From: Cyanobium sp. Tous-M-B4
Lineage (GTDB): Bacteria; Cyanobacteriota; Cyanobacteriia; PCC-6307; Cyanobiaceae
Assembly: GCF_024345395.1 (NCBI RefSeq)
Contig: NZ_JAGQBA010000003.1
Span: 124,001-188,000, forward strand
Length of the DNA: 64,000 nucleotides
Direction: 5' to 3'
Positions 1 through 64,000 of this stretch are shown in pieces. The notes under the pieces were generated by a model, which was given only the letters and a program-made list of their open reading frames with translations, was not told the DNA's origin and searched no databases. The translations under genes and the position numbers were made by a program. Each line of letters starts with the position of its first letter. Positions within the stretch are counted from its first letter, which is position 1.

Positions 1-139
1 TTTCAGCTGGATCCCGTTTGAAGCGGTCGATCTCCTCGACCACCTCGATCGGGATCAGGATGTTGTTGTCTTCAAAGCGGGTCAGGGCTGCCGGATCGTG
101 CAGCAGCACGTTGGTGTCGAGCACGAAGGTCTTACGCAT
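1..139 (-). CDS. PhoH family protein with N-terminal PIN domain (5' end only)
   Basis: Only the first 46 codons lie in the window; the gene runs off the left edge on the minus strand. The ATG is the complement of 137-139. The protein begins [16 protein letters not shown], the opening strand of a PIN-domain nuclease with its first metal-binding Asp (LDTNVL), followed by [13 protein letters not shown]. This start is typical of the PhoH2/YlaK type, in which a PIN ribonuclease domain precedes a PhoH ATPase/helicase domain. The ATPase half cannot be seen, so a stand-alone PIN protein is not excluded. It is divergent from the CofE-like gene that follows. Confidence 0.75.
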
Positions 140-233
140 GCCGATCACCGATTCCGTGATGGCGAGAAATTAAGACCACTAGGCCATTTACGCTCCGTCG
201 ATTCGTGCCTCGTCGCAATTGGCGCCTTCGCCC

Positions 234-1430
234 ATGGCCTCATCGCTTGCCGCACTGGTTCTGCTCAAGCTCTTGCTGGTGTTGGCCCTGCTGCTGGGCC
301 TCAGCCTGGTAGTGCTGGAGCTTCGCCATCGCCTGCGCCCCGCCTCGCCGCTGCGGCTGCGCGCTGAAGACTTCCGCGTCGAAGCCGGCAGCGATGGCCT
401 CACCGTCTCCGGCATGGTGACGATCCACAACCCCCACCACCGCATGGAGGTGATGGTGCCGGAGATCGAGCTGCGGCCCACCTTGCTGGGTCGGGGCGAC
501 CTGGCAGGCGTCACGGTGTCGAGTCGAATCGAGGCGCTGCATCCGGATGAGGAATCCCGCCCGGATGGCTACTGGGCCGCCTACATAGTCAAGGGGCGCA
601 AGAGCACCAGCGCCCGCATCCAGATCAGCCTGAGCGGCCCCCCGGGCCAGTCCCTAGACCAGCTGCTCGACACCCTCTGGCTGGAAATTCTCTGGGTCAA
701 CTACGGCCCCTTCGGCCGCCTCCATCGCCGCGATGGCGTGTTGGTACCGCTGCAGAAACCCACTCCCATAGCGCCCCAATCGGCCCACTGGCGCGACGGT
801 GATCGCTGCCGCGTGCTGCCGGTTGGCACCCACCTGCTCGGCGTGCTCGACGACCCAGAAGCCGTGCTGCGCCGCTACGCCGGCGAGCTGATCCAGCCCG
901 GCGATGTGCTCACCATCGGCGAAACCCCCCTGGCGGTGATGCAGGGTCGCTATCACCACCCGGCCACCGTTCAACCGGGCGCCCTGGCCCGGCTGCTCTG
1001 TCGTGGCTTCCACCCCACCAGCTCCCTGGCCACCGCCTGCGGCCTGCAGTCCTTGATCGATGTGGTCGGTCCGGCCCAGGTGCTGGGCGCCTGGCTGATT
1101 GGCCTGGCCCTGAAACTTGTAGGAAGCAAGGGCTGGTTTTATCGCCTTGCCGGCGACCAGGCCCGCCTGATCGACGACATCACCGGCACCACGCCCCCCT
1201 ACGACCAGACGATTGTGCTCGGTCCCCAACAGCCCGCCGCTTTCTGCGCCGCCATGGCCCGCTCCTTGGGCGTGGCCGTGGCGGTGGTAGACGTCAACGA
1301 TCTGGGCCGGGTCAAGGTGCTGGCCTCCAGCCCGGGCTGCGATGAAGCCCTGCTGGAGCGGGCCCTGCGTCCCAACCCGGCTGGTAATGCCAACGAGCGC
1401 ACCCCATTGGTGCTGGTGCGCCCCAGCTGA
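234..1430 (+). CDS. CofE-like (F420-0:gamma-glutamyl ligase family) membrane-anchored protein
   Basis: A 398-residue protein. Residues about 1-30 form a hydrophobic helix (LVLLKLLLVLALLLGLSLVV), followed by a beta-rich region of about 140 residues. The C-terminal half has features of the CofE ligase fold: PVGTHLLG, QPGDVLTIGETPLAVMQG and ITGTTPPYDQTIVLGP. Cyanobacterial proteins of this layout are usually annotated as F420-0:gamma-glutamyl ligase, but the real substrate is not known and the N-terminal anchor is not found in archaeal CofE. The ATG at 234 was preferred to a TTG at 219. It may add glutamate to an unknown cofactor at the membrane; that is inference. Confidence 0.7.
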   Translation: MASSLAALVLLKLLLVLALLLGLSLVVLELRHRLRPASPLRLRAEDFRVEAGSDGLTVSGMVTIHNPHHRMEVMVPEIELRPTLLGRGDLAGVTVSSRIEALHPDEESRPDGYWAAYIVKGRKSTSARIQISLSGPPGQSLDQLLDTLWLEILWVNYGPFGRLHRRDGVLVPLQKPTPIAPQSAHWRDGDRCRVLPVGTHLLGVLDDPEAVLRRYAGELIQPGDVLTIGETPLAVMQGRYHHPATVQPGALARLLCRGFHPTSSLATACGLQSLIDVVGPAQVLGAWLIGLALKLVGSKGWFYRLAGDQARLIDDITGTTPPYDQTIVLGPQQPAAFCAAMARSLGVAVAVVDVNDLGRVKVLASSPGCDEALLERALRPNPAGNANERTPLVLVRPS

Positions 1431-1471
1431 GCCCCAGCCCAGCTAAGCCGCAGCCGTCTCTGGCGCCGATA

Positions 1472-1494
1472 CAGTTGGCTTACGCGGCTAACTG
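1472..1494. promoter_or_regulatory. Imperfect inverted repeat before the GNAT gene
   Basis: CAGTTGGC (1472-1479) and GCTAACTG (1487-1494) pair over eight positions with one G-T pair and a 7-nt loop. It ends 11 bases before the ATG at 1506. It could be an operator or a 5'-leader hairpin; there is no T-run, so a terminator is unlikely. Confidence 0.3.
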
Positions 1495-1505
1495 GTTACG
1501 CCCCC

Positions 1506-2594
1506 ATGCTCGGGATCCTGCAGCCGCCTTCTGCCCTTCCGGCACCACCCGAGCCTCCGGGGCCAGATAGCTGGCGGCTCGAAAGCTTGGCTGGCTGGCA
1601 CCTGCCCCTACTCACCGATCCCGCCTTTCTGCCCCTGCAACCGGTGCTGCAGCGGGCCGTGCTGCTGGGCCTGCCCGAGCGGCTAATGCAGGCGCTTCTG
1701 GCTAGGCCCTCCCTCGCACCCCAGGTGCTGGTAGCTCTCAGTGGCCAGAAGCCGCTCGGCCTGATCGTCTGCCGCCGGCTCAACCGCAGCGGCAGTTGCT
1801 GGCAGATGCAACACCTGCGCCTGGCCCCAAGCGCCGCCCGCCATGAACTGGCCAGCACCTTGCTGCGAGCAGCAATCCAGCGGGCCCGGGGAGCGGCCAG
1901 CTGGATTGCTGCGGCCTCCAGCCTCGATGACACCCGCTTGGCGATGCTGCGCGAGCAGGGCTTTCAGCCCTTGCGCAGCGACCGGCTGTGGTGCTGGCCT
2001 GGCGCCCCTGCCGGCGGCAGCCCTATCTCGGCCAGCAGCCCCGCACCGGCAGAGCTGCAGCTCACACCTCTCAACCGCCGCAGCGCCACCCTGCTTTGGC
2101 ACCTGGAGCAGGCCGCCTGCCCGGCCCAATTGCGTCAGCTGCTCGATCGCCGCGTCGAAGATCTGCTCGACCAGAGCCACGGCCGCGGCTGGATGCTGGT
2201 GGATCCCAGCCGGGAGCAGGCAGTGGCCGCCGTGCGCTGGATCGGCGAGCACCCAGGCGGCGGTCACGATGTGGAGCTGAGTGTCCATCCCGGCTGGGAA
2301 CACCTGGTGGGCGCCGCCACCGAGTTGCTGCTGCACCAGGCCCAAGCCGGCCTCGGCGCCGGCGAACCCCTCTGGCTGCGCTGTGACCTGCGCGACGAAG
2401 CTCGCCAGCGCTGGCTCGCTGAGCTGGGAGCTCAGGAGCGGGGCGAGCGAGTGCTGATGGCACGCAGCGTCTGGCGGCGTCAGGGGCTGCAGGCCCCGGC
2501 ACGGGCCGCCCAGCGCATCGATGCCTTGCTCGAGCAGTGGCAACCCCGCCGCCGCCCCCTGCCCACCCCAACCCCCCTGGCCCCGCCGTTGTGA
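1506..2594 (+). CDS. GNAT-family N-acetyltransferase-like protein
   Basis: A 362-residue protein that appears to have two GNAT-like units. The first (about 70-155) has LVALSGQKPLGLIVCRRL, MQHLRLAPSAARHELASTLL and IAAASSLDDTRLAMLREQGF, the usual beta4/acetyl-CoA loop/late-helix order, although the canonical pyrophosphate loop is weak. The second half (about 185-350) repeats the theme (VAAVRWIGE, DVELSVHPGWEHLVGAATELL, LRCDLRDEARQRWLAELGAQ). The substrate cannot be predicted. It lies directly upstream of ruvX: its TGA overlaps the proposed GTG start of ruvX (GTGA), which implies translational coupling. Confidence 0.65.
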   Translation: MLGILQPPSALPAPPEPPGPDSWRLESLAGWHLPLLTDPAFLPLQPVLQRAVLLGLPERLMQALLARPSLAPQVLVALSGQKPLGLIVCRRLNRSGSCWQMQHLRLAPSAARHELASTLLRAAIQRARGAASWIAAASSLDDTRLAMLREQGFQPLRSDRLWCWPGAPAGGSPISASSPAPAELQLTPLNRRSATLLWHLEQAACPAQLRQLLDRRVEDLLDQSHGRGWMLVDPSREQAVAAVRWIGEHPGGGHDVELSVHPGWEHLVGAATELLLHQAQAGLGAGEPLWLRCDLRDEARQRWLAELGAQERGERVLMARSVWRRQGLQAPARAAQRIDALLEQWQPRRRPLPTPTPLAPPL

Positions 2595-3082
2595 GCGCGA
2601 CCCGATCAAGAAGCGCCCCGCAGCCCCGCTCAGCGCTGGCCCTCGACGTTGGGCGACGGCGCATCGGCCTGGCGGGCTGTGACCCCCTCGGCCTAACCGT
2701 TACCCCCCTGCGGGCCCTGGCCCGGGGCTCCTTCGCCAGCGACGTAGAGCACCTGAACTCCCTGGTGCAGCAGCGGCGGGTGCTGGCCCTGGTGGTGGGC
2801 CTGCCGCTCGATGCGGCTGGGCAGCCCACCGCCCAAGCCCTGCACTGTCAGCGCTACGGCGAGCGCCTTGCCCGCCGGCTGCAGCTTCCTCTGGCCTGGG
2901 TAAATGAGCACGCCAGCACCTGGGCCGCCGGCGAGCGCCACGGGCTTCACGGCGACCGCAGCGGTGCCCTCGACAGCGCCGCCGCGGCCCTGCTGCTCGA
3001 ACAATGGCTGCAGGACGGCCCCGATCCGGTGCTCCCGGCGACCATCGAGCGCTGCCAGACGGCCGACGCTGCAGCATCCTGA
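2591..3082 (+). CDS. ruvX: Putative Holliday junction resolvase / pre-16S rRNA nuclease RuvX (YqgF)
   Basis: RNase H-fold nuclease of the YqgF family, implicated in 5' processing of pre-16S rRNA in E. coli. The first catalytic Asp is in LALDVGRRRIGLAGCD. The usual DER motif reads NEH (VNEHASTWAAGERHG), keeping the Glu, and the last Asp lies in ALDSAAAALLLEQWL. The family length is about 140-160 residues; the GTG at 2591, overlapping the upstream stop as GTGA, gives 163 residues. A longer form from the ATG at 2537 would add a proline-rich tail inside the GNAT gene and is less likely. Confidence 0.88.
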   Translation: MSATRSRSAPQPRSALALDVGRRRIGLAGCDPLGLTVTPLRALARGSFASDVEHLNSLVQQRRVLALVVGLPLDAAGQPTAQALHCQRYGERLARRLQLPLAWVNEHASTWAAGERHGLHGDRSGALDSAAAALLLEQWLQDGPDPVLPATIERCQTADAAAS

Positions 3083-3101
3083 AGAGATCCAATTCCAGCC
3101 C

Positions 3102-3662
3102 ATGAGTTCCGAACCCCCCTCCCAGTCCAGCTCGGAGATCCCCGCCGATGTTCCCACCGTGCTGGTGCACGACAGCCGCGGCCGCCAGCTGCTCTGCTTC
3201 CTCGAGCAGCTGATCCCACTCGATGGCCACGACTACGTGCTGCTCACCCCGGTCGACACCCCTGTCTGTCTGTTCCGCCTCGACGGCGACGAAGACCCAG
3301 AACTGATCGACACCATCGATGCCACCGAGCCGATCCTGTCGGTTGCCGATGTGGTGCTGCAGGAGCACGACCTCACCCTGGTGCGCTCTGCCGTCACCCT
3401 CACCGTCAGCGGCGAACTGGACGAGCCCGAACCCGATGAGCTCGATGACGACGATGACGCCGACGACGACTCCGAGACCTACGAATTGCTGGTGAGCTTC
3501 CTCGTAGACGATCTGGAATATGGGTTGTACATCCCCCTAGATCCGTTCTTCGTGGTGGCCCGCATGAATGGCGACGGCGCCTTGCTAGTGGAAGGCGAGG
3601 AGTTTGAACGGGTTCAACCCCGAATCGAGGCTGAATTGGAAGAGCGCGAGGGCGACGACTGA
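3102..3662 (+). CDS. DUF3727 domain protein
   Basis: A 186-residue acidic protein of a family restricted to cyanobacteria and plants. The N-terminal part (about 20-110) carries LVHDSRGRQLLCFLEQLIPL and YVLLTPVDTPVCLFRL. The C-terminal part carries YELLVSFLVDDLEYGLYIPL and DPFFVVARM. Between them (about 108-125) lies an Asp/Glu-rich linker. No catalytic motif is visible and the function is unknown. The ATG at 3102 lies 20 bases after ruvX, and the stop overlaps the yqeG ATG (TGATG), so it belongs to the same run as ruvX, yqeG and proB. Confidence 0.82.
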   Translation: MSSEPPSQSSSEIPADVPTVLVHDSRGRQLLCFLEQLIPLDGHDYVLLTPVDTPVCLFRLDGDEDPELIDTIDATEPILSVADVVLQEHDLTLVRSAVTLTVSGELDEPEPDELDDDDDADDDSETYELLVSFLVDDLEYGLYIPLDPFFVVARMNGDGALLVEGEEFERVQPRIEAELEEREGDD

Positions 3663-4171
3663 TGCTGCGCCAGCTGCTGCGCCCTAACTGGCTGCGGGAG
3701 TGCACCCTGGCCGAGCTGCCCCTGCAGGAGCTGCTCGACCAACCGATCCGGGCCCTGGTGCTCGATGTCGATCGCACCTTGCTCCCCCGCCGCCAGGCGG
3801 AGCTGCCCGCCAGCGCCCTGCGCTGGCTGCAGCAAGCGCGGCAGCAGGTGCCGATCCACCTATTCAGCAACAACCCCTCCCGCCAGCGGATCGGAGCGGT
3901 GGCGGCCCAGCTCGACCTGCCCTACACAATTTCCGCCGGCAAACCACGCCGCAGCGCCCTGCGTCGGGTGCTGGCGGAGCTCAACCTGCCCCACCAGGAG
4001 GTCGCCCTGATCGGTGACCGCCTGTTTACGGATGTGATCGCCGGCAACCGGCTTGGCTTATTCACCGTGCTGGTGAAACCGATCGATCCCCTAGGTCAGC
4101 CTTGCAAGCGGGATCGGCTCCAAAAAATGGAGCTGCGCCTGGCCAACTGGGTGGGCACCAGCCTGGGCTGA
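3662..4171 (+). CDS. YqeG family HAD IIIA-type phosphatase
   Basis: A 169-residue HAD phosphatase. Motif I is LVLDVDRTLLP (the usual second Asp position is kept as DVD), motif II is HLFSNN, the lysine follows at SAGKPRRSALRR, and motif III is ALIGDRLFTDVIAGNRLG. This is the YqeG/GEP4 family; the yeast relative dephosphorylates phosphatidylglycerophosphate, so a role in phosphatidylglycerol synthesis, a lipid needed by photosystem II, is plausible but inferred. It is coupled by TGATG to both DUF3727 upstream and proB downstream. Confidence 0.85.
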   Translation: MLRQLLRPNWLRECTLAELPLQELLDQPIRALVLDVDRTLLPRRQAELPASALRWLQQARQQVPIHLFSNNPSRQRIGAVAAQLDLPYTISAGKPRRSALRRVLAELNLPHQEVALIGDRLFTDVIAGNRLGLFTVLVKPIDPLGQPCKRDRLQKMELRLANWVGTSLG

Positions 4172-5259
4172 TGACAACCCCATCCCACTCCATGCGCCGA
4201 GTGATCAAGGTGGGCACAAGCCTGCTGCGGGGCAGCGCCGAGCGCCCCACCGCAGCGGTGATCGCCGATCTAGCTGCCAGTCTCAGCCGCCAACGGCGCC
4301 AGGGCGAGACCATCGCCCTAGTTACCAGTGGGGCCGTGGGGCTGGGCTGCGAAGCCCTTGGCCTGGGGCAGCGCCCCAGCGAAGTGGTGGCTCTCCAGGC
4401 CGCCGCCGCCGTGGGCCAGGGCCGGCTGATGGCCCTCTACCAAGACGCTTTCGCCGTACGTGGTCTGGCGGTAGCCCAGGTGCTGCTGACCCGCGGCGAT
4501 CTGGCCTCCCGCCGCCGTTACCAGAACGCCTGCCGCACCCTCGAGCAGCTTCTGGACTGGGGAGTCGTGCCGGTGGTCAACGAAAACGACACCCTGGCCA
4601 CCGACGAACTGCGCTTCGGCGACAACGACACCCTCTCCGCCCTTGTGGCGGTGGCGATCGGCGCCGATGAACTAGTGCTGCTCACCGACGTGGACAGTCT
4701 TTATTCAGGCGACCCCCGCAGCGACGCCGAGGCCCGGCCGATCGAGGAGGTGGCCAGCCTGGCCGAGCTCGACAGCCTGCAATCGGTGGCTACCGGCGGA
4801 GGTCAGTGGGGCACTGGCGGCATGACCACCAAACTCATTGCAGCCCGCATCGCCACCTCCAGCGGCATCCGGGTGCGCCTGGCTGACGGCCGTGACCCCG
4901 CCGTGCTCGATGCCCTGCTGGCCGGCGAGCGGGTCGGCACCCTGTTCCAGCCCAGCCCCACCCCCCTTCCCGACCGCAAGGGCTGGCTGGCCCACGCGCT
5001 CCTGCCCAAGGGCAGCCTGCAGTTAGACGCCGGCGCCGAGAGGGCCCTAACCCAGCAGGGAGCCTCGCTGCTGGCCGTGGGAGTGCAAGCGGTGGTAGGC
5101 GATTTCGAGCGCCGCGAGGCGGTGCGCCTGCTGGCCAGTGATGGGCGCGAGCTGGGCCGAGGTCTGGCCAGCCTTAGCAGCACGGAGCTGCGAGAACTGA
5201 TGGGCAGCTCCGGCGTTGAGGTGGTGCACCGCGACCAGCTGGTGCTCACCAGCCGTTAA
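4171..5259 (+). CDS. proB: Glutamate 5-kinase
   Basis: First step of proline synthesis: phosphorylates glutamate with ATP to gamma-glutamyl phosphate. The 362-residue protein has the amino-acid-kinase fold (VIKVGTSLL at the N terminus, [59 protein letters not shown]) followed by a C-terminal PUA domain (about 270-360), as in E. coli ProB. The ATG at 4171 overlaps the yqeG stop; another ATG at 4192 would also keep the kinase core. Confidence 0.95.
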
Positions 5260-5297
5260 GGCCGGACCTACGATTCGCGCCGCTCCTATTCCCTGGC

Positions 5298-6350
5298 ATG
5301 CGCTTCAGCGAACTGCTCAGCCAGCTCAGCGAAGTTACGGATGCCAGTCCGCGGCATCTCGCTAACGACCCCGAGCTAAATGGGGCAGCCGCCCTAGATA
5401 AGGCCCAGGCTGATCAGCTCACTTTTCTGGAACCAGGCAACTGCCTAGCTGCCGCCCTGGCCGGCAGCAACGCCGGAGCCATCCTGCTGCCAGCCCGCGG
5501 CGATGAGGCCGCAGCCCTGCAGCGGCTCGCCCTGGAGCGAGACCTGGCCTGGATCGCCCTTGCTGATCCACGCCTGGCTTTTGCCGAGGCCCTCGCTGCT
5601 CTCCACCCCCGCCGCCAACCCGCCGCTGGCATCCACCCCAGTGCCGTGGTCGATCCAAGCGCCGTAGTCGGCATGGGATCCCACCTAGGCCCCCTAGTCG
5701 TGATCGGCGCCAACGTGCAGATCGGCGCCAGCTGCGTACTCCACCCCCAGGTGGTGCTCTACGAAGACGTGCAGATCGGTGACGACTGCGAGCTGCACGC
5801 CGGTGCCGTTCTGCACCCCGGCAGCCGCCTGGGCCGGGGCTGCGTCGTGCACTCCAATGCCGTTGTGGGCAGCGAGGGCTTTGGCTTCGTGCCCACCGCC
5901 CATGGCTGGCGCAAGATGCCCCAGACCGGCCAGGTAGTTCTTGAGGAGGGGGTTGAGGTGGGTTGCGGCAGCACCATCGACCGACCCTCCGTAGGTGAAA
6001 CCCGCATCGGCGCCGGCACCAAGATCGACAACCTGGTTCATATCGGCCATGGCGTCAGCACCGGCAAGGGCTGCGCCCTGGCGGCCCAGGTGGGCATCGC
6101 CGGCGGGGCCCGCCTTGGCAATGGCGTGATTTTGGCGGGCCAGGTGGGTCTGGCAAACAAGGCGGTGATGGGCGACCGAGCCATCGCCAGCTCCAAATCC
6201 GGGGTGCATGGGGAGGTGGCCGCCGGCGAGGTGGTGAGCGGCTATCCGGCTATCTCCAACCGCCTCTGGCTGCGCAGCTCAGCCGTATTCAACAAGCTGC
6301 CAGAGCTCGTTAAATCCCTGCGGCAGCTGGAGAAGCAGGCCAAGCCCTAG
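5298..6350 (+). CDS. lpxD: UDP-3-O-(3-hydroxyacyl)glucosamine N-acyltransferase
   Basis: Third step of lipid A synthesis, adding a 3-hydroxyacyl chain from acyl-ACP to UDP-3-O-acyl-glucosamine. The N-terminal uridine-binding domain (about 1-100, with LTFLEPGN) is followed by a left-handed beta-helix of hexapeptide repeats ([28 protein letters not shown], and onward). [18 protein letters not shown] and [10 protein letters not shown] contain the conserved active-site region, including the catalytic His of IGHGV. The length of 350 is normal. Its presence indicates that the organism makes lipid A-type lipopolysaccharide. Confidence 0.95.
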
Positions 6351-6375
6351 CCTCGCGCCCAGCACTTCAAGGCCC

Positions 6376-7458
6376 ATGACGTCGAGCTACCGGATCACCC
6401 TGCTTCCCGGCGACGGCATCGGCCCGGAAATCATGGCTGTAGCCCGCCAGCTGCTCGATGCGGTCAGCAGCAGCCATGGGTTCAGCCTCGTCTACGACGA
6501 GCAGCCCATGGGCGGCGTTGCCATTGACGCCACCGGCGAGCCCCTGCCCAACAGCACCCTCGAGGCCTGCAAGGCCGCCGATGCGGTGCTGCTCGCCGCC
6601 ATCGGCTCGCCCCAATACGACAGCTTGCCCCGGGAGCAGCGCCCTGAATCGGGTCTGCTGGGGCTCAGATCAGCTCTGGGCCTGTTCGCCAACCTGCGGC
6701 CGGTGAAGATCATCCCAGCCCTAATCGACGCCTCCACCCTCAAACGGGAGGTGATCGAAGCGGTGGACCTGCTGGTAGTGCGTGAGCTCACCGGCGGCGT
6801 TTACTTCGGCACCCCTAAGGGGCGGGTGGAAGCTGAAGGCCGGGTGCGGGCCTTCAACACCATGGCTTACTTCGACGACGAGATCGACCGCATCGCCAAG
6901 GTGGCGTTCGAGTTGGCCGTGACTCGGAGCGGCCGGCTTTGCAGCGTTGACAAGGCCAACGTGCTGGACGTGAGCCAGCTCTGGCGCGACCAGGTCACCG
7001 CCATGGCGGCGGACTACCAGACGGTGGAACTCAGCCATATGTACGTTGATAACGCCGCCATGCAGCTGGTGCGCAATCCTCGTCAATTCGACGTGCTGCT
7101 AACCAGCAACCTCTTCGGCGACATCCTCAGTGATGAAGCCGCCATGTTGAGCGGCTCGATCGGCATGCTGCCCTCCGCTTCCCTGGGGTCCAGCGGGCCA
7201 GGCCTGTTTGAGCCGATCCATGGCTCCGCCCCTGACATCGCTGGCCAGGACAAGGCAAACCCGATGGCGATGGTGCTCAGCGCCGCCATGATGCTGCGGG
7301 TCGGCCTGCAGCAAGACGCCGCTGCCACCGCCCTAGAAACCGCCGTCGACCGGGTCCTAGCCGCTGGCTATCGCACCGGTGACCTGATGAGCGAGGGCTG
7401 CACCCAGCTGGGCTGCCGCGCCATGGGAGAGCAGCTGCTGGGGGCCCTGGCGGGGTAA
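6376..7458 (+). CDS. leuB: 3-isopropylmalate dehydrogenase
   Basis: Oxidises and decarboxylates 3-isopropylmalate to 2-oxoisocaproate with NAD, in leucine synthesis. The 360-residue protein has ITLLPGDGIGPEI at the start, LRSALGLFANLRP and REL-GGVYFG substrate loops, the catalytic Lys in DKANVLDVS, the metal-binding Asp cluster in FDVLLTSNLFGDILSDEA, and the NAD loop EPIHGSAPDIAGQDKANP. It stands 25 bases after lpxD and 49 bases before prk on the same strand. Confidence 0.96.
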   Translation: MTSSYRITLLPGDGIGPEIMAVARQLLDAVSSSHGFSLVYDEQPMGGVAIDATGEPLPNSTLEACKAADAVLLAAIGSPQYDSLPREQRPESGLLGLRSALGLFANLRPVKIIPALIDASTLKREVIEAVDLLVVRELTGGVYFGTPKGRVEAEGRVRAFNTMAYFDDEIDRIAKVAFELAVTRSGRLCSVDKANVLDVSQLWRDQVTAMAADYQTVELSHMYVDNAAMQLVRNPRQFDVLLTSNLFGDILSDEAAMLSGSIGMLPSASLGSSGPGLFEPIHGSAPDIAGQDKANPMAMVLSAAMMLRVGLQQDAAATALETAVDRVLAAGYRTGDLMSEGCTQLGCRAMGEQLLGALAG

Positions 7459-7507
7459 GGCGCCGGCGACCTGCCAAACTCGCGATCAGTTTCGTTGATT
7501 CCTGCGC

Positions 7508-8410
7508 ATGTCGAAGCGTCATCCGGTTGTTTCTGTCACCGGTTCCTCCGGCGCAGGCACCAGCACTGTCAAGCGCGCCTTCGAGCACATTTTTAAGCGC
7601 GAGGGAATCACACCTGCAGTGGTGGAGGGCGACAGCTACCACCGCTACGAGCGCGGCCCGATGAAGGAAGCCATGGCTACCGCCCTGGCCAATGGTGAAA
7701 ACTTTTCCCACTTCGGCCCCGAAGCAAACCTGTTTGACAAGCTCGAAGAGCTGTTCAAGGCCTACGGCGAAACCGGCAGTGGCCAGAAGCGCTACTACCT
7801 GCACTCCGTTGAAGAGGCCGCCGAGCACAACGCCCGCCTCGGCACCAACCTGGATCCCGGCCAGTTCACTCCCTGGGAAGCCATCCCCACCGGCACCGAC
7901 CTGCTCTTCTACGAAGGTCTACACGGCGGAGTCAAGGGTGAGGGTTACGACGTAGCCTGCTTGGCTGATCTACTAGTAGGCGTGGTGCCGGTAGTCAACC
8001 TGGAGTGGATCCAGAAGATCGCTCGTGACAACAAGGAGCGCGGCTATTCGGCTGAGGCCACGGTGGACACGATCCTGCGCCGCATGCCGGATTACATCAA
8101 CCACATCTGCCCCCAGTTCAGCCTCACGGATATCAACTTCCAGCGGGTTTCGACGGTGGACACCTCCAACCCCTTCATGATCCGGGAGATCCCCACGCCG
8201 GATGAATCCTTCGTGATCATCCACTTCCGCAAGGGGGCCCGCGAAAAGTGGGGCATCGACTTCACCTACCTACTCGACATGATCCACGACTCGTTCATGT
8301 CGAGCCCCACCTCGATCGTGGTGAACGGCGGCAAAATGGGCTTCGCCATGGAGCTGATCCTTACGCCGATCATCCATCGCATGATCGAAGAGAAGAAGAA
8401 GCTGTCCTGA
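7508..8410 (+). CDS. prk: Phosphoribulokinase, short proteobacterial-like class
   Basis: Makes ribulose-1,5-bisphosphate from ribulose 5-phosphate and ATP in the Calvin cycle. The P-loop is VTGSSGAGTST (residues about 9-19), followed by the catalytic EGDSYHRYERG and FYEGLHGG. The protein has 300 residues, against about 330-350 for beta-cyanobacterial and plastid enzymes, and there is no cysteine in the first 50 residues. The thioredoxin-regulated cysteine pair of those enzymes is therefore absent. This is the form expected in alpha-cyanobacteria. The gene ends at a strong terminator (8415-8450). Confidence 0.95.
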   Translation: MSKRHPVVSVTGSSGAGTSTVKRAFEHIFKREGITPAVVEGDSYHRYERGPMKEAMATALANGENFSHFGPEANLFDKLEELFKAYGETGSGQKRYYLHSVEEAAEHNARLGTNLDPGQFTPWEAIPTGTDLLFYEGLHGGVKGEGYDVACLADLLVGVVPVVNLEWIQKIARDNKERGYSAEATVDTILRRMPDYINHICPQFSLTDINFQRVSTVDTSNPFMIREIPTPDESFVIIHFRKGAREKWGIDFTYLLDMIHDSFMSSPTSIVVNGGKMGFAMELILTPIIHRMIEEKKKLS

Positions 8411-8414
8411 TTGC

Positions 8415-8450
8415 AATGGCAACCCCTATTCTGGGGTTGCCATTCGTTTT
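8415..8450 (+). terminator. Rho-independent terminator after prk
   Basis: A perfect 12-bp stem, AATGGCAACCCC (8415-8426) with GGGGTTGCCATT (8433-8444) around a 6-nt loop, is followed by CGTTTT. It begins five bases after the prk stop codon. An ATG at 8416 lies inside the stem and is therefore an unlikely start for the next gene. Confidence 0.88.
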
Positions 8451-8451
8451 G

Positions 8452-8814
8452 GTGAGGCCGATCTCCTTCGCCACACCCACGAAGAATCCTTCCCCGTCGT
8501 TTTTGATTCCGGGGGCTGCCAAAACCAAGGCCGCAGACTCATTGCGTCTCGACCAGATCAACAGCAGTCTGGTGATTCAGGCAGCTCGCCGCATCTTGTT
8601 TCAGTCTTTGGAGCTCGGCAACGCCGGCCACGAACCATCCGGCGTGGTGCTCAATGGCAAGCAAATATTGCAGGGCAGAATTGTTTTCGACCAGCCGGTG
8701 CTGCTGCCCGATGAGCAATTTGTGCCCATTAATTTGATCCGGGGCCGCCTGACAGGGAGCGGTGCAGCCAGGCTGCGTCTACCCCGCAAACCATCCTCTC
8801 CCCCTCTCGCCTGA
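8452..8814 (+). CDS. Hypothetical protein between prk and the prepilin peptidase
   Basis: An open frame of 120 codons from a GTG at 8452. The first 35 codons look weak. From about codon 35 the composition is protein-like (SLRLDQINSSLVIQAARRI, SLELGNAGHEPSGVVLNGK, IVFDQPVLLPDEQF). I do not recognise the family and see no transmembrane segment. The frame is open back to an ATG at 8416, but that codon lies in the prk terminator stem, so the true start is uncertain and could be further in. The stop lies seven bases before the prepilin peptidase TTG, so the two could be co-transcribed. Confidence 0.45.
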   Translation: MRPISFATPTKNPSPSFLIPGAAKTKAADSLRLDQINSSLVIQAARRILFQSLELGNAGHEPSGVVLNGKQILQGRIVFDQPVLLPDEQFVPINLIRGRLTGSGAARLRLPRKPSSPPLA

Positions 8815-8821
8815 GGCCCGT

Positions 8822-9667
8822 TTGAGCCCCCTTGCTCCGCTGCTTGCCAGCTCCCCAGCCGTGCCAGTTGTGGTGGCCCTACTTGGAGCCTGCGTGGGCA
8901 GCTTTCTCAATGTGGTGGCCTGGCGCCTGCCGCGGGAGGAATCGATTGTGCTGCCGCCCAGCCACTGCCCCCGTTGCGGCAGCCGGCTGCGCTGGTTTGA
9001 AAATGTGCCCCTGCTGGGCTGGTTGCTACTGCGTGGCCGCTGTGGCCACTGCGGTGCTCCGATCTCCTGCCGCTACCCCCTGGTGGAGCTGCTTAGCGCC
9101 GGGCTCTGGGTAGAGGCCCTGCTGGCCCAGCCGAGCGCCATGGGCCCTAACCCCCAGCCCTGGCTGCTGGTAGCCGCAGGCTGGCTGCTGTTGAGCTGGC
9201 TGCTACCGCTGGTGTTGATCGATATCGATCGCCTCTGGTTGCCCGAACCCCTGTGCCGCGTTGGCCTGTTACTTGGCCTGGCGGTGAGCGCAGTGATCGG
9301 CTTCCAGCAGGGTGACTCAATCGGCCGAGAGCTGCTGTTTCACCATCTGGTGGCCGCCGGAGTTGGCCTGGTTGGCTTTGAAACGGTCAGTGCCTTGGCC
9401 CACAAGGCAATCGGCCGGCCGGCCCTCGGCCTGGGAGACGCCAAACTGGCTGCCCTGCTGGGGGCTTGGCTTGGTCTCACCGGGCTTGGCATCACCGTGA
9501 TCCTGGCGGTGTTTGCCGGGGCGGTGCTGGGCAGCATCGGCCGGCTCAGCGGCCTGCTGGGCAAGCACCAGCCCTTTCCCTTTGGCCCCTTCCTTGCAGC
9601 TGGTGGGGCCGCCGTGTGGCTACTCGGCAACGACCTATGGCTGGCCGTGCTGGGGCTGGTGTGGTGA
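8822..9667 (+). CDS. pilD: Prepilin peptidase / N-methyltransferase (A24 family)
   Basis: Cleaves and N-methylates type IV prepilins at the inner membrane, for pilus assembly and natural transformation. Eight or so hydrophobic segments span the 281 residues. [17 protein letters not shown] is the family signature; the zinc-binding cysteines lie in [18 protein letters not shown] and [18 protein letters not shown]. The two catalytic Asp residues lie in [12 protein letters not shown] and in [12 protein letters not shown] (the GxGDxKL motif). The TTG at 8822 gives a typical length; an ATG at 8762 would overlap the preceding frame. Confidence 0.9.
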
Positions 9668-9704
9668 AGCGCCTTTAATAGGTCGAGCTGTTGGTAAACG
9701 CCGC

Positions 9705-10580
9705 ATGTCGCTGTTCGACTGGTTTGCGGATCGCCAGAAAAATGCCCCAACCGTGCGGGTCACCCAGGAGCAGGAGGAGGGCGACGGTCTCTGGAGCAAG
9801 TGCCCGGAATGCAGTTTGGTGGTGTATCGCAAAGACCTGGTGGCTAACGCCAGCGTTTGCAAGGGATGTGGCCACCACAACCGCATCGACAGCCCTGAGC
9901 GCATCGCCCTGATCGCCGACCCGGGCAGCTTCGAGCCCATGGATACCGGCCTCTCACCCACCGACCCCCTAGCCTTCAAGGACCGGCGTAGCTACGCCGA
10001 TCGCATCCGCGACAGCCAGCAGAGCACTGGCCTGCGCGACGCCGTGGCTACCGGTATCTGCAGCACCAGTGGCCTGCCCCTGGCCCTTGGAGTGATGGAT
10101 TTCCGCTTCATGGGCGGCTCGATGGGTTCGGTGGTGGGCGAGAAGCTCACCCGCCTGATCGAAACAGCCACCGCCCGGCGCATACCGGTGCTGATTGTCT
10201 GCGCCTCCGGTGGTGCCCGCATGCAGGAGGGGATGCTGAGCTTGATGCAGATGGCCAAGATCTCCGGCGCCCTGGAGCGGCACCGCCAGGCAGAGCTCCT
10301 TTACCTACCCCTGCTCACCTACCCCACCACAGGGGGTGTAACCGCCAGCTTCGCCATGTTGGGCGACTTAATCCTCGCCGAGCCCAAGGCCCTGATCGGC
10401 TTCGCCGGCCGCCGGGTGATCGAGCAGACCCTGCGAGAAAAGCTGCCAGAGGGCTTCCAAACCGCCGAATACCTGCGCGACCACGGCTTCGTGGACGCGA
10501 TCGTGGATCGCACTGAATTCAAGGCAACCCTGGCCAGCCTGCTAACCATGCACGGCTGCCGTGAAACGGTGCCGGCATGA
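9705..10580 (+). CDS. accD: Acetyl-CoA carboxylase carboxyltransferase subunit beta
   Basis: Beta half of the carboxyltransferase that makes malonyl-CoA, the first committed step of fatty acid synthesis. The 291-residue protein starts [12 protein letters not shown] and has the four-cysteine zinc ribbon ([22 protein letters not shown]) at about 28-50. The crotonase-fold acyl-CoA site follows: [35 protein letters not shown] and [16 protein letters not shown]. Its stop overlaps the next ATG (ATGA). Confidence 0.96.
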
Positions 10581-10981
10581 GCGGCCTGCGCCGGGCAGCC
10601 CACTCTCTGCTGCTGCTGTTGCTGGTCTTGGGGATCTTGGCCGCCACGCCTGGAAGGGCCCTAGCTGGCCCGGTCGACTGGCATGAGGTGGCCAGCACCA
10701 GCGAGGGACGCCAGTGGTGGGATGGCGGCAGTCTGCGCACCAGCCGAGGCGGCAATATTTCGGTGCTGACACGCTTCCAAAAACCTGTCAGCGAGGAGCA
10801 ACCCAGGCCCCTATCCGATCTCTACGTGATGGAAATTGACTGCGGCCAGGAGCTGTTCCGCGACACCTCTATCAACGGCCTACCCCAGTTCAGGGCTGAA
10901 TGGCAACCAGCATCGGGAGACAACCTGATCAGCAGCGTGATCGGCGAAGTTTGTGCCACCGCAGCCGAGGGCCTCTCATGA
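10577..10981 (+). CDS. Hypothetical exported protein
   Basis: A 134-residue protein with a clear signal peptide (residues about 7-31, [20 protein letters not shown]) and a mature part of about 100 residues. The mature part ([48 protein letters not shown]) has the short beta-strand pattern of surface-adhesin E-like domains and two cysteines that might form a disulfide; the resemblance is loose. It overlaps accD at its start and the oxidoreductase at its stop, both as ATGA, so it is translated as part of that operon. Function unknown. Confidence 0.7.
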
Positions 10982-12096
10982 GCGCTCCTCCGCTGAAGGT
11001 GGCCATTGCTGGCCTGGGCTTTGGCGAGGCCGTGCACCTACCCGCATTGCGCGCCTGCCCCGGCACCGAGCCGGTGGCCCTCTGGCACCCGCGCCCCGAG
11101 CGACTGGAAGCCGCCTGCCGCAGCGCCGAACTGCCTGGCCACAGCGACTTCGATGAGCTGCTGGCCAATCCGGCCGTCGAGGCAATCGTGATTGCCACCC
11201 CGCCGGGGCCACGTTTTGATCTAGCCAGGCGCGCCCTGGAAGCGGGCAAGCACCTGCTGCTGGAGAAGCCCGTAGCCCTCAACGCCGAGCAGATCGAGAG
11301 CCTGCAACGGTTGGCCCTGCAGCGGGGGCTAACCGTGGCGGTCGACTTTGAATACCGGGCCGTTCCCCTGTTCCAGCAGCTCGCCGACCTGCTGGCCAGC
11401 GGCGTCCTCGGTGAATTGGTGCTGGTGAAATACGACTGGCTGATGGGCAGCCGAGCTGACGCCTCGCGCCCTTGGAGCTGGTATTCCCAGGCAGCCGAAG
11501 GGGGCGGGGTGCTGGGAGCACTGGGCACCCATGCCTTTGACACCCTGCACTGGCTGGTGGGTCCAAGCCACTCCCTTAGGGCCCAATTGAGCACGGCAAT
11601 TACCCAGCGGCCCCTGGCCGATGGCAGTGGTCGCCTAGCCGATGGCAGTGGTCGCCTAGCCAGGGTGGATGCCGAAGACATCGCCTTGGTGCAGCTGGAG
11701 CTGGAAACACCCCTGGGGCAGAAGGTGCCGGCCCAGCTCAACCTGGCCTCCGTGACCCGCAGGGGCCGGGGCTGCTGGCTGGAGCTGTATGGCCGTGACG
11801 GCACCGCCGTGCTCGGCTCCGACAACCAGGCCGACTACGTCCATGGCTTTGGGCTGTGGCACTCCCAGGCGGGAGAGCCATTGCGGCCGGTGGAGGCTGA
11901 TGAGCGCTGGAGCTTTGCTCGCACCTGGGCCGATGGCCGGATTGCGCCGGTGCAGCGCATCCACAGCTGGTGGAGTGCGGCGGTGCGCGAGGGCCGACCG
12001 ATGCTGCCTGGCTTGGGCGAGGCAGTGCTGAGTCAGCGCTGCTGCGACTGGGCCCGCCTGGGAGCTGCCCAGGGCACTCCAAGGGGCATCCCCTAG
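10978..12096 (+). CDS. Gfo/Idh/MocA family oxidoreductase
   Basis: NAD(P)-dependent oxidoreductase of 372 residues, substrate unknown. The Rossmann domain starts [20 protein letters not shown], followed by [21 protein letters not shown] and the EKPVALN motif that carries the family lysine. The C-terminal domain has [21 protein letters not shown]. An exact 21-bp duplication (11617-11658) inserts a repeated seven-residue unit (ADGSGRL) into a loop, in frame. The ATG at 10978 overlaps the upstream stop. Confidence 0.88.
11617..11661 (+). repeat. Two exact 21-bp tandem copies inside the oxidoreductase gene
   Basis: The 21-bp unit starting GCCGATGGCAGTGG occupies 11617-11637 and 11638-11658, and GCC of a further copy follows. 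Being a multiple of three it keeps the frame and duplicates ADGSGRL. This looks like a recent slippage duplication in a surface loop. Confidence 0.9.
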
Positions 12097-12137
12097 AGTC
12101 GCCCCCAGTTCAACTCCCGACCCCGAGAGGTTTTCCC

Positions 12138-13211
12138 ATGGCGCTCGTTCCGCTTCGGCTGCTGCTCGACCATGCCGCTGAGAACGGCTATGGCATCCCT
12201 GCCTTCAACGTAAACAACCTGGAGCAGGTGCAGTCGATCATGGAGGCGGCCAGTGAGACCGACTCTCCGGTGATTCTGCAGGCCTCCCGCGGTGCCCGCC
12301 AGTACGCCGGTGAAAATTTCCTGCGCCACCTGATCCTGGCCGCAGTCGAAACCTATCCCGACATCCCGGTGGTGATGCACCAGGACCACGGCAACAGCCC
12401 TGCCACCTGCTTTGGTGCTGCCGCCAACGGTTTCACCTCGGTGATGATGGACGGCTCGCTGATGGCAGACGCCAAGAGCCCCGCCAGCTACGAGTACAAC
12501 GTGGCTGTCACCAAAGAGGTGGTGGACGTGGCCCACGCCATCGGCGTGAGTGTGGAAGGCGAGCTGGGTTGCCTGGGTTCCCTGGAAACCGGCATGGGTG
12601 AGGCCGAGGACGGCCATGGCTTCGAGGGCAAGCTCGACCACAGCCAGCTGCTCACCGACCCCGCCGAAGCAGCCGATTTCGTCGCCAAAACCAAAGTTGA
12701 CGCCCTGGCGATCGCCATCGGCACCAGCCACGGCGCGTACAAGTTCACCCGCAAGCCCACCGGTGAAGTGCTGGCCATCAGCCGCATCGCTGAGATCCAC
12801 AAAGCGATCCCCAACACCCACTTGGTGATGCACGGCTCCTCCTCCGTGCCCCAGGAGTGGCTGGACATGATCAACAAGTTCGGCGGCGCCATCCCCGAGA
12901 CCTACGGCGTGCCCGTCGAAGAGATCCAGGAGGGCATCCGCAACGGCGTGCGCAAGGTGAATATCGACACCGATAACCGCCTCGCCTTCACCGCAGCTGT
13001 TCGGGAAGCGGCCTTCAAGGATCCCGCCAACTTCGATCCCCGCCACTTCAACAAGCCTGCCCGCCAGTACATGAAGCAGGTGTGCCTGGATCGCTATCAG
13101 CAGTTCTGGTGTGCAGGCAACGCCAGCAAGATCAAGCAGCGCGACATCAACTACTACGCCGGCCTCTACGCCAAGGGCGCCCTTGACCCCAAGGCAGCAG
13201 TCGCAGCCTGA
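12138..13211 (+). CDS. fba: Fructose-bisphosphate aldolase, class II
   Basis: Condenses glyceraldehyde-3-phosphate and DHAP, and the sedoheptulose equivalent, in the Calvin cycle and gluconeogenesis. The 357-residue zinc enzyme has [14 protein letters not shown] near the start, the zinc ligands in [53 protein letters not shown], and the phosphate site [14 protein letters not shown]. This is the CbbA-type class II A enzyme of cyanobacteria. An AGAGG element lies about 8 bases upstream of the ATG. It ends at a double terminator shared with the convergent UPF0182 gene. Confidence 0.96.
12708..12715. repeat. HIP1 octamer GCGATCGC (one of at least ten)
   Basis: The highly iterated palindrome of cyanobacteria occurs here and at 17423-17430, 25051-25058, 39018-39025, 39676-39683, 55270-55277, 62026-62033, 62944-62951, 63100-63107 and 63917-63924. 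A random 8-mer is expected roughly once or twice in a GC-rich window of this size. Confidence 0.9.
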
Positions 13212-13251
13212 TCTAGCCATACCCTCCTAATGCTCCAGCCATGGAGATCAC

Positions 13252-13299
13252 CGGGCCCCTAACGGGGCCTTTTTTATGGCCCCTTAAGGGGCCTTTTTC
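13252..13299. terminator. Double hairpin terminator between fba and UPF0182
   Basis: Two stems follow each other: GGCCCC/GGGGCC around a TAAC loop with a six-T run (13270-13275), then GGCCCC/GGGGCC around TTAA with five Ts (about 13293-13298). The stems carry T-runs for the plus strand; for the minus strand gene, which stops at 13298, the downstream stem can also pair but its T-run is short. It mainly serves fba. Confidence 0.85.
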
Positions 13300-16111
13300 A
13301 TAAGCCCGATCGATTGGCTGGGCCTGGGCCTGGCGCCAACAGGGAGGCAATCGCCCGGTCCAGGGTGGTTTCCATCGCCACCCTGGTGCCATCGCTTACC
13401 ACCACGCGAGTGAGGGTAGGCAGCCCACCGTTGCGGGCCTTGAGATAAACGGGCTCCACATAAAGCAGCGCCTCGCCCACAGGTACCACCAAGAGATTGC
13501 CCTGAATCACCTCCGATCCGGCCCGATCCCAGAGACCAAACTGCTGGCTGATGCGCGGGTTCTGGTTAATCAGGGCCTGAACCTGCTCCGGACCGAAGAT
13601 TGGCGTTTGGGTTGGGAAGCGCAGCAACACCAATTCGCCGTAGTTGGGGGCGTCGCTGCGGGCCGCCAACCAGGCGGCCAGGTTGGGGCGGGCCAAGGGA
13701 GTGAGCGGCTGCAGCAGCAGGAATTCAGGCGGCAACTCTGGGGTGAGCTGGGCGCTGATGTGATAAGGCTTCACCGGAATCTGGCTGCGCCCGTAGAGCT
13801 CCTTGGGCACCTGCCACACGTCATCACCGCTGTAGAAAATGCGCGGATCGGTGACGTGATACCGCAGTAGCTGGGAGGTCTGCAGCTCGAACTGGCGCTG
13901 GGGATAGCGAATATGGGCCTGCAGGGGTTTAGGCATCGCCGCTAGCGGCTGAAAAAGATCCGGAAACAAGCGCTGCCAACCGACGATGATTGGATCATCC
14001 GGTTCGGCCACATAGAGCACGGCCGTGCCGTTGTAAGCGTCTACTACCGCCTTCACCGAATTGCGTAGATAGCGGATATCAGCGTCGCCAGGCACGGCAG
14101 CGCTGTATGGATAGCTGCGGCTGGTGGTAAAGCCCTCCACAATCCAAAACTGGTGTTGATCGCGGGCGAAGGGACCGGGCTTATCGAGTTGCACCGACAC
14201 CAAATAGGGATCGCCTTCGAAGCGCACAAACGGGGCCATGCTGCTCAGGCGCTGGCGAACTTCCCTGCGCAGTAGCAGTCGGGTCTGGGGGGTAATCGCC
14301 CCCTGCATAAGCAACTTCGGCTCTCGCAGATATGTGGCCGCGGCCAGCCGGCCCCAAGCAGAGCCGATCGGCACACCAGCTGAGCCGCCGTAGTGGGTGT
14401 AAAGATTTTCGTCACCCTGGGGGTAGTCAAACTCCTGCACCTTGGTGGGAGCAAGGGCATAGGGCGACACCAGTGCCCCGAAGTAGAGGCTGGGCTTGCC
14501 GATGGGGATGCCGGCGCGCACCTGGGCGGTGGTGATGCCCAGCTGGGCATTGCCCTGAACCCTGGTTGATGCACCTAGGTCGCTAATGAAGTAATCGGGC
14601 AGGCCATCGGGACTGCTGGTGTTCACCGGCGAAACCGTGAAGCCGTAGCCATGGGTAAACACCAAATGGGTGTTAAGCCAGGTGCGAGCTGCCGGAGGCA
14701 GGGAGGCCTGATCTAGCTCCCGCGCCGTGATGATCACCAGCTGGCGGCCCAATCCCTGGTTTGGCGCCAGGTTGTAGCGGTCCACCGCAGCGGCAGAGAA
14801 GCGGTAATACACCCGCAGCTGCTGCAGCTGGCGGTTGGTAGAGAGCAGGGGCTGACTATCCCAAAGGCGAATGTTGCGCAGGGTGGCCTGGCTTGCCTGC
14901 ACATCAGCGCGGGTGAGACGCCGGCGTGGCTTTACGAAACGAGTGCTGATGCCATCAAGTTGGAAGGCTGCCCGGGTAGCCCGGATTGAGCGCGCCAGAT
15001 AGGTGGTTTCCAGCTGCAACTCCCGCGGCCTAACCAGCAGCAGCTGCAGCACCGGGGTGAGAGCGACCTCAAGCAAGGGCACTAGCAGCAGGGCCAAGGA
15101 AACAGCCCCAAGCAAAGGTCCCCGAATGCCCCGGCGCGGCAGGGGCAGCAGCAGGGCGACAGCCGTGAGCAGGGCCACCAATGCCGCCATGGTGCGCAGG
15201 GGCAACACCAGATGGACATCGAGCCAGCCGGCACCGGGCACGCTGCCGGCGGTGCTGAGCAGCAGTTGGTGGCGGCCAAGCCAAAAACTGCCAGCTACCA
15301 GCAGGGCCAGCGAGCCCAGCGGCCAGCGCAGCTGCAGCAGCTGGGCTGGGGTGAAACCGTGGAAACGGCCATCGCTTAGCTGGGGGGGGCGGGCCAGCAG
15401 GCCCCAAAGCCCCGCCGCCAGGTGGCAGGTGCCAAGGGCAAGCAGCAGGGTTAGCCCTAGGGCCAGGGCAGGGAAACGCACCATGCCGAAGCTGATATCG
15501 GCCCAGAGCATCGGCTCCCGCACCCCACTGTCAGGAGCCAGCAAGGCCAGCGACCACACCCCCCAAGCTCGGCCCAGCACCGTGGCCGTGGCCAAAGAGG
15601 CCAGCGCCGCCACCAGCCGGGGCGCCCGCCGCGGCCAGACCAACAGGGCTACCAGCAGCCCGGCCAGCAGCAAAAGCAGGGAAAACGGCAGGCCATTGAG
15701 CAGGGTCAAACCATGCAGCCGCCGGGGATCGAAGGGGGTCAGCACCAGGCGCTGGGCCAGGCGCAATAGCAGGGCCAGCGGCACCAGCTGGGCCAGGGCG
15801 AGCAGCCCCAGGGCGGCGGCATAGCCAGCTGGGGCCAGGCCAAAGCGCCGCTCGTCGGGGTCTGCCGAGCCTGAGCGCCAAAACCGGCTCAGCCAGCCCT
15901 GCAGCACCAGGCCCAGCCCCAAGCCCAGGCCCATCAAGCCAACCTGCAGCAGCCAGCGGCGCAGCAGTACCGGGCCTTTGTCAAATTGCTCAAACCAGCT
16001 CCACTCCAGCCAGAGACGGGCCCCCAGCACGCCGAGTCCCAATAGAAGAGCCAGGCCCAGGGTCACGCTGACCGCCGCACGCAGGGAGGCAGACAAGGGG
16101 CGCCTTGGCAT
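13298..16111 (-). CDS. UPF0182 family membrane protein
   Basis: A 937-residue protein. The first third (about 1-350) has six or seven long hydrophobic helices (GLALLLGLGVLGARLWLEW, LLLLAGLLVALLVW and others). The large C-terminal part (about 360-930) is soluble, presumably on the outer side of the membrane, with conserved patches such as RLTRADVQASQATLRNIRLW, THGYGFTVSPVN, YYGGSAGVPIGS-like VGGSAGVPIGSAW and YVEPVYLKA. The length and layout match UPF0182, widespread in actinobacteria and cyanobacteria and of unknown function. It converges on fba. Confidence 0.88.
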   Translation of the reverse strand: MPRRPLSASLRAAVSVTLGLALLLGLGVLGARLWLEWSWFEQFDKGPVLLRRWLLQVGLMGLGLGLGLVLQGWLSRFWRSGSADPDERRFGLAPAGYAAALGLLALAQLVPLALLLRLAQRLVLTPFDPRRLHGLTLLNGLPFSLLLLLAGLLVALLVWPRRAPRLVAALASLATATVLGRAWGVWSLALLAPDSGVREPMLWADISFGMVRFPALALGLTLLLALGTCHLAAGLWGLLARPPQLSDGRFHGFTPAQLLQLRWPLGSLALLVAGSFWLGRHQLLLSTAGSVPGAGWLDVHLVLPLRTMAALVALLTAVALLLPLPRRGIRGPLLGAVSLALLLVPLLEVALTPVLQLLLVRPRELQLETTYLARSIRATRAAFQLDGISTRFVKPRRRLTRADVQASQATLRNIRLWDSQPLLSTNRQLQQLRVYYRFSAAAVDRYNLAPNQGLGRQLVIITARELDQASLPPAARTWLNTHLVFTHGYGFTVSPVNTSSPDGLPDYFISDLGASTRVQGNAQLGITTAQVRAGIPIGKPSLYFGALVSPYALAPTKVQEFDYPQGDENLYTHYGGSAGVPIGSAWGRLAAATYLREPKLLMQGAITPQTRLLLRREVRQRLSSMAPFVRFEGDPYLVSVQLDKPGPFARDQHQFWIVEGFTTSRSYPYSAAVPGDADIRYLRNSVKAVVDAYNGTAVLYVAEPDDPIIVGWQRLFPDLFQPLAAMPKPLQAHIRYPQRQFELQTSQLLRYHVTDPRIFYSGDDVWQVPKELYGRSQIPVKPYHISAQLTPELPPEFLLLQPLTPLARPNLAAWLAARSDAPNYGELVLLRFPTQTPIFGPEQVQALINQNPRISQQFGLWDRAGSEVIQGNLLVVPVGEALLYVEPVYLKARNGGLPTLTRVVVSDGTRVAMETTLDRAIASLLAPGPGPANRSGL

Positions 16112-16249
16112 CAGAAGTCGGTGCAGAAGCTGAGGCTAGGAAGCCCTGGCCCATCAGCAAGCCCAAGCCTCAAATAAATACCCGATCTCTTTAGTCGGAA
16201 TTAAATCGACGTCTCGGCCAGCGCTGTTAATCTCAGGCCACTGCTGGGC
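16112..16249. promoter_or_regulatory. Divergent intergenic region UPF0182 / thrC
   Basis: This 138-base gap between divergent genes is more AT-rich than its surroundings (around 16170-16230, with AAATAAATA, GGAATTAAATCG and GTTAATC) and probably holds both promoters. No clean -35/-10 pair can be fixed by eye. thrC begins at a GTG (16250) in the sequence GTGACTGTGACT. Confidence 0.4.
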
Positions 16250-17521
16250 GTGACTGTGACTGCCACCCTCTCCCGCTCCACCTTCACCGGATTGCGCTGC
16301 AAGGAATGCGGCCATCCCTACGAAGCGAGCGCTCGCCACGTCTGTGAAGACGTCTGCTTCGGACCGCTCGAAGTTGTCTACGACTACGAGGCGATCAAAA
16401 ATCGGGTGAGCCGGGCCACGATTGAGGCGGGCCCCGCTTCCATCTGGCGCTACCGCGAATTCCTGCCGATTGAAGGCGATCCCATCGATGTAGGCACGGG
16501 CTTTACGCCGTTGCTCAAGGCCGGCAACCTGGCCAAGCGGCTCGGCCTCAAGAGCCTCTACATCAAGAATGACGGCGTCAACATGCCGACGCTTTCGTTT
16601 AAGGACCGGGTGGTGAGTGTGGCCCTCACCCGCGCCCGGGAGCTGGGCTTCACCACGGTGAGCTGCGCCTCCACCGGCAACCTGGCCAACTCCACCGCCG
16701 CCATCGCCGCCCACGCCGGCCTCGACTGCTGCGTGTTCATCCCCAGCGATCTGGAATTGGGCAAGGTGCTGGGCACCTTGATCTACAACCCCACCTTGAT
16801 GGCGGTGCATGGCAACTACGACCAGGTGAATCGCCTCTGCTCCGAGGTGGCAAACACCTTCGGCTGGGGCTTCGTCAACATCAACCTGCGCCCCTATTAC
16901 TCCGAGGGCTCAAAAACCCTGGGCTACGAGGTGATCGAGCAACTGGGCTGGCAACTGCCAGACCACATCGTGGCGCCCCTGGCCTCTGGCTCCCTGTTCA
17001 CCAAGATTCGCAAGGGTTTTGACGAATTCATCAAGGTGGGGCTGGTAGACGAAAAGCACGTCCGCTTCAGCGGCGCCCAAGCTGAGGGCTGCTCCCCGAT
17101 CGCCCAGGCCTTCGCGGAAGGTCGGGACTTCATCACTCCGGTGAAGCCCAACACGATCGCCAAGTCGATTGCCATCGGCAACCCGGCAGACGGTCCCTAC
17201 GCCATCGACATCGCCAACAAAACCAATGGCAGCATTGCGGCAGTCAGCGACCCCGAGATCATCGAGGGCATCAAGCTGCTGGCTGAGACCGAGGGCGTTT
17301 TCACCGAAACCGCAGGCGGTACCACCATCGCCGTGCTGAAGAAGCTGGTGGAGCAGGGCAAGATCAATCCTGACGAAACCACCGTGGCCTACATCACCGG
17401 CAACGGTCTCAAGACGACTGAGGCGATCGCCTCCTCCATCGGCGAGCCCTACCTGATTGAGGCCCAGCTCGACAGCTTCAAAGCGGCCTGGGCAAAAGCG
17501 CAAGCCTCCCAGCAGCACTGA
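16250..17521 (+). CDS. thrC: Threonine synthase
   Basis: Converts O-phosphohomoserine to threonine using PLP. The 423-residue protein has an N-terminal four-cysteine zinc ribbon (LRCKECGHPYEASARHVCEDVC, of which at most 20 residues are conserved contiguous), then the PLP Lys in LSFKDRVVSVAL, the Asn/Ser loop CASTGNLANSTAA, and the phosphate loop ASGSLFTKIRKG. ETAGGTTIAVL lies near the C terminus. This zinc-ribbon form is common in cyanobacteria. GTG is the only start that keeps the whole ribbon. A MoaD/ThiS-type gene follows after 54 bases. Confidence 0.95.
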   Translation: MTVTATLSRSTFTGLRCKECGHPYEASARHVCEDVCFGPLEVVYDYEAIKNRVSRATIEAGPASIWRYREFLPIEGDPIDVGTGFTPLLKAGNLAKRLGLKSLYIKNDGVNMPTLSFKDRVVSVALTRARELGFTTVSCASTGNLANSTAAIAAHAGLDCCVFIPSDLELGKVLGTLIYNPTLMAVHGNYDQVNRLCSEVANTFGWGFVNINLRPYYSEGSKTLGYEVIEQLGWQLPDHIVAPLASGSLFTKIRKGFDEFIKVGLVDEKHVRFSGAQAEGCSPIAQAFAEGRDFITPVKPNTIAKSIAIGNPADGPYAIDIANKTNGSIAAVSDPEIIEGIKLLAETEGVFTETAGGTTIAVLKKLVEQGKINPDETTVAYITGNGLKTTEAIASSIGEPYLIEAQLDSFKAAWAKAQASQQH

Positions 17522-17575
17522 TTACCACCAACGCTGATCACCCCACCCATTCCCCACGCCCCTCCAATCCCGGCC

Positions 17576-17851
17576 ATGGCAGTTCAGGTTCTCATCCCCA
17601 CCCCCTTGCAAAAGTTCACCAACGACGAGGCCAGCGTTGATCTCGATGCCTCCAATGTGGATGGCCTGATCGATGCCCTCGAGGGCCGCTACCCGGGGAT
17701 CAAGGGTCGGTTGTGCGATGAGGCAGGCAAATTGCGCCGCTTCCTCAACGTCTACGTAAACAGTGAGGACATCCGCTTCCTCGACAACCAAAGCACCAGC
17801 CTCAGCGACGGTGACGAGGTTTCGATTGTTCCCGCCGTGGCCGGCGGCTGA
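17576..17851 (+). CDS. MoaD/ThiS family sulfur-carrier-like protein
   Basis: A 91-residue ubiquitin-fold protein that ends in the diagnostic Gly-Gly ([10 protein letters not shown]). [13 protein letters not shown] begins the fold and [22 protein letters not shown] precedes the final strand. In this family the terminal glycine is adenylated and turned into a thiocarboxylate that delivers sulfur. Best known members serve molybdopterin, thiamine or, as CysO, cysteine synthesis. The position 54 bases after thrC, a PLP enzyme, recalls actinobacterial CysO-CysM, so a role in amino-acid sulfur chemistry is possible but unproven. Confidence 0.88.
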
Positions 17852-17913
17852 CCGAAGCCTCTAGGCGCAAGCCAAGTCCTAATAGTGTGCAGATCTCGCG
17901 AGGAGCCAGAGCA

Positions 17914-18882
17914 ATGACCCAGGCCCCGATCCAATCGATCCCCACTACCGGCTGCGCCCAGTGGCAAGCCAAGGCCCAGCTGTTCGACTACCGCCAGGCT
18001 GCCAATCCGGTGCGAGCTGGGCTAACCGAACCGATACCTCTGCGCCAATGGGACCCAGCCCTGCACCAGTCAGGGCCCACGGCGGTGCTGCCTCTCGATC
18101 TCAGCAGCGAGCTCGGCTGTAGCTCCCCAGCCACCAGCCCCGGCCTAGCGGCCAACTTTTTGCGGATCGAAGCTGGTGAAGGCCTCAAGGCAGCGGCAAA
18201 CGCCACCAGCTTGCTTTTTTATGTGTTGCAAGGATCGGGCAGCCTCGAGCGTGCTGGCGCGCCGCAGCTTGGCTGGAGCGCTGGAGATCTATTTGTATTG
18301 CCAGCTGGCGAGCCCCCCCTGCTAACTGCAGAGGCCACCAGCGTTCTCTACTGGGTGCACGACGGCCCCCTGCTCAGCCACCTCGGCGTCGAGGCCAGCA
18401 CCGCCCGCTTCGAGCCAACCCACTACCCCGCCGCCCTGCTGCAGCGCGAACTAGACCAGCTACTCGCCGATCCCAGCGCCGCTCGTAGCAACCGGCTGAG
18501 CCTGCTGCTGGCTAACAGCGATCTACCCCAAAGCCGCACCGTGACCCACACCCTTTGGGCCATGCTCGGAGTGGTTCCTGCAGGCGCCATCCAGCCACCG
18601 CACCGGCACCAGTCGGTGGCCCTTGATCTAATCATCGATTGCGACCCGGGCTGTTACACCCTGGTGGGCACTGAGCTCGATGCCAGCGGCGCCATCGCCA
18701 ACCCCCGCCGCATCGACTGGCAGTCCGGTGGGGCCTTCATTACACCGCCGGGCTACTGGCACGCCCATGTCAACAGCAGCGAGCGGATTTCCCGGTTGCT
18801 GCCGATTCAAGATGCCGGCCTACACACCTACTTGCGCAGCCTCGACATCCGCTTTTCCGGAGGCCTTCAGGGCAACAGCTGA
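17914..18882 (+). CDS. Double cupin protein, gentisate 1,2-dioxygenase-like
   Basis: A 322-residue protein with two cupin barrels. The first (about 85-155) has FYVLQGSGSLERAG and WSAGDLFVLPAGEPP. The second (about 215-290) has GAIQPPHRHQSVALDLIID with metal-type histidines (HRH) and WQSGGAFITPPGYWHAHVN with another His. This resembles gentisate dioxygenase-type bicupins, but ring cleavage in this organism is not supported by any neighbour. The ATG at 17914 has a good ribosome site (GAGGAG). Its last 63 bases overlap the 3' end of the convergent ftsH-like gene. Confidence 0.78.
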   Translation: MTQAPIQSIPTTGCAQWQAKAQLFDYRQAANPVRAGLTEPIPLRQWDPALHQSGPTAVLPLDLSSELGCSSPATSPGLAANFLRIEAGEGLKAAANATSLLFYVLQGSGSLERAGAPQLGWSAGDLFVLPAGEPPLLTAEATSVLYWVHDGPLLSHLGVEASTARFEPTHYPAALLQRELDQLLADPSAARSNRLSLLLANSDLPQSRTVTHTLWAMLGVVPAGAIQPPHRHQSVALDLIIDCDPGCYTLVGTELDASGAIANPRRIDWQSGGAFITPPGYWHAHVNSSERISRLLPIQDAGLHTYLRSLDIRFSGGLQGNS

Positions 18883-20652
18883 GCCAGGCGGCTGCGGATG
18901 GGCCGCCTCATGGCTTGTCACCACCGCTCTAAAAGCCTCACCTTCGATGGTTTCATCTCTGATCAGCATTTCGACCAGCTCATCCATCAGGGCGCGGCGA
19001 GGCTGCAGCAAGGCCACGGCCTGATCGAGGGCTGAGCTAGCCAGTTCGCGCACTAGGGCATCGATGCGATTGCCGGTTTCACGCGAATAGGGAGGCTCGG
19101 AGCGCAACCAGTCGCGGCCGAGGAAAACCTCAGCCCCATCCCCCTCCAAAGCCACCGGGCCAAGACTGGAGAAGCCATAGCGAGTCACCATCTCCCTGCA
19201 GATGCGAGTGACCATATCCAGATCACCACTGGCACCTTGGGTCACCTCAGCGGGACCAAAAACAACCAGCTCAGCTGCGCGGCCACCCAAAGCAACCACA
19301 AGCCTGGCTTGCAGGTAGGCCTTGCTAATCAACCCGGAGTCGAGGATCTCCTCGTCCGGCATCATTCGGGCAAAGCCGCCAACTCCACCTGAGCGCGGCA
19401 GCAGGGTCACCTTGTCGAGGGGATCGGCCTTCGGCACCAAGGTGGTGAGTAGGGCATGGCCCACCTCGTGGTAGCCAATCAAACGCTTTTTGGCACTGTC
19501 CTGCAGCGGTGCCGCCGTTAGGCCCATGGTGATGCGTTCGAGGGCACCGGCTAGGGCGTCGTCGTCGATCTCGCTCTGGTGATGGCGTGCCGTGAGGATG
19601 GCTGCCTCGTTGAGCAGGTTGGCCAGATCGGCGCCAGAAAAGCCCGGGGTGCGGCTAGCCCAGGCCGCAAGCGACACCGCTCCAGCCAGGGGGCGGCTGC
19701 GGGCATGCACCGCAAGGATCGCCTCGCGGCCGCGGCGATCCGGCAAGTCAATGGTGATGCGGCGGTCGAAGCGGCCGGGCCGCATCAAGGCGCTATCGAG
19801 CACATCAGGTCGGTTTGTGGCCGCCAGCAGAATTACGCCGGAGTTGTCTGCAAAACCATCCATCTCGGTGAGCAGCTGGTTGAGGGTCTGCTCCCGCTCA
19901 TCGTTGCCGCCACCGATACCAGCACCTCGCTGGCGACCGACCGCATCTACTTCGTCGATGAAAATGATGCAGGGCGCTTTGGCTTTGGCCTTGCGAAATA
20001 GGTCTCGCACCCGACTGGCCCCAACCCCCACGAACATCTCAACGAATTCGGAGGCGGCCATCGAGAAAAACGGCACGCCCGCCTCGCCCGCAATGGCTCG
20101 GGCCAAAAGGGTTTTGCCAGTGCCTGGTGGGCCAACCAGCAGCACCCCTTTGGGGATCTTGGCGCCAACTGCGGTGAAGCGATCCGGCTCCTTCAAGAAG
20201 GTGACCACCTCCTGCAGCTCCTCCTTGGCCTCACCGATACCGGCCACATCCTCAAAGCGCACCGCCACGCCGCCCTCCTCCTGTAAGCGGGGCTTACTGC
20301 TGCCGAAGCCCATGGCCCGGTTGGCCACCTGGGCCGAGCGACGGATCAGGAGGGCAAGTCCAGCCAACAGCAACAGCACCAACAAGCCGTTAGCCACCAG
20401 ACCAGCCGTGGCGCCATCAGCCCGGTCATCGCGCACGTTGAGGGGCACCTTCGCCTGCTCGGCGGTGCGCAAAAGCAGCTGGTCGTTACTGAATACCGGC
20501 ACCGTGGCCTGGCGTCCGTCGTCGAAGCGCACCCGCACCTCCCGCTGCCGCAACGACAACTCCAGATCCTTGACCTTGCCCGCCCGCAGATCCCTCAGCA
20601 ACTGGCTGTAGGAGGGAGCGGGGTTGCGAGTCGATAGTCCGTTCAACCGCAT
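18820..20652 (-). CDS. ftsH: FtsH-family ATP-dependent zinc metalloprotease lacking the first membrane helix
   Basis: Membrane-bound AAA protease of 610 residues. Walker A is GPPGTGKT, Walker B is [11 protein letters not shown], the pore loop is around [15 protein letters not shown], and the second region of homology is [20 protein letters not shown]. The protease site reads [10 protein letters not shown] (HExxH, usually HEAGH) with the third ligand in [14 protein letters not shown]. The N-terminal region has only one hydrophobic helix (about 93-111, [20 protein letters not shown]). Classical FtsH has two, so the first helix is missing. A GTG at 20685 would add 11 residues and no helix. The 3' end overlaps the cupin gene by 63 bases. 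Confidence 0.92.
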
Positions 20653-20770
20653 GGATTGCCCAATTGGAGGAATGCTGTCGCTCACTAGGTTCTTTCTTTG
20701 CACTGAGCTTAGCGATTTGACGAAAGGCCAGGCGACAACGGAAGATCTTGGTTTGATGTAGTGGGCCTGA
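20653..20770. promoter_or_regulatory. Divergent region ftsH / rpmF
   Basis: A 118-base gap between divergent genes. It contains an AT-richer patch (TAGGTTCTTTCTTTGCACTG) and a TTTGACGAAAGG stretch that could be a -35 region for rpmF, but no convincing -10 is seen. No hairpin or open frame of note. Confidence 0.3.
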
Positions 20771-20950
20771 ATGGCTGTTCCTAAGAAGAAAACTTCCCAG
20801 GGCAAGCGCAATCAGCGCCATGCCACCTGGAAGGGCAAGGCGGCTGTGGCAGCTCAGAAAGCTCTTTCCATCGGTAAGGCGGTGCTGAGCGGCAAGGCCC
20901 AGGGCTTCATTTATCCGGTGGATGAGGAGGGCGACGACGGCGAAAGCTGA
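20771..20950 (+). CDS. rpmF: 50S ribosomal protein L32
   Basis: A 59-residue basic protein beginning [20 protein letters not shown], the signature of bL32, followed by [18 protein letters not shown] and an acidic tail EEGDDGES. Bacterial L32 often has zinc-binding cysteines near the C terminus; this one has none, as in other cysteine-free L32 forms. It is a component of the large ribosomal subunit near the peptidyl-transferase/exit region. It lies divergent from ftsH and convergent with the glycerate kinase gene, 17 bases away. Confidence 0.95.
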
Positions 20951-20967
20951 TCGTCCCTAATACTCAA

Positions 20968-21783
20968 CTACGACTCTGAGCTAACGCAGCTGCCGTCAAT
21001 CCAGCGACGGCGGCTGTCCAGCACGGCGTAACCGCTGGCTAGCTCAAGCAGGGGATTCTGATAAAGGGATGGGGGTAGACAACAAAGGCTGGCACGCACC
21101 ACGCGATCTAGCTCAGTCGCTGGCAACCAGGCTTCGCCGAGGCGGCGCTGTTTCGCCTCCGCCTGCAGGCGCCAACGGCGCGGCGACTGCCAGCTTTGGG
21201 GACGCAACAACCACAGTTGGGCGCAGCGCTGCCAAAGCGGCTGATAGGCCTCAAGAACTTGGTCCCAGTGGGGCAGCCAGTCCAGCTCCTCGGAGCTGAG
21301 CCCGGCCGGAGGCCGAATAGTGGCTAGGGCTTCCCTGCCCAGGGAGCGGCAACCGAGCAGCCAGCCCTCCAACAGCAATACCTCCGCTTCCACCAGCTCC
21401 TCAGCAGAGCGGTCACCCAGGCCATCCCGCAGGGTCTTGTCAAAACGAGGCAGCCGCAGGGCGCCGCCGGCCTGCCAGACGTCGAGACAGTCCAGCGCCA
21501 GGGCCACGTCATGACTGCCCGGCGGCACCCGTGATACGCCAAAAGGGTTGCCTTCAAGCGCTCGTTGCCGCTGCTCCCAGGGCAGGTAAAAGTCGTCGAT
21601 TGAGGCCACTGCCAGCCCCAGCCCAAGGCCGGCGGCCCGTTGCTGTAGCACTCGAGCCATGGTGGATTTACCAGCGCCCACCGGCCCATTGAGGGCCAGC
21701 ACCGCGCGCTGGCCCCTGGAGCCCAGCATCTGCAACTGGGCCAGCAGGGGTTCCACAAACCTGCGCTCTAGCTGGGAATCCAT
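20968..21783 (-). CDS. D-glycerate 3-kinase-like kinase
   Basis: A 271-residue P-loop kinase: Walker A is LALNGPVGAGKSTMARVL (about 29-46) and a Walker B-like Asp pair is in VASIDDFYLPWEQRQ. The remainder has VPPGSHDVALALDCL, RLPRFDKTLRDGLGDR and LLLEGWLLGCR, matching plant/cyanobacterial glycerate kinase (GLYK). That enzyme returns photorespiratory glycerate to 3-phosphoglycerate. It starts inside the DUF565 stop (TGATG), so it is translated with the upstream DUF565 and HAD genes; the grouping with a CbbY-like phosphatase agrees with carbon metabolism. Confidence 0.85.
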   Translation of the reverse strand: MDSQLERRFVEPLLAQLQMLGSRGQRAVLALNGPVGAGKSTMARVLQQRAAGLGLGLAVASIDDFYLPWEQRQRALEGNPFGVSRVPPGSHDVALALDCLDVWQAGGALRLPRFDKTLRDGLGDRSAEELVEAEVLLLEGWLLGCRSLGREALATIRPPAGLSSEELDWLPHWDQVLEAYQPLWQRCAQLWLLRPQSWQSPRRWRLQAEAKQRRLGEAWLPATELDRVVRASLCCLPPSLYQNPLLELASGYAVLDSRRRWIDGSCVSSES

Positions 21784-22130
21784 CAGGTGCCGAGCTTGAA
21801 AGCCTCAATCACTACTGCATACACCATGCCAATGCGCAGGTTGTCGACCAGCACCCAGCCAAGTCCGGGCGTGGCTCGAACCAATCGGCCGCGCACGCGC
21901 ACGACCAACTCCACCAGCAGCACCATTGTCAGCACTGCCATCGGTCGCCCACCGGGGATCTGCAGCAGCACGTATGCGGTGATGTTGCTACCGGCGTAAA
22001 AGCCCAGCAGCAGGGCCAAAAGCACGCTGCTGCGGTGGCGCCAATTGCCACGCACATTGCCCAGCAGCTGGGCTCCTAGCCGCTCGATAGCCCGATTGAA
22101 GCGGGTGGGCTGCAGGTTCGAACGCGTCAC
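21783..22130 (-). CDS. DUF565 (Ycf20-like) membrane protein
   Basis: A 115-residue protein from a GTG at 22130. It starts VTRSNLQPTRFNRAIERLG, followed by two or three hydrophobic segments (SSVLLALLLGFYAGSNITAY, AVLTMVLLVELVVRV, and LRIGMVYAVVIEAFKLGT at the end). This is the Ycf20 family of plastids and cyanobacteria; the plant and algal relatives affect non-photochemical quenching, but the cyanobacterial role is not settled. The GTG start overlaps the HAD gene stop (GTGA) and the stop overlaps the glycerate kinase ATG. A longer start at 22190 would lie inside the HAD gene. Confidence 0.85.
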   Translation of the reverse strand: MTRSNLQPTRFNRAIERLGAQLLGNVRGNWRHRSSVLLALLLGFYAGSNITAYVLLQIPGGRPMAVLTMVLLVELVVRVRGRLVRATPGLGWVLVDNLRIGMVYAVVIEAFKLGT

Positions 22131-22879
22131 GTTGGCGAATCCTCCAGCAAGGCCTGGACATAGGAGAGCGTGATCTGCCGGCCCTGACAAGCGGGCCCCC
22201 GCAGCACGGCTGCCCCGGCGCCCAACTGATCCACCACCGCCCGCGCCCGCGCAAAGCCCTGCAGCGGCTCCGCACTGCCGTAGTGACTAACTGTGAGCAG
22301 GCAGGCCAGTCCGGCGCTGGCGGCGGCCGCAAGACCATTGCCGGAATCTTCCAGGGCTAGGGCCGTGCTGGCGGGGTAGCCCAGCTGCTGCAGGGCCAGC
22401 CGGTAGGCCTCCGGATCGGGCTTCTTGCGAGCCACATCTTCGCCGCACACCCAGAAGGCGAAGTGGTGGCGGAGCCCCCCCAGCAGGTGCTCCGCCAGGG
22501 CCGTCACCGCGGCGCGACCGCTGGTGGTCACGATCACCTGGCTCAGGCCAGCCGAGCCAGCCGCAGCGATCAGCTCGACCACCCCGGGGCGCAGCCGCAA
22601 CTCACCGGCGGCCACCAGAGCTGCGTAATGGTCTTGCTTGCGGGCCTGCAGCTCAGCGACCAACTCTGGCGGTGGCGGCTCGCCCAGCAGCTCCGCTAGG
22701 GCAGCAGTGATCCGCTCCCCGCCACCGCTGATGGCCAGCAGCTCGCCGTAGCGGGCGGCATCCCAATGCAGCGGCACACCAACGTCGGCAAAGGCCCGGT
22801 TGAAAGCCAAGCGATGGCCATCCCGCTCGGTCTCCGCCAGGGTGCCGTCGACATCCCAGAGCAGGGCTTGCAGGGCCAT
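22127..22879 (-). CDS. HAD-IA family hydrolase, CbbY-like
   Basis: A 250-residue HAD phosphatase with a helical cap. Motif I is LLWDVDGTLAETERDGHRLAFN, motif II is VIVTTSG, motif III has the Lys and Pro of DVARKKPDPEAY, and motif IV is LALEDSGNGLAAAASAGL. The pattern TERDGHRLAFNRAF and the cap match CbbY, which dephosphorylates the RuBisCO inhibitor xylulose-1,5-bisphosphate. Specificity is inferred. It heads the minus-strand unit HAD, DUF565, glycerate kinase. Confidence 0.87.
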   Translation of the reverse strand: MALQALLWDVDGTLAETERDGHRLAFNRAFADVGVPLHWDAARYGELLAISGGGERITAALAELLGEPPPPELVAELQARKQDHYAALVAAGELRLRPGVVELIAAAGSAGLSQVIVTTSGRAAVTALAEHLLGGLRHHFAFWVCGEDVARKKPDPEAYRLALQQLGYPASTALALEDSGNGLAAAASAGLACLLTVSHYGSAEPLQGFARARAVVDQLGAGAAVLRGPACQGRQITLSYVQALLEDSPT

Positions 22880-22976
22880 CAGCTGCTCGCACCAGGGCTT
22901 ATCAGGCTAGGGCTCCTCGCTTCTGGGGGATGCGGCCTAGCCGCAGCTCCCGCACAATGACTTGGTCCCGGTTGTT

Positions 22977-24878
22977 ATGTCGTTGCTGCCAGCCCTCCAC
23001 GAGCAACGCTGGCACCTGCCCGCTCCATTGGCGCCTGGCGCCCTGAAGCCAGAGCCGGCCACCGATCCCCTGCCCGAACCGCTACTGGCGCTGCTCAGCC
23101 GCCGGGGCTTCACCACCCCTGAGGCCATCGCTGCCCTGCTGGATCCGGAGGCGGCACCGGCGGCCAGGCGCCACTTCCCCGACCTGGCCAAGGCCGTCGC
23201 GCGGCTGAAGCGCGCCTGCAGCCAGGGGGAAGCGGTGGCGATCTGCGGCGACTACGACGCCGACGGGATGACCAGCACGGCCCTGCTGGTGGGAGTGCTG
23301 CAGCGCCTTGGCGCCAGGCCGATCGCGGCGATCCCCAGCCGCATGGACGACGGCTACGGCCTCAACGCCGCCATGGTGGAGAAGCTGGCGGAGCAGGGGG
23401 TCGCCCTGCTGGTGACCGTCGACAACGGGGTGTCTGCCCTGGAGGCCCTGGAGCGGGCCCAAGCCCTTGGCGTCGAGGCGATCCTCACAGACCACCACAC
23501 GATTCCCGATCCGCTGCCGCCGCACCATGCCCTGCTGCATCCCCAGCGCACCCCACCCGGATCCCCCTATCGGGGCCTGGCGGGGGTGGGGCTGGCCTAT
23601 GTGCTGGCGGCGGCGCTCTGCCAAAGCCTGCGGTACACCGACGGCCAGCAGATTGCTCTCAATCTGTTTTGTATCGGCACGATCGCCGACATGGCTCCGC
23701 TGGTGGGGGTGAACCGGCGCTGGCTGATCGACGGCCTGCCCGAGCTGGGCCGCAGCCCCCTGGTGGGGCTCCAGGCCCTGCAACAGCTAGCTGGCCTCGA
23801 CGAGACGCCCCTCGATGCCCAGGCGGTGGGCTTCCAGATCGCGCCGCGGATCAACGCCGTCGGTCGACTTGGAGATCCCCAGCTGGTCGTGGAGTTGCTC
23901 ACCACCGAAGATCCAAGCCGGGCCCTGGCCCTGGCCCGCGATTGCGAAGCGCTCAACCGCCAGCGCCGCGACCTCTGCACCGCCATCGAAGCCGAGGCTC
24001 TGGCCCTGCTGGAGGCCGATGGTCCCCAGCGCCCGGCCTTCCTGCTGCTGGCCCAGAACCACTGGCACCACGGCGTGATCGGCATCGTCGCCGCCCGGCT
24101 GGTGGAGCGCTTCGGCCTGCCCGCCGCCCTGCTCGCTGGCGAGGGCAACGGCCGCCTGCGGGCCTCGGTGCGGGCGCCCCGGGGCTTTGCGGTGGACGGG
24201 GCCCTGCAGCAGTGCGCGCCCCTACTGGAGCGCTTCGGCGGCCACCCCGCCGCCGGGGGCTTCACCGTGCGCGCCGAGCAGGTGGCCGCCCTGCACGAGC
24301 AGCTCAACCAACTGGCCCAAACCTGGCTGCAGCAGGCAGGCCATGGCACCCCGGTAGAACCGGAAGCCCTGCTCAGCTTCGAGCAGATCAACCGCAGCTT
24401 TTACCGCCAGCTGCAACGGCTCGAGCCCTTCGGCATCGGCCACCCCCAGCCCGTGTTCTGGAGCCAGGGCTGCCAGGTGGCGGCCCAGAAGCTATTGCGC
24501 GGTGGCCACCTGCAACTGGAGCTGCACCAGAGCGAGGCGCGCCTACGCGCCATGGGCTGGCGCTGGCAGGGTGAAACCAACCTGCCGGCATTGGTCGATG
24601 TGGCCTACCGCCTGCGGCTCGACTCCTGGCAGGGGGAGGAGCGGCTCCAGCTGGAACTGGTGGGCTTGCGAGCCAGTGCTGGTGGAGCCTTTGATGGTGG
24701 TGAGGTGGTGTTGCAACGCCACAACCGCACCTACTGGTGTCGCCGCGAGGGGGCTGGGCTGGTGGTGCGCAATGCGGCCGGCGACGAACTCACCAGCGCC
24801 GAGGGCACCAGCCACGACCACCCCTACGTCCGCGCCCTGATGCAGGATGCGGCCCTGGCCCTGGGGCTGGTCGCCTGA
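22977..24878 (+). CDS. recJ: Single-stranded-DNA-specific exonuclease RecJ
   Basis: 5'-3' exonuclease on single-stranded DNA used in recombination and mismatch repair. The 633-residue protein has the DHH phosphoesterase motifs: AICGDYDADGMTSTALL (about 95), VTVDNGVSALE, ILTDHHTIPDPLPPHHALLHP (metal His pair), IGTIADMAPLVG and the DHHA1 region with HHGVIGIVAARLVERFG and FGGHPAAGGFTV. An OB-fold region follows. The ATG at 22977 was taken; an in-frame TTG at 22962 is less likely. Confidence 0.93.
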   Translation: MSLLPALHEQRWHLPAPLAPGALKPEPATDPLPEPLLALLSRRGFTTPEAIAALLDPEAAPAARRHFPDLAKAVARLKRACSQGEAVAICGDYDADGMTSTALLVGVLQRLGARPIAAIPSRMDDGYGLNAAMVEKLAEQGVALLVTVDNGVSALEALERAQALGVEAILTDHHTIPDPLPPHHALLHPQRTPPGSPYRGLAGVGLAYVLAAALCQSLRYTDGQQIALNLFCIGTIADMAPLVGVNRRWLIDGLPELGRSPLVGLQALQQLAGLDETPLDAQAVGFQIAPRINAVGRLGDPQLVVELLTTEDPSRALALARDCEALNRQRRDLCTAIEAEALALLEADGPQRPAFLLLAQNHWHHGVIGIVAARLVERFGLPAALLAGEGNGRLRASVRAPRGFAVDGALQQCAPLLERFGGHPAAGGFTVRAEQVAALHEQLNQLAQTWLQQAGHGTPVEPEALLSFEQINRSFYRQLQRLEPFGIGHPQPVFWSQGCQVAAQKLLRGGHLQLELHQSEARLRAMGWRWQGETNLPALVDVAYRLRLDSWQGEERLQLELVGLRASAGGAFDGGEVVLQRHNRTYWCRREGAGLVVRNAAGDELTSAEGTSHDHPYVRALMQDAALALGLVA

Positions 24879-24879
24879 G

Positions 24880-26205
24880 ATGTCCTTGCCCCTAAACCGC
24901 AGCCAGCTCCACTTCCTGTTGCAGCTCCTGCTGTTGGGGCTGCTGGTGGGCTTGGCTTGCTGGCCCCTGAATCTGGTGGACCACGCCCAGGAGCTGCTGC
25001 TGCAGGCCCTGCCCAACTTTGCCGGCGGGGCCTGGACGCTGCAGGGCCTGGCGATCGCCCTGGCGCCGGTGCTGGTGATGCCAGCGCTGCTTTGGCTTCA
25101 GGCCGGCTCCTGGGCCCGGGGTGCGGGCTCGGGCATACCCCAAACGATCGAGAGCCTCGAGGATCCCGAGCAGGCCGCCGCTTTGATGGCACCCTTCGCC
25201 ACCGTGGCGCGGCTCTGCCTCTGGTCGGCGGCCAGCCTCGCCCTGCTGCCCCTCGGCCGCGAGGGGCCCGTAGTGCAGTTGGGCGCGGCAGTGGCCTACC
25301 GCCTGCGGCAACGCTTCCCCCGCTTGCTGGCCAAACTCAGCACCCAGAGCCTGATGGCAATCGGCGCTGGCGCCGGCCTGGCGGGGGGCTTTAACAGCCC
25401 GCTGATGGGAGCTGTGTTTGTAATGGAGGAACTGACCGGAAGCTTCCAAACAGCCGTGCTGTGGCCGGCAGTAGTGGTCTGCTCAGCAGCAGCACTGGTG
25501 AGCAACCTCGCTGGCACACCGCTTTTCACCCTGGGCATGGTTCAGACCACCCAGCCGGAATGGCAGCAACTGCTGTGGGCCTTGCCCGTAGGTGTGGGTG
25601 GCGGCCTGCTGGGCGGCCTGTTCAGCCGCATCCTCTGGCGGAGCTCAGCCCTGCTGCGCCTGCGAGTACGGCAACGGCCCCTGGCCTGGGGGCTGGGACT
25701 GGGCCTAGCCCTTGGCCTGATCGCCGTGGCCAGCGGTGGCTGGAGCGGTGGCGATGGCGAAGCGCTGATGGCTCAGCTGCTTGAAGGTCGCGGCAGCTTG
25801 CCGGTGCCAGGCTCGCCACTCAGCGTCATCGGCTGGCTGCTGCTGGTGGCAGCCCGGCTGGTGGCGCCAATTTTGGCCTTGGCAGCGGGAATCCCCGGGG
25901 GCCTGATTGATCCAGCCTTCGCCATTGGTGCCCTGTTTGGCAGCGGCAGCCTGGAGCTGCTGGGGGGCAGCAGCCAGCTTGGCCTGGCCCTAGGCATGGC
26001 GGCAGCCTTAGCAGGGGCTACCCAGTTGCCCCTGATGACAGTGCTATTTGCCCTGCGCATGGCAGGGGATCAGCAGTGGCTCTTCGGCATCCTGCTCAGC
26101 GCCGTGGTGGGTGCCTATGTGGGCCGCCAGATCCAGCCTGAGCCGATTTATCACGCCCTCTGGAACCTCGGCCAAAGCGGCGATCAGAGTGCACCGCGGC
26201 GGTAG
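24880..26205 (+). CDS. ClC family chloride channel/transporter
   Basis: A 441-residue membrane protein with about ten or more helices and the ClC filter motifs: GSGIP ([12 protein letters not shown]), [34 protein letters not shown] and [18 protein letters not shown]. The position of the gating Glu in GREGP is conserved, and the proton Glu of transporters lies in the MEEL segment, so a chloride/proton exchanger is possible. There is no C-terminal CBS domain. Start at ATG 24880, two bases after the recJ stop. The 3' end overlaps psb30 by 22 bases on the other strand. Confidence 0.9.
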
Positions 26206-26291
26206 AAGAGCACGAAGATCACGGCAGGACCAGCCAGGGTGATAAGTGCCAGGGCGGCAAAATTGGCGATCAGGTGGAAGTCGATACCCAT
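26184..26291 (-). CDS. psb30: Photosystem II protein Psb30 (Ycf12)
   Basis: A 35-residue single-helix protein: [14 protein letters not shown], then [20 protein letters not shown]. This is Psb30/Ycf12, which sits at the edge of the photosystem II core near cytochrome b559. The length and the LAGPAVIF core are those of picocyanobacterial Psb30. Being so short it is easily missed. It is convergent with, and overlaps, the ClC gene. It is the only photosystem structural gene in this window. Confidence 0.93.
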
Positions 26292-26372
26292 GGAGATTGC
26301 TGCCGCAGGGCAGTAGTCGCTTTGGGCACAGGTTAGGGGTCGATCCCAGCGGCCCATGCCTGCCGGCGGGCT

Positions 26373-26391
26373 CTGTGACGGCTTGTCACAG
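26373..26391. promoter_or_regulatory. Perfect 7-bp inverted repeat, candidate operator
   Basis: CTGTGAC (26373-26379), five bases, then GTCACAG (26385-26391). It lies in the gap between divergent psb30 and the YkgJ gene, 51 bases before the YkgJ ATG and 81 bases upstream of psb30. It resembles a CRP-type site, but the half sites TGTGA/TCACA are seven bases apart where CRP expects six. Confidence 0.45.
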
Positions 26392-26442
26392 CGGCAGAAG
26401 CGCCTTGGCCTGTGGCTGAATGGAGTTAATCGCTGCAGGGGG

Positions 26443-26814
26443 ATGGCCAGGGACGATCAGGCCCATTGGGGATGCATCAGCGGCTGCGGAGCCTGCTGCC
26501 GGCTGGATCCCAGTCTGCGCCAGGAAGCAATCGAGGCGCTTAGCCCAGAGCAGCAGGAGCAGTATCTGGCCATGGTTGGCCCCGATGGCTGGTGCATCAA
26601 CTTCAACACCGGCGCGCGTAGTTGCCGCATCTATGCGGACCGGCCTGACTTCTGCAACGTGGCCAACCTGGTGCAGCTGTTTGGCACGGTTGATGATCCA
26701 GGCGCCGGCGACCGCCTGGCTATCGGCTGCTGCCTGCAGCAGATTCGCAGCGAATACGGGGGCCGTGGCAGGGTAATGAAACGCTTTAGGCGTGCCATAC
26801 GTAAGCGTTTATGA
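26443..26814 (+). CDS. YkgJ family cysteine-cluster protein
   Basis: A 123-residue protein with a conserved cysteine set: [17 protein letters not shown] (CxxxCxxCC type, about residues 12-20), then [23 protein letters not shown]. The C terminus is basic ([12 protein letters not shown]). These cysteines bind zinc or an iron-sulfur cluster (YkgJ/UPF0153). The function is unknown. A purine-rich CAGGGGG precedes the ATG at 26443. It is coupled by ATGA to the GDT1-type gene, hinting at a link with metal handling. Confidence 0.82.
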
Positions 26815-27161
26815 GCAGCGAACCCGATCCCAGCGCCAGCCGGGCAGGCAGCTGGGGAGCCGCCTTCCTGACCACCTTCACCACGGTCTTTCTGGCTGAG
26901 CTTGGGGACAAGACCCAGCTCGCCGCCCTGCTGCTCTCTGCCCAATCAGGCAGGCCAGTTGTCGTGTTTGTTGGTGCCTCCCTGGCCCTAATCAGCTCCA
27001 GCCTGGTGGGGGTGTTACTGGGCCGCTGGCTAGCCAAGGTGATGCCACCACAGCAGTTGGAGCGCCTGGCGGGAATCCTGATGGTGGCCCTGGGCCTGTG
27101 GCTGGGCCGGCAAGCCGTACTGGGCCTGGTGCCCAGCCCCTCCGACCTTCCACTCTCCTAA
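26811..27161 (+). CDS. TMEM165/GDT1 family half-transporter, first half
   Basis: A 116-residue membrane protein with three hydrophobic segments and one copy of the family motif (AELGDKTQLAALLL). Usual GDT1/Mnx proteins have two such motifs in about 200 residues. Here a second single-motif protein is encoded 16 bases downstream, so the two probably pair. Known relatives move manganese or calcium against protons; in cyanobacteria Mnx protects thylakoids by exporting manganese. The start overlaps the YkgJ stop as ATGA. Confidence 0.88.
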   Translation: MSSEPDPSASRAGSWGAAFLTTFTTVFLAELGDKTQLAALLLSAQSGRPVVVFVGASLALISSSLVGVLLGRWLAKVMPPQQLERLAGILMVALGLWLGRQAVLGLVPSPSDLPLS

Positions 27162-27176
27162 CCGCAGCGCTACGCC

Positions 27177-27479
27177 ATGCCCTTCGCCCTTCTCGCTTCC
27201 ACCTTCGCCACAGTGTTTTTGGCTGAGCTGGGAGACAAAACCCAGCTGGCCATCGTGACCATCAGTGGCACCTCAACCCGCCCTGGAGCGGTGTTTGCCG
27301 GCAGTTCCGCTGCCCTGGTGCTGGCCAGCCTGCTAGGCGCAGCCGCCGGCGGCTCCCTATCCGCCGTGATCCCCACCAATGCCCTGCAGCTAGCAGCATC
27401 GATTGGCTTTTTGGTGATCGGCGTACGCCTGATCCAGCGATCGAGCAGCCCGGAAGCCGAAGAATCATCAGCTGAGTAA
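27177..27479 (+). CDS. TMEM165/GDT1 family half-transporter, second half
   Basis: A 100-residue protein with three hydrophobic segments and one family motif (LAELGDKTQLAIVTISG) near the N terminus. It is not a fragment: both this and its partner have full N-terminal starts and separate stops, so they form an ancestral heterodimeric (hemi) exchanger. The antiparallel arrangement of two halves with one acidic motif each would form the ion site. Manganese or calcium is the likely substrate; this is family inference. Confidence 0.88.
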   Translation: MPFALLASTFATVFLAELGDKTQLAIVTISGTSTRPGAVFAGSSAALVLASLLGAAAGGSLSAVIPTNALQLAASIGFLVIGVRLIQRSSSPEAEESSAE

Positions 27480-27569
27480 TATCGATTCATGAAGGCCTTG
27501 GCGGCCGTGGGCATCGCTCCGAGTCCAGTCCGCCATCAACCGGCTTCAGTCCAGCCAGCCCTCCCATCG

Positions 27570-29900
27570 ATGAAGTTCACGGTCGCCGACCTGCTCGACC
27601 AGCTGCCCGCCCAGGAAGCCCTGCCGCTGACAAAGCTGGAAAAAGCCCTGGGCATCAGCCAAAAAGCTGAAAAGCAGCAGCTTCAGATCGGCCTCGACGG
27701 CCTCAGCCGCCTTGGCCTGCTGGAGGTCAGCGAAGCAGGCGTAGCCCGCCGCGAAGACCCTGAACTGATCGCCGCGCGGCTGCGTTGCTCAAGCAAAGGC
27801 TTTTGCTTTGCCCTGCGCGAAGACGGCGGCGAAGACATCTACATCCGCGATCACCAGCTCAACCACGCCTGGAATGGCGACCGAGTGCTGGTGAAGGTGA
27901 CCCGCGAAGGCGGCCGTCGCCGCTCACCCGAGGGCGGGGTGCAGTGCGTTCTTGAGCGCCACACCACCTCGCTGCTGGCCCAGGTCGAGCAGCAGGATGA
28001 GCGTCTGGTGGCCACCCCCTTAGACGACCGCCTGCTAACGGCGGTGGAGCTGCCAGCTGGCGACGCCGCCCATCTCGATGGCCAACAGGCATCGGTGGTG
28101 GAAGTGCTGGTGGACCGCTATCCGGTGGGGCAGTTCGCCCCCCAGGGCCATGTGGCGCGCAGCCTGCCTATCAACGGGGGGGAAGCAGCCGACCTCGACC
28201 TGCTGCTCACCAAGCACCGGCTCCACAGCCGCCCCCAGCCACCTCGGGCAACCCTCAAAGCGCTGGCCGCCAAGGAGCGCATCGACCTCACCGCCCAAGC
28301 CACCCTGCTGCTGGAACCGTGGAGCGGCAAGGAAGCCCCCGCTCTGCCAGCCCTGGCCATTGAGGAGCGCGACGGCGGCTGGACCCTGTGGGTGCACACA
28401 CCGGCCATCGCTGAGCGCTTCAGCGCCGGCAGCACCCTGGACACCTGGCTTCGCAACCAGGCTGACGCTTACTGCACCGGAAACCAGTGGCTACCGTTGC
28501 TGAGTTCAGCTCTGGCCAAGGCCAGCGCCTTCAAGGTGGGCGAGGTGCAGGCAGCCCTGTCGGTGGCCCTGGAGCTGGGCGCTGACGGCCGCCTTGAGCA
28601 CTACCGCTTCAGCCGCAGCCAGATCAATCCCGTGGCGGCAGTCGGTTTGGAAGCACTGAATGCCCTGGCGGAGCGCAAACCCAAGAGCCGCACCGTGCCA
28701 GCGGCGCTCAAGGGGCTGAAGGAGCAGCTGGGCCTGCTGGAGCAGCTCATCGCCGTGACCGGCCTACTGCGCCAACGGCGGCAAGCGGCGGGATCCCTAG
28801 ATCTCAACCTGCCCCTGCCCGCCATCGACAGCCTGGGAGATCTGGCTGTTCCCGGCCCCGACAGCGCCCTAGCTGGCTGGCTCGTGAGCCTGGAACCCCA
28901 CCATCCCCTGGCCCTGCTGCGCGAAGCGGTGCTGCTGGCCGATCAGGCCCTAGGGCAGCACCTGGCAAGCTTGGAACTGCCGGCGATCTATGCCACCAAT
29001 GCCCTGGCGGACCCCAGCGACCTCAATGACGTTGCCCGGGCCGCTCTGGCCCTCGACATTCCGCTGGAGCTGAGCGAAGAGGGCAATGCCAGTGCATCCG
29101 AATTGGCCGCCGCCTTCGCTGGCACCGACCGCAGCCGGGCCCTGCAGCAGCAACTGCAGGCCATCCTCAAACCGATCCAGCTCAGCACCAGCCCCGGCCC
29201 CCATGCCCTGGCGGGCCTGCTGGAAGAGGGGGCAGCCCTGGCCCCCTGGTGCTGCCCAACCCTGCACTACGCCGACCTCTGGAACCAGCAACTGCTGGTA
29301 CTGCTGCTCACCGAGGGCAAGGACCGCCCCAGTGTGCGCCACAAAACCACCGTCGATCTGGCATCGGATGCCTGCCACGGCGCCATCGACTGGCCGCTGC
29401 TGGCCCCAAGCCAGCTAACTCCCTACCTGGAAGTTCAGGAGCACGGACTGGTGCAGCGTCTCAATGGCCGGCGCCGCTTTTTATCTGAACTGCAGGCCGA
29501 CCTGCTGGCCATGCTCCAGGCCCGCCAGGCCGAGCCCTTAGTGGGTCAGGTGCTTCCTGGGGTTATCAGCGGTGTGCAGAGCTACGGCTTCTTCGTGGAG
29601 GTGCCCCCTTCCCAGGTGGAAGGCCTGGTGCACGTCAGCTCCCTCAAGGACGACTGGTACGAATACCGCTCCCGCCAAAACCGCCTGGTGGGGCGCAAAA
29701 ACCGTCGCACCTACATGCTGGGTGACCAGGTGGAGGTGGAGATCCAGAAGGTGGATGCCCTGCGCCACCAGATCGACCTGGCCGTGGTGCTACCCGAGGG
29801 CTACGAGAGCGAGACGGCCGACTCCTATTCCCAAAACCAAAACCAGGACCAGGACGACATCGACCCCTTCGCGCCCATCGCGGTGCTGAGCGAGGTCTGA
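27570..29900 (+). CDS. RNase II/R (RNB) family protein with a degenerate active site
   Basis: A 776-residue protein with an RNase II/R layout: N-terminal winged-helix region (about 1-60), OB-like cold-shock region (about 70-190), RNB region (about 215-640), C-terminal S1 domain (about 670-755, VLPGVISGVQSYGFFVEVPP). The catalytic block of four Asp (usually IDxxDARDFDDA) is absent: at about residue 243 it reads LLLEPWSGKEAPALPALAIE, with no Asp, before ERDGGWTLWVHTPAIAE resumes the family pattern. The second signature SPIRRYxDL reads CPTLHYADL. The enzyme is therefore expected to be inactive. An ATG at 27489 would add 27 residues. Confidence 0.85.
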   Translation: MKFTVADLLDQLPAQEALPLTKLEKALGISQKAEKQQLQIGLDGLSRLGLLEVSEAGVARREDPELIAARLRCSSKGFCFALREDGGEDIYIRDHQLNHAWNGDRVLVKVTREGGRRRSPEGGVQCVLERHTTSLLAQVEQQDERLVATPLDDRLLTAVELPAGDAAHLDGQQASVVEVLVDRYPVGQFAPQGHVARSLPINGGEAADLDLLLTKHRLHSRPQPPRATLKALAAKERIDLTAQATLLLEPWSGKEAPALPALAIEERDGGWTLWVHTPAIAERFSAGSTLDTWLRNQADAYCTGNQWLPLLSSALAKASAFKVGEVQAALSVALELGADGRLEHYRFSRSQINPVAAVGLEALNALAERKPKSRTVPAALKGLKEQLGLLEQLIAVTGLLRQRRQAAGSLDLNLPLPAIDSLGDLAVPGPDSALAGWLVSLEPHHPLALLREAVLLADQALGQHLASLELPAIYATNALADPSDLNDVARAALALDIPLELSEEGNASASELAAAFAGTDRSRALQQQLQAILKPIQLSTSPGPHALAGLLEEGAALAPWCCPTLHYADLWNQQLLVLLLTEGKDRPSVRHKTTVDLASDACHGAIDWPLLAPSQLTPYLEVQEHGLVQRLNGRRRFLSELQADLLAMLQARQAEPLVGQVLPGVISGVQSYGFFVEVPPSQVEGLVHVSSLKDDWYEYRSRQNRLVGRKNRRTYMLGDQVEVEIQKVDALRHQIDLAVVLPEGYESETADSYSQNQNQDQDDIDPFAPIAVLSEV

Positions 29901-29903
29901 GCC

Positions 29904-30575
29904 ATGGTTCGGCCATCCGGAACCGGGCCGGTGGTGCTAGCCGTTTCCGGCGCCTCGGCCCAGCCCCTCGCCCAGCGGGCCCTGCAATTGCTGCTGGAGG
30001 CTGGAGAAGCGGTGGAGCTGGTCACCTCGCGCGGAGCCATTGGCGTCTGGCAGGCCGAACTGGGGCTGAGGGTGCCCTCGGAACCTGATGCCCAGGAAGC
30101 CTTTTGGCGGGAACGCACCGCTGTCAGCACCGGGCGGCTGCGCTGCCACCGCTGGAACGACCAGGCCGCTGGCATTGCCAGCGGCAGCTTTAAAACCCGT
30201 GGCATGGTGATCCTGCCAGCCTCCATGGGCACCGTGGGGCGCATCGCTTCGGGGGTAGCCCTGGATCTGGTGGAGCGGGCCGCCGATGTTCACCTCAAGG
30301 AGGGGCGCCCCCTGGTGATCTGCCCGAGGGAAACCCCCTGGAGCCTGGTGCACCTGCGCAACCTCACGGCCTTGGCCGAGGCTGGTGCCCGCATCGCCCC
30401 GCCGGTGCCTGCCTGGTATCACCAGCCCCAATCGATCGAAGACATGGTGGATTTTCTGGTGATCCGCGTCTTTGACGTGCTCGGCTACGAGCTCGGCAAC
30501 CTGCGCCGTTGGCAGGGGCCGCCGCCCCAGCCAGGATCCCATGGGGCACCAGCTGCTGAGACGACTTCCCCCTAG
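29904..30575 (+). CDS. ubiX: Flavin prenyltransferase UbiX
   Basis: Attaches a dimethylallyl group to FMN to make the prenyl-FMN cofactor used by UbiD decarboxylases. The 223-residue protein has the flavin-site start [21 protein letters not shown], the loop [24 protein letters not shown], and [22 protein letters not shown], all UbiX hallmarks. The family usually has 190-200 residues; the extra part is a Pro-rich C-terminal tail. It begins three bases after the RNB gene. UbiD itself is not in the window. Confidence 0.92.
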
Positions 30576-30602
30576 GCCGCCCTCCTCACCCCAGTCGATC
30601 CA

Positions 30603-31091
30603 TTGGCCCTGCTGCAACGCCTGCTGCTGCTCCCCCTGCTGGCTCCCCTGCTGCTGGTGCTGCTGGTAGGCGCCCTCAACCCCCGACCCAATGCAGCCCT
30701 GCGCCTGCTGGTTTGGACCAGCCCGGCCCTGCCAATTGGAGCCTGGATAGCCCTGGCCGCCAGCGCGGGAGCCGGGCTGAGCGCCGCCGGAGCCGCCCTA
30801 GCCCTGCGCACTGGCCCGATCAACCTGCGCCGTCAAGTGCGCCGCGGCGCCAGTGACCACGAGGAGAACTGGAGGCAGCCGCAGCAGCAAAACCAAAGCG
30901 AACCAGCAAGACCCGCAGCTCGAGCCGCCGCTGGGCCGCCGAGACCCCCTGGCGAACCAGCCCCAACCGTTGCCGTGCCATTCCGGGTGATTCGCAAAGG
31001 CAGCAACCCAGCTCCAGCAGGCGAACCGGTGGTTACCCAGGCCGCTGCCGTGGGTGATGGCTGGGACAGCCCCAGCAGCGACGACTGGTGA
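30603..31091 (+). CDS. Hypothetical membrane protein
   Basis: A 162-residue protein from a TTG start. Two hydrophobic helices (about 5-24 and 38-70) are followed by a long soluble tail rich in Pro, Ala, Gln and Arg, ending DSPSSDDW. A short basic turn (ALRTGPINLRRQVRRG) follows the second helix. No known domain was recognised. It lies between ubiX and the DUF2996 gene on the same strand, and its stop is overlapped by a possible GTG start of the next frame. Confidence 0.6.
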   Translation: MALLQRLLLLPLLAPLLLVLLVGALNPRPNAALRLLVWTSPALPIGAWIALAASAGAGLSAAGAALALRTGPINLRRQVRRGASDHEENWRQPQQQNQSEPARPAARAAAGPPRPPGEPAPTVAVPFRVIRKGSNPAPAGEPVVTQAAAVGDGWDSPSSDDW

Positions 31092-31165
31092 GCGAGCTGC
31101 CGGGCAACCCAGCGCCTGGCAACCTGCGTAAAGTCCAAGGACGATGCCGAAAGGGGCCTGCAACG

Positions 31166-31582
31166 GTGAGCGAATCCGCCCAGCCAGCTGCCAAAGATCA
31201 GCCCGCAAAGGCCAAACCGCCTGCAGTGGAAGACCAGCCGTTTGAGATCTTTGTGCCCCAGCTACTGATCCCGGCCCTGGCCAAGGAGATCCAGGGCTAC
31301 GGAGGAGCTGCTGCCGAACTGGCCTTTGTGCAAGGAGCCATGCCCGTGGTGGGGTCGGAGTGCTGGATGGTTCAAGGGGAGCTGCCTGGTCGGCGTCGCT
31401 TCTGGCTGTGCTTCACCCAACCAGACATCAGTTCAGCCAAAACGGTTGCATTGGCAGAGGCAGGCGGCCAGCCAAGCCTGCTGGAGTCTTTTCTGATCGA
31501 CGAGAAGAAGATGAGCCTGGCGCTGCTGGTATCGCGGCTGGTGCAGCGGCTCAACGGTCAGAAATGGCTCGGCCCGAACTGA
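31166..31582 (+). CDS. DUF2996 domain protein
   Basis: A 138-residue protein. After a Lys/Ala/Pro-rich start (VSESAQPAAKDQPAKAKPP) the conserved region begins FEIFVPQLLIPALAKEIQG and continues with VVGSECWMVQGELPGRRRFWLCF and LLESFLIDEKKMSLALLVSRL. This is a small cyanobacterial family of unknown function. The GTG at 31166 gives the normal length. An upstream GTG at 31088 overlaps the previous stop (GTGA) but adds residues that do not look conserved. Confidence 0.8.
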   Translation: MSESAQPAAKDQPAKAKPPAVEDQPFEIFVPQLLIPALAKEIQGYGGAAAELAFVQGAMPVVGSECWMVQGELPGRRRFWLCFTQPDISSAKTVALAEAGGQPSLLESFLIDEKKMSLALLVSRLVQRLNGQKWLGPN

Positions 31583-31630
31583 CGACCAGGCCCTCTACGA
31601 TGCAACTACTGCCGTAAGCCGCAAGCCTCG

Positions 31631-32749
31631 ATGGTGCCTCCCGCCGCAACTGCCAGCACAACTGCCAGCGCTACAACCAGCCCCAGTAAAACCTCTGTGG
31701 GCTCGCCCGGTGCACCAGCCATCAAAGATCCGGCCAAGGACACGATCCTGACGCCGCGCTTCTACACCACAGATTTCGACGCCATGGCGGCGATGGATCT
31801 GCGGCCAAATGAGGTGGAGCTTGAGGCCATATGCGAGGAGTTCCGCAAGGATTACAACCGCCACCACTTCGTGCGCAACGGCGAGTTTGAGGGGGCAGCC
31901 GAAAAGCTAGATCCTGATACCCGCAGGGTTTTCGTTGAGTTTCTTGAGCAGAGCTGCACCTCTGAATTTTCAGGCTTCCTGCTCTACAAGGAACTCAGCC
32001 GCCGCATCAAAACCAAAAATCCGCTGCTTGCCGAGTGCTTTGCCCACATGGCTCGCGATGAGGCCCGCCATGCCGGCTTCCTCAATAAAGCCATGGGAGA
32101 TTTTGGGCTGCAACTCGACTTGGGCTTCTTGACCGCCAGCAAGTCCTATACCTTCTTCAAGCCTAAATTCATCTTCTACGCCACCTACTTGAGCGAGAAG
32201 ATTGGCTACTGGCGCTACATCGCCATCTATCGCCACTTGGAGCAAAACCCAGAGAGCAAGATCTTCCCGATCTTTAACTTCTTCGAGAATTGGTGCCAAG
32301 ACGAGAATCGCCACGGCGATTTCTTTGACGCCTTGATGAAGGCTCAGCCGGACACCGTGCGCGGCTTCACTGCCCGGCTTTGGTGCCGCTTCTTCCTGCT
32401 GGCAGTATTTGCCACCATGTACGTCCGAGACGTTGCTCGCAAAGAGTTCTACGAAGCCCTTGGCCTTGATGCCCGCGAATACGACAAGGTCGTGATTGCT
32501 AAAACCAACGAGACCTCCGCCAGAGTGTTCCCCGTGGTGTTGGATGTTGACCATCCCAAGTTCTATACCCGCCTAGAGCGCCTGGTTAGCAACAACGCCA
32601 AACTCAGCGAGGCCGACTCAAGCAGTGCTCCTGGAGCAATAAAAGTTTTGCGCAAACTGCCTTATTGGATCGCCAATGGCGCAGAAATGGCCAAGCTTTA
32701 TTTCACCCCTGCTATCCGCAGCGAGCAATTCCAGCCCTCAGTGCGCTGA
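31631..32749 (+). CDS. acsF: Mg-protoporphyrin IX monomethyl ester (oxidative) cyclase
   Basis: Aerobic di-iron enzyme that forms the fifth ring of chlorophyll. The 372-residue protein has a low-complexity Ser/Thr/Ala N terminus (about 1-35), then the core: [16 protein letters not shown] and [16 protein letters not shown] (ExxH iron ligands), followed by [16 protein letters not shown] with the second ExxH-type ligands. [19 protein letters not shown] lies between. It is an essential photosynthesis gene in oxygenic cyanobacteria. ATG at 31631 gives the normal length. Confidence 0.96.
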
Positions 32750-32834
32750 TTTTTCTTGATGCGCTGAGCATTTTCGTCAGGTCAGGCCTGCATTTGCCTG
32801 GACTGCAGTTACATCATTCCTTCGCTGAGTTCTT

Positions 32835-34298
32835 TTGGTTGCCTCAAAACCGGTTGTTCTCCAGTCGGCTGCAGCCCAGTCGGCAGGGTTAGTGGCAGAT
32901 GCATTTGATCAAAGCTGGATGCTGCGGCTGGAGGGCTTACTGGCGAGCGGCCGGGCAGCTGGTGCCGATTTAGTTGAAATTTTCCTGGAACGCACCGACC
33001 ACCTCGGCGTTCTGGCCGAGCAGGACACCATCACCAGCGTCAGCCCCGCCTTTGGCATGGGCGCTGGTATCCGGGTGTTCCTGGGCGACCGCGATGGCTT
33101 TGTTAGCACCAACGACCTGAGTGATCGCGGCCTGATGCAGGCCCTTGAGCAAGCCCTCGGCATGCTCGGGCTGAGCCACAGCAGCAGCAACTCCAGCCCT
33201 TTCGAAGGTCTGCAGGTGATGCGCGATTTCGCCGCCGCCAAGCTGGACTGGCTTGATAGCTGCCCCTCCCTGGCTGAAGCCACCTTGAAGCTGCTTGAGG
33301 GCACCTGCCGCCTCGAGCACCACGGCCGCCACCTACAGGCCAGGCGCGGCAGCTACTCCCGTGACTGGCAGTCGGTGCTGGTTGCTGCCAGTGATGGCAC
33401 CTTTGCCCGCGACATCCGCCTGCACCAGTCCCTCGGCTTAAACGTGCTTGCCGCCGACGGCGACCACCGCGCCGGCCTCGGCCGCCGCTACGGCACCTCC
33501 GATCGCCCCGATGACCTGCGCCAATGGGACGCGGACGCCGCCGCCCAAGACGTGTGCTCGAGTGTGGGCACCATGCTCTACGCCGATTACGTCGAAGCCG
33601 GTCAGATGCCAGCGGTGCTGGCCAACCGCTTCGGCGGCGTGATTTTTCATGAGGCCTGCGGCCACCTGCTGGAAACCACCCAGGTGGAGCGGGGCACCAC
33701 CCCCTTTGCCGAAATGGTCGGCCAATCCATTGCCCACGAAGCCGTCACGGCCATCGATGAAGGCCTCAGCGATGGCGCCTTCGGCTCCCTTTCGATGGAC
33801 GACGAAGGCATGGAGCCCCAGCGCACCGTGCTGATCGAAAACGGCGTTCTCAAGCGCTTCCTCAGCGATCGAGCCGGCGAGCTGCGCACCGGCCACAGCC
33901 GCACGGGCAGCGGCCGGCGCCAAGGCCATACCTTTGCAGCCGCCAGCCGCATGCGCAACACCTTCATCGCCGCCGGCCCCCACACCCCTGAGCAGCTGAT
34001 CGGCTCCGTCGATAAGGGGCTCTATTGCAAGTCGATGGGAGGCGGCAGCGTCGGCCCCACCGGCCAGTTCAACTTCGCCGTGGAGGAGGGCTACTTGATT
34101 GAAAACGGTCAGCTCACCAAACCGGTAAAAGGGGCCACCCTGATTGGCGAAGCCAAGGAGGTGATGCCGCGCATTTCGATGTGCGCCAACGACCTGGAAC
34201 TAGCAGCGGGCTTCTGTGGCTCCGTGAGCGGCAGCATCTTCGTGACCGTTGGCCAGCCCCACATCAAGGTGGATTCGATCACCGTGGGAGGACGCTGA
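32835..34298 (+). CDS. tldD: Metalloprotease TldD
   Basis: Catalytic subunit of the TldD/TldE peptidase that processes peptides such as modified antimicrobial peptides and degrades CcdA in E. coli. The zinc motif HExxxH is [15 protein letters not shown] at about residue 275. [18 protein letters not shown] and [20 protein letters not shown] are conserved family segments. The start is not certain: TTG at 32835 gives 487 residues, GTG at 32892 gives 468. tldE follows after two bases. Confidence 0.93.
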
Positions 34299-34300
34299 GC

Positions 34301-35677
34301 ATGAGCCAGCCCACCATCCAGACCCTGAACGCCGAGGTCCTCAGCGGCCGGCTCCAGCAACTCGCCCAAGGCGCCGGCATCCAGCAATGGGATCTCGGCG
34401 CCTCCTGCAGCACCGACACCTCCGTGCAGGTGGACCGCGGCGAAGCCAAACAGATGAAAGGTGCCCAACGCAGCGCCATCACCTTGCGGGTGTGGAACAG
34501 GGACGGCCTAGTAGGCATTACCAGCACCTCAGACCTCAGCGATTCCGGACTGACCCGGGCCCTGAGCGGCGCCCGCGACGCCAGCGCCTTTGGCAATGCG
34601 GAGGAAACCCCGGCGTTCTCGCCCCTGGCCACCGCACCCCTGGCCCCACTAGATCAACCGCTGCATCAACCCCAGCCGATCCTCAGCCTGCTGGACACCC
34701 TCAAACAGGCCGAACGGCAACTGCTTGATCGCCACATAGCCATCGGCACAGTTCCCTACAACGGCCTGGCTCAGCGCAGTAGCGAGCGCCTTTATCTCAA
34801 TAGCGAAGGGGCCTGCCGCCACCAGACCCTGACCACCGCCAGCCTCTACCTCTACGCCAGGGCCGAGGAAACCGGCCGCAAACCGCGCAGTTCCGGTGCC
34901 GTGCGCTTGGCCTACGGCACCGCCGATCTCGACATCGCCGGCTGCATCGATGAGGCCGCTGAGCGCACGATCGCCCACCTTGACTACGCACCGATCGAAA
35001 CCGGCTATTACACCTGTGTTTTCAGCCCGGAAGCCTTCCTCGACCTAATCGGGGCCTTCAGCAGCCTGTTCAATGCCCGGGCCGTGCTCGATGGGGTGAG
35101 CCTCAGCCACCGCGACTCCCTCGGCGACAGCGTGGCCGTGCCCTTTCTGAGCATCCGCGATAACGGCCTGCACCCCGGCAATGTGGGCGCCTCTGCCTTC
35201 GATGGCGAGGGCACCCCGACCGCGCCCCTAGATCTAGTGGCTGGCGGCGTGCTGAAAAACTTCCTGCACTCAGAGGCCACGGCCCGAGCATTTGGGGTGG
35301 CGCCCACCGGCCATGCCGGCATGGGAGCAAAGGTGTCGGTGGGGGCCGATTGGTTTGAGATTGGCGTTACCCCTGGCAGCGGCGGCGGCCAGCAGGGTCT
35401 AGATCGCTTAAACCATTCCGGCCCCGTTGTGGTGATCGACTCCCTATCGGCCCTGCATGCTGGAGTTAAAGCCAGCCAGGGCTCCTTCTCCTTGCCCTTT
35501 GACGGCTGGTTGGTTGAGGGTGGGGTCAGCCGCTCGATCGAAGCCGCCACAGTCGCCGGCGACATCCGCACAGTGATGAAGGCGATCGTCGGCTTTGAAG
35601 GCCTGGCCAAGATCACCCCGGATGGCCTCTGCCCTTACGTCTGGGTGGAAGGGCTCTCGATCACTGGCGAGGCCTGA
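34301..35677 (+). CDS. tldE: TldE/PmbA family protein
   Basis: Non-catalytic partner of TldD, 458 residues. It has the same fold (RSAITLRVWNRDGLVGITSTSDL, VLDGVSLSHRDSLGDSVAVPF, LPFDGWLVEGGVSRSIEAATVAGD) but no HExxxH motif, as expected for TldE. The two subunits form a heterodimer that encloses the active site. Adjacent genes support co-expression. Confidence 0.93.
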   Translation: MSQPTIQTLNAEVLSGRLQQLAQGAGIQQWDLGASCSTDTSVQVDRGEAKQMKGAQRSAITLRVWNRDGLVGITSTSDLSDSGLTRALSGARDASAFGNAEETPAFSPLATAPLAPLDQPLHQPQPILSLLDTLKQAERQLLDRHIAIGTVPYNGLAQRSSERLYLNSEGACRHQTLTTASLYLYARAEETGRKPRSSGAVRLAYGTADLDIAGCIDEAAERTIAHLDYAPIETGYYTCVFSPEAFLDLIGAFSSLFNARAVLDGVSLSHRDSLGDSVAVPFLSIRDNGLHPGNVGASAFDGEGTPTAPLDLVAGGVLKNFLHSEATARAFGVAPTGHAGMGAKVSVGADWFEIGVTPGSGGGQQGLDRLNHSGPVVVIDSLSALHAGVKASQGSFSLPFDGWLVEGGVSRSIEAATVAGDIRTVMKAIVGFEGLAKITPDGLCPYVWVEGLSITGEA

Positions 35678-35687
35678 TCATCTGTCC

Positions 35688-36728
35688 TTGAAGATCCTGT
35701 TTTGGGGCACCCCCGCCTACGCGGTGCCCAGCCTTGATGCCCTGGTGGCGGCAGGGCACGAGCTGGTGGGGGTAGTCAGCCAGCCAGATCGGCGGCGGGG
35801 GCGAGGAAAAGATCTATTGCCAAGTCCTGTCAAGGCAAGAGCCCTGGACCTAGGCCTGCCGGTATTCACGCCAGAGCGTATCCGCCGCGAGCCCGAGCTT
35901 CAAGCCCGGCTTAGCGCCCTCGGCGCCGATCTGTACGTGGTGGTGGCATTTGGCCAGATCCTGCCGCCAGAGGTGCTGGCCCAGCCCCCTCTGGGCTGCT
36001 GGAACGCCCATGGCTCCCTGCTGCCCCGCTGGCGTGGCGCTGGACCGATCCAGTGGTGCCTGCTGCAGGGCGACAGCAGCACCGGCGTAGGGATCATGGC
36101 CATGGAGGAGGGCCTTGATACCGGGCCGGTGCTGCTGGAGCGCTCCATCTCCATTGGCCTGCTGGAGAACTCCCAGCAGCTGGGCCAGCGGCTAGCGCAG
36201 CTCGGCGCCGAGCTGCTGGTAGAGGCCCTGCCGCGTATAGAAGCAGCCGGAACGGGACCAGAAGCCGAACGGCTTGCCCGGCTCGGGGTTCGTGCCCAGG
36301 GAGAAGTGGGCCTCAGCTACGCCCGGATGCTCACCAAGGACGACCTGGTAGTCGACTGGAACCAGTCGGCTCTGGAAATTCATCGTCGGGTCATGGGCCT
36401 GTACCCAGGCGCTGTCACCCAGTGGCAGGGCAAGCGACTGAAACTTCTAGCCACCGAACCTCTGGTCGCCAGGCTCGCTTCTCAACTGAGTCCAGAAGCT
36501 CGCTGCTTACTGGTAGAGCCAGGAGTGTTGTCGAAAGGAGCGTTGTCGGCAGCAGCGGCACCAGGAACCGTGCTGGCCCTTGCTGCCGATGCGGGCTTAG
36601 TGGTTGGCACTGCTGGTTGCCCATTGCTGGTACGAGCTGCCCAATTGGAGGGCAAGTCCCCTGCCCAAGGCCAGAGCCTGCTGCAACAACTTGGCTGCAA
36701 CACAGGTGATCAGCTTGGGGCCCCCTAG
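35688..36728 (+). CDS. fmt: Methionyl-tRNA formyltransferase
   Basis: Formylates initiator Met-tRNA using 10-formyl-THF. The 346-residue protein starts at a TTG (KILFWGTPAYAVPSLDAL). The formyl-transfer site reads NAHGSLLPRWRGAGPIQWC with the His and Asn of the family, and MEEGLDTGPVLLE follows; the C-terminal tRNA-binding domain begins near LGVRAQGEVGLSYARMLTKDD. A start further upstream would run into tldE. It is 11 bases after tldE. Confidence 0.93.
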   Translation: MKILFWGTPAYAVPSLDALVAAGHELVGVVSQPDRRRGRGKDLLPSPVKARALDLGLPVFTPERIRREPELQARLSALGADLYVVVAFGQILPPEVLAQPPLGCWNAHGSLLPRWRGAGPIQWCLLQGDSSTGVGIMAMEEGLDTGPVLLERSISIGLLENSQQLGQRLAQLGAELLVEALPRIEAAGTGPEAERLARLGVRAQGEVGLSYARMLTKDDLVVDWNQSALEIHRRVMGLYPGAVTQWQGKRLKLLATEPLVARLASQLSPEARCLLVEPGVLSKGALSAAAAPGTVLALAADAGLVVGTAGCPLLVRAAQLEGKSPAQGQSLLQQLGCNTGDQLGAP

Positions 36729-36818
36729 GGCCAATTTAAGTTCTGTGTTGTTAGGACTCCCTCACTTTTCAAGGCCAGTAACTGCAGCTAGAGAGGAGGG
36801 AGACCTTGCTCGGCAACC

Positions 36819-37025
36819 ATGGGAAACGAACTGTCCTACGTCGGCGAAACCGGCAATGGTTGCCTGATCTACAGGGAAACGACAGGCCGCTACGTGGTCA
36901 GCCACGAGCAGCAGCCCCACAGGCGCCGCCGGGTTGCAACCCTGGCCAGCGCCTATGCCACCTGTCACGGTTTTGAACTGGGACAGCAGAAAAGCGGGCT
37001 CCTAGCTGCCCAGGCGACTGGTTGA
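36819..37025 (+). CDS. Small hypothetical protein
   Basis: A 68-residue protein, MGNELSYVGETGNGCLIYRE, then a basic stretch (QQPHRRRRVATLASAYATC) and a Gln/Gly/Ala-rich end. Amino acid composition and codon use are like the neighbours. The purine-rich AGAGGAGGGAGACC lies about 20 bases before the ATG, farther than a normal ribosome site. No domain recognised. It is convergent with the next small gene. Confidence 0.55.
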   Translation: MGNELSYVGETGNGCLIYRETTGRYVVSHEQQPHRRRRVATLASAYATCHGFELGQQKSGLLAAQATG

Positions 37026-37028
37026 TCC

Positions 37029-37256
37029 TTAAGGCTCGCCCGCAGGCAGCGGAGCGGCCACTGCCTTGCGGTGGATGGCGTGCAGCCCCTCAAGTTGGTT
37101 GTGCACAGACAACAGCTGGTCGCGGATGTGCTGGCTGTTTTCGATGCGCCCCAGGGCCAGCAACATCGACTCAATCTGAACCTTGCAGTCGATCAGGACG
37201 CGGCATTCAGGGGATCCGGGCTCGTAGGGCATAGGGGGAGACTTCAACGGCTCCAT
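37029..37256 (-). CDS. Small hypothetical protein
   Basis: A 75-residue protein. After MEPLKSPPMPYEPGSPECR comes an amphipathic helical region (CKVQIESMLLALGRIENSQ and RDQLLSVHNQLEGLHAIHRK) that could form a coiled coil or helical hairpin. A second ATG at 37232 would remove eight residues. It lies between the helicase gene and a convergent small gene. Function unknown. Confidence 0.6.
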   Translation of the reverse strand: MEPLKSPPMPYEPGSPECRVLIDCKVQIESMLLALGRIENSQHIRDQLLSVHNQLEGLHAIHRKAVAAPLPAGEP

Positions 37257-37309
37257 CCGAGCGGAGACAACCCTTAGCCGGTGTGTCGAATGCTGCCGTT
37301 AGGGCTAGA

Positions 37310-38746
37310 TCAGCGCCCAGAGCTGTAGCGACCCCGGCGGCCCCCATCACTACCGCTGCGGGAGGGTCCAGCTGGCGGTCCACCACGGCGAGCACCACCG
37401 CCCCTGCCCTTACCCCTCCCACCACTGAGATCCAAGGGTGGAGCTGATAGCACCTTGGGTTCAAAACCGGGCACCTCCTGCCGCGGCAGACGGGTGCCGA
37501 TCATGCGCTCAATGGCCCGCAGCAGCTCACTTTCCTCTGCTGCCACCAGGGAAATGGCATGGCCGTTGTGGCCGGCCCGGCCGGTGCGGCCAATCCGGTG
37601 AACGTAGTCCTCGGCCTGGTTCGGCAGGTCTAGGTTGACGACGTGGGGCAGCTGGTGAATGTCAATGCCCCGGGCCGCCAGGTCTGTTGCCACCAGCACC
37701 CGCAAAGAACCAGCCTTGAAGTCGGCCAGGGCTCGGGTACGAGCTCCCTGGCTTTTGTTGCCATGGATAGCCGAAGCCGACATCCCCTCGCGGGTGAGTC
37801 GCTCGGCCATGCGGTTGGCACCGTGCTTGGTGCGGGAAAACACCAGCACCTGCTGCCAGTTATTGCTGCTGATCAGGTGGCTGAGCAGATCAGCCTTGCG
37901 GTCCATGTCGCAGGGATGCAACAGGTGCTCCACCGTGGGAGCGGTGCGGTTTTCGGGAGTGGCCTGGAGCTGCACGGGGTTGTGCAGCAGACCGGTGGCG
38001 AGGCGGCGAATATCCCCGGAGAAGGTGGCTGAGAAGAGCAGGTTTTGACGCTTGGGCGGCAGCAGGGCCAGGATTTTCTGGATATCGCGGATGAAGCCCA
38101 TATCCAGCATCCGGTCGGCCTCATCGAGCACCAGGATCTCGACCCGGTCGAGCCGCAGGGCTTTCTGCTGGTAGAGGTCCATCAACCGGCCCGGTGTGGC
38201 CACCAGCACGTCAGTGCCGCGCTGCAACCTGGAAATCTGAGGATTCACCTTGACCCCGCCGAACACCACGTCGCTGCGCAGTTCGAGGTAGCGGCCATAA
38301 GCCCGCACGCTTTCGCCCACCTGCGCAGCCAGCTCGCGGGTGGGGGTGAGCACTAGGGAGCGCACAATGCCGGCGCGGGCGTGGGGGCCGTGGCGCAGCC
38401 GCTCCAGCATCGGCAGGGTGAAACCGGCGGTCTTGCCCGTGCCGGTCTGGGCCGCCGCCATCACGTCATGACCCGCCAGCACCGCCGGGATGCACTGGCC
38501 CTGGATCGGTGAGGGCTTGGTGTAACCCTTTTCGGTTACCGCCTTCAAGATCGGCTCACCCAGCCCAAACGATGCAAAGTCGACCAGCTCAGGAGCATCG
38601 CTGCTGAGCACGGCAGGGTCCACCGCCGCCGGACTGGAATCGGCAATCGCGGTGCCGGATCGTGGAGAGGGCTGACGGATTGCAGGTGTTGCGTGATCCC
38701 CCACCCTAGGGACAGGCGAAGTGGCTGCAGCGCTCGCATGGGCCAT
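37310..38746 (-). CDS. DEAD-box RNA helicase
   Basis: A 478-residue ATP-dependent RNA helicase. Motifs in order: Q motif ([13 protein letters not shown]), [85 protein letters not shown] and [10 protein letters not shown]. The C-terminal tail (about 435-478) is rich in Gly and Arg ([15 protein letters not shown]), typical of RhlE-type helicases. In cyanobacteria such enzymes are often cold- or light-responsive; that is not shown here. A GTG at 38704 would avoid a 41-base overlap with the DUF6464 gene. Confidence 0.9.
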
Positions 38747-39053
38747 CAGGAAGCACGGCACAGCGCAGCAGCGGGCTGCGGGCGTTGAAACGGCAATCGG
38801 GGTTGCCGATCACCCACTGGTTTTGCCACCAGCGGGCATCGGTGGGCTGGCGCTGGGGCTTCACCTGCAGAGCGACGCTGGCAAGTTCGTAGCGGCCATT
38901 GCGCAATTGATAGCGGTGGCGCCGCTGCAGCACTAGAAAACTGCGGCCGCCAGCCTCAAGCCAGCGGCCCGGATGGGGCACCTCAGCCAGCTCAGGCACC
39001 TCTAGCCAATCGAGCAGGCGATCGCTGCCGATCAGGCGCAGCTCCACCCTCAT
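38706..39053 (-). CDS. DUF6464 family protein
   Basis: A 115-residue protein of a cyanobacterial family. [39 protein letters not shown] and the cysteine-bearing C terminus ([20 protein letters not shown], then [10 protein letters not shown]) fit the family, which has six conserved cysteines and might bind zinc. The ATG at 39053 overlaps the terC-like stop (ATGA). A longer form from 39137 would add a hydrophobic leader but lies inside the upstream gene. Confidence 0.75.
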
Positions 39054-39868
39054 GGCTCTAGAGGTTTCGGCGCCAAAGGCAGGCGCACCGAAAAGCCCCA
39101 AGCAAACAAGGCAGCCACAAGCAGCAGCAGCAGCCACTCCGGAGGCACAACCTGGGGCAAGCCCAGGCGCAGCAGCAGCCGAATGCCCACCAGACCCACC
39201 GCCAGATAACCGGCCGTTTCCAGGTGCTTGTAAACCTCAAGCCAACGAATAAACAGTTCAGCGGTGAGTCGCAGTGCAATAACCCCGATCACCCCACCGG
39301 CCATCACCAGCCACAGCCGGTCACTCACCGCCACTGCTGCAGCAACGCTGTCAAGCGAAAAAGCCAGATCGGTAAGGGCCAGGGTGGCCACAATTGAGGC
39401 CAGCCCGGCGTGGTGCAGGGAGCCGGGCTGGGCTCCAGCAGAGTCGGCGCCATCTGCTGCAGCGGCATCGCCTGCCGCCACTTCGGGCTCAGACCACACC
39501 AGCAGCAGGTGGCGCCCGCACAGCCACAACAAGTAGGCCGCCGCCGCCAGTTGCAGCGGCCAGAAATTGAGCACCCAGCGGGCAGCCACGATCAAACCAA
39601 GCCGAAACACCAGGGCAAGAGCAAGGCCGAGATTAAGGGCCTGGCGCTGCCGGGCCGGATCCTCCAGGCCCCGGGCGATCGCCGCCAGGGCAATGGCGTT
39701 GTCGGCGGAGAGCACCGCTTCTAGGGCCACCAACAGGGGCAGCAACAACAGCACCTCACGCCACTGGTCTGCTTGGTTGAGCAGGGGGGTGAGGGATTGG
39801 ATCGACTCCGCTTCCACGGGCTGCAGCGGGTCAAGATGGTTCCACTCTAGAAAGCTGGGTTGGAGCAT
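39050..39868 (-). CDS. TerC/Alx family integral membrane protein
   Basis: A 272-residue protein with about seven hydrophobic helices and the TerC signature: LEAVLSADNAIALAAIARGL, and LTDLAFSLDSVAAAVAVSD in the second half. TerC/Alx proteins move manganese or calcium out of the cytosol, and in plant thylakoids a TerC is needed for membrane biogenesis. Substrate here is inferred. The start overlaps by 9 bases the divergent 242-residue protein, whose TTG is at 39860. Confidence 0.85.
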   Translation of the reverse strand: MLQPSFLEWNHLDPLQPVEAESIQSLTPLLNQADQWREVLLLLPLLVALEAVLSADNAIALAAIARGLEDPARQRQALNLGLALALVFRLGLIVAARWVLNFWPLQLAAAAYLLWLCGRHLLLVWSEPEVAAGDAAAADGADSAGAQPGSLHHAGLASIVATLALTDLAFSLDSVAAAVAVSDRLWLVMAGGVIGVIALRLTAELFIRWLEVYKHLETAGYLAVGLVGIRLLLRLGLPQVVPPEWLLLLLVAALFAWGFSVRLPLAPKPLEP

Positions 39869-40588
39869 CCGTTAGGCGAGCTGCAGTTCAACGTCCAGCT
39901 GCTCCATGCCGAAGCAGGCAGCCGAGTGGTGCTGGTGCAAATAAGTCGTGCTGGCCAGGTAATCGACGCGGCATTAGGCGAAGCGTCGACGGCCGAGGCA
40001 GCAGAAGACCGTGCCCGCCAACGCCTGGGTGAACACCTTCCAGTGGCCGCACCCCCCACTTCGAGCGCCCCCACGCCCGACCGGGCTATTAGTACGCCCG
40101 CCCAGGTTCAGCCCAAACCCCAAGCCGAGCGCCCAGCCGCGCCCAGCCCCCCGCCTGCTCAGGCGATCGAAGAACCACCGGCCGACCCGGAGGATTGGAG
40201 CAGCGAGTTGGCCCGACTGGATTTACAGCTGCAGCGGCTCGGCTGGAATCGCGAGCAGGAGGCCATCTATCTGGAGCGGGTATTCGGCCACCCCAACCGC
40301 AACCGCCTCACCAGCTACGGGGACCTGCTGGCCTACTTACAAGCCCTAGAGGGCTTTGCCGAGAGCAGCGACCCCGCCAGCGCACCACCCCCCTTACGGC
40401 GCAAGGAGCTGCTCAGCCAGTGTGAGGAGCTGCTTAGCCAGTTGCAGTGGGATCAGGGCCAAGGTCGCGCCTTTCTCGAGCAGCACTTTGAATTAGCCAG
40501 TCGCCAACTACTGAGCGACAACCAACTACTGCAATTCAATATGTTGCTGGAAAGCGAATGGCTCGCCCAAGCTCGCCCGCAGGTTTAG
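39860..40588 (+). CDS. Hypothetical protein with two related C-terminal modules
   Basis: A 242-residue protein. The N-terminal part (about 1-50) has EHPLGELQFNVQLLHAEAG and resembles a small beta domain. A Pro/Ala-rich linker (about 60-110) follows. The C-terminal part has two similar segments of about 45 residues: LDLQLQRLGWNREQEAIYLE/RVFGHPNRNRLTSYGDLLAYLQ and CEELLSQLQWDQGQGRAFLE/QHFELASRQLLSDNQLLQFN, each with a Leu-x-W pattern and an (E/L)xxF-type core. Function unknown. Its TTG lies inside the divergent terC-like start, and its stop overlaps the GGDEF-EAL gene by four bases. Confidence 0.65.
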   Translation: MEHPLGELQFNVQLLHAEAGSRVVLVQISRAGQVIDAALGEASTAEAAEDRARQRLGEHLPVAAPPTSSAPTPDRAISTPAQVQPKPQAERPAAPSPPPAQAIEEPPADPEDWSSELARLDLQLQRLGWNREQEAIYLERVFGHPNRNRLTSYGDLLAYLQALEGFAESSDPASAPPPLRRKELLSQCEELLSQLQWDQGQGRAFLEQHFELASRQLLSDNQLLQFNMLLESEWLAQARPQV

Positions 40589-42369
40589 GGAACTAAAACT
40601 TTAACTGGTTGGGGAAAGGGTGCTGGGTGACCAAATAGATAGCCCTGCCCTTTGCAGCAGCCCATTGCCAGTAGAGCATCTGCCTGGGCTTCAAGCTCAA
40701 CCCCTTCGGCGATCACATCCAAACCAAGATCGTGAGACAGCCTGATCATCGAAGCCACCACAACGCTGCGACGGGGATCGTTCAGCAGACCAGCGGTAAA
40801 ACTACGATCGATCTTGATTGCATCAATAGGCAGTTGGGCAAGCCAGGACATACTCGAGTAACCGGTACCAAAGTCATCCAGATATATGCGACAACCCACG
40901 GCGCGCAGGGAGTGCAGCTCGCGCATTGCTGAATGGGGGCGATCTATCAACACGGATTCGGTGACCTCCACAGCCAGGCGAGAGAGATCAATCTCATAAC
41001 GCTCTGCTAGGGCAATCATTCTGCCTGCAAGGCCCTCCCGACAGATTTGAAGCGGACTAACATTGATCGAAAATACAAGGTCAGGGGTTATATCATTTGC
41101 CAATTTCAGCACCGCCAAGCACCGGCGCAACACCAAATCTCCCAACGGATCAATTAGGCCCACACTCTCTGCAACTGGGATGAAGTCGATTGGCGACATC
41201 CAGCCGCCCTCGAAATCACGAATGCGGGCTAGCGCCTCAAAACCAATAGAATCGCGGCTCTTTAGATCGACGATGGGCTGAAAATCAACCCGCAGCAGAT
41301 CACTATCGATTGCATGTTGCAACTGACGCTTAATCAAAATACCCCGCTTAACCTGATCATCAATCACGTTGTCGTAGATAGTGATTGAGCGCTCATCGCT
41401 AGCCTTGGCCGCATACATCGCCAGATCAGCGCGGCGCAACAACTCATCTACCGTGACTTCCGAATCATCAGTAGAGGCAATGCCCACAGCCATGGTGGGT
41501 GAAATCGAATAATCCTGGGTAGTCCAGGTCCTGGAGACCAGTGACTGCAAGCGTTCCGCCAACTGAACCGCTGCCATTGGCGTGGGAATGTCAGGGCTCA
41601 AAATCACGAATTCGTCCCCGCCCAGCCTGGCAAGCATATCCTCAGGACGCAGGGTGGATTGGAGCCGTTTCCCCACCTCAATCAACAACTCATCGCCGAC
41701 TTGATGTCCGTAAAAATCGTTTACCTCCTTAAAACGATTTAGATCACAAAACAGCAGGGTGACTGAGCCGGGCTGGCGACGAAGTTGGCGCAAGGCCGCA
41801 GCCATACGGGCCCGCAAGCCGCGACGATTGGGCAAGCCAGTTACCGGGCACTTCATCACCTTGGCCGCCAGGGCCAGCTGCTTGGACTGCAGATCTATGT
41901 ACTTTTGATTAGCCGACAACCATCTCTCTTCGATCTGCTGGCTTTTCTGCTGCAGCTCATCATATGATATTCGGGCACTCACATCACGAAAGGAGAACAT
42001 CAACGGATTAGGCACTTCCGTGACTACGGGCCGCCATTCGATTTCTAGAGCGTGAACTGGATCTTCACTGATAATTACAGTAACAAAACCGGTCTTTAGC
42101 AATCCCCCCCGCGTCTGATCAATAGTAAGAATAGGGTCGCCAACAATATTTAGTGGCAAGATCTTGTGCAAATCTGCTCCAAGAATCTCAAGTCGAGTCT
42201 TTCCTAAAAATTCATCAAAGGAGGCGTTAGTCCACAACACTTGGCCGATCGCATTGACCAGAACGAGTCCTTCACTGATCTGGCCAAGGGCAGAATCAAG
42301 CCGCCCCAAGGTACGGCGCAACTCCAGGACCAGTCCTGTTTCGGTATTTGGGCTGGAGGCTTCAGGCAT
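40585..42369 (-). CDS. PAS-GGDEF-EAL cyclic di-GMP signalling protein
   Basis: A 594-residue cytosolic protein. A PAS domain (about 25-145, with QISEGLVLVNAIGQVLWTN) leads to a short coiled segment, then a GGDEF cyclase domain (about 180-340) with an intact LARLGGDEFVILS active site, then an EAL phosphodiesterase domain (about 350-590) with FEALARIRDFEGG, FSINVSPLQI, EVTESVLID, LDDFGTGYSSMSWL, IKIDRSF and EGVELEAQA. Both active sites look complete, so either activity is possible. The ATG at 42369 overlaps the upstream PAS gene by eight bases. Confidence 0.9.
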   Translation of the reverse strand: MPEASSPNTETGLVLELRRTLGRLDSALGQISEGLVLVNAIGQVLWTNASFDEFLGKTRLEILGADLHKILPLNIVGDPILTIDQTRGGLLKTGFVTVIISEDPVHALEIEWRPVVTEVPNPLMFSFRDVSARISYDELQQKSQQIEERWLSANQKYIDLQSKQLALAAKVMKCPVTGLPNRRGLRARMAAALRQLRRQPGSVTLLFCDLNRFKEVNDFYGHQVGDELLIEVGKRLQSTLRPEDMLARLGGDEFVILSPDIPTPMAAVQLAERLQSLVSRTWTTQDYSISPTMAVGIASTDDSEVTVDELLRRADLAMYAAKASDERSITIYDNVIDDQVKRGILIKRQLQHAIDSDLLRVDFQPIVDLKSRDSIGFEALARIRDFEGGWMSPIDFIPVAESVGLIDPLGDLVLRRCLAVLKLANDITPDLVFSINVSPLQICREGLAGRMIALAERYEIDLSRLAVEVTESVLIDRPHSAMRELHSLRAVGCRIYLDDFGTGYSSMSWLAQLPIDAIKIDRSFTAGLLNDPRRSVVVASMIRLSHDLGLDVIAEGVELEAQADALLAMGCCKGQGYLFGHPAPFPQPVKVLVP

Positions 42370-42814
42370 CAGTCTCCGCGCAGCCTGGCAAGGGGGTGAG
42401 GGTGGCCCCAAAAACCCAGCCAGACTCGCGCTTTTCTCCCAAGATGAAATGTTCGGACACCACCTCACTACCGTCGGCGCAGACGGTTTTTAGGCGCAAC
42501 GGGTGGGCAAGAATGGTGGATTGCTCCGTGGCTTGGAAGCGGGAAAATCCCAACTGGTGAGACATCTGAAAAGCACCCGGCAAGATCAAGCTCAGGGATT
42601 GACCGCGCAACTGATCTTCAGTCCAGCCGTAGGTCTGCTCGAATGCCTGGTTAATCGAAACCACTTGCCCTAGGGAATCAGCCAAGACAAAGGGGCTATC
42701 TCCGTTCTGCAGGGATTCAATAGTGGGTTGAACCGAAGCCGCAGTGCTCTCAGGCTGTGACTGTTCGGTAGCCAAAATTTGCTCAATCTCTAGTTTTGAT
42801 CTTACGGCGCCCAT
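42362..42814 (-). CDS. PAS domain sensor protein
   Basis: A 150-residue protein with one PAS domain (about 35-145): GDSPFVLADSLGQVVSINQA, FEQTYGWTEDQLRGQSLSLI and LRLKTVCADGSEVVSEHFIL. There is no output domain. The stop overlaps the start of the PAS-GGDEF-EAL gene, so the two are translated together, and the single PAS may act in trans on that protein. Start at ATG 42814; a TTG at 42862 is in frame but would overlap the preceding gene. Confidence 0.82.
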   Translation of the reverse strand: MGAVRSKLEIEQILATEQSQPESTAASVQPTIESLQNGDSPFVLADSLGQVVSINQAFEQTYGWTEDQLRGQSLSLILPGAFQMSHQLGFSRFQATEQSTILAHPLRLKTVCADGSEVVSEHFILGEKRESGWVFGATLTPLPGCAETDA

Positions 42815-42849
42815 AGGCAAATTTTGCGCAAACGGGCCGAGCCAACCGT

Positions 42850-43542
42850 TTAGGTGCCGCAATGGCGGCGCACCAACTGGGCCCCCAGGTTCAAGCGGGT
42901 TTGATTGGCATAGGCCTCCCGCTCCAGTTGCCGCTCCTGCTCCGATGCCTTGCTGTAGACGGTTTCATTGAGCACAGCAGCTAGGTGATCGGGCAAGGCC
43001 GAGGGCAGACCTAGGGGGCGGGGGCGGGAACGCAGTCCCCGGTTGCTGCAGCTCTGGGCGACGTGGATGGCCTCGTGGTTGAGCACCCGGGCAAACTCGA
43101 CACTGCCCTTCGCCACCACCCGGGGCTGAATGCGCAGGGTGCGGGCTGCCGGGTCCCATTCTCCCGCCGCCCCCGGCTTGCGGGGCTGGCTCAGCTCCAG
43201 ACGCACCCCGGCTTTGGCCAGCACCATGAGCAGCTCACCGATCGCCAGGCGCTCGGCCCCAAAGCTGGGCGGGTTGGCGATCAGGGCCCGAAGCTCCGCC
43301 ACAGACAGCTTGGGTTCGTTGGCCCGGCGGCGGTAGTGATAACGCACCGCACCACTGGGCAGGGTTTCAGCCCGCGGCAGCCACTGACGATCAGCCGTAG
43401 CCAGTTGCTGCAGCAAGGCCGCCTCCTGTTCAGGCTGCAGACCTGCCGCTTGGGCCGTTGGTCGCGCAGGCACGCTTGCCAAGCAAGCCCCCAGCAGAGC
43501 CAGCAAGCCGCCCAGCACCAACACGGCTGGCGCCTTAGCCAA
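42850..43542 (-). CDS. Putative lipoprotein with a zinc-metalloprotease-like HExxH motif
   Basis: A 230-residue protein with an N-terminal hydrophobic segment and lipobox (LLALLGAC, Cys at about 20), so it is probably an exported lipoprotein. Later comes an HExxH motif in FARVLNHEAIHVAQSCSN (about 155), preceded by a stretch of beta structure. Downstream are ASEQERQLEREAYANQT (possible third ligand Glu) and a terminal Cys. The layout suits a small metallopeptidase, but no named family was recognised. It is upstream of the PAS genes and divergent from mfd. Confidence 0.65.
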   Translation of the reverse strand: MAKAPAVLVLGGLLALLGACLASVPARPTAQAAGLQPEQEAALLQQLATADRQWLPRAETLPSGAVRYHYRRRANEPKLSVAELRALIANPPSFGAERLAIGELLMVLAKAGVRLELSQPRKPGAAGEWDPAARTLRIQPRVVAKGSVEFARVLNHEAIHVAQSCSNRGLRSRPRPLGLPSALPDHLAAVLNETVYSKASEQERQLEREAYANQTRLNLGAQLVRRHCGT

Positions 43543-43649
43543 GCTCTTGGTGCTGAACGGGCGAAGAAAGAGGAGCAGAAGTTGGCGGCAACCAACACCA
43601 CTCTGGTGCCAGTTGCGAAGATCGGAGCCTTCTGAGATTCCCTGACCCC

Positions 43650-46600
43650 ATGCCCCTCACCGCCCTGGTGCGCCAGCTGCAGCAGGTGCCCCTCACCGGC
43701 GAGGTATTGCTGCGGCTGCAGCGGGCCGACCGCCTGCGGCTCAGTGGGGCAGGGCGCAGTGCGCGGGCCCTGGTGAGCAGCGCCCTGGCTGGTGCTGCCG
43801 AGGCGCCCTTGCTGGTGCTGGTTCCCACCTTGGAGGAAGCGGGCCGCTGGGCAGCGCTGCTGGAGCTAATGGGGTGGAACAGCTGCCAGCTCTACCCCAC
43901 CAGCGAGGGCAGCCCTTACGAGCCCTTTGACCCCACCAGCGAAATCACCTGGGGCCAGTTGCAGGTGCTCAGCGAACTGCTGGATACCCCCCGCCGCCTG
44001 GCAATCGTGGCAACGGAAAGGGCCCTGCAGCCGCACCTGCCGCCCCCTGAAACCCTGCAGGCCCAGTGCCTGAGCCTGCGCAAGGGCGACACGATCGACC
44101 TTGAACAACTCGCCACCACCCTCAGCCGGCTGGGCTACGAACGGGTGCCCACCATCGAGCAGGAGGGCAGCTGGAGCCGACGCGGCGACATCGTTGATGT
44201 GTTTCCGGTGAGTGCGGAGCTGCCCGTGCGGCTGGAGCTGTTTGGCGAAGAACTGGAGAAACTGCGGGAATTCGATCCCGCCTCCCAGCGCTCCCTAGAC
44301 GCCATCGAGGTGGTGCGGCTCACACCCACCGGCTACGGCCCCCTGATCGCCGATGCCCTGCGCGAGTCGATGCCGGATGGGCTCGAGCAAATGCTCAGCC
44401 CCGAGGCCCTCGAGCAGCTGCTGGAAGGAGGCACCCCGGAGGGGATGCGGAGGCTGATGGGCCTGGCTTGGCAGCAGCCGGCCTCCCTGCTGGATTATTT
44501 GCCGCCCCACACCCTGATTGCCATCGATGAGCGGCGCCACTGCCTCTCCCATGGCCAGCAGTGGTTTGACCATGCCTGCGACCACTACGCCGATGTGGTG
44601 CAGGAGCTGGAACTAGAAGCCAGCGCAGCGCCAACCATTTTGCCGCCGCTCCTGCATCGCCCCGCGGCAGACGCCCTGGAGCAGGCGGAGGTGTTTGCCG
44701 GTTTCGATCTGGCCGAGCTGCACGAAACCGACCAGCACCCCAACAGCTTTGACCTGGCCTCCCGCTCGGTGCCGGCATACCCCAATGCCTTCGGCAAGCT
44801 GGCCGGCCTGGTGAAGGGCTTTGTGGCCGAAAAAGCCACGGTCTGGCTGCTGTCGGCCCAGCCCTCGCGGGCGGTAGCCCTGCTGGAGGAACACGACTGC
44901 GTCACTCGCTTCGTGCCCAATCCCGCCGACTTTCCGGCCATCGACCGACTGGTGGAGCAGGCCACGCCGGTGGCCCTGAAAACCAAGGGCACCGCCGAGC
45001 TCGAAGGGCTGCAGCTACCGGCCTGGCGGCTGGTGCTGGTCACCGACCGAGAGTTCTTTGGCCAGCACGCCCTGGCCGCCAGCGGCTACGTGCGCCGGCG
45101 CCGCAAGGCCGCCAGCCGCACCGTGGATCCGGGCAAGATGCAGCCGGGCGATTTCGTGGTGCATCGCAACCACGGCGTCGGCAAGTTTCTGAAGCTGGAA
45201 AAGCTGGCGATCGGCGGCGAATCCCGCGATTACCTGGTGGTGCAGTACGCCGACGGTCTATTGCGGGTTGCGGCAGACCAGCTGGGCAGCCTCGGCCGGT
45301 ACCGCGCCAGCACCGATGCGCCTCCAGACCTCAACCGCATGGGTGGCACGGCCTGGGCCAAGGCCAAGGAGCGCGCCAAAAAGGCCGTGCGCAAGGTGGC
45401 GGTGGATCTGGTCAAGCTCTACGCCGAGCGCCACCAGGCACCGGGCTTCGCCTTCCCCGCCGACGGCCCCTGGCAACACGAGCTCGAAGACTCCTTCCCC
45501 TACGAGCCCACCCCCGACCAGGTGAAGGCCATCGCCGATGTGAAGCGGGATATGGAGCAGCCCCAGCCGATGGACCGGCTGGTGTGCGGCGACGTGGGCT
45601 TTGGCAAAACCGAGGTGGCGATCCGGGCGATCTTCAAGGCGGTCACGGCGGGCAAGCAGGTGGCGATGCTGGCCCCCACCACGGTGCTGGCGCAGCAGCA
45701 CTGGCGCTCCCTTTCGGAGCGCTTTGCGCCCTACCCGATGAAGGTGAGCCTGCTAAACCGCTTCCGCACCACCGCCGAACGCAAAACAATCCTGGAAGGA
45801 TTGGGCGAGGGCACGGTTGATGTGGTGGTGGGCACCCACCAACTGCTCTCCAAAAGCACCGGCTTCAAGCAGCTGGGTCTGCTGGTGGTGGATGAGGAGC
45901 AGCGCTTTGGCGTCAACCAGAAAGAAAAGATCAAGGCGCTGAGAAAAGACGTAGACGTGCTGACCCTTTCAGCCACGCCGATCCCCCGCACCCTCTACAT
46001 GAGCCTTTCCGGCGTGCGGGAGATGAGCCTGATCACCACACCACCACCGCTGCGCCGGCCAATCAAGACCCACCTGGCCGCCCTTGACGAGGAGGCGGTG
46101 CGCAGCGCCATCCGCCAGGAGCTCGACCGCGGCGGCCAGATCTTTTACGTGGTGCCGAGGGTGGAGGGTATCGAAGACGTGGCCTCTGGCCTGCGGCTAA
46201 TGATCCCGGGCCTGCGACTGCTGGTCGCCCACGGCCAGATGGCAGAAGGCGAGCTGGAGAGCGCCATGGTGGCCTTCAACGCCGGCGAGGCCGACCTGAT
46301 GCTCTGCACGACGATCGTGGAGAGCGGCCTCGACATCCCGCGGGTGAACACGATCCTGATCGAGGACGCCCACAAGTTCGGCCTGGCCCAGCTGTATCAG
46401 CTGCGGGGCCGGGTGGGTCGCAGCGGTATTCAGGCCCATGCCTGGCTCTTTTATCCAGGCAATGCCTCCCTCAGCGAAGCAGCACGGCAACGGCTGCGGG
46501 CGATTCAGGAATTCGCCCAGCTGGGTTCTGGCTACCAGCTGGCCATGCGCGATATGGAGATCCGTGGCGTCGGCAACCTGCTGGGAGTGGAGCAGAGCGG

Positions 46601-47222
46601 CCAAATGGAAACCATCGGCTTCGACCTTTATATGGAAATGCTGCAGGAGTCGCTGGCTGAAATCCAAGGCCAGGACATCCCAGTGGTGGAAGACACCCAG
46701 ATCGACCTGCCTGTGACCGCCTTCATCCCAGGCGATTGGATCACGGAAAACGACGAGAAGATCGCCGCCTACCGGGCCGCCGCCGCGTGCGGCGGCAAGG
46801 AGGAGTTGCTGGAGCTGGCCACCGGCTGGGTGGATCGCTACGGCGCCATTCCGGCGCCGGTGATCTCGCTGTTGCAGCTGATGGAGCTGAAGTTGGTGGC
46901 CAAGCGCTGTGGCTTCTCGCGCATCAAGCCAGAAAAACCCAACATCGCCCTGGAAACCCCCATGGAGGAGCCCGCCTTCCGCCTACTGCGCCAGGGCCTG
47001 CCCCAACACCTCCATGGCCGCCTGGTGTTTCAGCCCGGATCGGGCGCCACCGCCAAGGTGCTGGCCCGGGGCCTGGGGGTGCTGCCTGCTGAGAAGCAGC
47101 TCGAGGAGCTGATGGGCTGGCTCAACCAAATGGCGGAGCAGATCCCAGGCAGCGATGGCCTCACCGAAGCCCAGCGGCGCGAGCAGCTCAAGGCCCGCAA
47201 CGAAGAGGTGTTGGCGGTGTAG
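43650..47222 (+). CDS. mfd: Transcription-repair coupling factor Mfd
   Basis: Removes RNA polymerase stalled at DNA damage and recruits UvrA. The 1190-residue protein has the UvrB-like N-terminal region (LVLVPTLEEAGRWAALLE, GSPYEPFDPTSEITWGQ), the polymerase-interacting domain (MQPGDFVVHRNHGVGKFLKL, about 490), and the RecG-type translocase: Walker A GDVGFGKTEVAIRAIFKA (about 648), DEEQRFG, TATPIPRTLYMSL-type SATPIPRTLYMSLSGVRE, ESGLDIPRVNTILIEDAHKFG and QLRGRVGRS. A C-terminal D7 domain follows (about 1010-1150). Full length. Confidence 0.95.
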   Translation: MPLTALVRQLQQVPLTGEVLLRLQRADRLRLSGAGRSARALVSSALAGAAEAPLLVLVPTLEEAGRWAALLELMGWNSCQLYPTSEGSPYEPFDPTSEITWGQLQVLSELLDTPRRLAIVATERALQPHLPPPETLQAQCLSLRKGDTIDLEQLATTLSRLGYERVPTIEQEGSWSRRGDIVDVFPVSAELPVRLELFGEELEKLREFDPASQRSLDAIEVVRLTPTGYGPLIADALRESMPDGLEQMLSPEALEQLLEGGTPEGMRRLMGLAWQQPASLLDYLPPHTLIAIDERRHCLSHGQQWFDHACDHYADVVQELELEASAAPTILPPLLHRPAADALEQAEVFAGFDLAELHETDQHPNSFDLASRSVPAYPNAFGKLAGLVKGFVAEKATVWLLSAQPSRAVALLEEHDCVTRFVPNPADFPAIDRLVEQATPVALKTKGTAELEGLQLPAWRLVLVTDREFFGQHALAASGYVRRRRKAASRTVDPGKMQPGDFVVHRNHGVGKFLKLEKLAIGGESRDYLVVQYADGLLRVAADQLGSLGRYRASTDAPPDLNRMGGTAWAKAKERAKKAVRKVAVDLVKLYAERHQAPGFAFPADGPWQHELEDSFPYEPTPDQVKAIADVKRDMEQPQPMDRLVCGDVGFGKTEVAIRAIFKAVTAGKQVAMLAPTTVLAQQHWRSLSERFAPYPMKVSLLNRFRTTAERKTILEGLGEGTVDVVVGTHQLLSKSTGFKQLGLLVVDEEQRFGVNQKEKIKALRKDVDVLTLSATPIPRTLYMSLSGVREMSLITTPPPLRRPIKTHLAALDEEAVRSAIRQELDRGGQIFYVVPRVEGIEDVASGLRLMIPGLRLLVAHGQMAEGELESAMVAFNAGEADLMLCTTIVESGLDIPRVNTILIEDAHKFGLAQLYQLRGRVGRSGIQAHAWLFYPGNASLSEAARQRLRAIQEFAQLGSGYQLAMRDMEIRGVGNLLGVEQSGQMETIGFDLYMEMLQESLAEIQGQDIPVVEDTQIDLPVTAFIPGDWITENDEKIAAYRAAAACGGKEELLELATGWVDRYGAIPAPVISLLQLMELKLVAKRCGFSRIKPEKPNIALETPMEEPAFRLLRQGLPQHLHGRLVFQPGSGATAKVLARGLGVLPAEKQLEELMGWLNQMAEQIPGSDGLTEAQRREQLKARNEEVLAV

Positions 47223-47321
47223 GCGCCGTAAGCGAGCCGGTCTTGGGCCCAAGGGCCCCTTAAGCCAACCAGCTCCCGCAAAAATCCGTTACATTCATGA
47301 GAAGTTGTGTAACGACGATCC

Positions 47322-47495
47322 ATGGGCGAAGTGATCGGGGCAAGTTCAGGCTTAGGGGGCGGGTTCAGCCTCGTTTCTGGAGTGGTGAGCCTCCTGGCGA
47401 TCGGCATGTATGCACTGCTTCAACCAGGACCCGGCAACAACAACGATGACGACGATTCCGGCCCCGGCGGTGGCCTGATGCAACCGGTGGCCTGA
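47322..47495 (+). CDS. Small single-helix protein with an acidic Gly-rich tail
   Basis: A 57-residue protein. MGEVIGASSGLGGGFSLVSG leads into a hydrophobic helix (VVSLLAIGMYALLQ), followed by PGPGNNNDDDDSGPGGG and LMQPVA. It is upstream of no obvious partner and downstream of mfd by 99 bases. A TACATTCAT element and a TTGTGTAACG lie 20-35 bases before the ATG and may be promoter parts. Codon usage and a clean design (helix plus acidic tail) suggest a real small membrane protein. Function unknown. Confidence 0.6.
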   Translation: MGEVIGASSGLGGGFSLVSGVVSLLAIGMYALLQPGPGNNNDDDDSGPGGGLMQPVA

Positions 47496-47531
47496 TTTCT
47501 CCTGGCGAAGAGTTTTTAAATTAAGCGAAGT

Positions 47532-47759
47532 TCAAAGCTTTTCAGCTTCAGCGGCCCGTAGTTCGGACTGATAAGCAGCTGGCACCACAACCAAAAAAAG
47601 CAGCCACCAAGCCAGCACCCCTATGGCTGCAGGCGCGGTGATCCACCAGCGCTGAAGTAGCAACCAGCTCCCTGCCACCACAACTGCACCGGTGAGCAAG
47701 ATGCTCCAAGGCTGGCACCACCAGGGTTTCATCTCCCAAATCGACGCAGGCTGGATCAT
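47532..47759 (-). CDS. DUF6737 family membrane protein
   Basis: A 75-residue protein with the family start WEMKPWWCQPWSILLTG and two hydrophobic helices (LTGAVVVAGSWLLLQRWW, IGVLAWWLLFLVVVPAAY). This is a small cyanobacterial family of unknown function. The ATG at 47759 fits the size of the family; an ATG at 47816 would add 19 residues and overlap the divergent gene at 47804. Confidence 0.7.
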   Translation of the reverse strand: MIQPASIWEMKPWWCQPWSILLTGAVVVAGSWLLLQRWWITAPAAIGVLAWWLLFLVVVPAAYQSELRAAEAEKL

Positions 47760-47803
47760 TTGGGCTGGGGGCGAATCAAGCGGCACAGCCACAAATTTTC
47801 CAT

Positions 47804-48436
47804 ATGCATACGCCATCCTCGCCGCTTACTGCCCATATGCGGCGTGAAATCTTGCTCGCCCACAACTCGGGCGATTGGCATGGCTGCTTCATTCGCTGTA
47901 ATGGACATGGCCTGGAGCAGGAGCGCTTCAAAAGCCAGCTCTCAGTGCAAGACCAGGGCGGCAAAGTAGTGGCTGCGTTGACCAACGTCAGCAGTGGCCA
48001 GATGCGCTCAATGGATTTTGATGAGCCTCCGGCAGAAATGCAAATCAGCCCAGAGGGGCACTGGAGCCTGGGCCCCGATCGCATCGGTGCCTGGCCCTGG
48101 GTGAGCGAGCTCTGCTTGGTGTGGGGCGAGCGCCGCCGCCGCGCCGTGATTCGCCATGGCAGCGAACGGCTCGAATCGCTGGTGGTTGTAAGCGAAGCGC
48201 GGCCAGGGATGGAGGAACCATTACCTCCAGCGCCGCTGCAGGCCTTAGCTAGGCCGGCCCTCCCTGGCCCAGGCTTGATCTGGAGCCTGCCGGCAGCTTT
48301 AGGGATAACGCTCCAAACGGCGGATCGCCGGCAGTCTGGGGTGCCAGAAGGAGTAGCCCTGTGCTGGCAGCCCGAACCGGGTATCCACCTGGAAATTCGC
48401 AGGCGCTACGGCGCCTATGGCGCGCTGGAGCCCTGA
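47804..48436 (+). CDS. Hypothetical protein resembling the N-terminal part of DUF3598
   Basis: A 210-residue protein from the ATG at 47804 (a second ATG at 47837 gives MRREILLAHNSGDWHGCF). The pattern NSGDWHGCFIRCNGHGLEQE, RMxF-type and SLGPDRIGAWPWVSELCLVW recalls cyanobacterial DUF3598 proteins, which form a lipocalin-like barrel, but only a first-barrel length is present. No transmembrane segment. Function unknown. Its last 22 bases overlap the convergent ctp gene. Confidence 0.5.
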   Translation: MHTPSSPLTAHMRREILLAHNSGDWHGCFIRCNGHGLEQERFKSQLSVQDQGGKVVAALTNVSSGQMRSMDFDEPPAEMQISPEGHWSLGPDRIGAWPWVSELCLVWGERRRRAVIRHGSERLESLVVVSEARPGMEEPLPPAPLQALARPALPGPGLIWSLPAALGITLQTADRRQSGVPEGVALCWQPEPGIHLEIRRRYGAYGALEP

Positions 48437-49761
48437 GGAGCCACGGCCGCCGGCACATTGGCGCTGCGTGGGTTGTAAGCCTTCTCAACGCTGTTGGCAT
48501 TGCGAAGCCGTTTGACCAGCGTGGTTTCCGCCACCCGGTATTGGCTGTCCTTCTTGGTACCGAGATCCTCGAGCTTGAGGCGCTGGGCCTCGAGCTCGGT
48601 CATTTTCGCCGTCACATCAGGGTCGATGCCGTGCTTGTGGATGTCCCGGCCACTGGGGGTGAGGTATTTGGCGATGGTCACGGTCATGCCGGAACCATCG
48701 GATAGCCCCCGCACCGACTGCACCAAGCCCTTGCCGAAGGTTTTCTGGCCCACCAACACCGCCCGGTTGTTGTCCTGCAGGGCGCCGGAGAGAATTTCAC
48801 TGGCGCTAGCTGAACCCTCATTGACCAGTACCACCATGGGCTTAGTGGTGAGGGCACGGCCGTTGGCGCGCTTGACATCCTGGATGCCATCACGGGTTTT
48901 GGTGGACACGATCGTGCCCTCGTTTAGCCACTGGCGAGCAATCTCCACGCTTGCCATCAGCAGGCCGCCTGGGTTGCTGCGCAGATCGAGCACATAACCC
49001 TGGGCTCCCTTTTCTTCTAGGTCCTTCACCGCCTGGCGCATGTCCTTGGTGGCGGTGGCATTGAATTGCTTGAGGCGGATATAACCCACCTTGACGCCAT
49101 CGGCAGTGGTGTTGATCTGGTGGTCGACGGCATGGAGCTCGATGCGCTCCCGGGTAAGGGGCAACTCCAGGGTCTGAGCCTTGCGCTTGAGGGTGAGGGT
49201 CACCGTGGTGCCAGCCTGACCACGGATCAGCTTGACGGCATCCTCGGTGCTCATGCCCTTGGTCGACTTACCATCGATCGCCACAATCACATCCTTGGGC
49301 TGAACGCCAGCCCGCGATGCGGGCGAACCTTCAATCGGTGACACCACCACCAGATTTTTTGTTTCCTTATCCAAGCTCAGCTGGATTCCCACCCCGGAAA
49401 GTTCTCCAGAGGTGTCGATCTGCATCTCTTTGAATTCCCGTGGATCGAGAAAACGGGTGTAGGGATCATCGAGGCTGCCGAGCATGCCCCGGATCGCTTC
49501 ATAGGCCTCCTTAGGGCTGCCGTAACTCTTGGCGAGCACATCACGCCGCAGGGTGCGCCACTGCTCTGGCTTGTACTTGCCGTTGATATCGAGGTAGTCG
49601 CGGAAGACGATCTGCCACGTCTGGTCGATCACCTCCTTGGGGCTGTCGCTGATGCGGGAAGAGCCACCGGGAGGGGTCACCACCTCCCTGGCCACAACCG
49701 CCGTGGCCGCACAAGCACCAATACCGACCAGCACGAGCAAGCTGGTGCGGGGGCTGGCCAT
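48415..49761 (-). CDS. Carboxyl-terminal processing protease (S41 family)
   Basis: A 448-residue exported serine protease of the CtpA family, which in cyanobacteria trims the C terminus of the D1 protein or other lumenal/periplasmic substrates. An N-terminal signal/anchor (about 5-25) is followed by the PDZ domain (about 110-185, GELSGVGIQLSLDKETKN, GVQPKDVIVAIDG) and the protease core with the catalytic Ser in LVNEGSASASEILSGAL and the Lys in VGQKTFGKGLVQSVRGL. GYVLDLRSNPGGLL is conserved. Which paralogue of the cyanobacterial Ctp set this is cannot be told. Confidence 0.92.
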   Translation of the reverse strand: MASPRTSLLVLVGIGACAATAVVAREVVTPPGGSSRISDSPKEVIDQTWQIVFRDYLDINGKYKPEQWRTLRRDVLAKSYGSPKEAYEAIRGMLGSLDDPYTRFLDPREFKEMQIDTSGELSGVGIQLSLDKETKNLVVVSPIEGSPASRAGVQPKDVIVAIDGKSTKGMSTEDAVKLIRGQAGTTVTLTLKRKAQTLELPLTRERIELHAVDHQINTTADGVKVGYIRLKQFNATATKDMRQAVKDLEEKGAQGYVLDLRSNPGGLLMASVEIARQWLNEGTIVSTKTRDGIQDVKRANGRALTTKPMVVLVNEGSASASEILSGALQDNNRAVLVGQKTFGKGLVQSVRGLSDGSGMTVTIAKYLTPSGRDIHKHGIDPDVTAKMTELEAQRLKLEDLGTKKDSQYRVAETTLVKRLRNANSVEKAYNPRSANVPAAVAPQGSSAP

Positions 49762-49854
49762 CAGGAAAAGCCGTTGCGGCGCGGGAAACGTCCTTTCAAG
49801 CTAGCGCCGTTATCCGGCCCCAACCGGGGCGGGTTACCGGAAGTGAGCAGGCGC

Positions 49855-51048
49855 TCAGGGATCAACCCAGCGACCATCCTCCTGAATAAGGGCTATCAGG
49901 GCTGCCACTCCCTCTGCCTCCGGCACCCGCCGGATCTCGTCGCGGCCCCTGTACAGAGAGATGGTGCCGGGGGTTTTACCCACATAGCCGTAGTCGGCGT
50001 CGGCCATTTCGCCCGGCCCATTAACGATGCAACCCATCACAGCGATATCGAGGCCAGTGAGATGGGCCGTGGCGTTGCGCACCTGATGCAGCACCTCCTC
50101 CAGGTTGAACAGGGTGCGGCCGCAGCTGGGGCAGGCCACATATTCCACCATCGTCTTGCGCAGCCCCAAGGCTTGCAGGATCGAGTAGCAAACAGGAATT
50201 TCCTTCTCGGGCGCTTCGGTGAGCGAGACGCGGATCGTGTCGCCCAGCCCCTCGGCCAGCAAGGGCGCAATGCCGGCGGTACTTTTAATTCGCCCGTAGT
50301 CGCCATCGCCTGCCTCGGTGACTCCCAAATGCAGGGGGTAGGGGAAGCCCTCCGCATCCATGCGGTCGGCCATCATTCGATAGGCGGCCATCATCACCGG
50401 CGCCCGCGAGGCCTTCATTGACACCACGATGTTGTGGAAGTCGAGCCGGTCGCAGATGCGGATGAATTCCATGGCGCTCTCCACCATGCCCAGGGGCGTG
50501 TCGCCATAGCTGAACAACATCCGCTCAGCCAGGGATCCATGGTTGACACCGATGCGCAGGGCCTTGTCCTGCTGCTTGAGCAATTGCACCAACGGTTCAA
50601 ATGTTTCGGCAATGCGCTCACCGATGGCAGACACCTCCTCGAGGCTGAATTCGGTGCGATTTGGGTCGGGCTTGTCGAACACAAATAGACCCGGGTTGAT
50701 CCGCACCTTGTCGACGTGCTGGGCCACCTCCAGGGCAATCTTCATGCCGTTGTGGTGCACGTCGGCCACCAATGGCACTGGCTGATAGGTGTCTTCCAAC
50801 CGCTGGCGAATTTCTTTTACCGCCTTGGCGTGGGCCAGGGAAGGCACCGTCAGTCGCACGATTTCGCAACCGACTTCATGCAGCCGCCGGATACCGGCCG
50901 TAGCCCCTTCGATATCGAGGGTGTCCTCGTTGATCATCGACTGCACCGCCACCGGGTGATCGCTGCCGATCCAGATATCTCCCACCCGCACGCTGCGGGT
51001 CTGGCGCCGGTGAATCAAGGTGTCGTAGCGAGCCGGGGTGCCGGTCAT
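49855..51048 (-). CDS. ispG: 4-hydroxy-3-methylbut-2-enyl-diphosphate synthase
   Basis: Reductive ring-opening enzyme of the MEP isoprenoid pathway (GcpE), using a [4Fe-4S] cluster. The 397-residue protein has [36 protein letters not shown], and the cluster cysteines in [17 protein letters not shown] and [20 protein letters not shown]. Cyanobacterial IspG uses ferredoxin as donor. The ATG at 51048 gives the usual length; an upstream ATG at 51090 would add 14 residues with no family support. Confidence 0.95.
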
Positions 51049-51181
51049 GGCTGGGTGAAGCGGGGGGCCGGGAAGGGCAAAGCCTGTCACAAAGACAGCT
51101 CAAGCGGCGAGGATGTCAAACGCAGTAAGCAGTTCAGCAAGGCGAGCGGGATTGGCCAGAAAAGGATCGGCACCGATCCCC
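51049..51181. other. Gap between ispG and the UDG gene with a coding-like minus-strand tail
   Basis: No full gene fits. On the minus strand a frame that ends at a TGA (51100-51102) reads SEGIGADPFLANPARLAELL then TAFDILAA, which looks protein-like, but it has no ATG, GTG or TTG start after the UDG stop. It includes the palindrome GGATCGG-CA-CCGATCC (51164-51179) and a small hairpin CTGTC/GACAG (around 51084-51098). Confidence 0.3.
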
Positions 51182-51790
51182 TCAGAGGGCCCGCAAGGAT
51201 CGGCGTACCTCCTGGAAGTCCGCTGCCGTGAGCGCACGGGGCGAGCCCTGGTCCTGCGAGTTAAAGCGCAGCAGATAGGAGGGATGCAGGACCGGCATCA
51301 GGCGCCGGCCCCGCAAAATTTCGATCTCGCTGGCGCGCCACTGGCCCCGCAGGCTGGTGATGCCGCCCTTAATACCCAACACCCCCTCCAGCGCCGTGGC
51401 CCCCACCAGCAGGATCACGGCCGGATTCACTAAAGCGATCTGGCGATTTAGCCAGGGGCGGCAGGCCGCCATCTCCGTCGCCGCGGGCTTGCGGTTGCCA
51501 GGGGGGCGGCACTTCACCACATTGCACACGTAGGCGTCTCGGTTGCTGTCGATGCCAGCGGCAGCCAGCAGCTGATCGAGCAGCTGGCCGGAGCGGCCCA
51601 CAAAAGGCAGGCCAGCGCTGTCTTCCTGAGCGCCGGGTCCCTCGCCGATCAGCATCAGCCGGGCGGCGGGATTGCCCCGACTCACCACCACCTGCTGCCT
51701 CTCCGCGGCCAGATCACAGCGGCGACAGGCGGCGCAATCGAGCAGCAACTGCCCTAGGGAATCGGGCGGTGCAGGGGGAATTGTCGTCAC
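51182..51790 (-). CDS. Uracil-DNA glycosylase, family 4 type
   Basis: Removes uracil from DNA. The 202-residue protein starts at a GTG and has an N-terminal iron-sulfur cysteine pair (CAACRRCDL), the active-site loop LMLIGEGPGAQEDSAGLPFVG, a second cysteine region in YVCNVVKCRPPGNRK, and the C-terminal MPVLHPSYLLRF with the catalytic-region His. This is the iron-sulfur UDG of the family 4/5 type found in many bacteria. It is divergent from the aminotransferase gene. Confidence 0.92.
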   Translation of the reverse strand: MTTIPPAPPDSLGQLLLDCAACRRCDLAAERQQVVVSRGNPAARLMLIGEGPGAQEDSAGLPFVGRSGQLLDQLLAAAGIDSNRDAYVCNVVKCRPPGNRKPAATEMAACRPWLNRQIALVNPAVILLVGATALEGVLGIKGGITSLRGQWRASEIEILRGRRLMPVLHPSYLLRFNSQDQGSPRALTAADFQEVRRSLRAL

Positions 51791-51912
51791 GGCAAAACCA
51801 TCAACGTGTAACTAGCTGGCCATTTAGTGCCCCTTTGAACCGTACGCGGCAAATCCGTAAGGCAGGATGCCAGCCAGTGCTGATGCCGCGCGTCCTGATG
51901 CCGGACACAGGG

Positions 51913-53103
51913 ATGACCGCCGCGCCCACCACCACTCCGGCCCTCTCTGCCCGGGCCCGGGCCCTCCAGCCCTCCCTCACCCTGGCCATTGCCGCCCGAG
52001 CCAAGGCCCTCAAGGCTGATGGTCAGGACATCTGCAGCCTCAGCGCCGGCGAACCTGATTTCGACACCCCGGCCTTCATCCGCCAGGCCGCCACCGCTGC
52101 TCTGGAGGCAGGCCACACTCGCTACGGCCCAGCCGCCGGCGAGCCTGCCCTGCGCGATGCCATAGCCGCCAAGCTCAGCAGTGAAAACGGCATACCCACC
52201 ACCGCCCAACAGGTGCTGGTCACCAACGGCGGCAAGCAGGCGCTCTACAACCTGTTTCAGGTGCTGCTGGAGCCAGGCGACGAGCTGCTGCTGCCGGCGC
52301 CCTACTGGCTCAGCTATCCAGAGATCGCCAAACTCGCCGGCGCCTCGGTGACCATGCTGCCCAGCTCGGCGGCCCAGGGCTTCCGCCTCGATCCGGCCCA
52401 GCTGGAGGCAGCCATCACTCCAGCCAGCAAATTGCTTGTGCTCAACAGCCCCGGCAATCCCACCGGCATGGTGCTGAGCCTGCCAGAGCTGGAGGCGATT
52501 GCGGACGTGCTGCGCCGCCATCCCCAGGTGGCCGTGGTGTGCGATGAGATCTACGAATTCCTGCTGGCCCCCGGCCACGCCCACCACAGCTTTGCCGCCA
52601 TAGCTCCAGACCTGGCCGATCGCGTCTTTACGGTCAATGGCTTCGCCAAGGGCTGGGCCATGACCGGCTGGCGCCTTGGCTGGCTGGCTGGCCCCCAGCC
52701 GGTGGTGGCCGCCGCCAGTGCCCTGCAGAGCCAGAGCACGAGCAACGTTTGCAGTTTTGCCCAGTTCGGCGCCCTGGCCGCCATCGAAGCGCCCCGCGAC
52801 TGTGTACACACCATGGCGGCCCAGTTCAACGAGCGCCGCGGCCTGCTCAGCGCGGGGCTGATGGCCATCGAAGGATTGCAACTGCTACCCCCCGAGGGGG
52901 CGTTCTATGCCTTCCCCGACGTAAGCGGCTTCGGCCTCGATTCAATGACCCTGTGCAACCGGCTGCTCGATGAAGTGGGCCTGGCGGTGGTGCCAGGGGT
53001 TGCCTTCGGCGACGACCGCTGCATTCGGCTTTCCTGCGCTGCCGGGCCTGCCACGATTGAGGATGGCCTCCAGCGCCTGCAGCGCTTTCTGGCCGCCCTC
53101 TGA
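51913..53103 (+). CDS. Pyridoxal-phosphate aminotransferase, aspartate type
   Basis: A 396-residue fold-type I aminotransferase. SLSAGEPDFDTPAFIRQAA, TNGGKQALYNLFQVLLEPGD, LNSPGNPTGMVLS, VVCDEIYEFLLAPGHAH and the PLP lysine in VNGFAKGWAMTGWRLGW are the family motifs. It most resembles aspartate aminotransferase/prephenate aminotransferase of cyanobacteria. The ATG at 51913 has GACACAGGG before it; in-frame ATGs at 51898 and 51883 would extend it by five or ten residues. It is divergent from UDG and 15 bases upstream of the binding-protein gene. Confidence 0.9.
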   Translation: MTAAPTTTPALSARARALQPSLTLAIAARAKALKADGQDICSLSAGEPDFDTPAFIRQAATAALEAGHTRYGPAAGEPALRDAIAAKLSSENGIPTTAQQVLVTNGGKQALYNLFQVLLEPGDELLLPAPYWLSYPEIAKLAGASVTMLPSSAAQGFRLDPAQLEAAITPASKLLVLNSPGNPTGMVLSLPELEAIADVLRRHPQVAVVCDEIYEFLLAPGHAHHSFAAIAPDLADRVFTVNGFAKGWAMTGWRLGWLAGPQPVVAAASALQSQSTSNVCSFAQFGALAAIEAPRDCVHTMAAQFNERRGLLSAGLMAIEGLQLLPPEGAFYAFPDVSGFGLDSMTLCNRLLDEVGLAVVPGVAFGDDRCIRLSCAAGPATIEDGLQRLQRFLAAL

Positions 53104-53118
53104 TTCCCACCCTGTCCC

Positions 53119-54045
53119 ATGCCCACCCGAGAACGTTGGACCGCCGCAATGGCGGGGCTTTGCCTGGCCCTGCTACCGGCGGTCCTCCCCCCAGTGCCCG
53201 CCTCTGTGCTGCCGGCGGCCGTAGCCCAGCCGGTGCTGCGCATCGGTGCTATCCCCGACCAAAACCCTGAAAAGCTGAATCGCCTTTACGGCTTGGTGGC
53301 CGATGAGCTCAGCCAGCAACTAGGTGTGAAGGTCGCCTACGTGCCCGTCACCGATTACACGGCTGCTGTGAGCGCCTTCCGCACCGGCAGTCTTGATCTG
53401 GTGTGGTTTGGCGGTCTCACCGGCGTGCAGGCCAGCCTGCAGAAACCCGGCTCCCAGATGCTTGCCCAGCGAGACATCGATGCGCAGTTTTATACCGTAT
53501 TTATCGCCAATGCCCGCAGTGGTATCAAGCCGATCCAGAACCAAAAGGGGCTAGTGGCCCTCAAAGGCAAGCGCTTCACCTTCGGCTCGGAAAGCTCCAC
53601 CTCCGGCCGGCTTATGCCCCAGTACTTCCTCGGCCAGGCCGGCGTCAAGTTGGCTGATTTCGCTGGCGGAGCCCCCGGCTTCAGTGGCAGCCACGACGCC
53701 ACCATCGCCCTGGTGCAGAGCGGCACCTACGACGCCGGCGCCGTCAATGAGCAGGTGTGGAAGAGCAGCCTGCGCAGCGGCAAGGCCAACCGCAGCAAGG
53801 TGGTGCAGATCTGGCGCACCCCCAGCTACCCCGACTACCTCTGGCTGGGCCAGCCCAACCTCGACCAGCGCTTCGGCAAGGGCTTCAGCGCCAAGCTGCG
53901 TCAATCGATCATCAGCTGGCGATCCACGGATCCGGAGCAGAAACAGATCCTCGGCCTGTTTGGTGCCCAGCAATTCACCACGGTGAAGCCGGGCGAATAC
54001 AAGCAGATCGAGCAGGTGGGGCGGCAAATCGGCAAGATCCGCTGA
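53119..54045 (+). CDS. Phosphonate/phosphate-type ABC transporter substrate-binding protein
   Basis: A 308-residue periplasmic binding protein of the PhnD/PtxB family. A signal peptide (about 12-36, ending VAQ) precedes LRIGAIPDQNPEKLNRLYGL, VPVTDYTAAVSAFRTGSLDL, VWFGGLTGVQAS, and GSESSTSGRLMPQYF, the region that binds the oxyanion in PhnD. Cyanobacterial relatives are variously named phosphonate, phosphite or selenate binding proteins, so the ligand is uncertain. The ATPase and permease genes are at 58020-60349, separated by the arginase/urea-channel module. Confidence 0.85.
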   Translation: MPTRERWTAAMAGLCLALLPAVLPPVPASVLPAAVAQPVLRIGAIPDQNPEKLNRLYGLVADELSQQLGVKVAYVPVTDYTAAVSAFRTGSLDLVWFGGLTGVQASLQKPGSQMLAQRDIDAQFYTVFIANARSGIKPIQNQKGLVALKGKRFTFGSESSTSGRLMPQYFLGQAGVKLADFAGGAPGFSGSHDATIALVQSGTYDAGAVNEQVWKSSLRSGKANRSKVVQIWRTPSYPDYLWLGQPNLDQRFGKGFSAKLRQSIISWRSTDPEQKQILGLFGAQQFTTVKPGEYKQIEQVGRQIGKIR

Positions 54046-54058
54046 CACAGGCGGGCAT

Positions 54059-54331
54059 TTGGGTCCAGCAGCATTCAGAATCAGTTTTCTCCAGAGCCTC
54101 AAATCCGTGGTCTGGTTGATTGATTTGGTCTTGCTGCTGGCCGGCTTTGTGCTTTGGAGCCGAGCCAACAATGAAGGCGATGAGGCTTGGTCCCTGTTTC
54201 TGCGCAGCATCGCCTTTCTTGATCTGGCCTTCATCACCTTCGGCAACGGCCAACTGCTGATCGAGATTCCCGCCTTGGCCCTGGCCCTGGCCCTGCCATC
54301 AGCGGCCAGCCTGGAGCGGCGGCGCAGCTAA
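54059..54331 (+). CDS. Small hypothetical membrane protein
   Basis: A 90-residue protein from a TTG at 54059; a GTG at 54107 would remove 16 residues. It has two hydrophobic helices (VVWLIDLVLLLAGFVLW and LLIEIPALALALALP) with a soluble loop (SRANNEGDEAWSLFLRSI) between them. No known family was recognised. It stands 13 bases after the binding-protein gene and could be co-transcribed. Confidence 0.5.
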   Translation: MGPAAFRISFLQSLKSVVWLIDLVLLLAGFVLWSRANNEGDEAWSLFLRSIAFLDLAFITFGNGQLLIEIPALALALALPSAASLERRRS

Positions 54332-54338
54332 AACGTCA

Positions 54339-54425
54339 ATGAATCCCCGCGGCCCTGACCTGATTGAGGTGTCCTTAGTGGCGCTAATCCTGGCGCTGAT
54401 CGTTTACCGCCTCACCCTGGCCTGA
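54339..54425 (+). CDS. Candidate 28-residue single-helix protein
   Basis: The frame begins ATG and reads MNPRGPDLIEVSLVALILAL, then IVYRLTLA. It is a short acidic N-terminus and one hydrophobic helix, the size of very small membrane subunits. It lies 7 bases after the 54331 stop, in the same direction, and just before the convergent urea-channel gene. With so few residues the call rests on composition alone. Confidence 0.35.
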   Translation: MNPRGPDLIEVSLVALILALIVYRLTLA

Positions 54426-54452
54426 AGGAGCACTCAGGTTGGGATGGCAGGT

Positions 54453-56090
54453 TCATGTAAGTAGCAGGTGGTCTACAAACTGCTGCCAGCTGAGGCCATC
54501 GGCAGAGCGGCTGAAGAGAAAGGACTCCTCCTCAGCATTAAGAGGTCGTTCGCCCACACTGGCCAGCAGGCGCCTGAGCTCGGCCGGATCAAGCCGGTCA
54601 TCGCCATTGGCATCGACTGGCAGCAAATAGTTGAGCAGCCGAGCCTCGCCAAGGCGCAAGCGCTGCAGGCGAAGCATCAGCTCACCAAACTCCTCGGCAT
54701 CCACCCGGCCATCTCCATCCAGGTCCATGGCCTGCAGCACACTTGCCAGCTGGGCTGCCAGCACTCCAACATCTCCGCCTTGCTGGGGATCAATCCCCAG
54801 ACCCCCGAGCAGCTCCGCCGCACTGATATCGCCATTGGCGTCTTGATCGAGTCGCTGAAACAAGGCCGACATTTGTTGCCGCATCTGCGCCGGAACCCGT
54901 CCAGCCAAAAAAACGCGGCGCTGGCCGGTGATTGCCAGGTGCAAGTTTTGACGAAAATCGGCAAGCAGGGTGCGGGCCAACACAAAGCGCTGGCGATGCT
55001 CCTCCGGGGTCAAGATGGCGTGCAGCGAAACCGGAATCAGGGCCGGCAAGGCACGACGCACCAGCAGCTGAATCACCCAGGTAGCAAGCACAAAAGCGAG
55101 GGTGAGCGAAGGCCAGCCCTGAGCTGGAGTGAAGCTCCAAGCAAACTGGATCAGGCTCGCCAGAGCCGCCCCTCCCAGACCCACCGCCAAGCTGGCCCAG
55201 CTGGGGGCGTAAAAAATCCCCCCCAAGGCAATCGCCACCAGCAAGCCGTTGTATCCCCAGAGGCCCTCGGCGATCGCGCCCAAAGGGACATCGAGCAGAA
55301 GGCCGGTTGCCATGCCATCCAGGGCACCAAGTAAACCCAGTCCCGCTGCAAGGGGGCTGGCGATGGCTGTGGCAATTAGCACCAGCAAGCCACTCCAGGG
55401 GTTTGAGCAGAGAAAAACCTGACCCGCGGATCGGAGCAGCCCATGGGTGAGAGCCTGGGATGTGCTGGCCAGCTCGGACATCGGGACCGGTTCGGCCAGG
55501 GCCAATGCTGCCCCCGACGCCAGGGAAGCCACCCCCAGCAAGCCCCAGGTAACAAGAATGAACGGGAGGGTGAGTGGTGGTAGCCCCACGGAACGGTTGA
55601 TTCCCCTGCCCAGCCCCTCAAGCAGCAAGGTGGTCAGCGCCCCACCAAGCAGCACCAAAGCAACCCAAATCAGGCTGGAGAGGGGGCTATCGAACTGGGC
55701 GAAATTGGCGACGGCGCAGCCCACCAGGGCGCCGTTAAAACCGTAGATGCCCTCGCTCCGCAACCCCTTCGCCAAGCGGAGGAGCCGAGCTGTGCAGTGA
55801 GAAGCTGCGGTACCCAGCAGAGCCAACAGGGCAAACCAAGGCGACTGCACCAGAAAGGCGAGCAGCAACACCAGGCCACTGAGGGGATTGTTGATGAAGA
55901 TCACCTGGGCCAAGCCACGCAAACCTGCCAGCAGCGAAACCAGGCCGGGGTTCAGTCGCGCGACAGGGCCGTGCAGCTGATGCAGGGTGCCCATGGTGGG
56001 CAGCAGCTGTTGAAGCCTGGAGGGCAGGTCAACAACAGGCTCGAGCAAATCTCTAAGCAGCTCCAAAGCCGATTTCACAGACCTATCCAT
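54453..56090 (-). CDS. Urea transporter (UT family) with C-terminal EF-hand region
   Basis: A 545-residue protein. Residues about 1-345 are a UT/SLC14-type urea channel made of two similar halves: VIFINNPLSGLVLLLAFLV with GIYGFNGALVGCAVA and PPLTLPFILVTW in half one, and LCSNPWSGLLVLIATA with GLWGYNGLLVAIALG and WPSLTLAFVLATW in half two. The soluble tail (about 365-545) has three canonical EF-hand loops (415-426 DQDANGDISAAE, 456-467 DLDGDGRVDAEE, 493-504 DANGDDRLDPAE) and a degenerate fourth (about 526-538). UT channels pass urea down its gradient. Four bases downstream of the arginase gene, so same transcript. Calcium gating is inference. Confidence 0.88.
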   Translation of the reverse strand: MDRSVKSALELLRDLLEPVVDLPSRLQQLLPTMGTLHQLHGPVARLNPGLVSLLAGLRGLAQVIFINNPLSGLVLLLAFLVQSPWFALLALLGTAASHCTARLLRLAKGLRSEGIYGFNGALVGCAVANFAQFDSPLSSLIWVALVLLGGALTTLLLEGLGRGINRSVGLPPLTLPFILVTWGLLGVASLASGAALALAEPVPMSELASTSQALTHGLLRSAGQVFLCSNPWSGLLVLIATAIASPLAAGLGLLGALDGMATGLLLDVPLGAIAEGLWGYNGLLVAIALGGIFYAPSWASLAVGLGGAALASLIQFAWSFTPAQGWPSLTLAFVLATWVIQLLVRRALPALIPVSLHAILTPEEHRQRFVLARTLLADFRQNLHLAITGQRRVFLAGRVPAQMRQQMSALFQRLDQDANGDISAAELLGGLGIDPQQGGDVGVLAAQLASVLQAMDLDGDGRVDAEEFGELMLRLQRLRLGEARLLNYLLPVDANGDDRLDPAELRRLLASVGERPLNAEEESFLFSRSADGLSWQQFVDHLLLT

Positions 56091-56094
56091 CGGC

Positions 56095-57582
56095 CTAGAG
56101 GCGGGCGTCGAGCACCTCTAACACATCCTGATAAACGCTAAGTGACACTTCAGCCAAGGTATTAAGACTATCTAGATGGGGGTTGATTTCACAGATTTCC
56201 CAGCAGCAAACCCTGGGGTCTGCCAGCAGGAACCGGGTTAACTGGCGAGCTTCATCAGCCCAAAGGCCACCAGGCACTGGCGTGCCGGTGCCCTTGCAGA
56301 TAGTGGAGTCCATGCAATCCACATCGAAGCTCACATAGATCAATTCGACTTGGCTGAGATGGTCTAGGCAGCGCTGAGCTGCCTGCTCTGGCCCCAATCG
56401 CCGAACATCTTCTGTAGTAACAACAGGTATAGAGAACTGCTCAAGCGTGACATTTTCAGCAGGCTCCGTATCACGAACTGCCACATAAATTAGATCTTCA
56501 AGCATGATCGACGGCGATCCTGTGCCATTGAGACATTGGAGCTCTTGCCAAAGCAACCTGGTCGTTGAATCGGGCTCGTTGATGGCCTCAATGGTGTTGT
56601 CGTGAGCCGAGGCAATGGCCAAAGGCATGCCGTGCATGTTGCCGGAGGGCGTGGTGTATGGGGAATGGATATCGGCATGGGCATCGATCCACACCACGCC
56701 TAGGCGCCGATCGGGATGGGCCTGGCGAATGCCAGCGATGGTTGAAGCAGCCGTGGAGTGATCGCCAGCGATCACGATTGGGAACAAGCCGCGATCCAGG
56801 GTGGAGGCCACCAATACGGCCGCGTCCCGCATAACGCCGGCAATCGTCTCGATATGGCGTGCGTGGGGGGTGGCGGTGGCGGTGGCGGAGCCCAGCTCCG
56901 AGGCTCGGGCTCCAGGCCTTGTCTGACCTTTTATTTCCTCAATCAAACGGTCGCTGATTTGGCGCAGCCCCTGCTGACGGGCAGCGGCCTGCTTGAGCAA
57001 ATCAATGCCAGAACCAGCTCCCGGCGTGCCAGCACCAAGGTCGCAATCGACCTCCACCAAGGCAACCCGGGAGCGGCTGGAGGCGTTTACATACTGAGCC
57101 AGGGTCTTTTTCAGTCGCTTCAGATCTGCAAGCGATAGCTCGATCACAGCATCGGCTTCGAGTAGCCGCAGAAATTCTTCAACGCTGATGCAGTTATCGC
57201 CATCTTGATCGAGGGCTGCCAGCAACCGATCTGCCTCTGGTAGATCGGCGCAGGAGGGCGCTAGGGCAGCTAGCAGCACTTCCAGCTCCTGAAAATTGAG
57301 GCTGCCGCTGCCATCACTATCTACTAATTCAAAGATCTCGCGCAGGCAGGAGGCGATAGCCAAACCTGGACGGCCTTGGGCCCAGCCGCTGAAAGCCCCC
57401 AGCCCCACCTCCCCATCGCAGCCAACCAGATCACGCAGAGCTTGGCGATCTTCAATAGCAATCACTCCAGCCATGCTGGCGAGAACATGCTCCACCTCAT
57501 CCACAGATATTTTCCCATCGCCGTCTTGATCAAACAGACTAAAAAGACCGACGAATTCATCTGAACGGGAGGATATTGACAC
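56095..57582 (-). CDS. Arginase-type ureohydrolase with N-terminal EF-hand region
   Basis: A 495-residue protein from a GTG at 57582. EF-hand-like loops: 18-29 (DQDGDGKISVDE), a degenerate one near 53-64, 88-99 (DSDGSGSLNFQE) and 125-136 (DQDGDNCISVEE). The ureohydrolase domain (about 170-495) has the metal ligands of the family: GDHS (His 275), WIDAHADIH (Asp 300, His 302, Asp 304) and SFDVDCMD (Asp 420, Asp 422). The loop SGNMHGMP and RDTEPAE match arginase (SGNxHG, RDVDPGE) better than agmatinase, so arginine to ornithine plus urea is the likely reaction. A guanidine-type hydrolase is not excluded. A TTG at 57804 would run into the divergent gene. Confidence 0.88.
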   Translation of the reverse strand: MSISSRSDEFVGLFSLFDQDGDGKISVDEVEHVLASMAGVIAIEDRQALRDLVGCDGEVGLGAFSGWAQGRPGLAIASCLREIFELVDSDGSGSLNFQELEVLLAALAPSCADLPEADRLLAALDQDGDNCISVEEFLRLLEADAVIELSLADLKRLKKTLAQYVNASSRSRVALVEVDCDLGAGTPGAGSGIDLLKQAAARQQGLRQISDRLIEEIKGQTRPGARASELGSATATATPHARHIETIAGVMRDAAVLVASTLDRGLFPIVIAGDHSTAASTIAGIRQAHPDRRLGVVWIDAHADIHSPYTTPSGNMHGMPLAIASAHDNTIEAINEPDSTTRLLWQELQCLNGTGSPSIMLEDLIYVAVRDTEPAENVTLEQFSIPVVTTEDVRRLGPEQAAQRCLDHLSQVELIYVSFDVDCMDSTICKGTGTPVPGGLWADEARQLTRFLLADPRVCCWEICEINPHLDSLNTLAEVSLSVYQDVLEVLDARL

Positions 57583-57611
57583 TATGAAAGGATCAAAATG
57601 ATTGAACAGAC

Positions 57612-57666
57612 TGCCAAAGCTGACTTTGGCAAATCCTGCTTTATACAGAACATAAAAGTCGATCAA
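57612..57666 (-). promoter_or_regulatory. Candidate promoter and operator of the arginase/urea-channel operon
   Basis: On the minus strand TTGATC (57666-57661) and TATAAA (57645-57640) are 15 bases apart, a short-spaced sigma-70-like pair. Just downstream is a perfect 8-bp inverted repeat, TGCCAAAG (57612-57619) and CTTTGGCA (57624-57631), with a 4-nt spacer, overlapping the expected start of transcription. It lies 29 bases before the GTG at 57582. Either a repressor operator or a leader hairpin is possible. Confidence 0.45.
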
Positions 57667-57756
57667 GCCCTCGGCAAACGTTCCCGTTGCTACTGAAATC
57701 AGAAAGTTTCCGGTTTGCAGGGGCCTAATCTGGATTTCGATGCCGCCCAGTTCGCC

Positions 57757-57987
57757 ATGGAGTTCAAGGGATCCCTGGACGAGCTCAAGGAGCTGGTTGC
57801 CCAACTAGGGGTGCCTTGTCAATGGCAACACAAGGGAGCTTTTGAGCTGGCCGTCTTTGAAGATGGCGTCAGCAATCTGAAGCTCAACTGGTGGCCCCGG
57901 GACGGAATCCTGCGATTGGTGGGAGATCCGGAGGTTCGCGACAGCCTGCAGGCAAAACTTCAAGAAATGCTGAGCGGCCAGGGCTAG
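57757..57987 (+). CDS. Small hypothetical protein upstream of phnC-type gene
   Basis: A 76-residue protein, MEFKGSLDELKELVAQLGVP, then a region ELAVFEDGVSNLKLNWWPRD and a C-terminal helix (VRDSLQAKLQEMLSGQ). It looks like a small alpha/beta protein; no family was recognised. The ATG at 57757 was taken; a TTG at 57715 would add 14 residues. It is divergent from the arginase gene and 32 bases upstream of the ABC ATPase gene. Confidence 0.6.
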   Translation: MEFKGSLDELKELVAQLGVPCQWQHKGAFELAVFEDGVSNLKLNWWPRDGILRLVGDPEVRDSLQAKLQEMLSGQG

Positions 57988-58019
57988 AAGCCAAATCACC
58001 AGATGAACCGGGCCCGCAT

Positions 58020-58766
58020 GTGACGTCCCTACTGATCCTCCAAGACATCACCGTCAAGGGCCGCAGCCAGCCTCGCCTTGATGGGGTGTCGCTTCAGGTT
58101 GATGCCGGTGAACGAATTGCCCTGCTGGGTCCCAGCGGTGCTGGCAAAAGCACCTTGCTTGCCGTGGCCAATGGCTTGCTGACCCCGCAGCAGGGCAGGG
58201 TGTTTTGGCAGGGGGAGGTACGGGCCCGCAGCGGACGGGCCCGGCGACGGCAGCAGGCCCGGATCGGCACCCTCTGGCAAGACCTGCGGCTGATCGAGGA
58301 GCTCACCGTGCAGCAAAACCTCAACGCCGCCCGGCTAGCCGTCTGGGGCTGGCCGCGGGCCCTGCTCAACCTGCTGATGCCCCTAGAGACCAAGGCCTGC
58401 ACAACGATGTTGCAGCGGCTTGATCTCGATCCAGCCCTACTCAACCAGCCCGTCTCCGCCCTCTCCGGCGGCCAGCGCCAGCGGGTAGCCCTTGCCCGAC
58501 TACTGCGACAGGAGCCCCAACTGCTACTAGCCGATGAACCCTTAGCCAGCCTTGATCCCCGCCTGGCCGGCGAGCTGTTAACCCTGCTGCTGGAGCTCGC
58601 AAACCCGCCTCGGGCCTTGCTGTTGAGCCTGCACCGTCCCGATTTGCTGTCTGGTTTCGATCGGGTGCTGGGGCTGCGGGCCGGGCGCCTTGTCTTTGAC
58701 CAACCCATGGCCAGCCTTGAGCCAGGCCAGCTGGAGGAGCTTTACGCCGGGACCCCAGGGGCATGA
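58020..58766 (+). CDS. phnC: Phosphonate-type ABC transporter ATP-binding protein
   Basis: A 248-residue ABC ATPase. Walker A GPSGAGKSTLLAVANGLL, Q-loop TLWQDLRLIEELTV, signature VSALSGGQRQRVALARLL, Walker B LLLADEPLASLDP and switch His SLHRPD are all present. The Q-loop ATPase most resembles PhnC, which powers phosphonate, phosphite or related oxyanion uptake. The start is a GTG at 58020. The stop overlaps the permease ATG (ATGA). Confidence 0.88.
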   Translation: MTSLLILQDITVKGRSQPRLDGVSLQVDAGERIALLGPSGAGKSTLLAVANGLLTPQQGRVFWQGEVRARSGRARRRQQARIGTLWQDLRLIEELTVQQNLNAARLAVWGWPRALLNLLMPLETKACTTMLQRLDLDPALLNQPVSALSGGQRQRVALARLLRQEPQLLLADEPLASLDPRLAGELLTLLLELANPPRALLLSLHRPDLLSGFDRVLGLRAGRLVFDQPMASLEPGQLEELYAGTPGA

Positions 58767-60349
58767 GACCAGCGGCGCCGTTGTGGGTGTTGCTGCCCGC
58801 CCTAATTGTGCTGCCGCTGCTGGCATTGCTGCCAGGAATCAGCCATGGCGGTGGCTGGGAGCTGGTGGGGCAATTTTCTGCCGCAGCCCTGCGGCCCTCC
58901 CTGGATCCAATAGTGCTGGGCTCGGTGCTGGGCGGCCTAGCCGTCACAGCCGGCATGGCCCTGCTGGGCTGGGCCGGCAGCCTGGTGTTGGGTTTGGTGC
59001 TGGGAATCGCTAGTTCAAGGGTGGTGTGGCGCACCTGCTACGGCAGCGCCGCTCCAGCCAGCTGGATACGCCGCCTACTAGCCATACCGCGCTCGATTCA
59101 CGAACTGCTCTGGGGGCTGCTGCTGCTGCAGGTGGTCGGGCTGCAACCAGTGGTAGCGGTAGTGGCAATCGCCATTCCCTTTGGAGCGCTGGTAGCCCGG
59201 GTGGTCAGCGACCTGCTGGATGCCCTGCCCACCGCCAGCCTGGAGGCCCTGCGCTGCGGCGGCAGCCCCGCCCCAACCGCCCTGTTCACGGCCCTGGGGC
59301 CGCCCCTGCTGCCCCAGGTGATCAGCTACAGCGGCTACCGGCTCGAATGCGCCTTGCGCAGCGCCACCCTGCTGGGAGTATTTGGCCTGGGCGGGCTGGG
59401 CACCGAGCTGCGCCTCACCCTGCAATCGCTGGCCTTCAACGAGCTCTGGAGCGGCCTGTGGGCGTTGCTGGCGGTGATGCTGCTGCTGGAAGCCCTAATG
59501 GGCTGGCTGCGGCGGCGCTGGGCCATGCCGGCACGGCTGGGGCTAAGCCAGCGTGGAGTGGGCAGTCAGGGCCAGGAAATGGTGGCTGTAGCGATGGCCA
59601 TGCTCCCCGTGCTGCTGCTGGTGGCCTGGCGCCTGGAAGTGCAGCCCGCCACCCTGTTGCAGTGGCAAGGCCTACCACCGCTGGGCGCCGCCGACTGGGG
59701 AGCCGTGGCCACCCTGCCCTGGCCGAGCCTGATCGGCAACACCCTGCTGCTCACCTTGGTAGCCGCGGCCCTAGCTGTGGGGTTGGCGCCGCTGCTGCTG
59801 CTGTTTGCGACGCCCTGGCCGGCGGCGGGCGCGCTGGTGCGGGGACTGTGGGCCCTGGGCCGGCTATGGCCGCCACCACTAACGGCGCTGTTGCTGCTGT
59901 TTGTGCTCCAGCCCGGGGTGCTCACAGGCGCCCTTGCCCTGGGCTTCCACAACCTGGGCATTCTCGGACGCCTGCTCCTAGAAGCGGCCGAAACCAGTGG
60001 CGGCAACAAAGAGCAGGCCCTGCTGGCCGCAGGAGTGGCTCCGCGCCTGGCCCTGCTCTACGGCCGCTTCAGCGGCCTGGCCCGGCCCTACTTGGCCTAT
60101 GGCGCCTACCGGGCTGATGTGATTTTGCGCGAATCGGTGGTAGTGGGGCTGGTGGGGGCCACGGGCCTGGGCAGCCAGCTGCTGGAAGCCCTGAGTTCGT
60201 TTGCCGGCGACCAACTGCTGGCCCTGGTGCTGGCCTATGCGCTGCTGACCTTGCTGGGGGAAGATCTCAGCGACCGCGCACGCCAGTGGCTGCTGGAGAC
60301 CCCCCATGGTGATGGCCATCCCCAGGAAGCTGGTGGCACTTGGCGATAG
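58763..60349 (+). CDS. phnE: Phosphonate-type ABC transporter permease, fused double unit
   Basis: A 528-residue membrane protein, about twice the length of a single PhnE permease. Each half has about six helices and an EAA-type cytoplasmic loop: DALPTASLEALRCGGSPAP in the first and EAAETSGGNKEQALLAAGV in the second. So both transmembrane units of the transporter are joined in one chain. Genes phnC and phnE overlap. The substrate follows the binding protein and is not certain. Confidence 0.87.
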   Translation: MRPAAPLWVLLPALIVLPLLALLPGISHGGGWELVGQFSAAALRPSLDPIVLGSVLGGLAVTAGMALLGWAGSLVLGLVLGIASSRVVWRTCYGSAAPASWIRRLLAIPRSIHELLWGLLLLQVVGLQPVVAVVAIAIPFGALVARVVSDLLDALPTASLEALRCGGSPAPTALFTALGPPLLPQVISYSGYRLECALRSATLLGVFGLGGLGTELRLTLQSLAFNELWSGLWALLAVMLLLEALMGWLRRRWAMPARLGLSQRGVGSQGQEMVAVAMAMLPVLLLVAWRLEVQPATLLQWQGLPPLGAADWGAVATLPWPSLIGNTLLLTLVAAALAVGLAPLLLLFATPWPAAGALVRGLWALGRLWPPPLTALLLLFVLQPGVLTGALALGFHNLGILGRLLLEAAETSGGNKEQALLAAGVAPRLALLYGRFSGLARPYLAYGAYRADVILRESVVVGLVGATGLGSQLLEALSSFAGDQLLALVLAYALLTLLGEDLSDRARQWLLETPHGDGHPQEAGGTWR

Positions 60350-60986
60350 CGGCGTTTTTGGCTGGGGTGATCCCCTTGAGGGGGGCTGGTGCGAACGGCT
60401 GCGGCGCCACTGGATGGAACTGCCGGGCGGCCCGGTGCTCTACAACCTCGGCGTGCGTGGCGATGGCCTGGAGCGACTGGCAGCCCGCCTCAGCGCTGAG
60501 GTTGGCTGCCGCGGTGAGCTACGGCGCCAGCTGCCGCAGGGGATCCTGCTCGGCATAGGCCTGAATGACACCGCCCGGGTTGGACGGCCTGATGGGCGAC
60601 CCCAACTGGATGCCGAAGGCTTTTTGTTTGGCTTGCAGCAGCTTCTGCACAAGGCCAAGGAGATCGCTGCGGTGCATGTGATCGGCCTCACCCCGGTGGA
60701 GGAGAGCGCCATGCCCTACGCCGGGGTGCTCTGGTATTCCCTGGCAGACATCCGTCGCTACGAGGCCCTGCTGGAAGAGGCCTGCCTGGAGGCGAATGTG
60801 CCGTTCCTGCCCCTGCTGGAGGTGCTGCTGGCTGATTCCGACTGGCCCCTATGGCTAAGCAACGACGGCCTGCACCTCAACAGTGAGGGCCATCGCCGGG
60901 TATTCGAGCAAGTGCGCTCCTGGCCGGCCCTTCTGGGCTGGGCGGATCTGCAGCTGCGCCAAGAGCCCACCCCCTTGGGCTACTAA
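60306..60986 (+). CDS. SGNH/GDSL-type hydrolase
   Basis: A 226-residue esterase/lipase-like protein. The nucleophile block reads ALGDSGVFGWGDPLEGGWC (GDSG in place of GDSL), block III is LLGIGLNDTARVG (GxND), and block V is NDGLHLNSEGHRRVF (DxxH). It lacks a signal peptide, so it is probably cytosolic. The first 44 bases overlap the phnE gene, and a later start at an internal ATG (60312) is possible. Substrate unknown. Confidence 0.82.
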   Translation: MVMAIPRKLVALGDSGVFGWGDPLEGGWCERLRRHWMELPGGPVLYNLGVRGDGLERLAARLSAEVGCRGELRRQLPQGILLGIGLNDTARVGRPDGRPQLDAEGFLFGLQQLLHKAKEIAAVHVIGLTPVEESAMPYAGVLWYSLADIRRYEALLEEACLEANVPFLPLLEVLLADSDWPLWLSNDGLHLNSEGHRRVFEQVRSWPALLGWADLQLRQEPTPLGY

Positions 60987-61010
60987 GCCGCACGGCGAAG
61001 TTGTTTTCTA

Positions 61011-61026
61011 TCACCCATTCGGGTGA
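61011..61026. promoter_or_regulatory. Inverted repeat before the sigma factor gene
   Basis: TCACCC (61011-61016), ATTC, GGGTGA (61021-61026) form a perfect 6-bp stem in the 115-base gap after the SGNH gene. No T-run follows, so an operator or a weak terminator are both possible. Confidence 0.3.
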
Positions 61027-61101
61027 GAGCGCTTCACCGCCCCGGGGGAGCCAGCCGCATGGGCACCGCGGCGACGGTAAAAACACCGACGCCTCCACCC
61101 C

Positions 61102-62040
61102 ATGGCATCTGCCTTCCCAGCTACTGCCCACTCGAAAACATCTGCCCGCCAGCGCCGCAGCGGCCAAGCCGATCCAGCCCAGGCCGAGCTGGGCCCCTCC
61201 CAGCTGCACACCCGCAACCGCAGCTGGCTTGAGGCCATGGCCGCAAGCCCCGACGCCACAACCAAGCTCTGGTGGCGCAACGCCCTAGTGGAGCACAACC
61301 TGGCCCTAGTGCGCATGGTGGCCCAGCGCCAGAGCCAGCGAACTGGTCAACCTTTTGATGAGCTCGTGTCTGCAGGCTGCCTGGGGCTGATCCGGGCCGT
61401 GGAGGCCTTCGACCTGCGCCAAACCTGCAATCTCAGCAGCTATGCGGTGCCCTATATCCGCGGCGCCATGCTCCACGACGTCCGCGACCACGGCCAGCCG
61501 CTGCATACTCCCCGGCGGCTGCGGGAGCTGCAGCAACGGGCCCGGCGGCTACAGGAACAGCGCCGCGGCCAGGGCCTGGCACCGCTTGCCGCCGCAGAGA
61601 TTGCCTCAGAGCTCGGTTGCAGCACTGCCCAACTTGAGGAGGCCGGCGCAGTGCAGCGGGCCCTGCAGGTGCGCAGTCTCGATGCCCAGCTCAGCGACGA
61701 TGGCGAGCAGGCGGGCACCCTGCTCGACCAGCTGGCAGCCGGCTCCGCAGCCGCAACCTGCGCCGGCGACGATCCGGGCGACGGTCCAGACGATGATTCA
61801 GGCAACAATTCAGTGGCTGGTGAAAGGGCTTTAAAGGCCCACTGGTTGCAGACCCAGCTAAGCCAGCTGGGCGGCATCGAGAAGCGGCTGCTGCTGGGTC
61901 ACTGGATCGAGGGTCTGGGCTGGTGCGAGCTGGCCCTTGAGCTCAAGCTCAGCAGCCGCCAAGCCCGGCAGCGTGGCGAGGCCCTACTGGCCTGGCTTCA
62001 GAAGAACGCCATCGCCAGCAGCGCCGCGATCGCCGTCTGA
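61102..62040 (+). CDS. Group 3 sigma-70-type RNA polymerase sigma factor (SigF-like)
   Basis: A 312-residue sigma factor with regions 2, 3 and 4. Region 2 is VEHNLALVRMVAQRQSQRTG with FDELVSAGCLGLIRAVEAFD and NLSSYAVPYIRGAMLHDVRD. A linker rich in Asp and Gly (about 218-235) separates region 3 from region 4 (LKAHWLQTQLSQLGGIEKRL, LALELKLSSRQARQRGEALL). The layout suits the alternative sigma factors of cyanobacteria, used for pilus and motility genes in some species. The ATG at 61102 follows a 115-base gap. The 3' end overlaps the convergent DUF92 gene by 43 bases. Confidence 0.85.
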   Translation: MASAFPATAHSKTSARQRRSGQADPAQAELGPSQLHTRNRSWLEAMAASPDATTKLWWRNALVEHNLALVRMVAQRQSQRTGQPFDELVSAGCLGLIRAVEAFDLRQTCNLSSYAVPYIRGAMLHDVRDHGQPLHTPRRLRELQQRARRLQEQRRGQGLAPLAAAEIASELGCSTAQLEEAGAVQRALQVRSLDAQLSDDGEQAGTLLDQLAAGSAAATCAGDDPGDGPDDDSGNNSVAGERALKAHWLQTQLSQLGGIEKRLLLGHWIEGLGWCELALELKLSSRQARQRGEALLAWLQKNAIASSAAIAV

Positions 62041-62771
62041 AGCCCGTTCACCAGCTCGTTGCTGAGCCAGCCCAAACGCTGTTGGACGCTGGCTCCGATC
62101 AGGCTTTCGATCAAGGTGGCCGCCAGGCCCACCAGGGTCACAAGCAGCCAGGCGCCGCTGCCAGCCAGCAGCCCCAGGGCCAGCATCAGGGCTGCCATCA
62201 GCGCACTGCCCACCAGGCTGGCGGCGGTGCCCTCCAGGCTGATCGCCCCTTCAGTTCCGGGTGGCACCGGACGCAAGGTGGTGATCAGCAGCGTGTGGCG
62301 CCCCCAGCGCTTGCCGATTTCACTGCCAAATGTGTCGGCCAACTTGGCGGCGAAGCTGGCAGCAAAACCAACCAGCAGCAGCGGCGCCGCTGCCGGTGCC
62401 AGGGCGGCGGCGCCAGCCAGTAAGGCGCCGGTAGCAGCCGAACCCCAAACGTTCTCCGGCCCGCGCAAACCGCCTCGCGCCTCCGCCAATCCCCGCGCCT
62501 GCTTGGTGCGAAAGCCCAGGCGCGTTACCAGGGAGCCCAGGGCCAGATAGATCACCACCGCCAGCCAGCCCCGCAGGCCGAGGCAACCCCACAGCAAGCT
62601 GCCGAGGATGCCGGCATGCACCCAGCCAGCGGGGGTTAGCAGGGGCAGGCGCTGGGCAAGGAAGATCAGCACCGCATTGAGGGCCACTGCCAGGAGCCAG
62701 TGGCTCCAGGTCTGGGGGGCGACGAGTGCTGGGGAGAGCAGGGCTGGCACTACAAGGGCCGGGGCAGACAT
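61998..62771 (-). CDS. DUF92 family membrane protein, phytyl-phosphate kinase-like
   Basis: A 257-residue protein with six or seven hydrophobic helices. LTPAGWVHAGILGSLLWGCL, LGFRTKQARGLAEARGGLRG, FAASFAAKLADTFGSEIGKR and PPGTEGAISLEGTAASLVGS are family hallmarks. Members include VTE6, which phosphorylates phytyl phosphate to phytyl diphosphate for tocopherol or chlorophyll recycling in cyanobacteria and plants. That role is family knowledge and not proven here. It overlaps the sigma factor gene by 43 bases. Confidence 0.85.
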   Translation of the reverse strand: MSAPALVVPALLSPALVAPQTWSHWLLAVALNAVLIFLAQRLPLLTPAGWVHAGILGSLLWGCLGLRGWLAVVIYLALGSLVTRLGFRTKQARGLAEARGGLRGPENVWGSAATGALLAGAAALAPAAAPLLLVGFAASFAAKLADTFGSEIGKRWGRHTLLITTLRPVPPGTEGAISLEGTAASLVGSALMAALMLALGLLAGSGAWLLVTLVGLAATLIESLIGASVQQRLGWLSNELVNGLQTAIAALLAMAFF

Positions 62772-62815
62772 CAGCACAGGGCAGCAGCGGCGCCAACAAA
62801 GTGTGTTGCACAGCG

Positions 62816-62875
62816 CGGCAGCAGCGTCACAGGGCAGCGCAGCAACGGATAATCGCCATTACGACGCTGCTGCCG
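62816..62875. promoter_or_regulatory. Perfect 13-bp inverted repeat before the hypothetical gene at 62878
   Basis: CGGCAGCAGCGTC (62816-62828) and GACGCTGCTGCCG (62863-62875) are exact reverse complements, 34 bases apart. The right arm ends two bases before the ATG at 62878, so an RNA hairpin would cover the ribosome site. No T-run follows. Confidence 0.55.
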
Positions 62876-62877
62876 TG

Positions 62878-63270
62878 ATGGTGTTCAACCGCAAGGCCTT
62901 CTTCTTAGACCTGGGCAGCGAAGGGGCTACACCAGCGCAGGTGGCGATCGCCGAGGCCAAGCCCGATCCCAGCGAGCCGGAAGCTAGCCAAGCGGCAACT
63001 TTCCAAGTAGGCGTTGGCTCCTCTAGTCCAGCTGCAGCGACAGCCGCAGCAAAGCCAGCGAGCCCAGCTCCAGCAGGCTCGGCACCCACCACGGCTGAAG
63101 CGATCGCTGCCGAATTGCGGGCCGCCCAGGAGGCCCTGCCCCCACCCAGCAACGCCACCTTCGCCCCCGACTGCCTCAACCCGGCCAACACCCTGCCCAG
63201 CCGCCGTCGCCTAGCCGGCGCCAACCTGGCGGGCTTTAAGGCGATGGCCTCCGGCATGTTCCGCAACTAA
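62878..63270 (+). CDS. Hypothetical protein with Ala/Pro-rich middle
   Basis: A 130-residue protein: MVFNRKAFFLDLGSEGATPA at the start, a disordered stretch rich in Ala, Pro and Ser (about 25-75), and a more defined end (FAPDCLNPANTLPSRRRLAG, ANLAGFKAMASGMFRN). The C-terminal piece looks conserved; no named family was recognised. The gene is 106 bases from the divergent DUF92 gene, with a perfect 13-bp inverted repeat in between. One base separates its stop from the convergent rsmE stop. Confidence 0.65.
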   Translation: MVFNRKAFFLDLGSEGATPAQVAIAEAKPDPSEPEASQAATFQVGVGSSSPAAATAAAKPASPAPAGSAPTTAEAIAAELRAAQEALPPPSNATFAPDCLNPANTLPSRRRLAGANLAGFKAMASGMFRN

Positions 63271-63271
63271 C

Positions 63272-64000
63272 TCAGCTAGGCACGCCAGTCTGCTGGGCAC
63301 GCCAGTGGCTGAGCAGCCCTGCTGCCGTTACTGCGGCGGTGCTGCAACGCAAGATCGTGCTGCCCAAGCTCACGGCTTGCCAGCCGTTGGTCAGGGCAAA
63401 GGCTTCCTCAACTGGAGTCCAGCCCCCCTCTGGGCCAATCGCCACAGTGAGCGGCTCGCTGGCCCCAGGCGGGCCCCCTAAGTGCTCAAGCGCCTGGGAT
63501 AGCAGGGCCAGGCCGGGCCGTCTGGTGGTGCACAGCAGCCCCCGGCCTGAACCGCCGGGCGGCTGGGCCCCCAGCAGCTCGGCGGCTGACAGCAGCGGTT
63601 CTAGCTGGGGTTGCCAAAGGCGTTCACACTGCTCTACCGCCTCCCGCAGGATCGCCTCTGCTCGCTCCGGCTTCAGGGAGTCAGCGGCAACGCTGCGCTG
63701 GGCCTGCAGAGGGGTGAACCGATCCACACCAAGTTCACAGGCCATGCGCAACAACACGTCGGCATCGCGCTTTGGTAGTGCCACCGCCAACTGCAGTGGC
63801 GGCGCCGCTGGAGGCTCAAACGCCAGGGGGTAGCTGGGGGGCTGCTCCAGCAGAGCCAGATCGGCTGGACCCAACAGGGCAGTCCAGAGACTGCCTGCCC
63901 CATCCACCACCGCAAAGCGATCGCCGGGGCGCAAGCGCAGCACCCGGGTGAGGTAGTGGAGCTCCTGGCGATCCAGCTCCAGCTCAGCGCCAGCAGAGGG
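63272..64000 (-). CDS. rsmE: 16S rRNA (uracil-1498-N3)-methyltransferase (5' end missing)
   Basis: Methylates U1498 of 16S rRNA in the decoding centre. 242 residues are seen; the start lies beyond the right edge. The PUA-like N-terminal domain is cut but reads ELELDRQELHYLTRVLRLRPG. The SPOUT domain has VAIGPEGGWTPVEEAFALTN and VSLGSTILRCSTAAVTAAGL, which is the knotted SAM-binding region. QLAVALPKRDADVLLRMACE begins it. Complete apart from the missing N terminus. Confidence 0.93.
   Translation of the reverse strand, partial: PSAGAELELDRQELHYLTRVLRLRPGDRFAVVDGAGSLWTALLGPADLALLEQPPSYPLAFEPPAAPPLQLAVALPKRDADVLLRMACELGVDRFTPLQAQRSVAADSLKPERAEAILREAVEQCERLWQPQLEPLLSAAELLGAQPPGGSGRGLLCTTRRPGLALLSQALEHLGGPPGASEPLTVAIGPEGGWTPVEEAFALTNGWQAVSLGSTILRCSTAAVTAAGLLSHWRAQQTGVPS

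Follow-up and report, generated by a model that had tools for sequence, protein, structure and literature searches.

Two neighboring genes in a cyanobacterial genome each join a calmodulin-like domain to a protein of urea metabolism, and the question they raise is whether enzyme and channel form one calcium-responsive module. The genes lie in the window, by which we mean the whole 64,000-nucleotide stretch of the Cyanobium sp. Tous-M-B4 genome that was analyzed. To our knowledge, few effectors of bacterial Ca2+ signaling have been proven, and the pair offers two easily assayed proteins with calmodulin-like domains. Through it, a connection of Ca2+ with arginine nitrogen and urea exchange can be tested directly. 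A cyanobacterial arginase gene has so far been elusive, and the window enzyme is a candidate. According to PMC2242806 and PMC4234267, none of Sll0228, Sll1077, and Alr2310 proved to be an arginase. Our literature search found no description of an EF-hand arginase/EF-hand urea channel pair.

Results

As an earlier note on this DNA had described, two minus-strand genes stand four bases apart (Table 1). The first encodes a member of the ureohydrolase superfamily (PF00491 at 165.6 bits against a gathering score of 22), with three N-terminal stretches matching Pfam EF-hand_1 (5.6e-20). Every motif read earlier from the translation is there, namely GDHS, DAHAD, SGNMHG, RDTEPAE, and SFDVD. All six metal ligands are retained (H275, D300, H302, D304, D420, and D422, which we take to be the equivalents of rat H101, D124, H126, D128, D232, and D234), and they are invariant across 36 aligned rows where covered, one row ending early. 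H317 and S313, presumably the proton-shuttle histidine and the serine that binds the alpha-carboxylate, are retained as well, as are the alpha-amino group anchors E373 and E376. Among N130, S137, D183, and E186 (numbered after rat arginase), which we take to be the alpha-carboxylate and alpha-amino anchors, the serine and E186 are kept, while N130 has become histidine and D183 glutamate in 13 of 13 EF-hand-bearing rows, two pocket substitutions that the earlier note does not mention.

The second gene encodes a UT-type channel with two halves, as had been claimed. PF03253 reaches 236.9 bits against a gathering score of 25, and the halves carry QVIFINNPLSG and QVFLCSNPWSG. Compared by Foldseek with 19 solved UT chains, the channel gives TM scores by target length of 0.71–0.88, and its matches include human UT-A/UT-B and Desulfovibrio UT. 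Its score for the bacterial yut equivalog TIGR03441 is below the cut-off (152 vs 274.6 bits). The C-terminal tail matches Pfam EF-hand_5 (9.7e-13). A statement in PMC10392092 holds that Cyanobacteria have no urea transporters besides the ABC type; UT-family channels are present in the cyanobacterial genomes examined here, against that statement. That every cyanobacterial UT bears EF-hands is ruled out: among 223 Cyanobacteriia genomes, 13 encode a UT, which carries EF-hands in seven and an M23 peptidase domain in six.

Table 1. Features of the gene pair, in window coordinates
Feature	Position	Strand	Details
EF-hand arginase-type ureohydrolase	56095..57582	(-)	495 aa, GTG start
Arginase catalytic domain, residues 172-480	56143..57069	(-)	Pfam PF00491 2.2e-48
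Arginase EF-hand loop 1, residues 18-29, DQDGDGKISVDE	57496..57531	(-)	canonical, 11/13 EF-bearing rows
Arginase degenerate EF-hand 2, ~residues 54-65	57388..57423	(-)	full ligand pattern in 0/13 rows, by eye
Arginase EF-hand loop 3, residues 88-99, DSDGSGSLNFQE	57286..57321	(-)	canonical, 13/13 rows
Arginase EF-hand loop 4, residues 125-136, DQDGDNCISVEE	57175..57210	(-)	canonical, 13/13 rows
Gap, arginase stop to channel start codon	56091..56094	(-)	4 bases; identical gap length in G045, G106
EF-hand UT-family urea channel	54453..56090	(-)	545 aa
UT channel domain, residues 55-343	55062..55928	(-)	Pfam PF03253 3.6e-70; Foldseek
Channel EF-hand loop 1, residues 415-426	54813..54848	(-)	canonical, 19/19 rows
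Channel EF-hand loop 2, residues 456-467	54690..54725	(-)	canonical, 18/19 rows
Channel EF-hand loop 3, residues 493-504	54579..54614	(-)	canonical, 18/19 rows
Channel degenerate EF-hand 4, ~residues 526-537	54480..54515	(-)	by eye, 19 rows

Three canonical EF-hands and one degenerate unit had been counted at the N terminus of the enzyme and again at the C terminus of the channel, and both counts hold. The canonical loops are D/N-rich, 12 residues long, with E at position 12, and score above the Pfam cut-offs. In alignments of both proteins, the loop ligands are near-invariant and the positions between them variable. Relatives retain the fusions even where identity falls to 43% for the arginase and 34% for the channel, and dN/dS is 0.09–0.40 among close relatives; consequently, the fusions are not chance joinings. 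A single one of the three EF loops survives in the Burkholderiales channel, two enzyme copies of the lineage (G005 and G460) lack an EF-hand match, and broken cases occur among other carriers (G075, G076, and Moorena G462).

Adjacency in related genomes had been set beforehand as a test, and the pair largely passed it: of 15 genomes found to have both genes, 12 place them side by side, a Burkholderiales bin among these, and this holds in several genomic settings. The genes are unlinked in the other three. Among 339 Cyanobacteriota genomes, the arginase lineage occurs in nine, the EF-hand channel in the same nine, and the channel alone in one more. The four arginase genera all fall within the five (of 128) that have the channel. 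The pair thus co-occurs in distant cyanobacteria and in one Burkholderiales bin. A wide distribution in Burkholderiales is not supported, as the sole match at E <= 1e-60 in 300 genomes of that bin's order was the bin itself (G459). The arginase lineage forms one clade, and the arginase and channel trees have in common a split into filamentous, Burkholderiales, and Cyanobiaceae branches. The LacPavin bin G460 groups with G141, G101, and G075 in the arginase tree (100/99) and falls outside them in the channel tree; therefore, the two genes have not always moved together. Upstream of the pair, a GTAN9AC element is found 88–111 bases away in 6 of 13 regions and the exact GTAN8TAC in none of the 13, and a conserved NtcA site is unproven. 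No Pfam family matches the small divergent gene next to the arginase (57715-57987).

These results sustain one part of the proposal that the pair is a single module. That the two genes belong together is supported by their adjacency, their distant co-occurrence, and their constrained loops. That they are an obligate pair is weakened: G030, G102, G132, and G273 have an intact EF-hand channel but no arginase of this lineage, the G005 and G460 enzymes are EF-less, and in two filamentous genomes the channel adjoins an EF-hand nucleotidase. Its recurrence in distantly related bacteria makes the pair look like a real module, undescribed until now, by which the making and the passage of urea may be coupled to calcium.

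All 12 Cyanobiaceae whose channel is intact have urease (108 of 151 overall), as do 20 of 22 genomes with channel or arginase, the exceptions being bins G457 and G459. UrtA, the component of the ATP-driven urea importer that binds the substrate, is likewise found in all 12 (102 of 151 overall). UrtA rules out the channel as sole urea importer, and for Cyanobiaceae urease rules out urea as an unusable end product. A link to cyanophycin is not supported: the 12 gave no synthetase match at E <= 1e-100, and matches occurred in 5 of 151 genomes, one above the cut-off.

Discussion

We favor a co-transcribed, mobile, calcium-responsive arginine-to-urea module, and we regard this reading as evenly balanced between right and wrong; this applies to Ca2+ being bound and acting as the switch, to arginine being the substrate, and to the direction in which urea flows. 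The four-base gap suggests co-transcription. A cytosolic arginase-type enzyme would convert arginine to ornithine and urea, and urea would equilibrate across the membrane through the UT-family channel. Both calmodulin-like EF-hand domains would face the cytosol; for the channel tail, we infer this from known UT structures, which we take as a guide to its placement. A rise in cytosolic Ca2+ would then switch on enzyme and channel together, with the channel opening just when urea is in excess, for example, during enzyme activity. Because the Cyanobiaceae hosts have urease and UrtA, a permanently open pore would leak the urea concentrated by the importer, and this gives a reason for gating. Since a gated channel would be expected to open on urea excess, we favor net release, or pressure relief, over uptake.

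The identity of the substrate bears on this reading. Of the NCBIfam models, rocF fits the enzyme best by far (183 bits), with hutG at 66 and agmatinase models at 54–58. The enzyme scores under the TIGR01229 rocF equivalog cut-off (183.1 vs 227.6 bits), as do its relatives L068 and L069 (209.2 and 214.0 bits); an EF-less relative from Bacteroidota (L074) exceeds it at 233.7 bits. Agmatine is a possible substrate because of N130H and D183E and because a Bacteroidota neighbor resembles arginine decarboxylase, such a gene lying near the relative at five of eight loci by eye, three of these profile-checked. The substitutions, the neighbor, and the missed cut-off would suit a non-arginase that hydrolyzes agmatine or another guanidino compound, with the channel handling the resulting urea. 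However, S313, E373, and E376 are retained, the agmatinase models score low, and a distinct agmatinase gene in the same genome (L065) exceeds its own cut-off; we consider such an enzyme highly improbable here. In a different role, the EF-hands would be docking or assembly parts and not switches, and would hold the enzyme against the channel or membrane, placing urea formation at the pore. Both protein families, arginases and UT channels, are known as trimers, so matched docking is possible, and the three-plus-one layout in both partners and the tight gene coupling are in its favor. This is improbable too, with an enzyme model at pTM 0.65 and genes unlinked in three genomes.

It is also conceivable, if rather unlikely, that the channel is the constant part, a Ca2+-gated urea valve of cyanobacteria whose EF-tagged nitrogen-salvage hydrolases vary. 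No less doubtfully, picocyanobacteria would pair it with an optional arginase, and filamentous cyanobacteria with a 5'-nucleotidase plus a nucleoside hydrolase. Three of 12 Cyanobiaceae, and G273 as well, retain the channel but have no such arginase; within 4 kb of it, the opposite strand of G273 encodes a nucleoside hydrolase and an EF-less 5'-nucleotidase. In G808 and Symploca G458, the EF-hand channel is followed by an EF-hand-bearing 5'-nucleotidase and an inosine-uridine nucleoside hydrolase. However, the EF-nucleotidase neighbor is limited to these two genomes, G884 and G337 have neither it nor an arginase near the channel, and in six of six sampled Cyanobiaceae with an intact EF-hand arginase the channel adjoins it. 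Given the arginase-less channels, the EF-less enzyme copies, and the nucleotidase and nucleoside hydrolase neighbors, the channel may serve several EF-tagged nitrogen-salvage enzymes. We tentatively entertain, as somewhat doubtful, a Ca2+-switched nitrogen-salvage system in which EF-tagged hydrolases (arginase, or 5'-nucleotidase plus nucleoside hydrolase) share an EF-gated urea channel. If this is true, one Ca2+ signal would start the breakdown of nitrogen-rich metabolites and open a path for urea. We know of no earlier directly Ca2+-gated UT channel or directly Ca2+-controlled arginase, and these would be the first of each, as far as is known.

For the calcium-responsive arginine-to-urea module that we prefer, several observations count on the other side: intact channels without arginase, EF-less enzymes, the broken cases, unlinked genes in 3 of 15 genomes, the discordant placement of G460, the two loops lost in the Burkholderiales channel, N130H with D183E, and the arginine-decarboxylase-like neighbor in Bacteroidota.

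The joining of an EF-hand sensor to an effector domain is a principle shared with the bacterial calmodulin-like fusions covered in PMC7016017, from which the words "arginase" and "urea" are absent, and with Ca2+-controlled fusions such as calredoxin and NOX5 (PMC4911631 and PMC7317449). With cyanobacterial Sll1077, a guanidine-degrading ureohydrolase according to PMC8390497, the window enzyme has the superfamily in common. In G141, an agmatinase-type gene located ~4 kb away from the pair, which we take as Sll1077-type, is 26.6% identical to the window enzyme over 237 residues and matches no EF-hand model; judged through this stand-in, close kinship is lacking, and rocF is the model that fits the window enzyme best. 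The RocF arginases of Thermus thermophilus and Bacillus caldovelox share its fold, six metal ligands, proton-shuttle histidine, TPSGNMHG-type loop, and GTGTPVPGGL, whereas the window enzyme adds the N-terminal EF-hand domain, N130H and D183E, and a rocF score under the cut-off. The channel has its UT domain in common with the UT-M23 fusions of Cyanobacteriota (L198-L203), whose tails are peptidases where the window channel has EF-hands. With human UT-A/UT-B and Desulfovibrio vulgaris UT, it shares the two-half fold, the NNPLSG/NPWSG-type motifs, and ~30% identity, to which it adds a C-terminal four-unit EF-hand domain and an adjoining arginase gene.

The EF-hand enzyme and channel

Two genes of the window, separated by a gap of 4 bases, encode an arginase-type enzyme and a UT-family urea channel, both bearing EF-hands (Table). 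By Pfam, the enzyme has EF-hands in its first ~145 residues and an Arginase domain at residues 172-480 (2.2e-48), while the channel has a UT domain at residues 55-343 (3.6e-70) and EF-hands in its last ~145 residues. In sequence searches of the PDB, the enzyme matched arginases and centrin/calmodulin, and the channel matched urea transporters and calmodulin. The AlphaFold models resemble solved arginases (mean pLDDT 77.7, pTM 0.65) and solved UT channels (mean pLDDT 82.7, pTM 0.78), respectively. The arginase start was assigned to the GTG at 57582 because G106 likewise begins with GTG there and, in G045, an ATG lies one codon upstream (G, comparison genome; L, locus from one). The host is a Cyanobium-like picocyanobacterium of the family named Cyanobiaceae in GTDB. 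Among the best 80 of at least 577 related stretches in a GTDB scan, its closest named relative is Cyanobium sp. T1B-Tous, with an arginase at 81% to that of the window.

Table. Coordinates of the pair, the divergent neighbour, and hydrolases beside the channel elsewhere
Feature	Position	Strand	Remark
Arginase-type protein, 495 residues	57582-56095	minus	gene coordinates
Channel protein, 545 residues	56090-54453	minus	gene coordinates
Conserved ~90-aa protein gene	57715-57987	+	divergent from arginase
EF-hand 5'-nucleotidase and inosine-uridine nucleoside hydrolase	L205 2555-5375; L209 2861-5736		directly downstream of EF-channel in two filamentous cyanobacteria

Canonical EF loops (D at 1, D/N/S at 3 and 5, D/E at 12) were counted in EF-bearing copies readable whole or nearly whole. 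Outside this set are the enzymes that lack EF-hands (G005, G460) or are broken (G075, G076, G462), and the channels that are broken (G023, G148) or came to light later (G273, G808, G884). Arginase loops starting at residues 18, 88, and 125 are canonical in 11/13, 13/13, and 13/13 rows, and channel loops 415, 456, and 493 in 19/19, 18/19, and 18/19; a Burkholderiales channel is the sole row failing the last two. Judged by eye, each protein also has a degenerate unit, near residue 54 in the arginase and last in the channel. Among close relatives, pairwise dN/dS was 0.09-0.19 for parts of the arginase and 0.11-0.40 for parts of the channel.

Distribution, adjacency, and history

Channel matches were found in 15 of 151 Cyanobiaceae, 12 of them full length; the others are split (G023), a fragment (G148), or weak and EF-only (G064). 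The split in G023 (L062 7864-11281) is apparently due to an insertion sequence, as judged by eye. Among the 12 genomes with a full-length channel, six have an intact EF-arginase, three an altered one (frame-broken in G075, without EF-hands in G005, internally deleted in G076), and three (G030, G102, G132) no arginase of the lineage. The enzyme search itself matched 144/151 genomes, most of the other matches being weak and partial, to other ureohydrolases. With the same flanks, G062 holds both genes, G030 the channel alone, and G148 remnants; these are one site in different states. G075 also carries, far from the pair, an extra truncated copy of part of the channel EF-hand tail (L064 3776-4162, minus strand).

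Across 339 Cyanobacteriota genomes, the enzyme alignment matched 18 at 1e-20, nine of which hold this lineage; in G348 and eight others the match is limited to catalytic parts. The relative in G348 lacks EF-hands, and this genome has no channel. The channel occurs in ten of the 339, comprising all nine holders of the arginase lineage and G273, which carries the channel by itself. By genus (n=128), four have the arginase, five the channel, and four both, for which the chance is 4.7e-7 assuming independent genera, which is only partly true. The best 80 of at least 577 stretches in the GTDB scan add to the lineage Symploca, Moorena (frame-broken), Pleurocapsa, the LacPavin bin (no EF-hands), two Burkholderiales bins, and an HRS bin labeled Bifidobacterium yet closest to Cyanobiaceae. 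The genome search gave no full channel match in two enzyme-bearing genomes, G461 and G462 (Moorena). G808 and G884 carry the channel, their arginase lookup covering the stretches taken around it. In six other cyanobacteria (L198-L203), a UT urea channel is joined to an M23 peptidase domain.

The two genes are adjacent in 12 of the 15 genomes found with both, a count that takes Pleurocapsa by inference and includes among the 15 G005, G075, and G460 (LacPavin), whose enzyme EF parts are missing or broken. In Pleurocapsa, the arginase runs off a contig end and a second contig opens with arginase C-terminal codons, then the channel. Direct adjacency is seen in T1B-Tous, the HRS bin, and one Burkholderiales bin; in G337, Symploca, and LacPavin the genes lie on separate contigs. 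Together with its EF-less members, the EF-arginase lineage forms a single clade (100/100) distinct from the Bacteroidota enzymes, and the arginase and channel trees share a filamentous/Burkholderiales/Cyanobiaceae split. The one supported conflict concerns LacPavin, whose enzyme groups with G141/G101/G075 and whose channel falls outside them.

Since neighborhoods differ between genomes, we infer that the pair has moved as a unit. By eye, a glnA-like gene lies near it in G101 and G075, and nad-type genes beside it in Burkholderiales, with an FAD_binding_2 match. About 4 kb from the pair in G141 (L053 2650-6045) are genes for an agmatinase-type enzyme (probably a guanidine hydrolase), for a GTPase of the HypB/CobW type, and for a transporter binding protein of the NMT1 type; with the pair, they would make up a local urea-producing island. 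The gene divergent from the window arginase, whose product has no Pfam match, has homologues adjoining the arginase in G045, G106, T1B-Tous, G141, and G075, and adjoining a phnD-like gene in G023. Phosphonate-type ABC transporter genes flank the window pair on both sides. Within 53119-60349, the pair is an insertion of opposite orientation that separates a phosphonate-type binding-protein gene from the ABC ATPase and permease genes belonging to it.

Substrate and proposed mechanism

When 13 EF-bearing enzymes were aligned with 23 relatives from Bacteroidota, the six metal ligands proved to be kept wherever covered, as did H317, D371, E376, and E465 (rat H141, D181, E186, and E277). S313 (rat S137) is invariant across EF rows and is Thr in 4/23 Bacteroidota rows. 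Every row has His at the position of rat N130 and Glu at that of D183. The best model for the window enzyme is rocF, yet its score is below the equivalog cut-off (183.1 vs 227.6); the single Bacteroidota relative scanned exceeds it. Inspection by eye placed an arginine-decarboxylase-like gene close to the relative in 5/8 Bacteroidota loci, and three scanned neighbor genes match arginine-decarboxylase models with scores under the cut-offs. Because of these pocket changes, the missed rocF cut-off, and such neighbors, agmatine is a possible substrate of the EF-hand enzyme. The window genome also encodes a distinct agmatinase that scores over its cut-off.

The reading that we favor, to which we would give an even chance, is a putative Ca2+-triggered breakdown of arginine with urea release. 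Urease and UrtA are each present in all 12 Cyanobiaceae whose channel is intact, compared with 108/151 (urease) and 102/151 (UrtA) overall. A passive urea pore would dissipate the urea concentrated by the importer, and gating of the channel is plausible because an open pore would undo the importer's work. With no signal sequence seen by eye in the enzyme, and with the termini of UT proteins of known structure lying in the cytosol, the Ca2+ sensed by both EF domains would be that of the cytosol.

Downstream of the EF-channel in G808 and Symploca come a 5'-nucleotidase, itself bearing EF-hands at the C terminus, and an inosine-uridine nucleoside hydrolase; in G273, the opposite strand nearby encodes a nucleoside hydrolase and a 5'-nucleotidase that lacks EF-hands. 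Purine nucleotides are in principle a further urea source. These neighbors suggest that the channel is the constant part and EF-tagged hydrolases its variable partners.

Comparison with known systems

In the accessible portions of the open-licence literature, we found no description of an arginase with EF-hands, of a urea channel with EF-hands, or of the pair, nor does the available text of PMC9948718 hold content bearing on it. Bacterial EF-hand fusions are covered in PMC7016017, from the available part of which arginase and urea are absent. As far as the accessible text of the respective papers goes, cyanobacterial ureohydrolases that were tested are not arginases (PMC2242806, PMC4234267), and no non-ABC urea transporter was found in Cyanobacteria (PMC10392092). 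In soil crusts, according to the part available, urea serves as a nitrogen carrier (PMC11844795).
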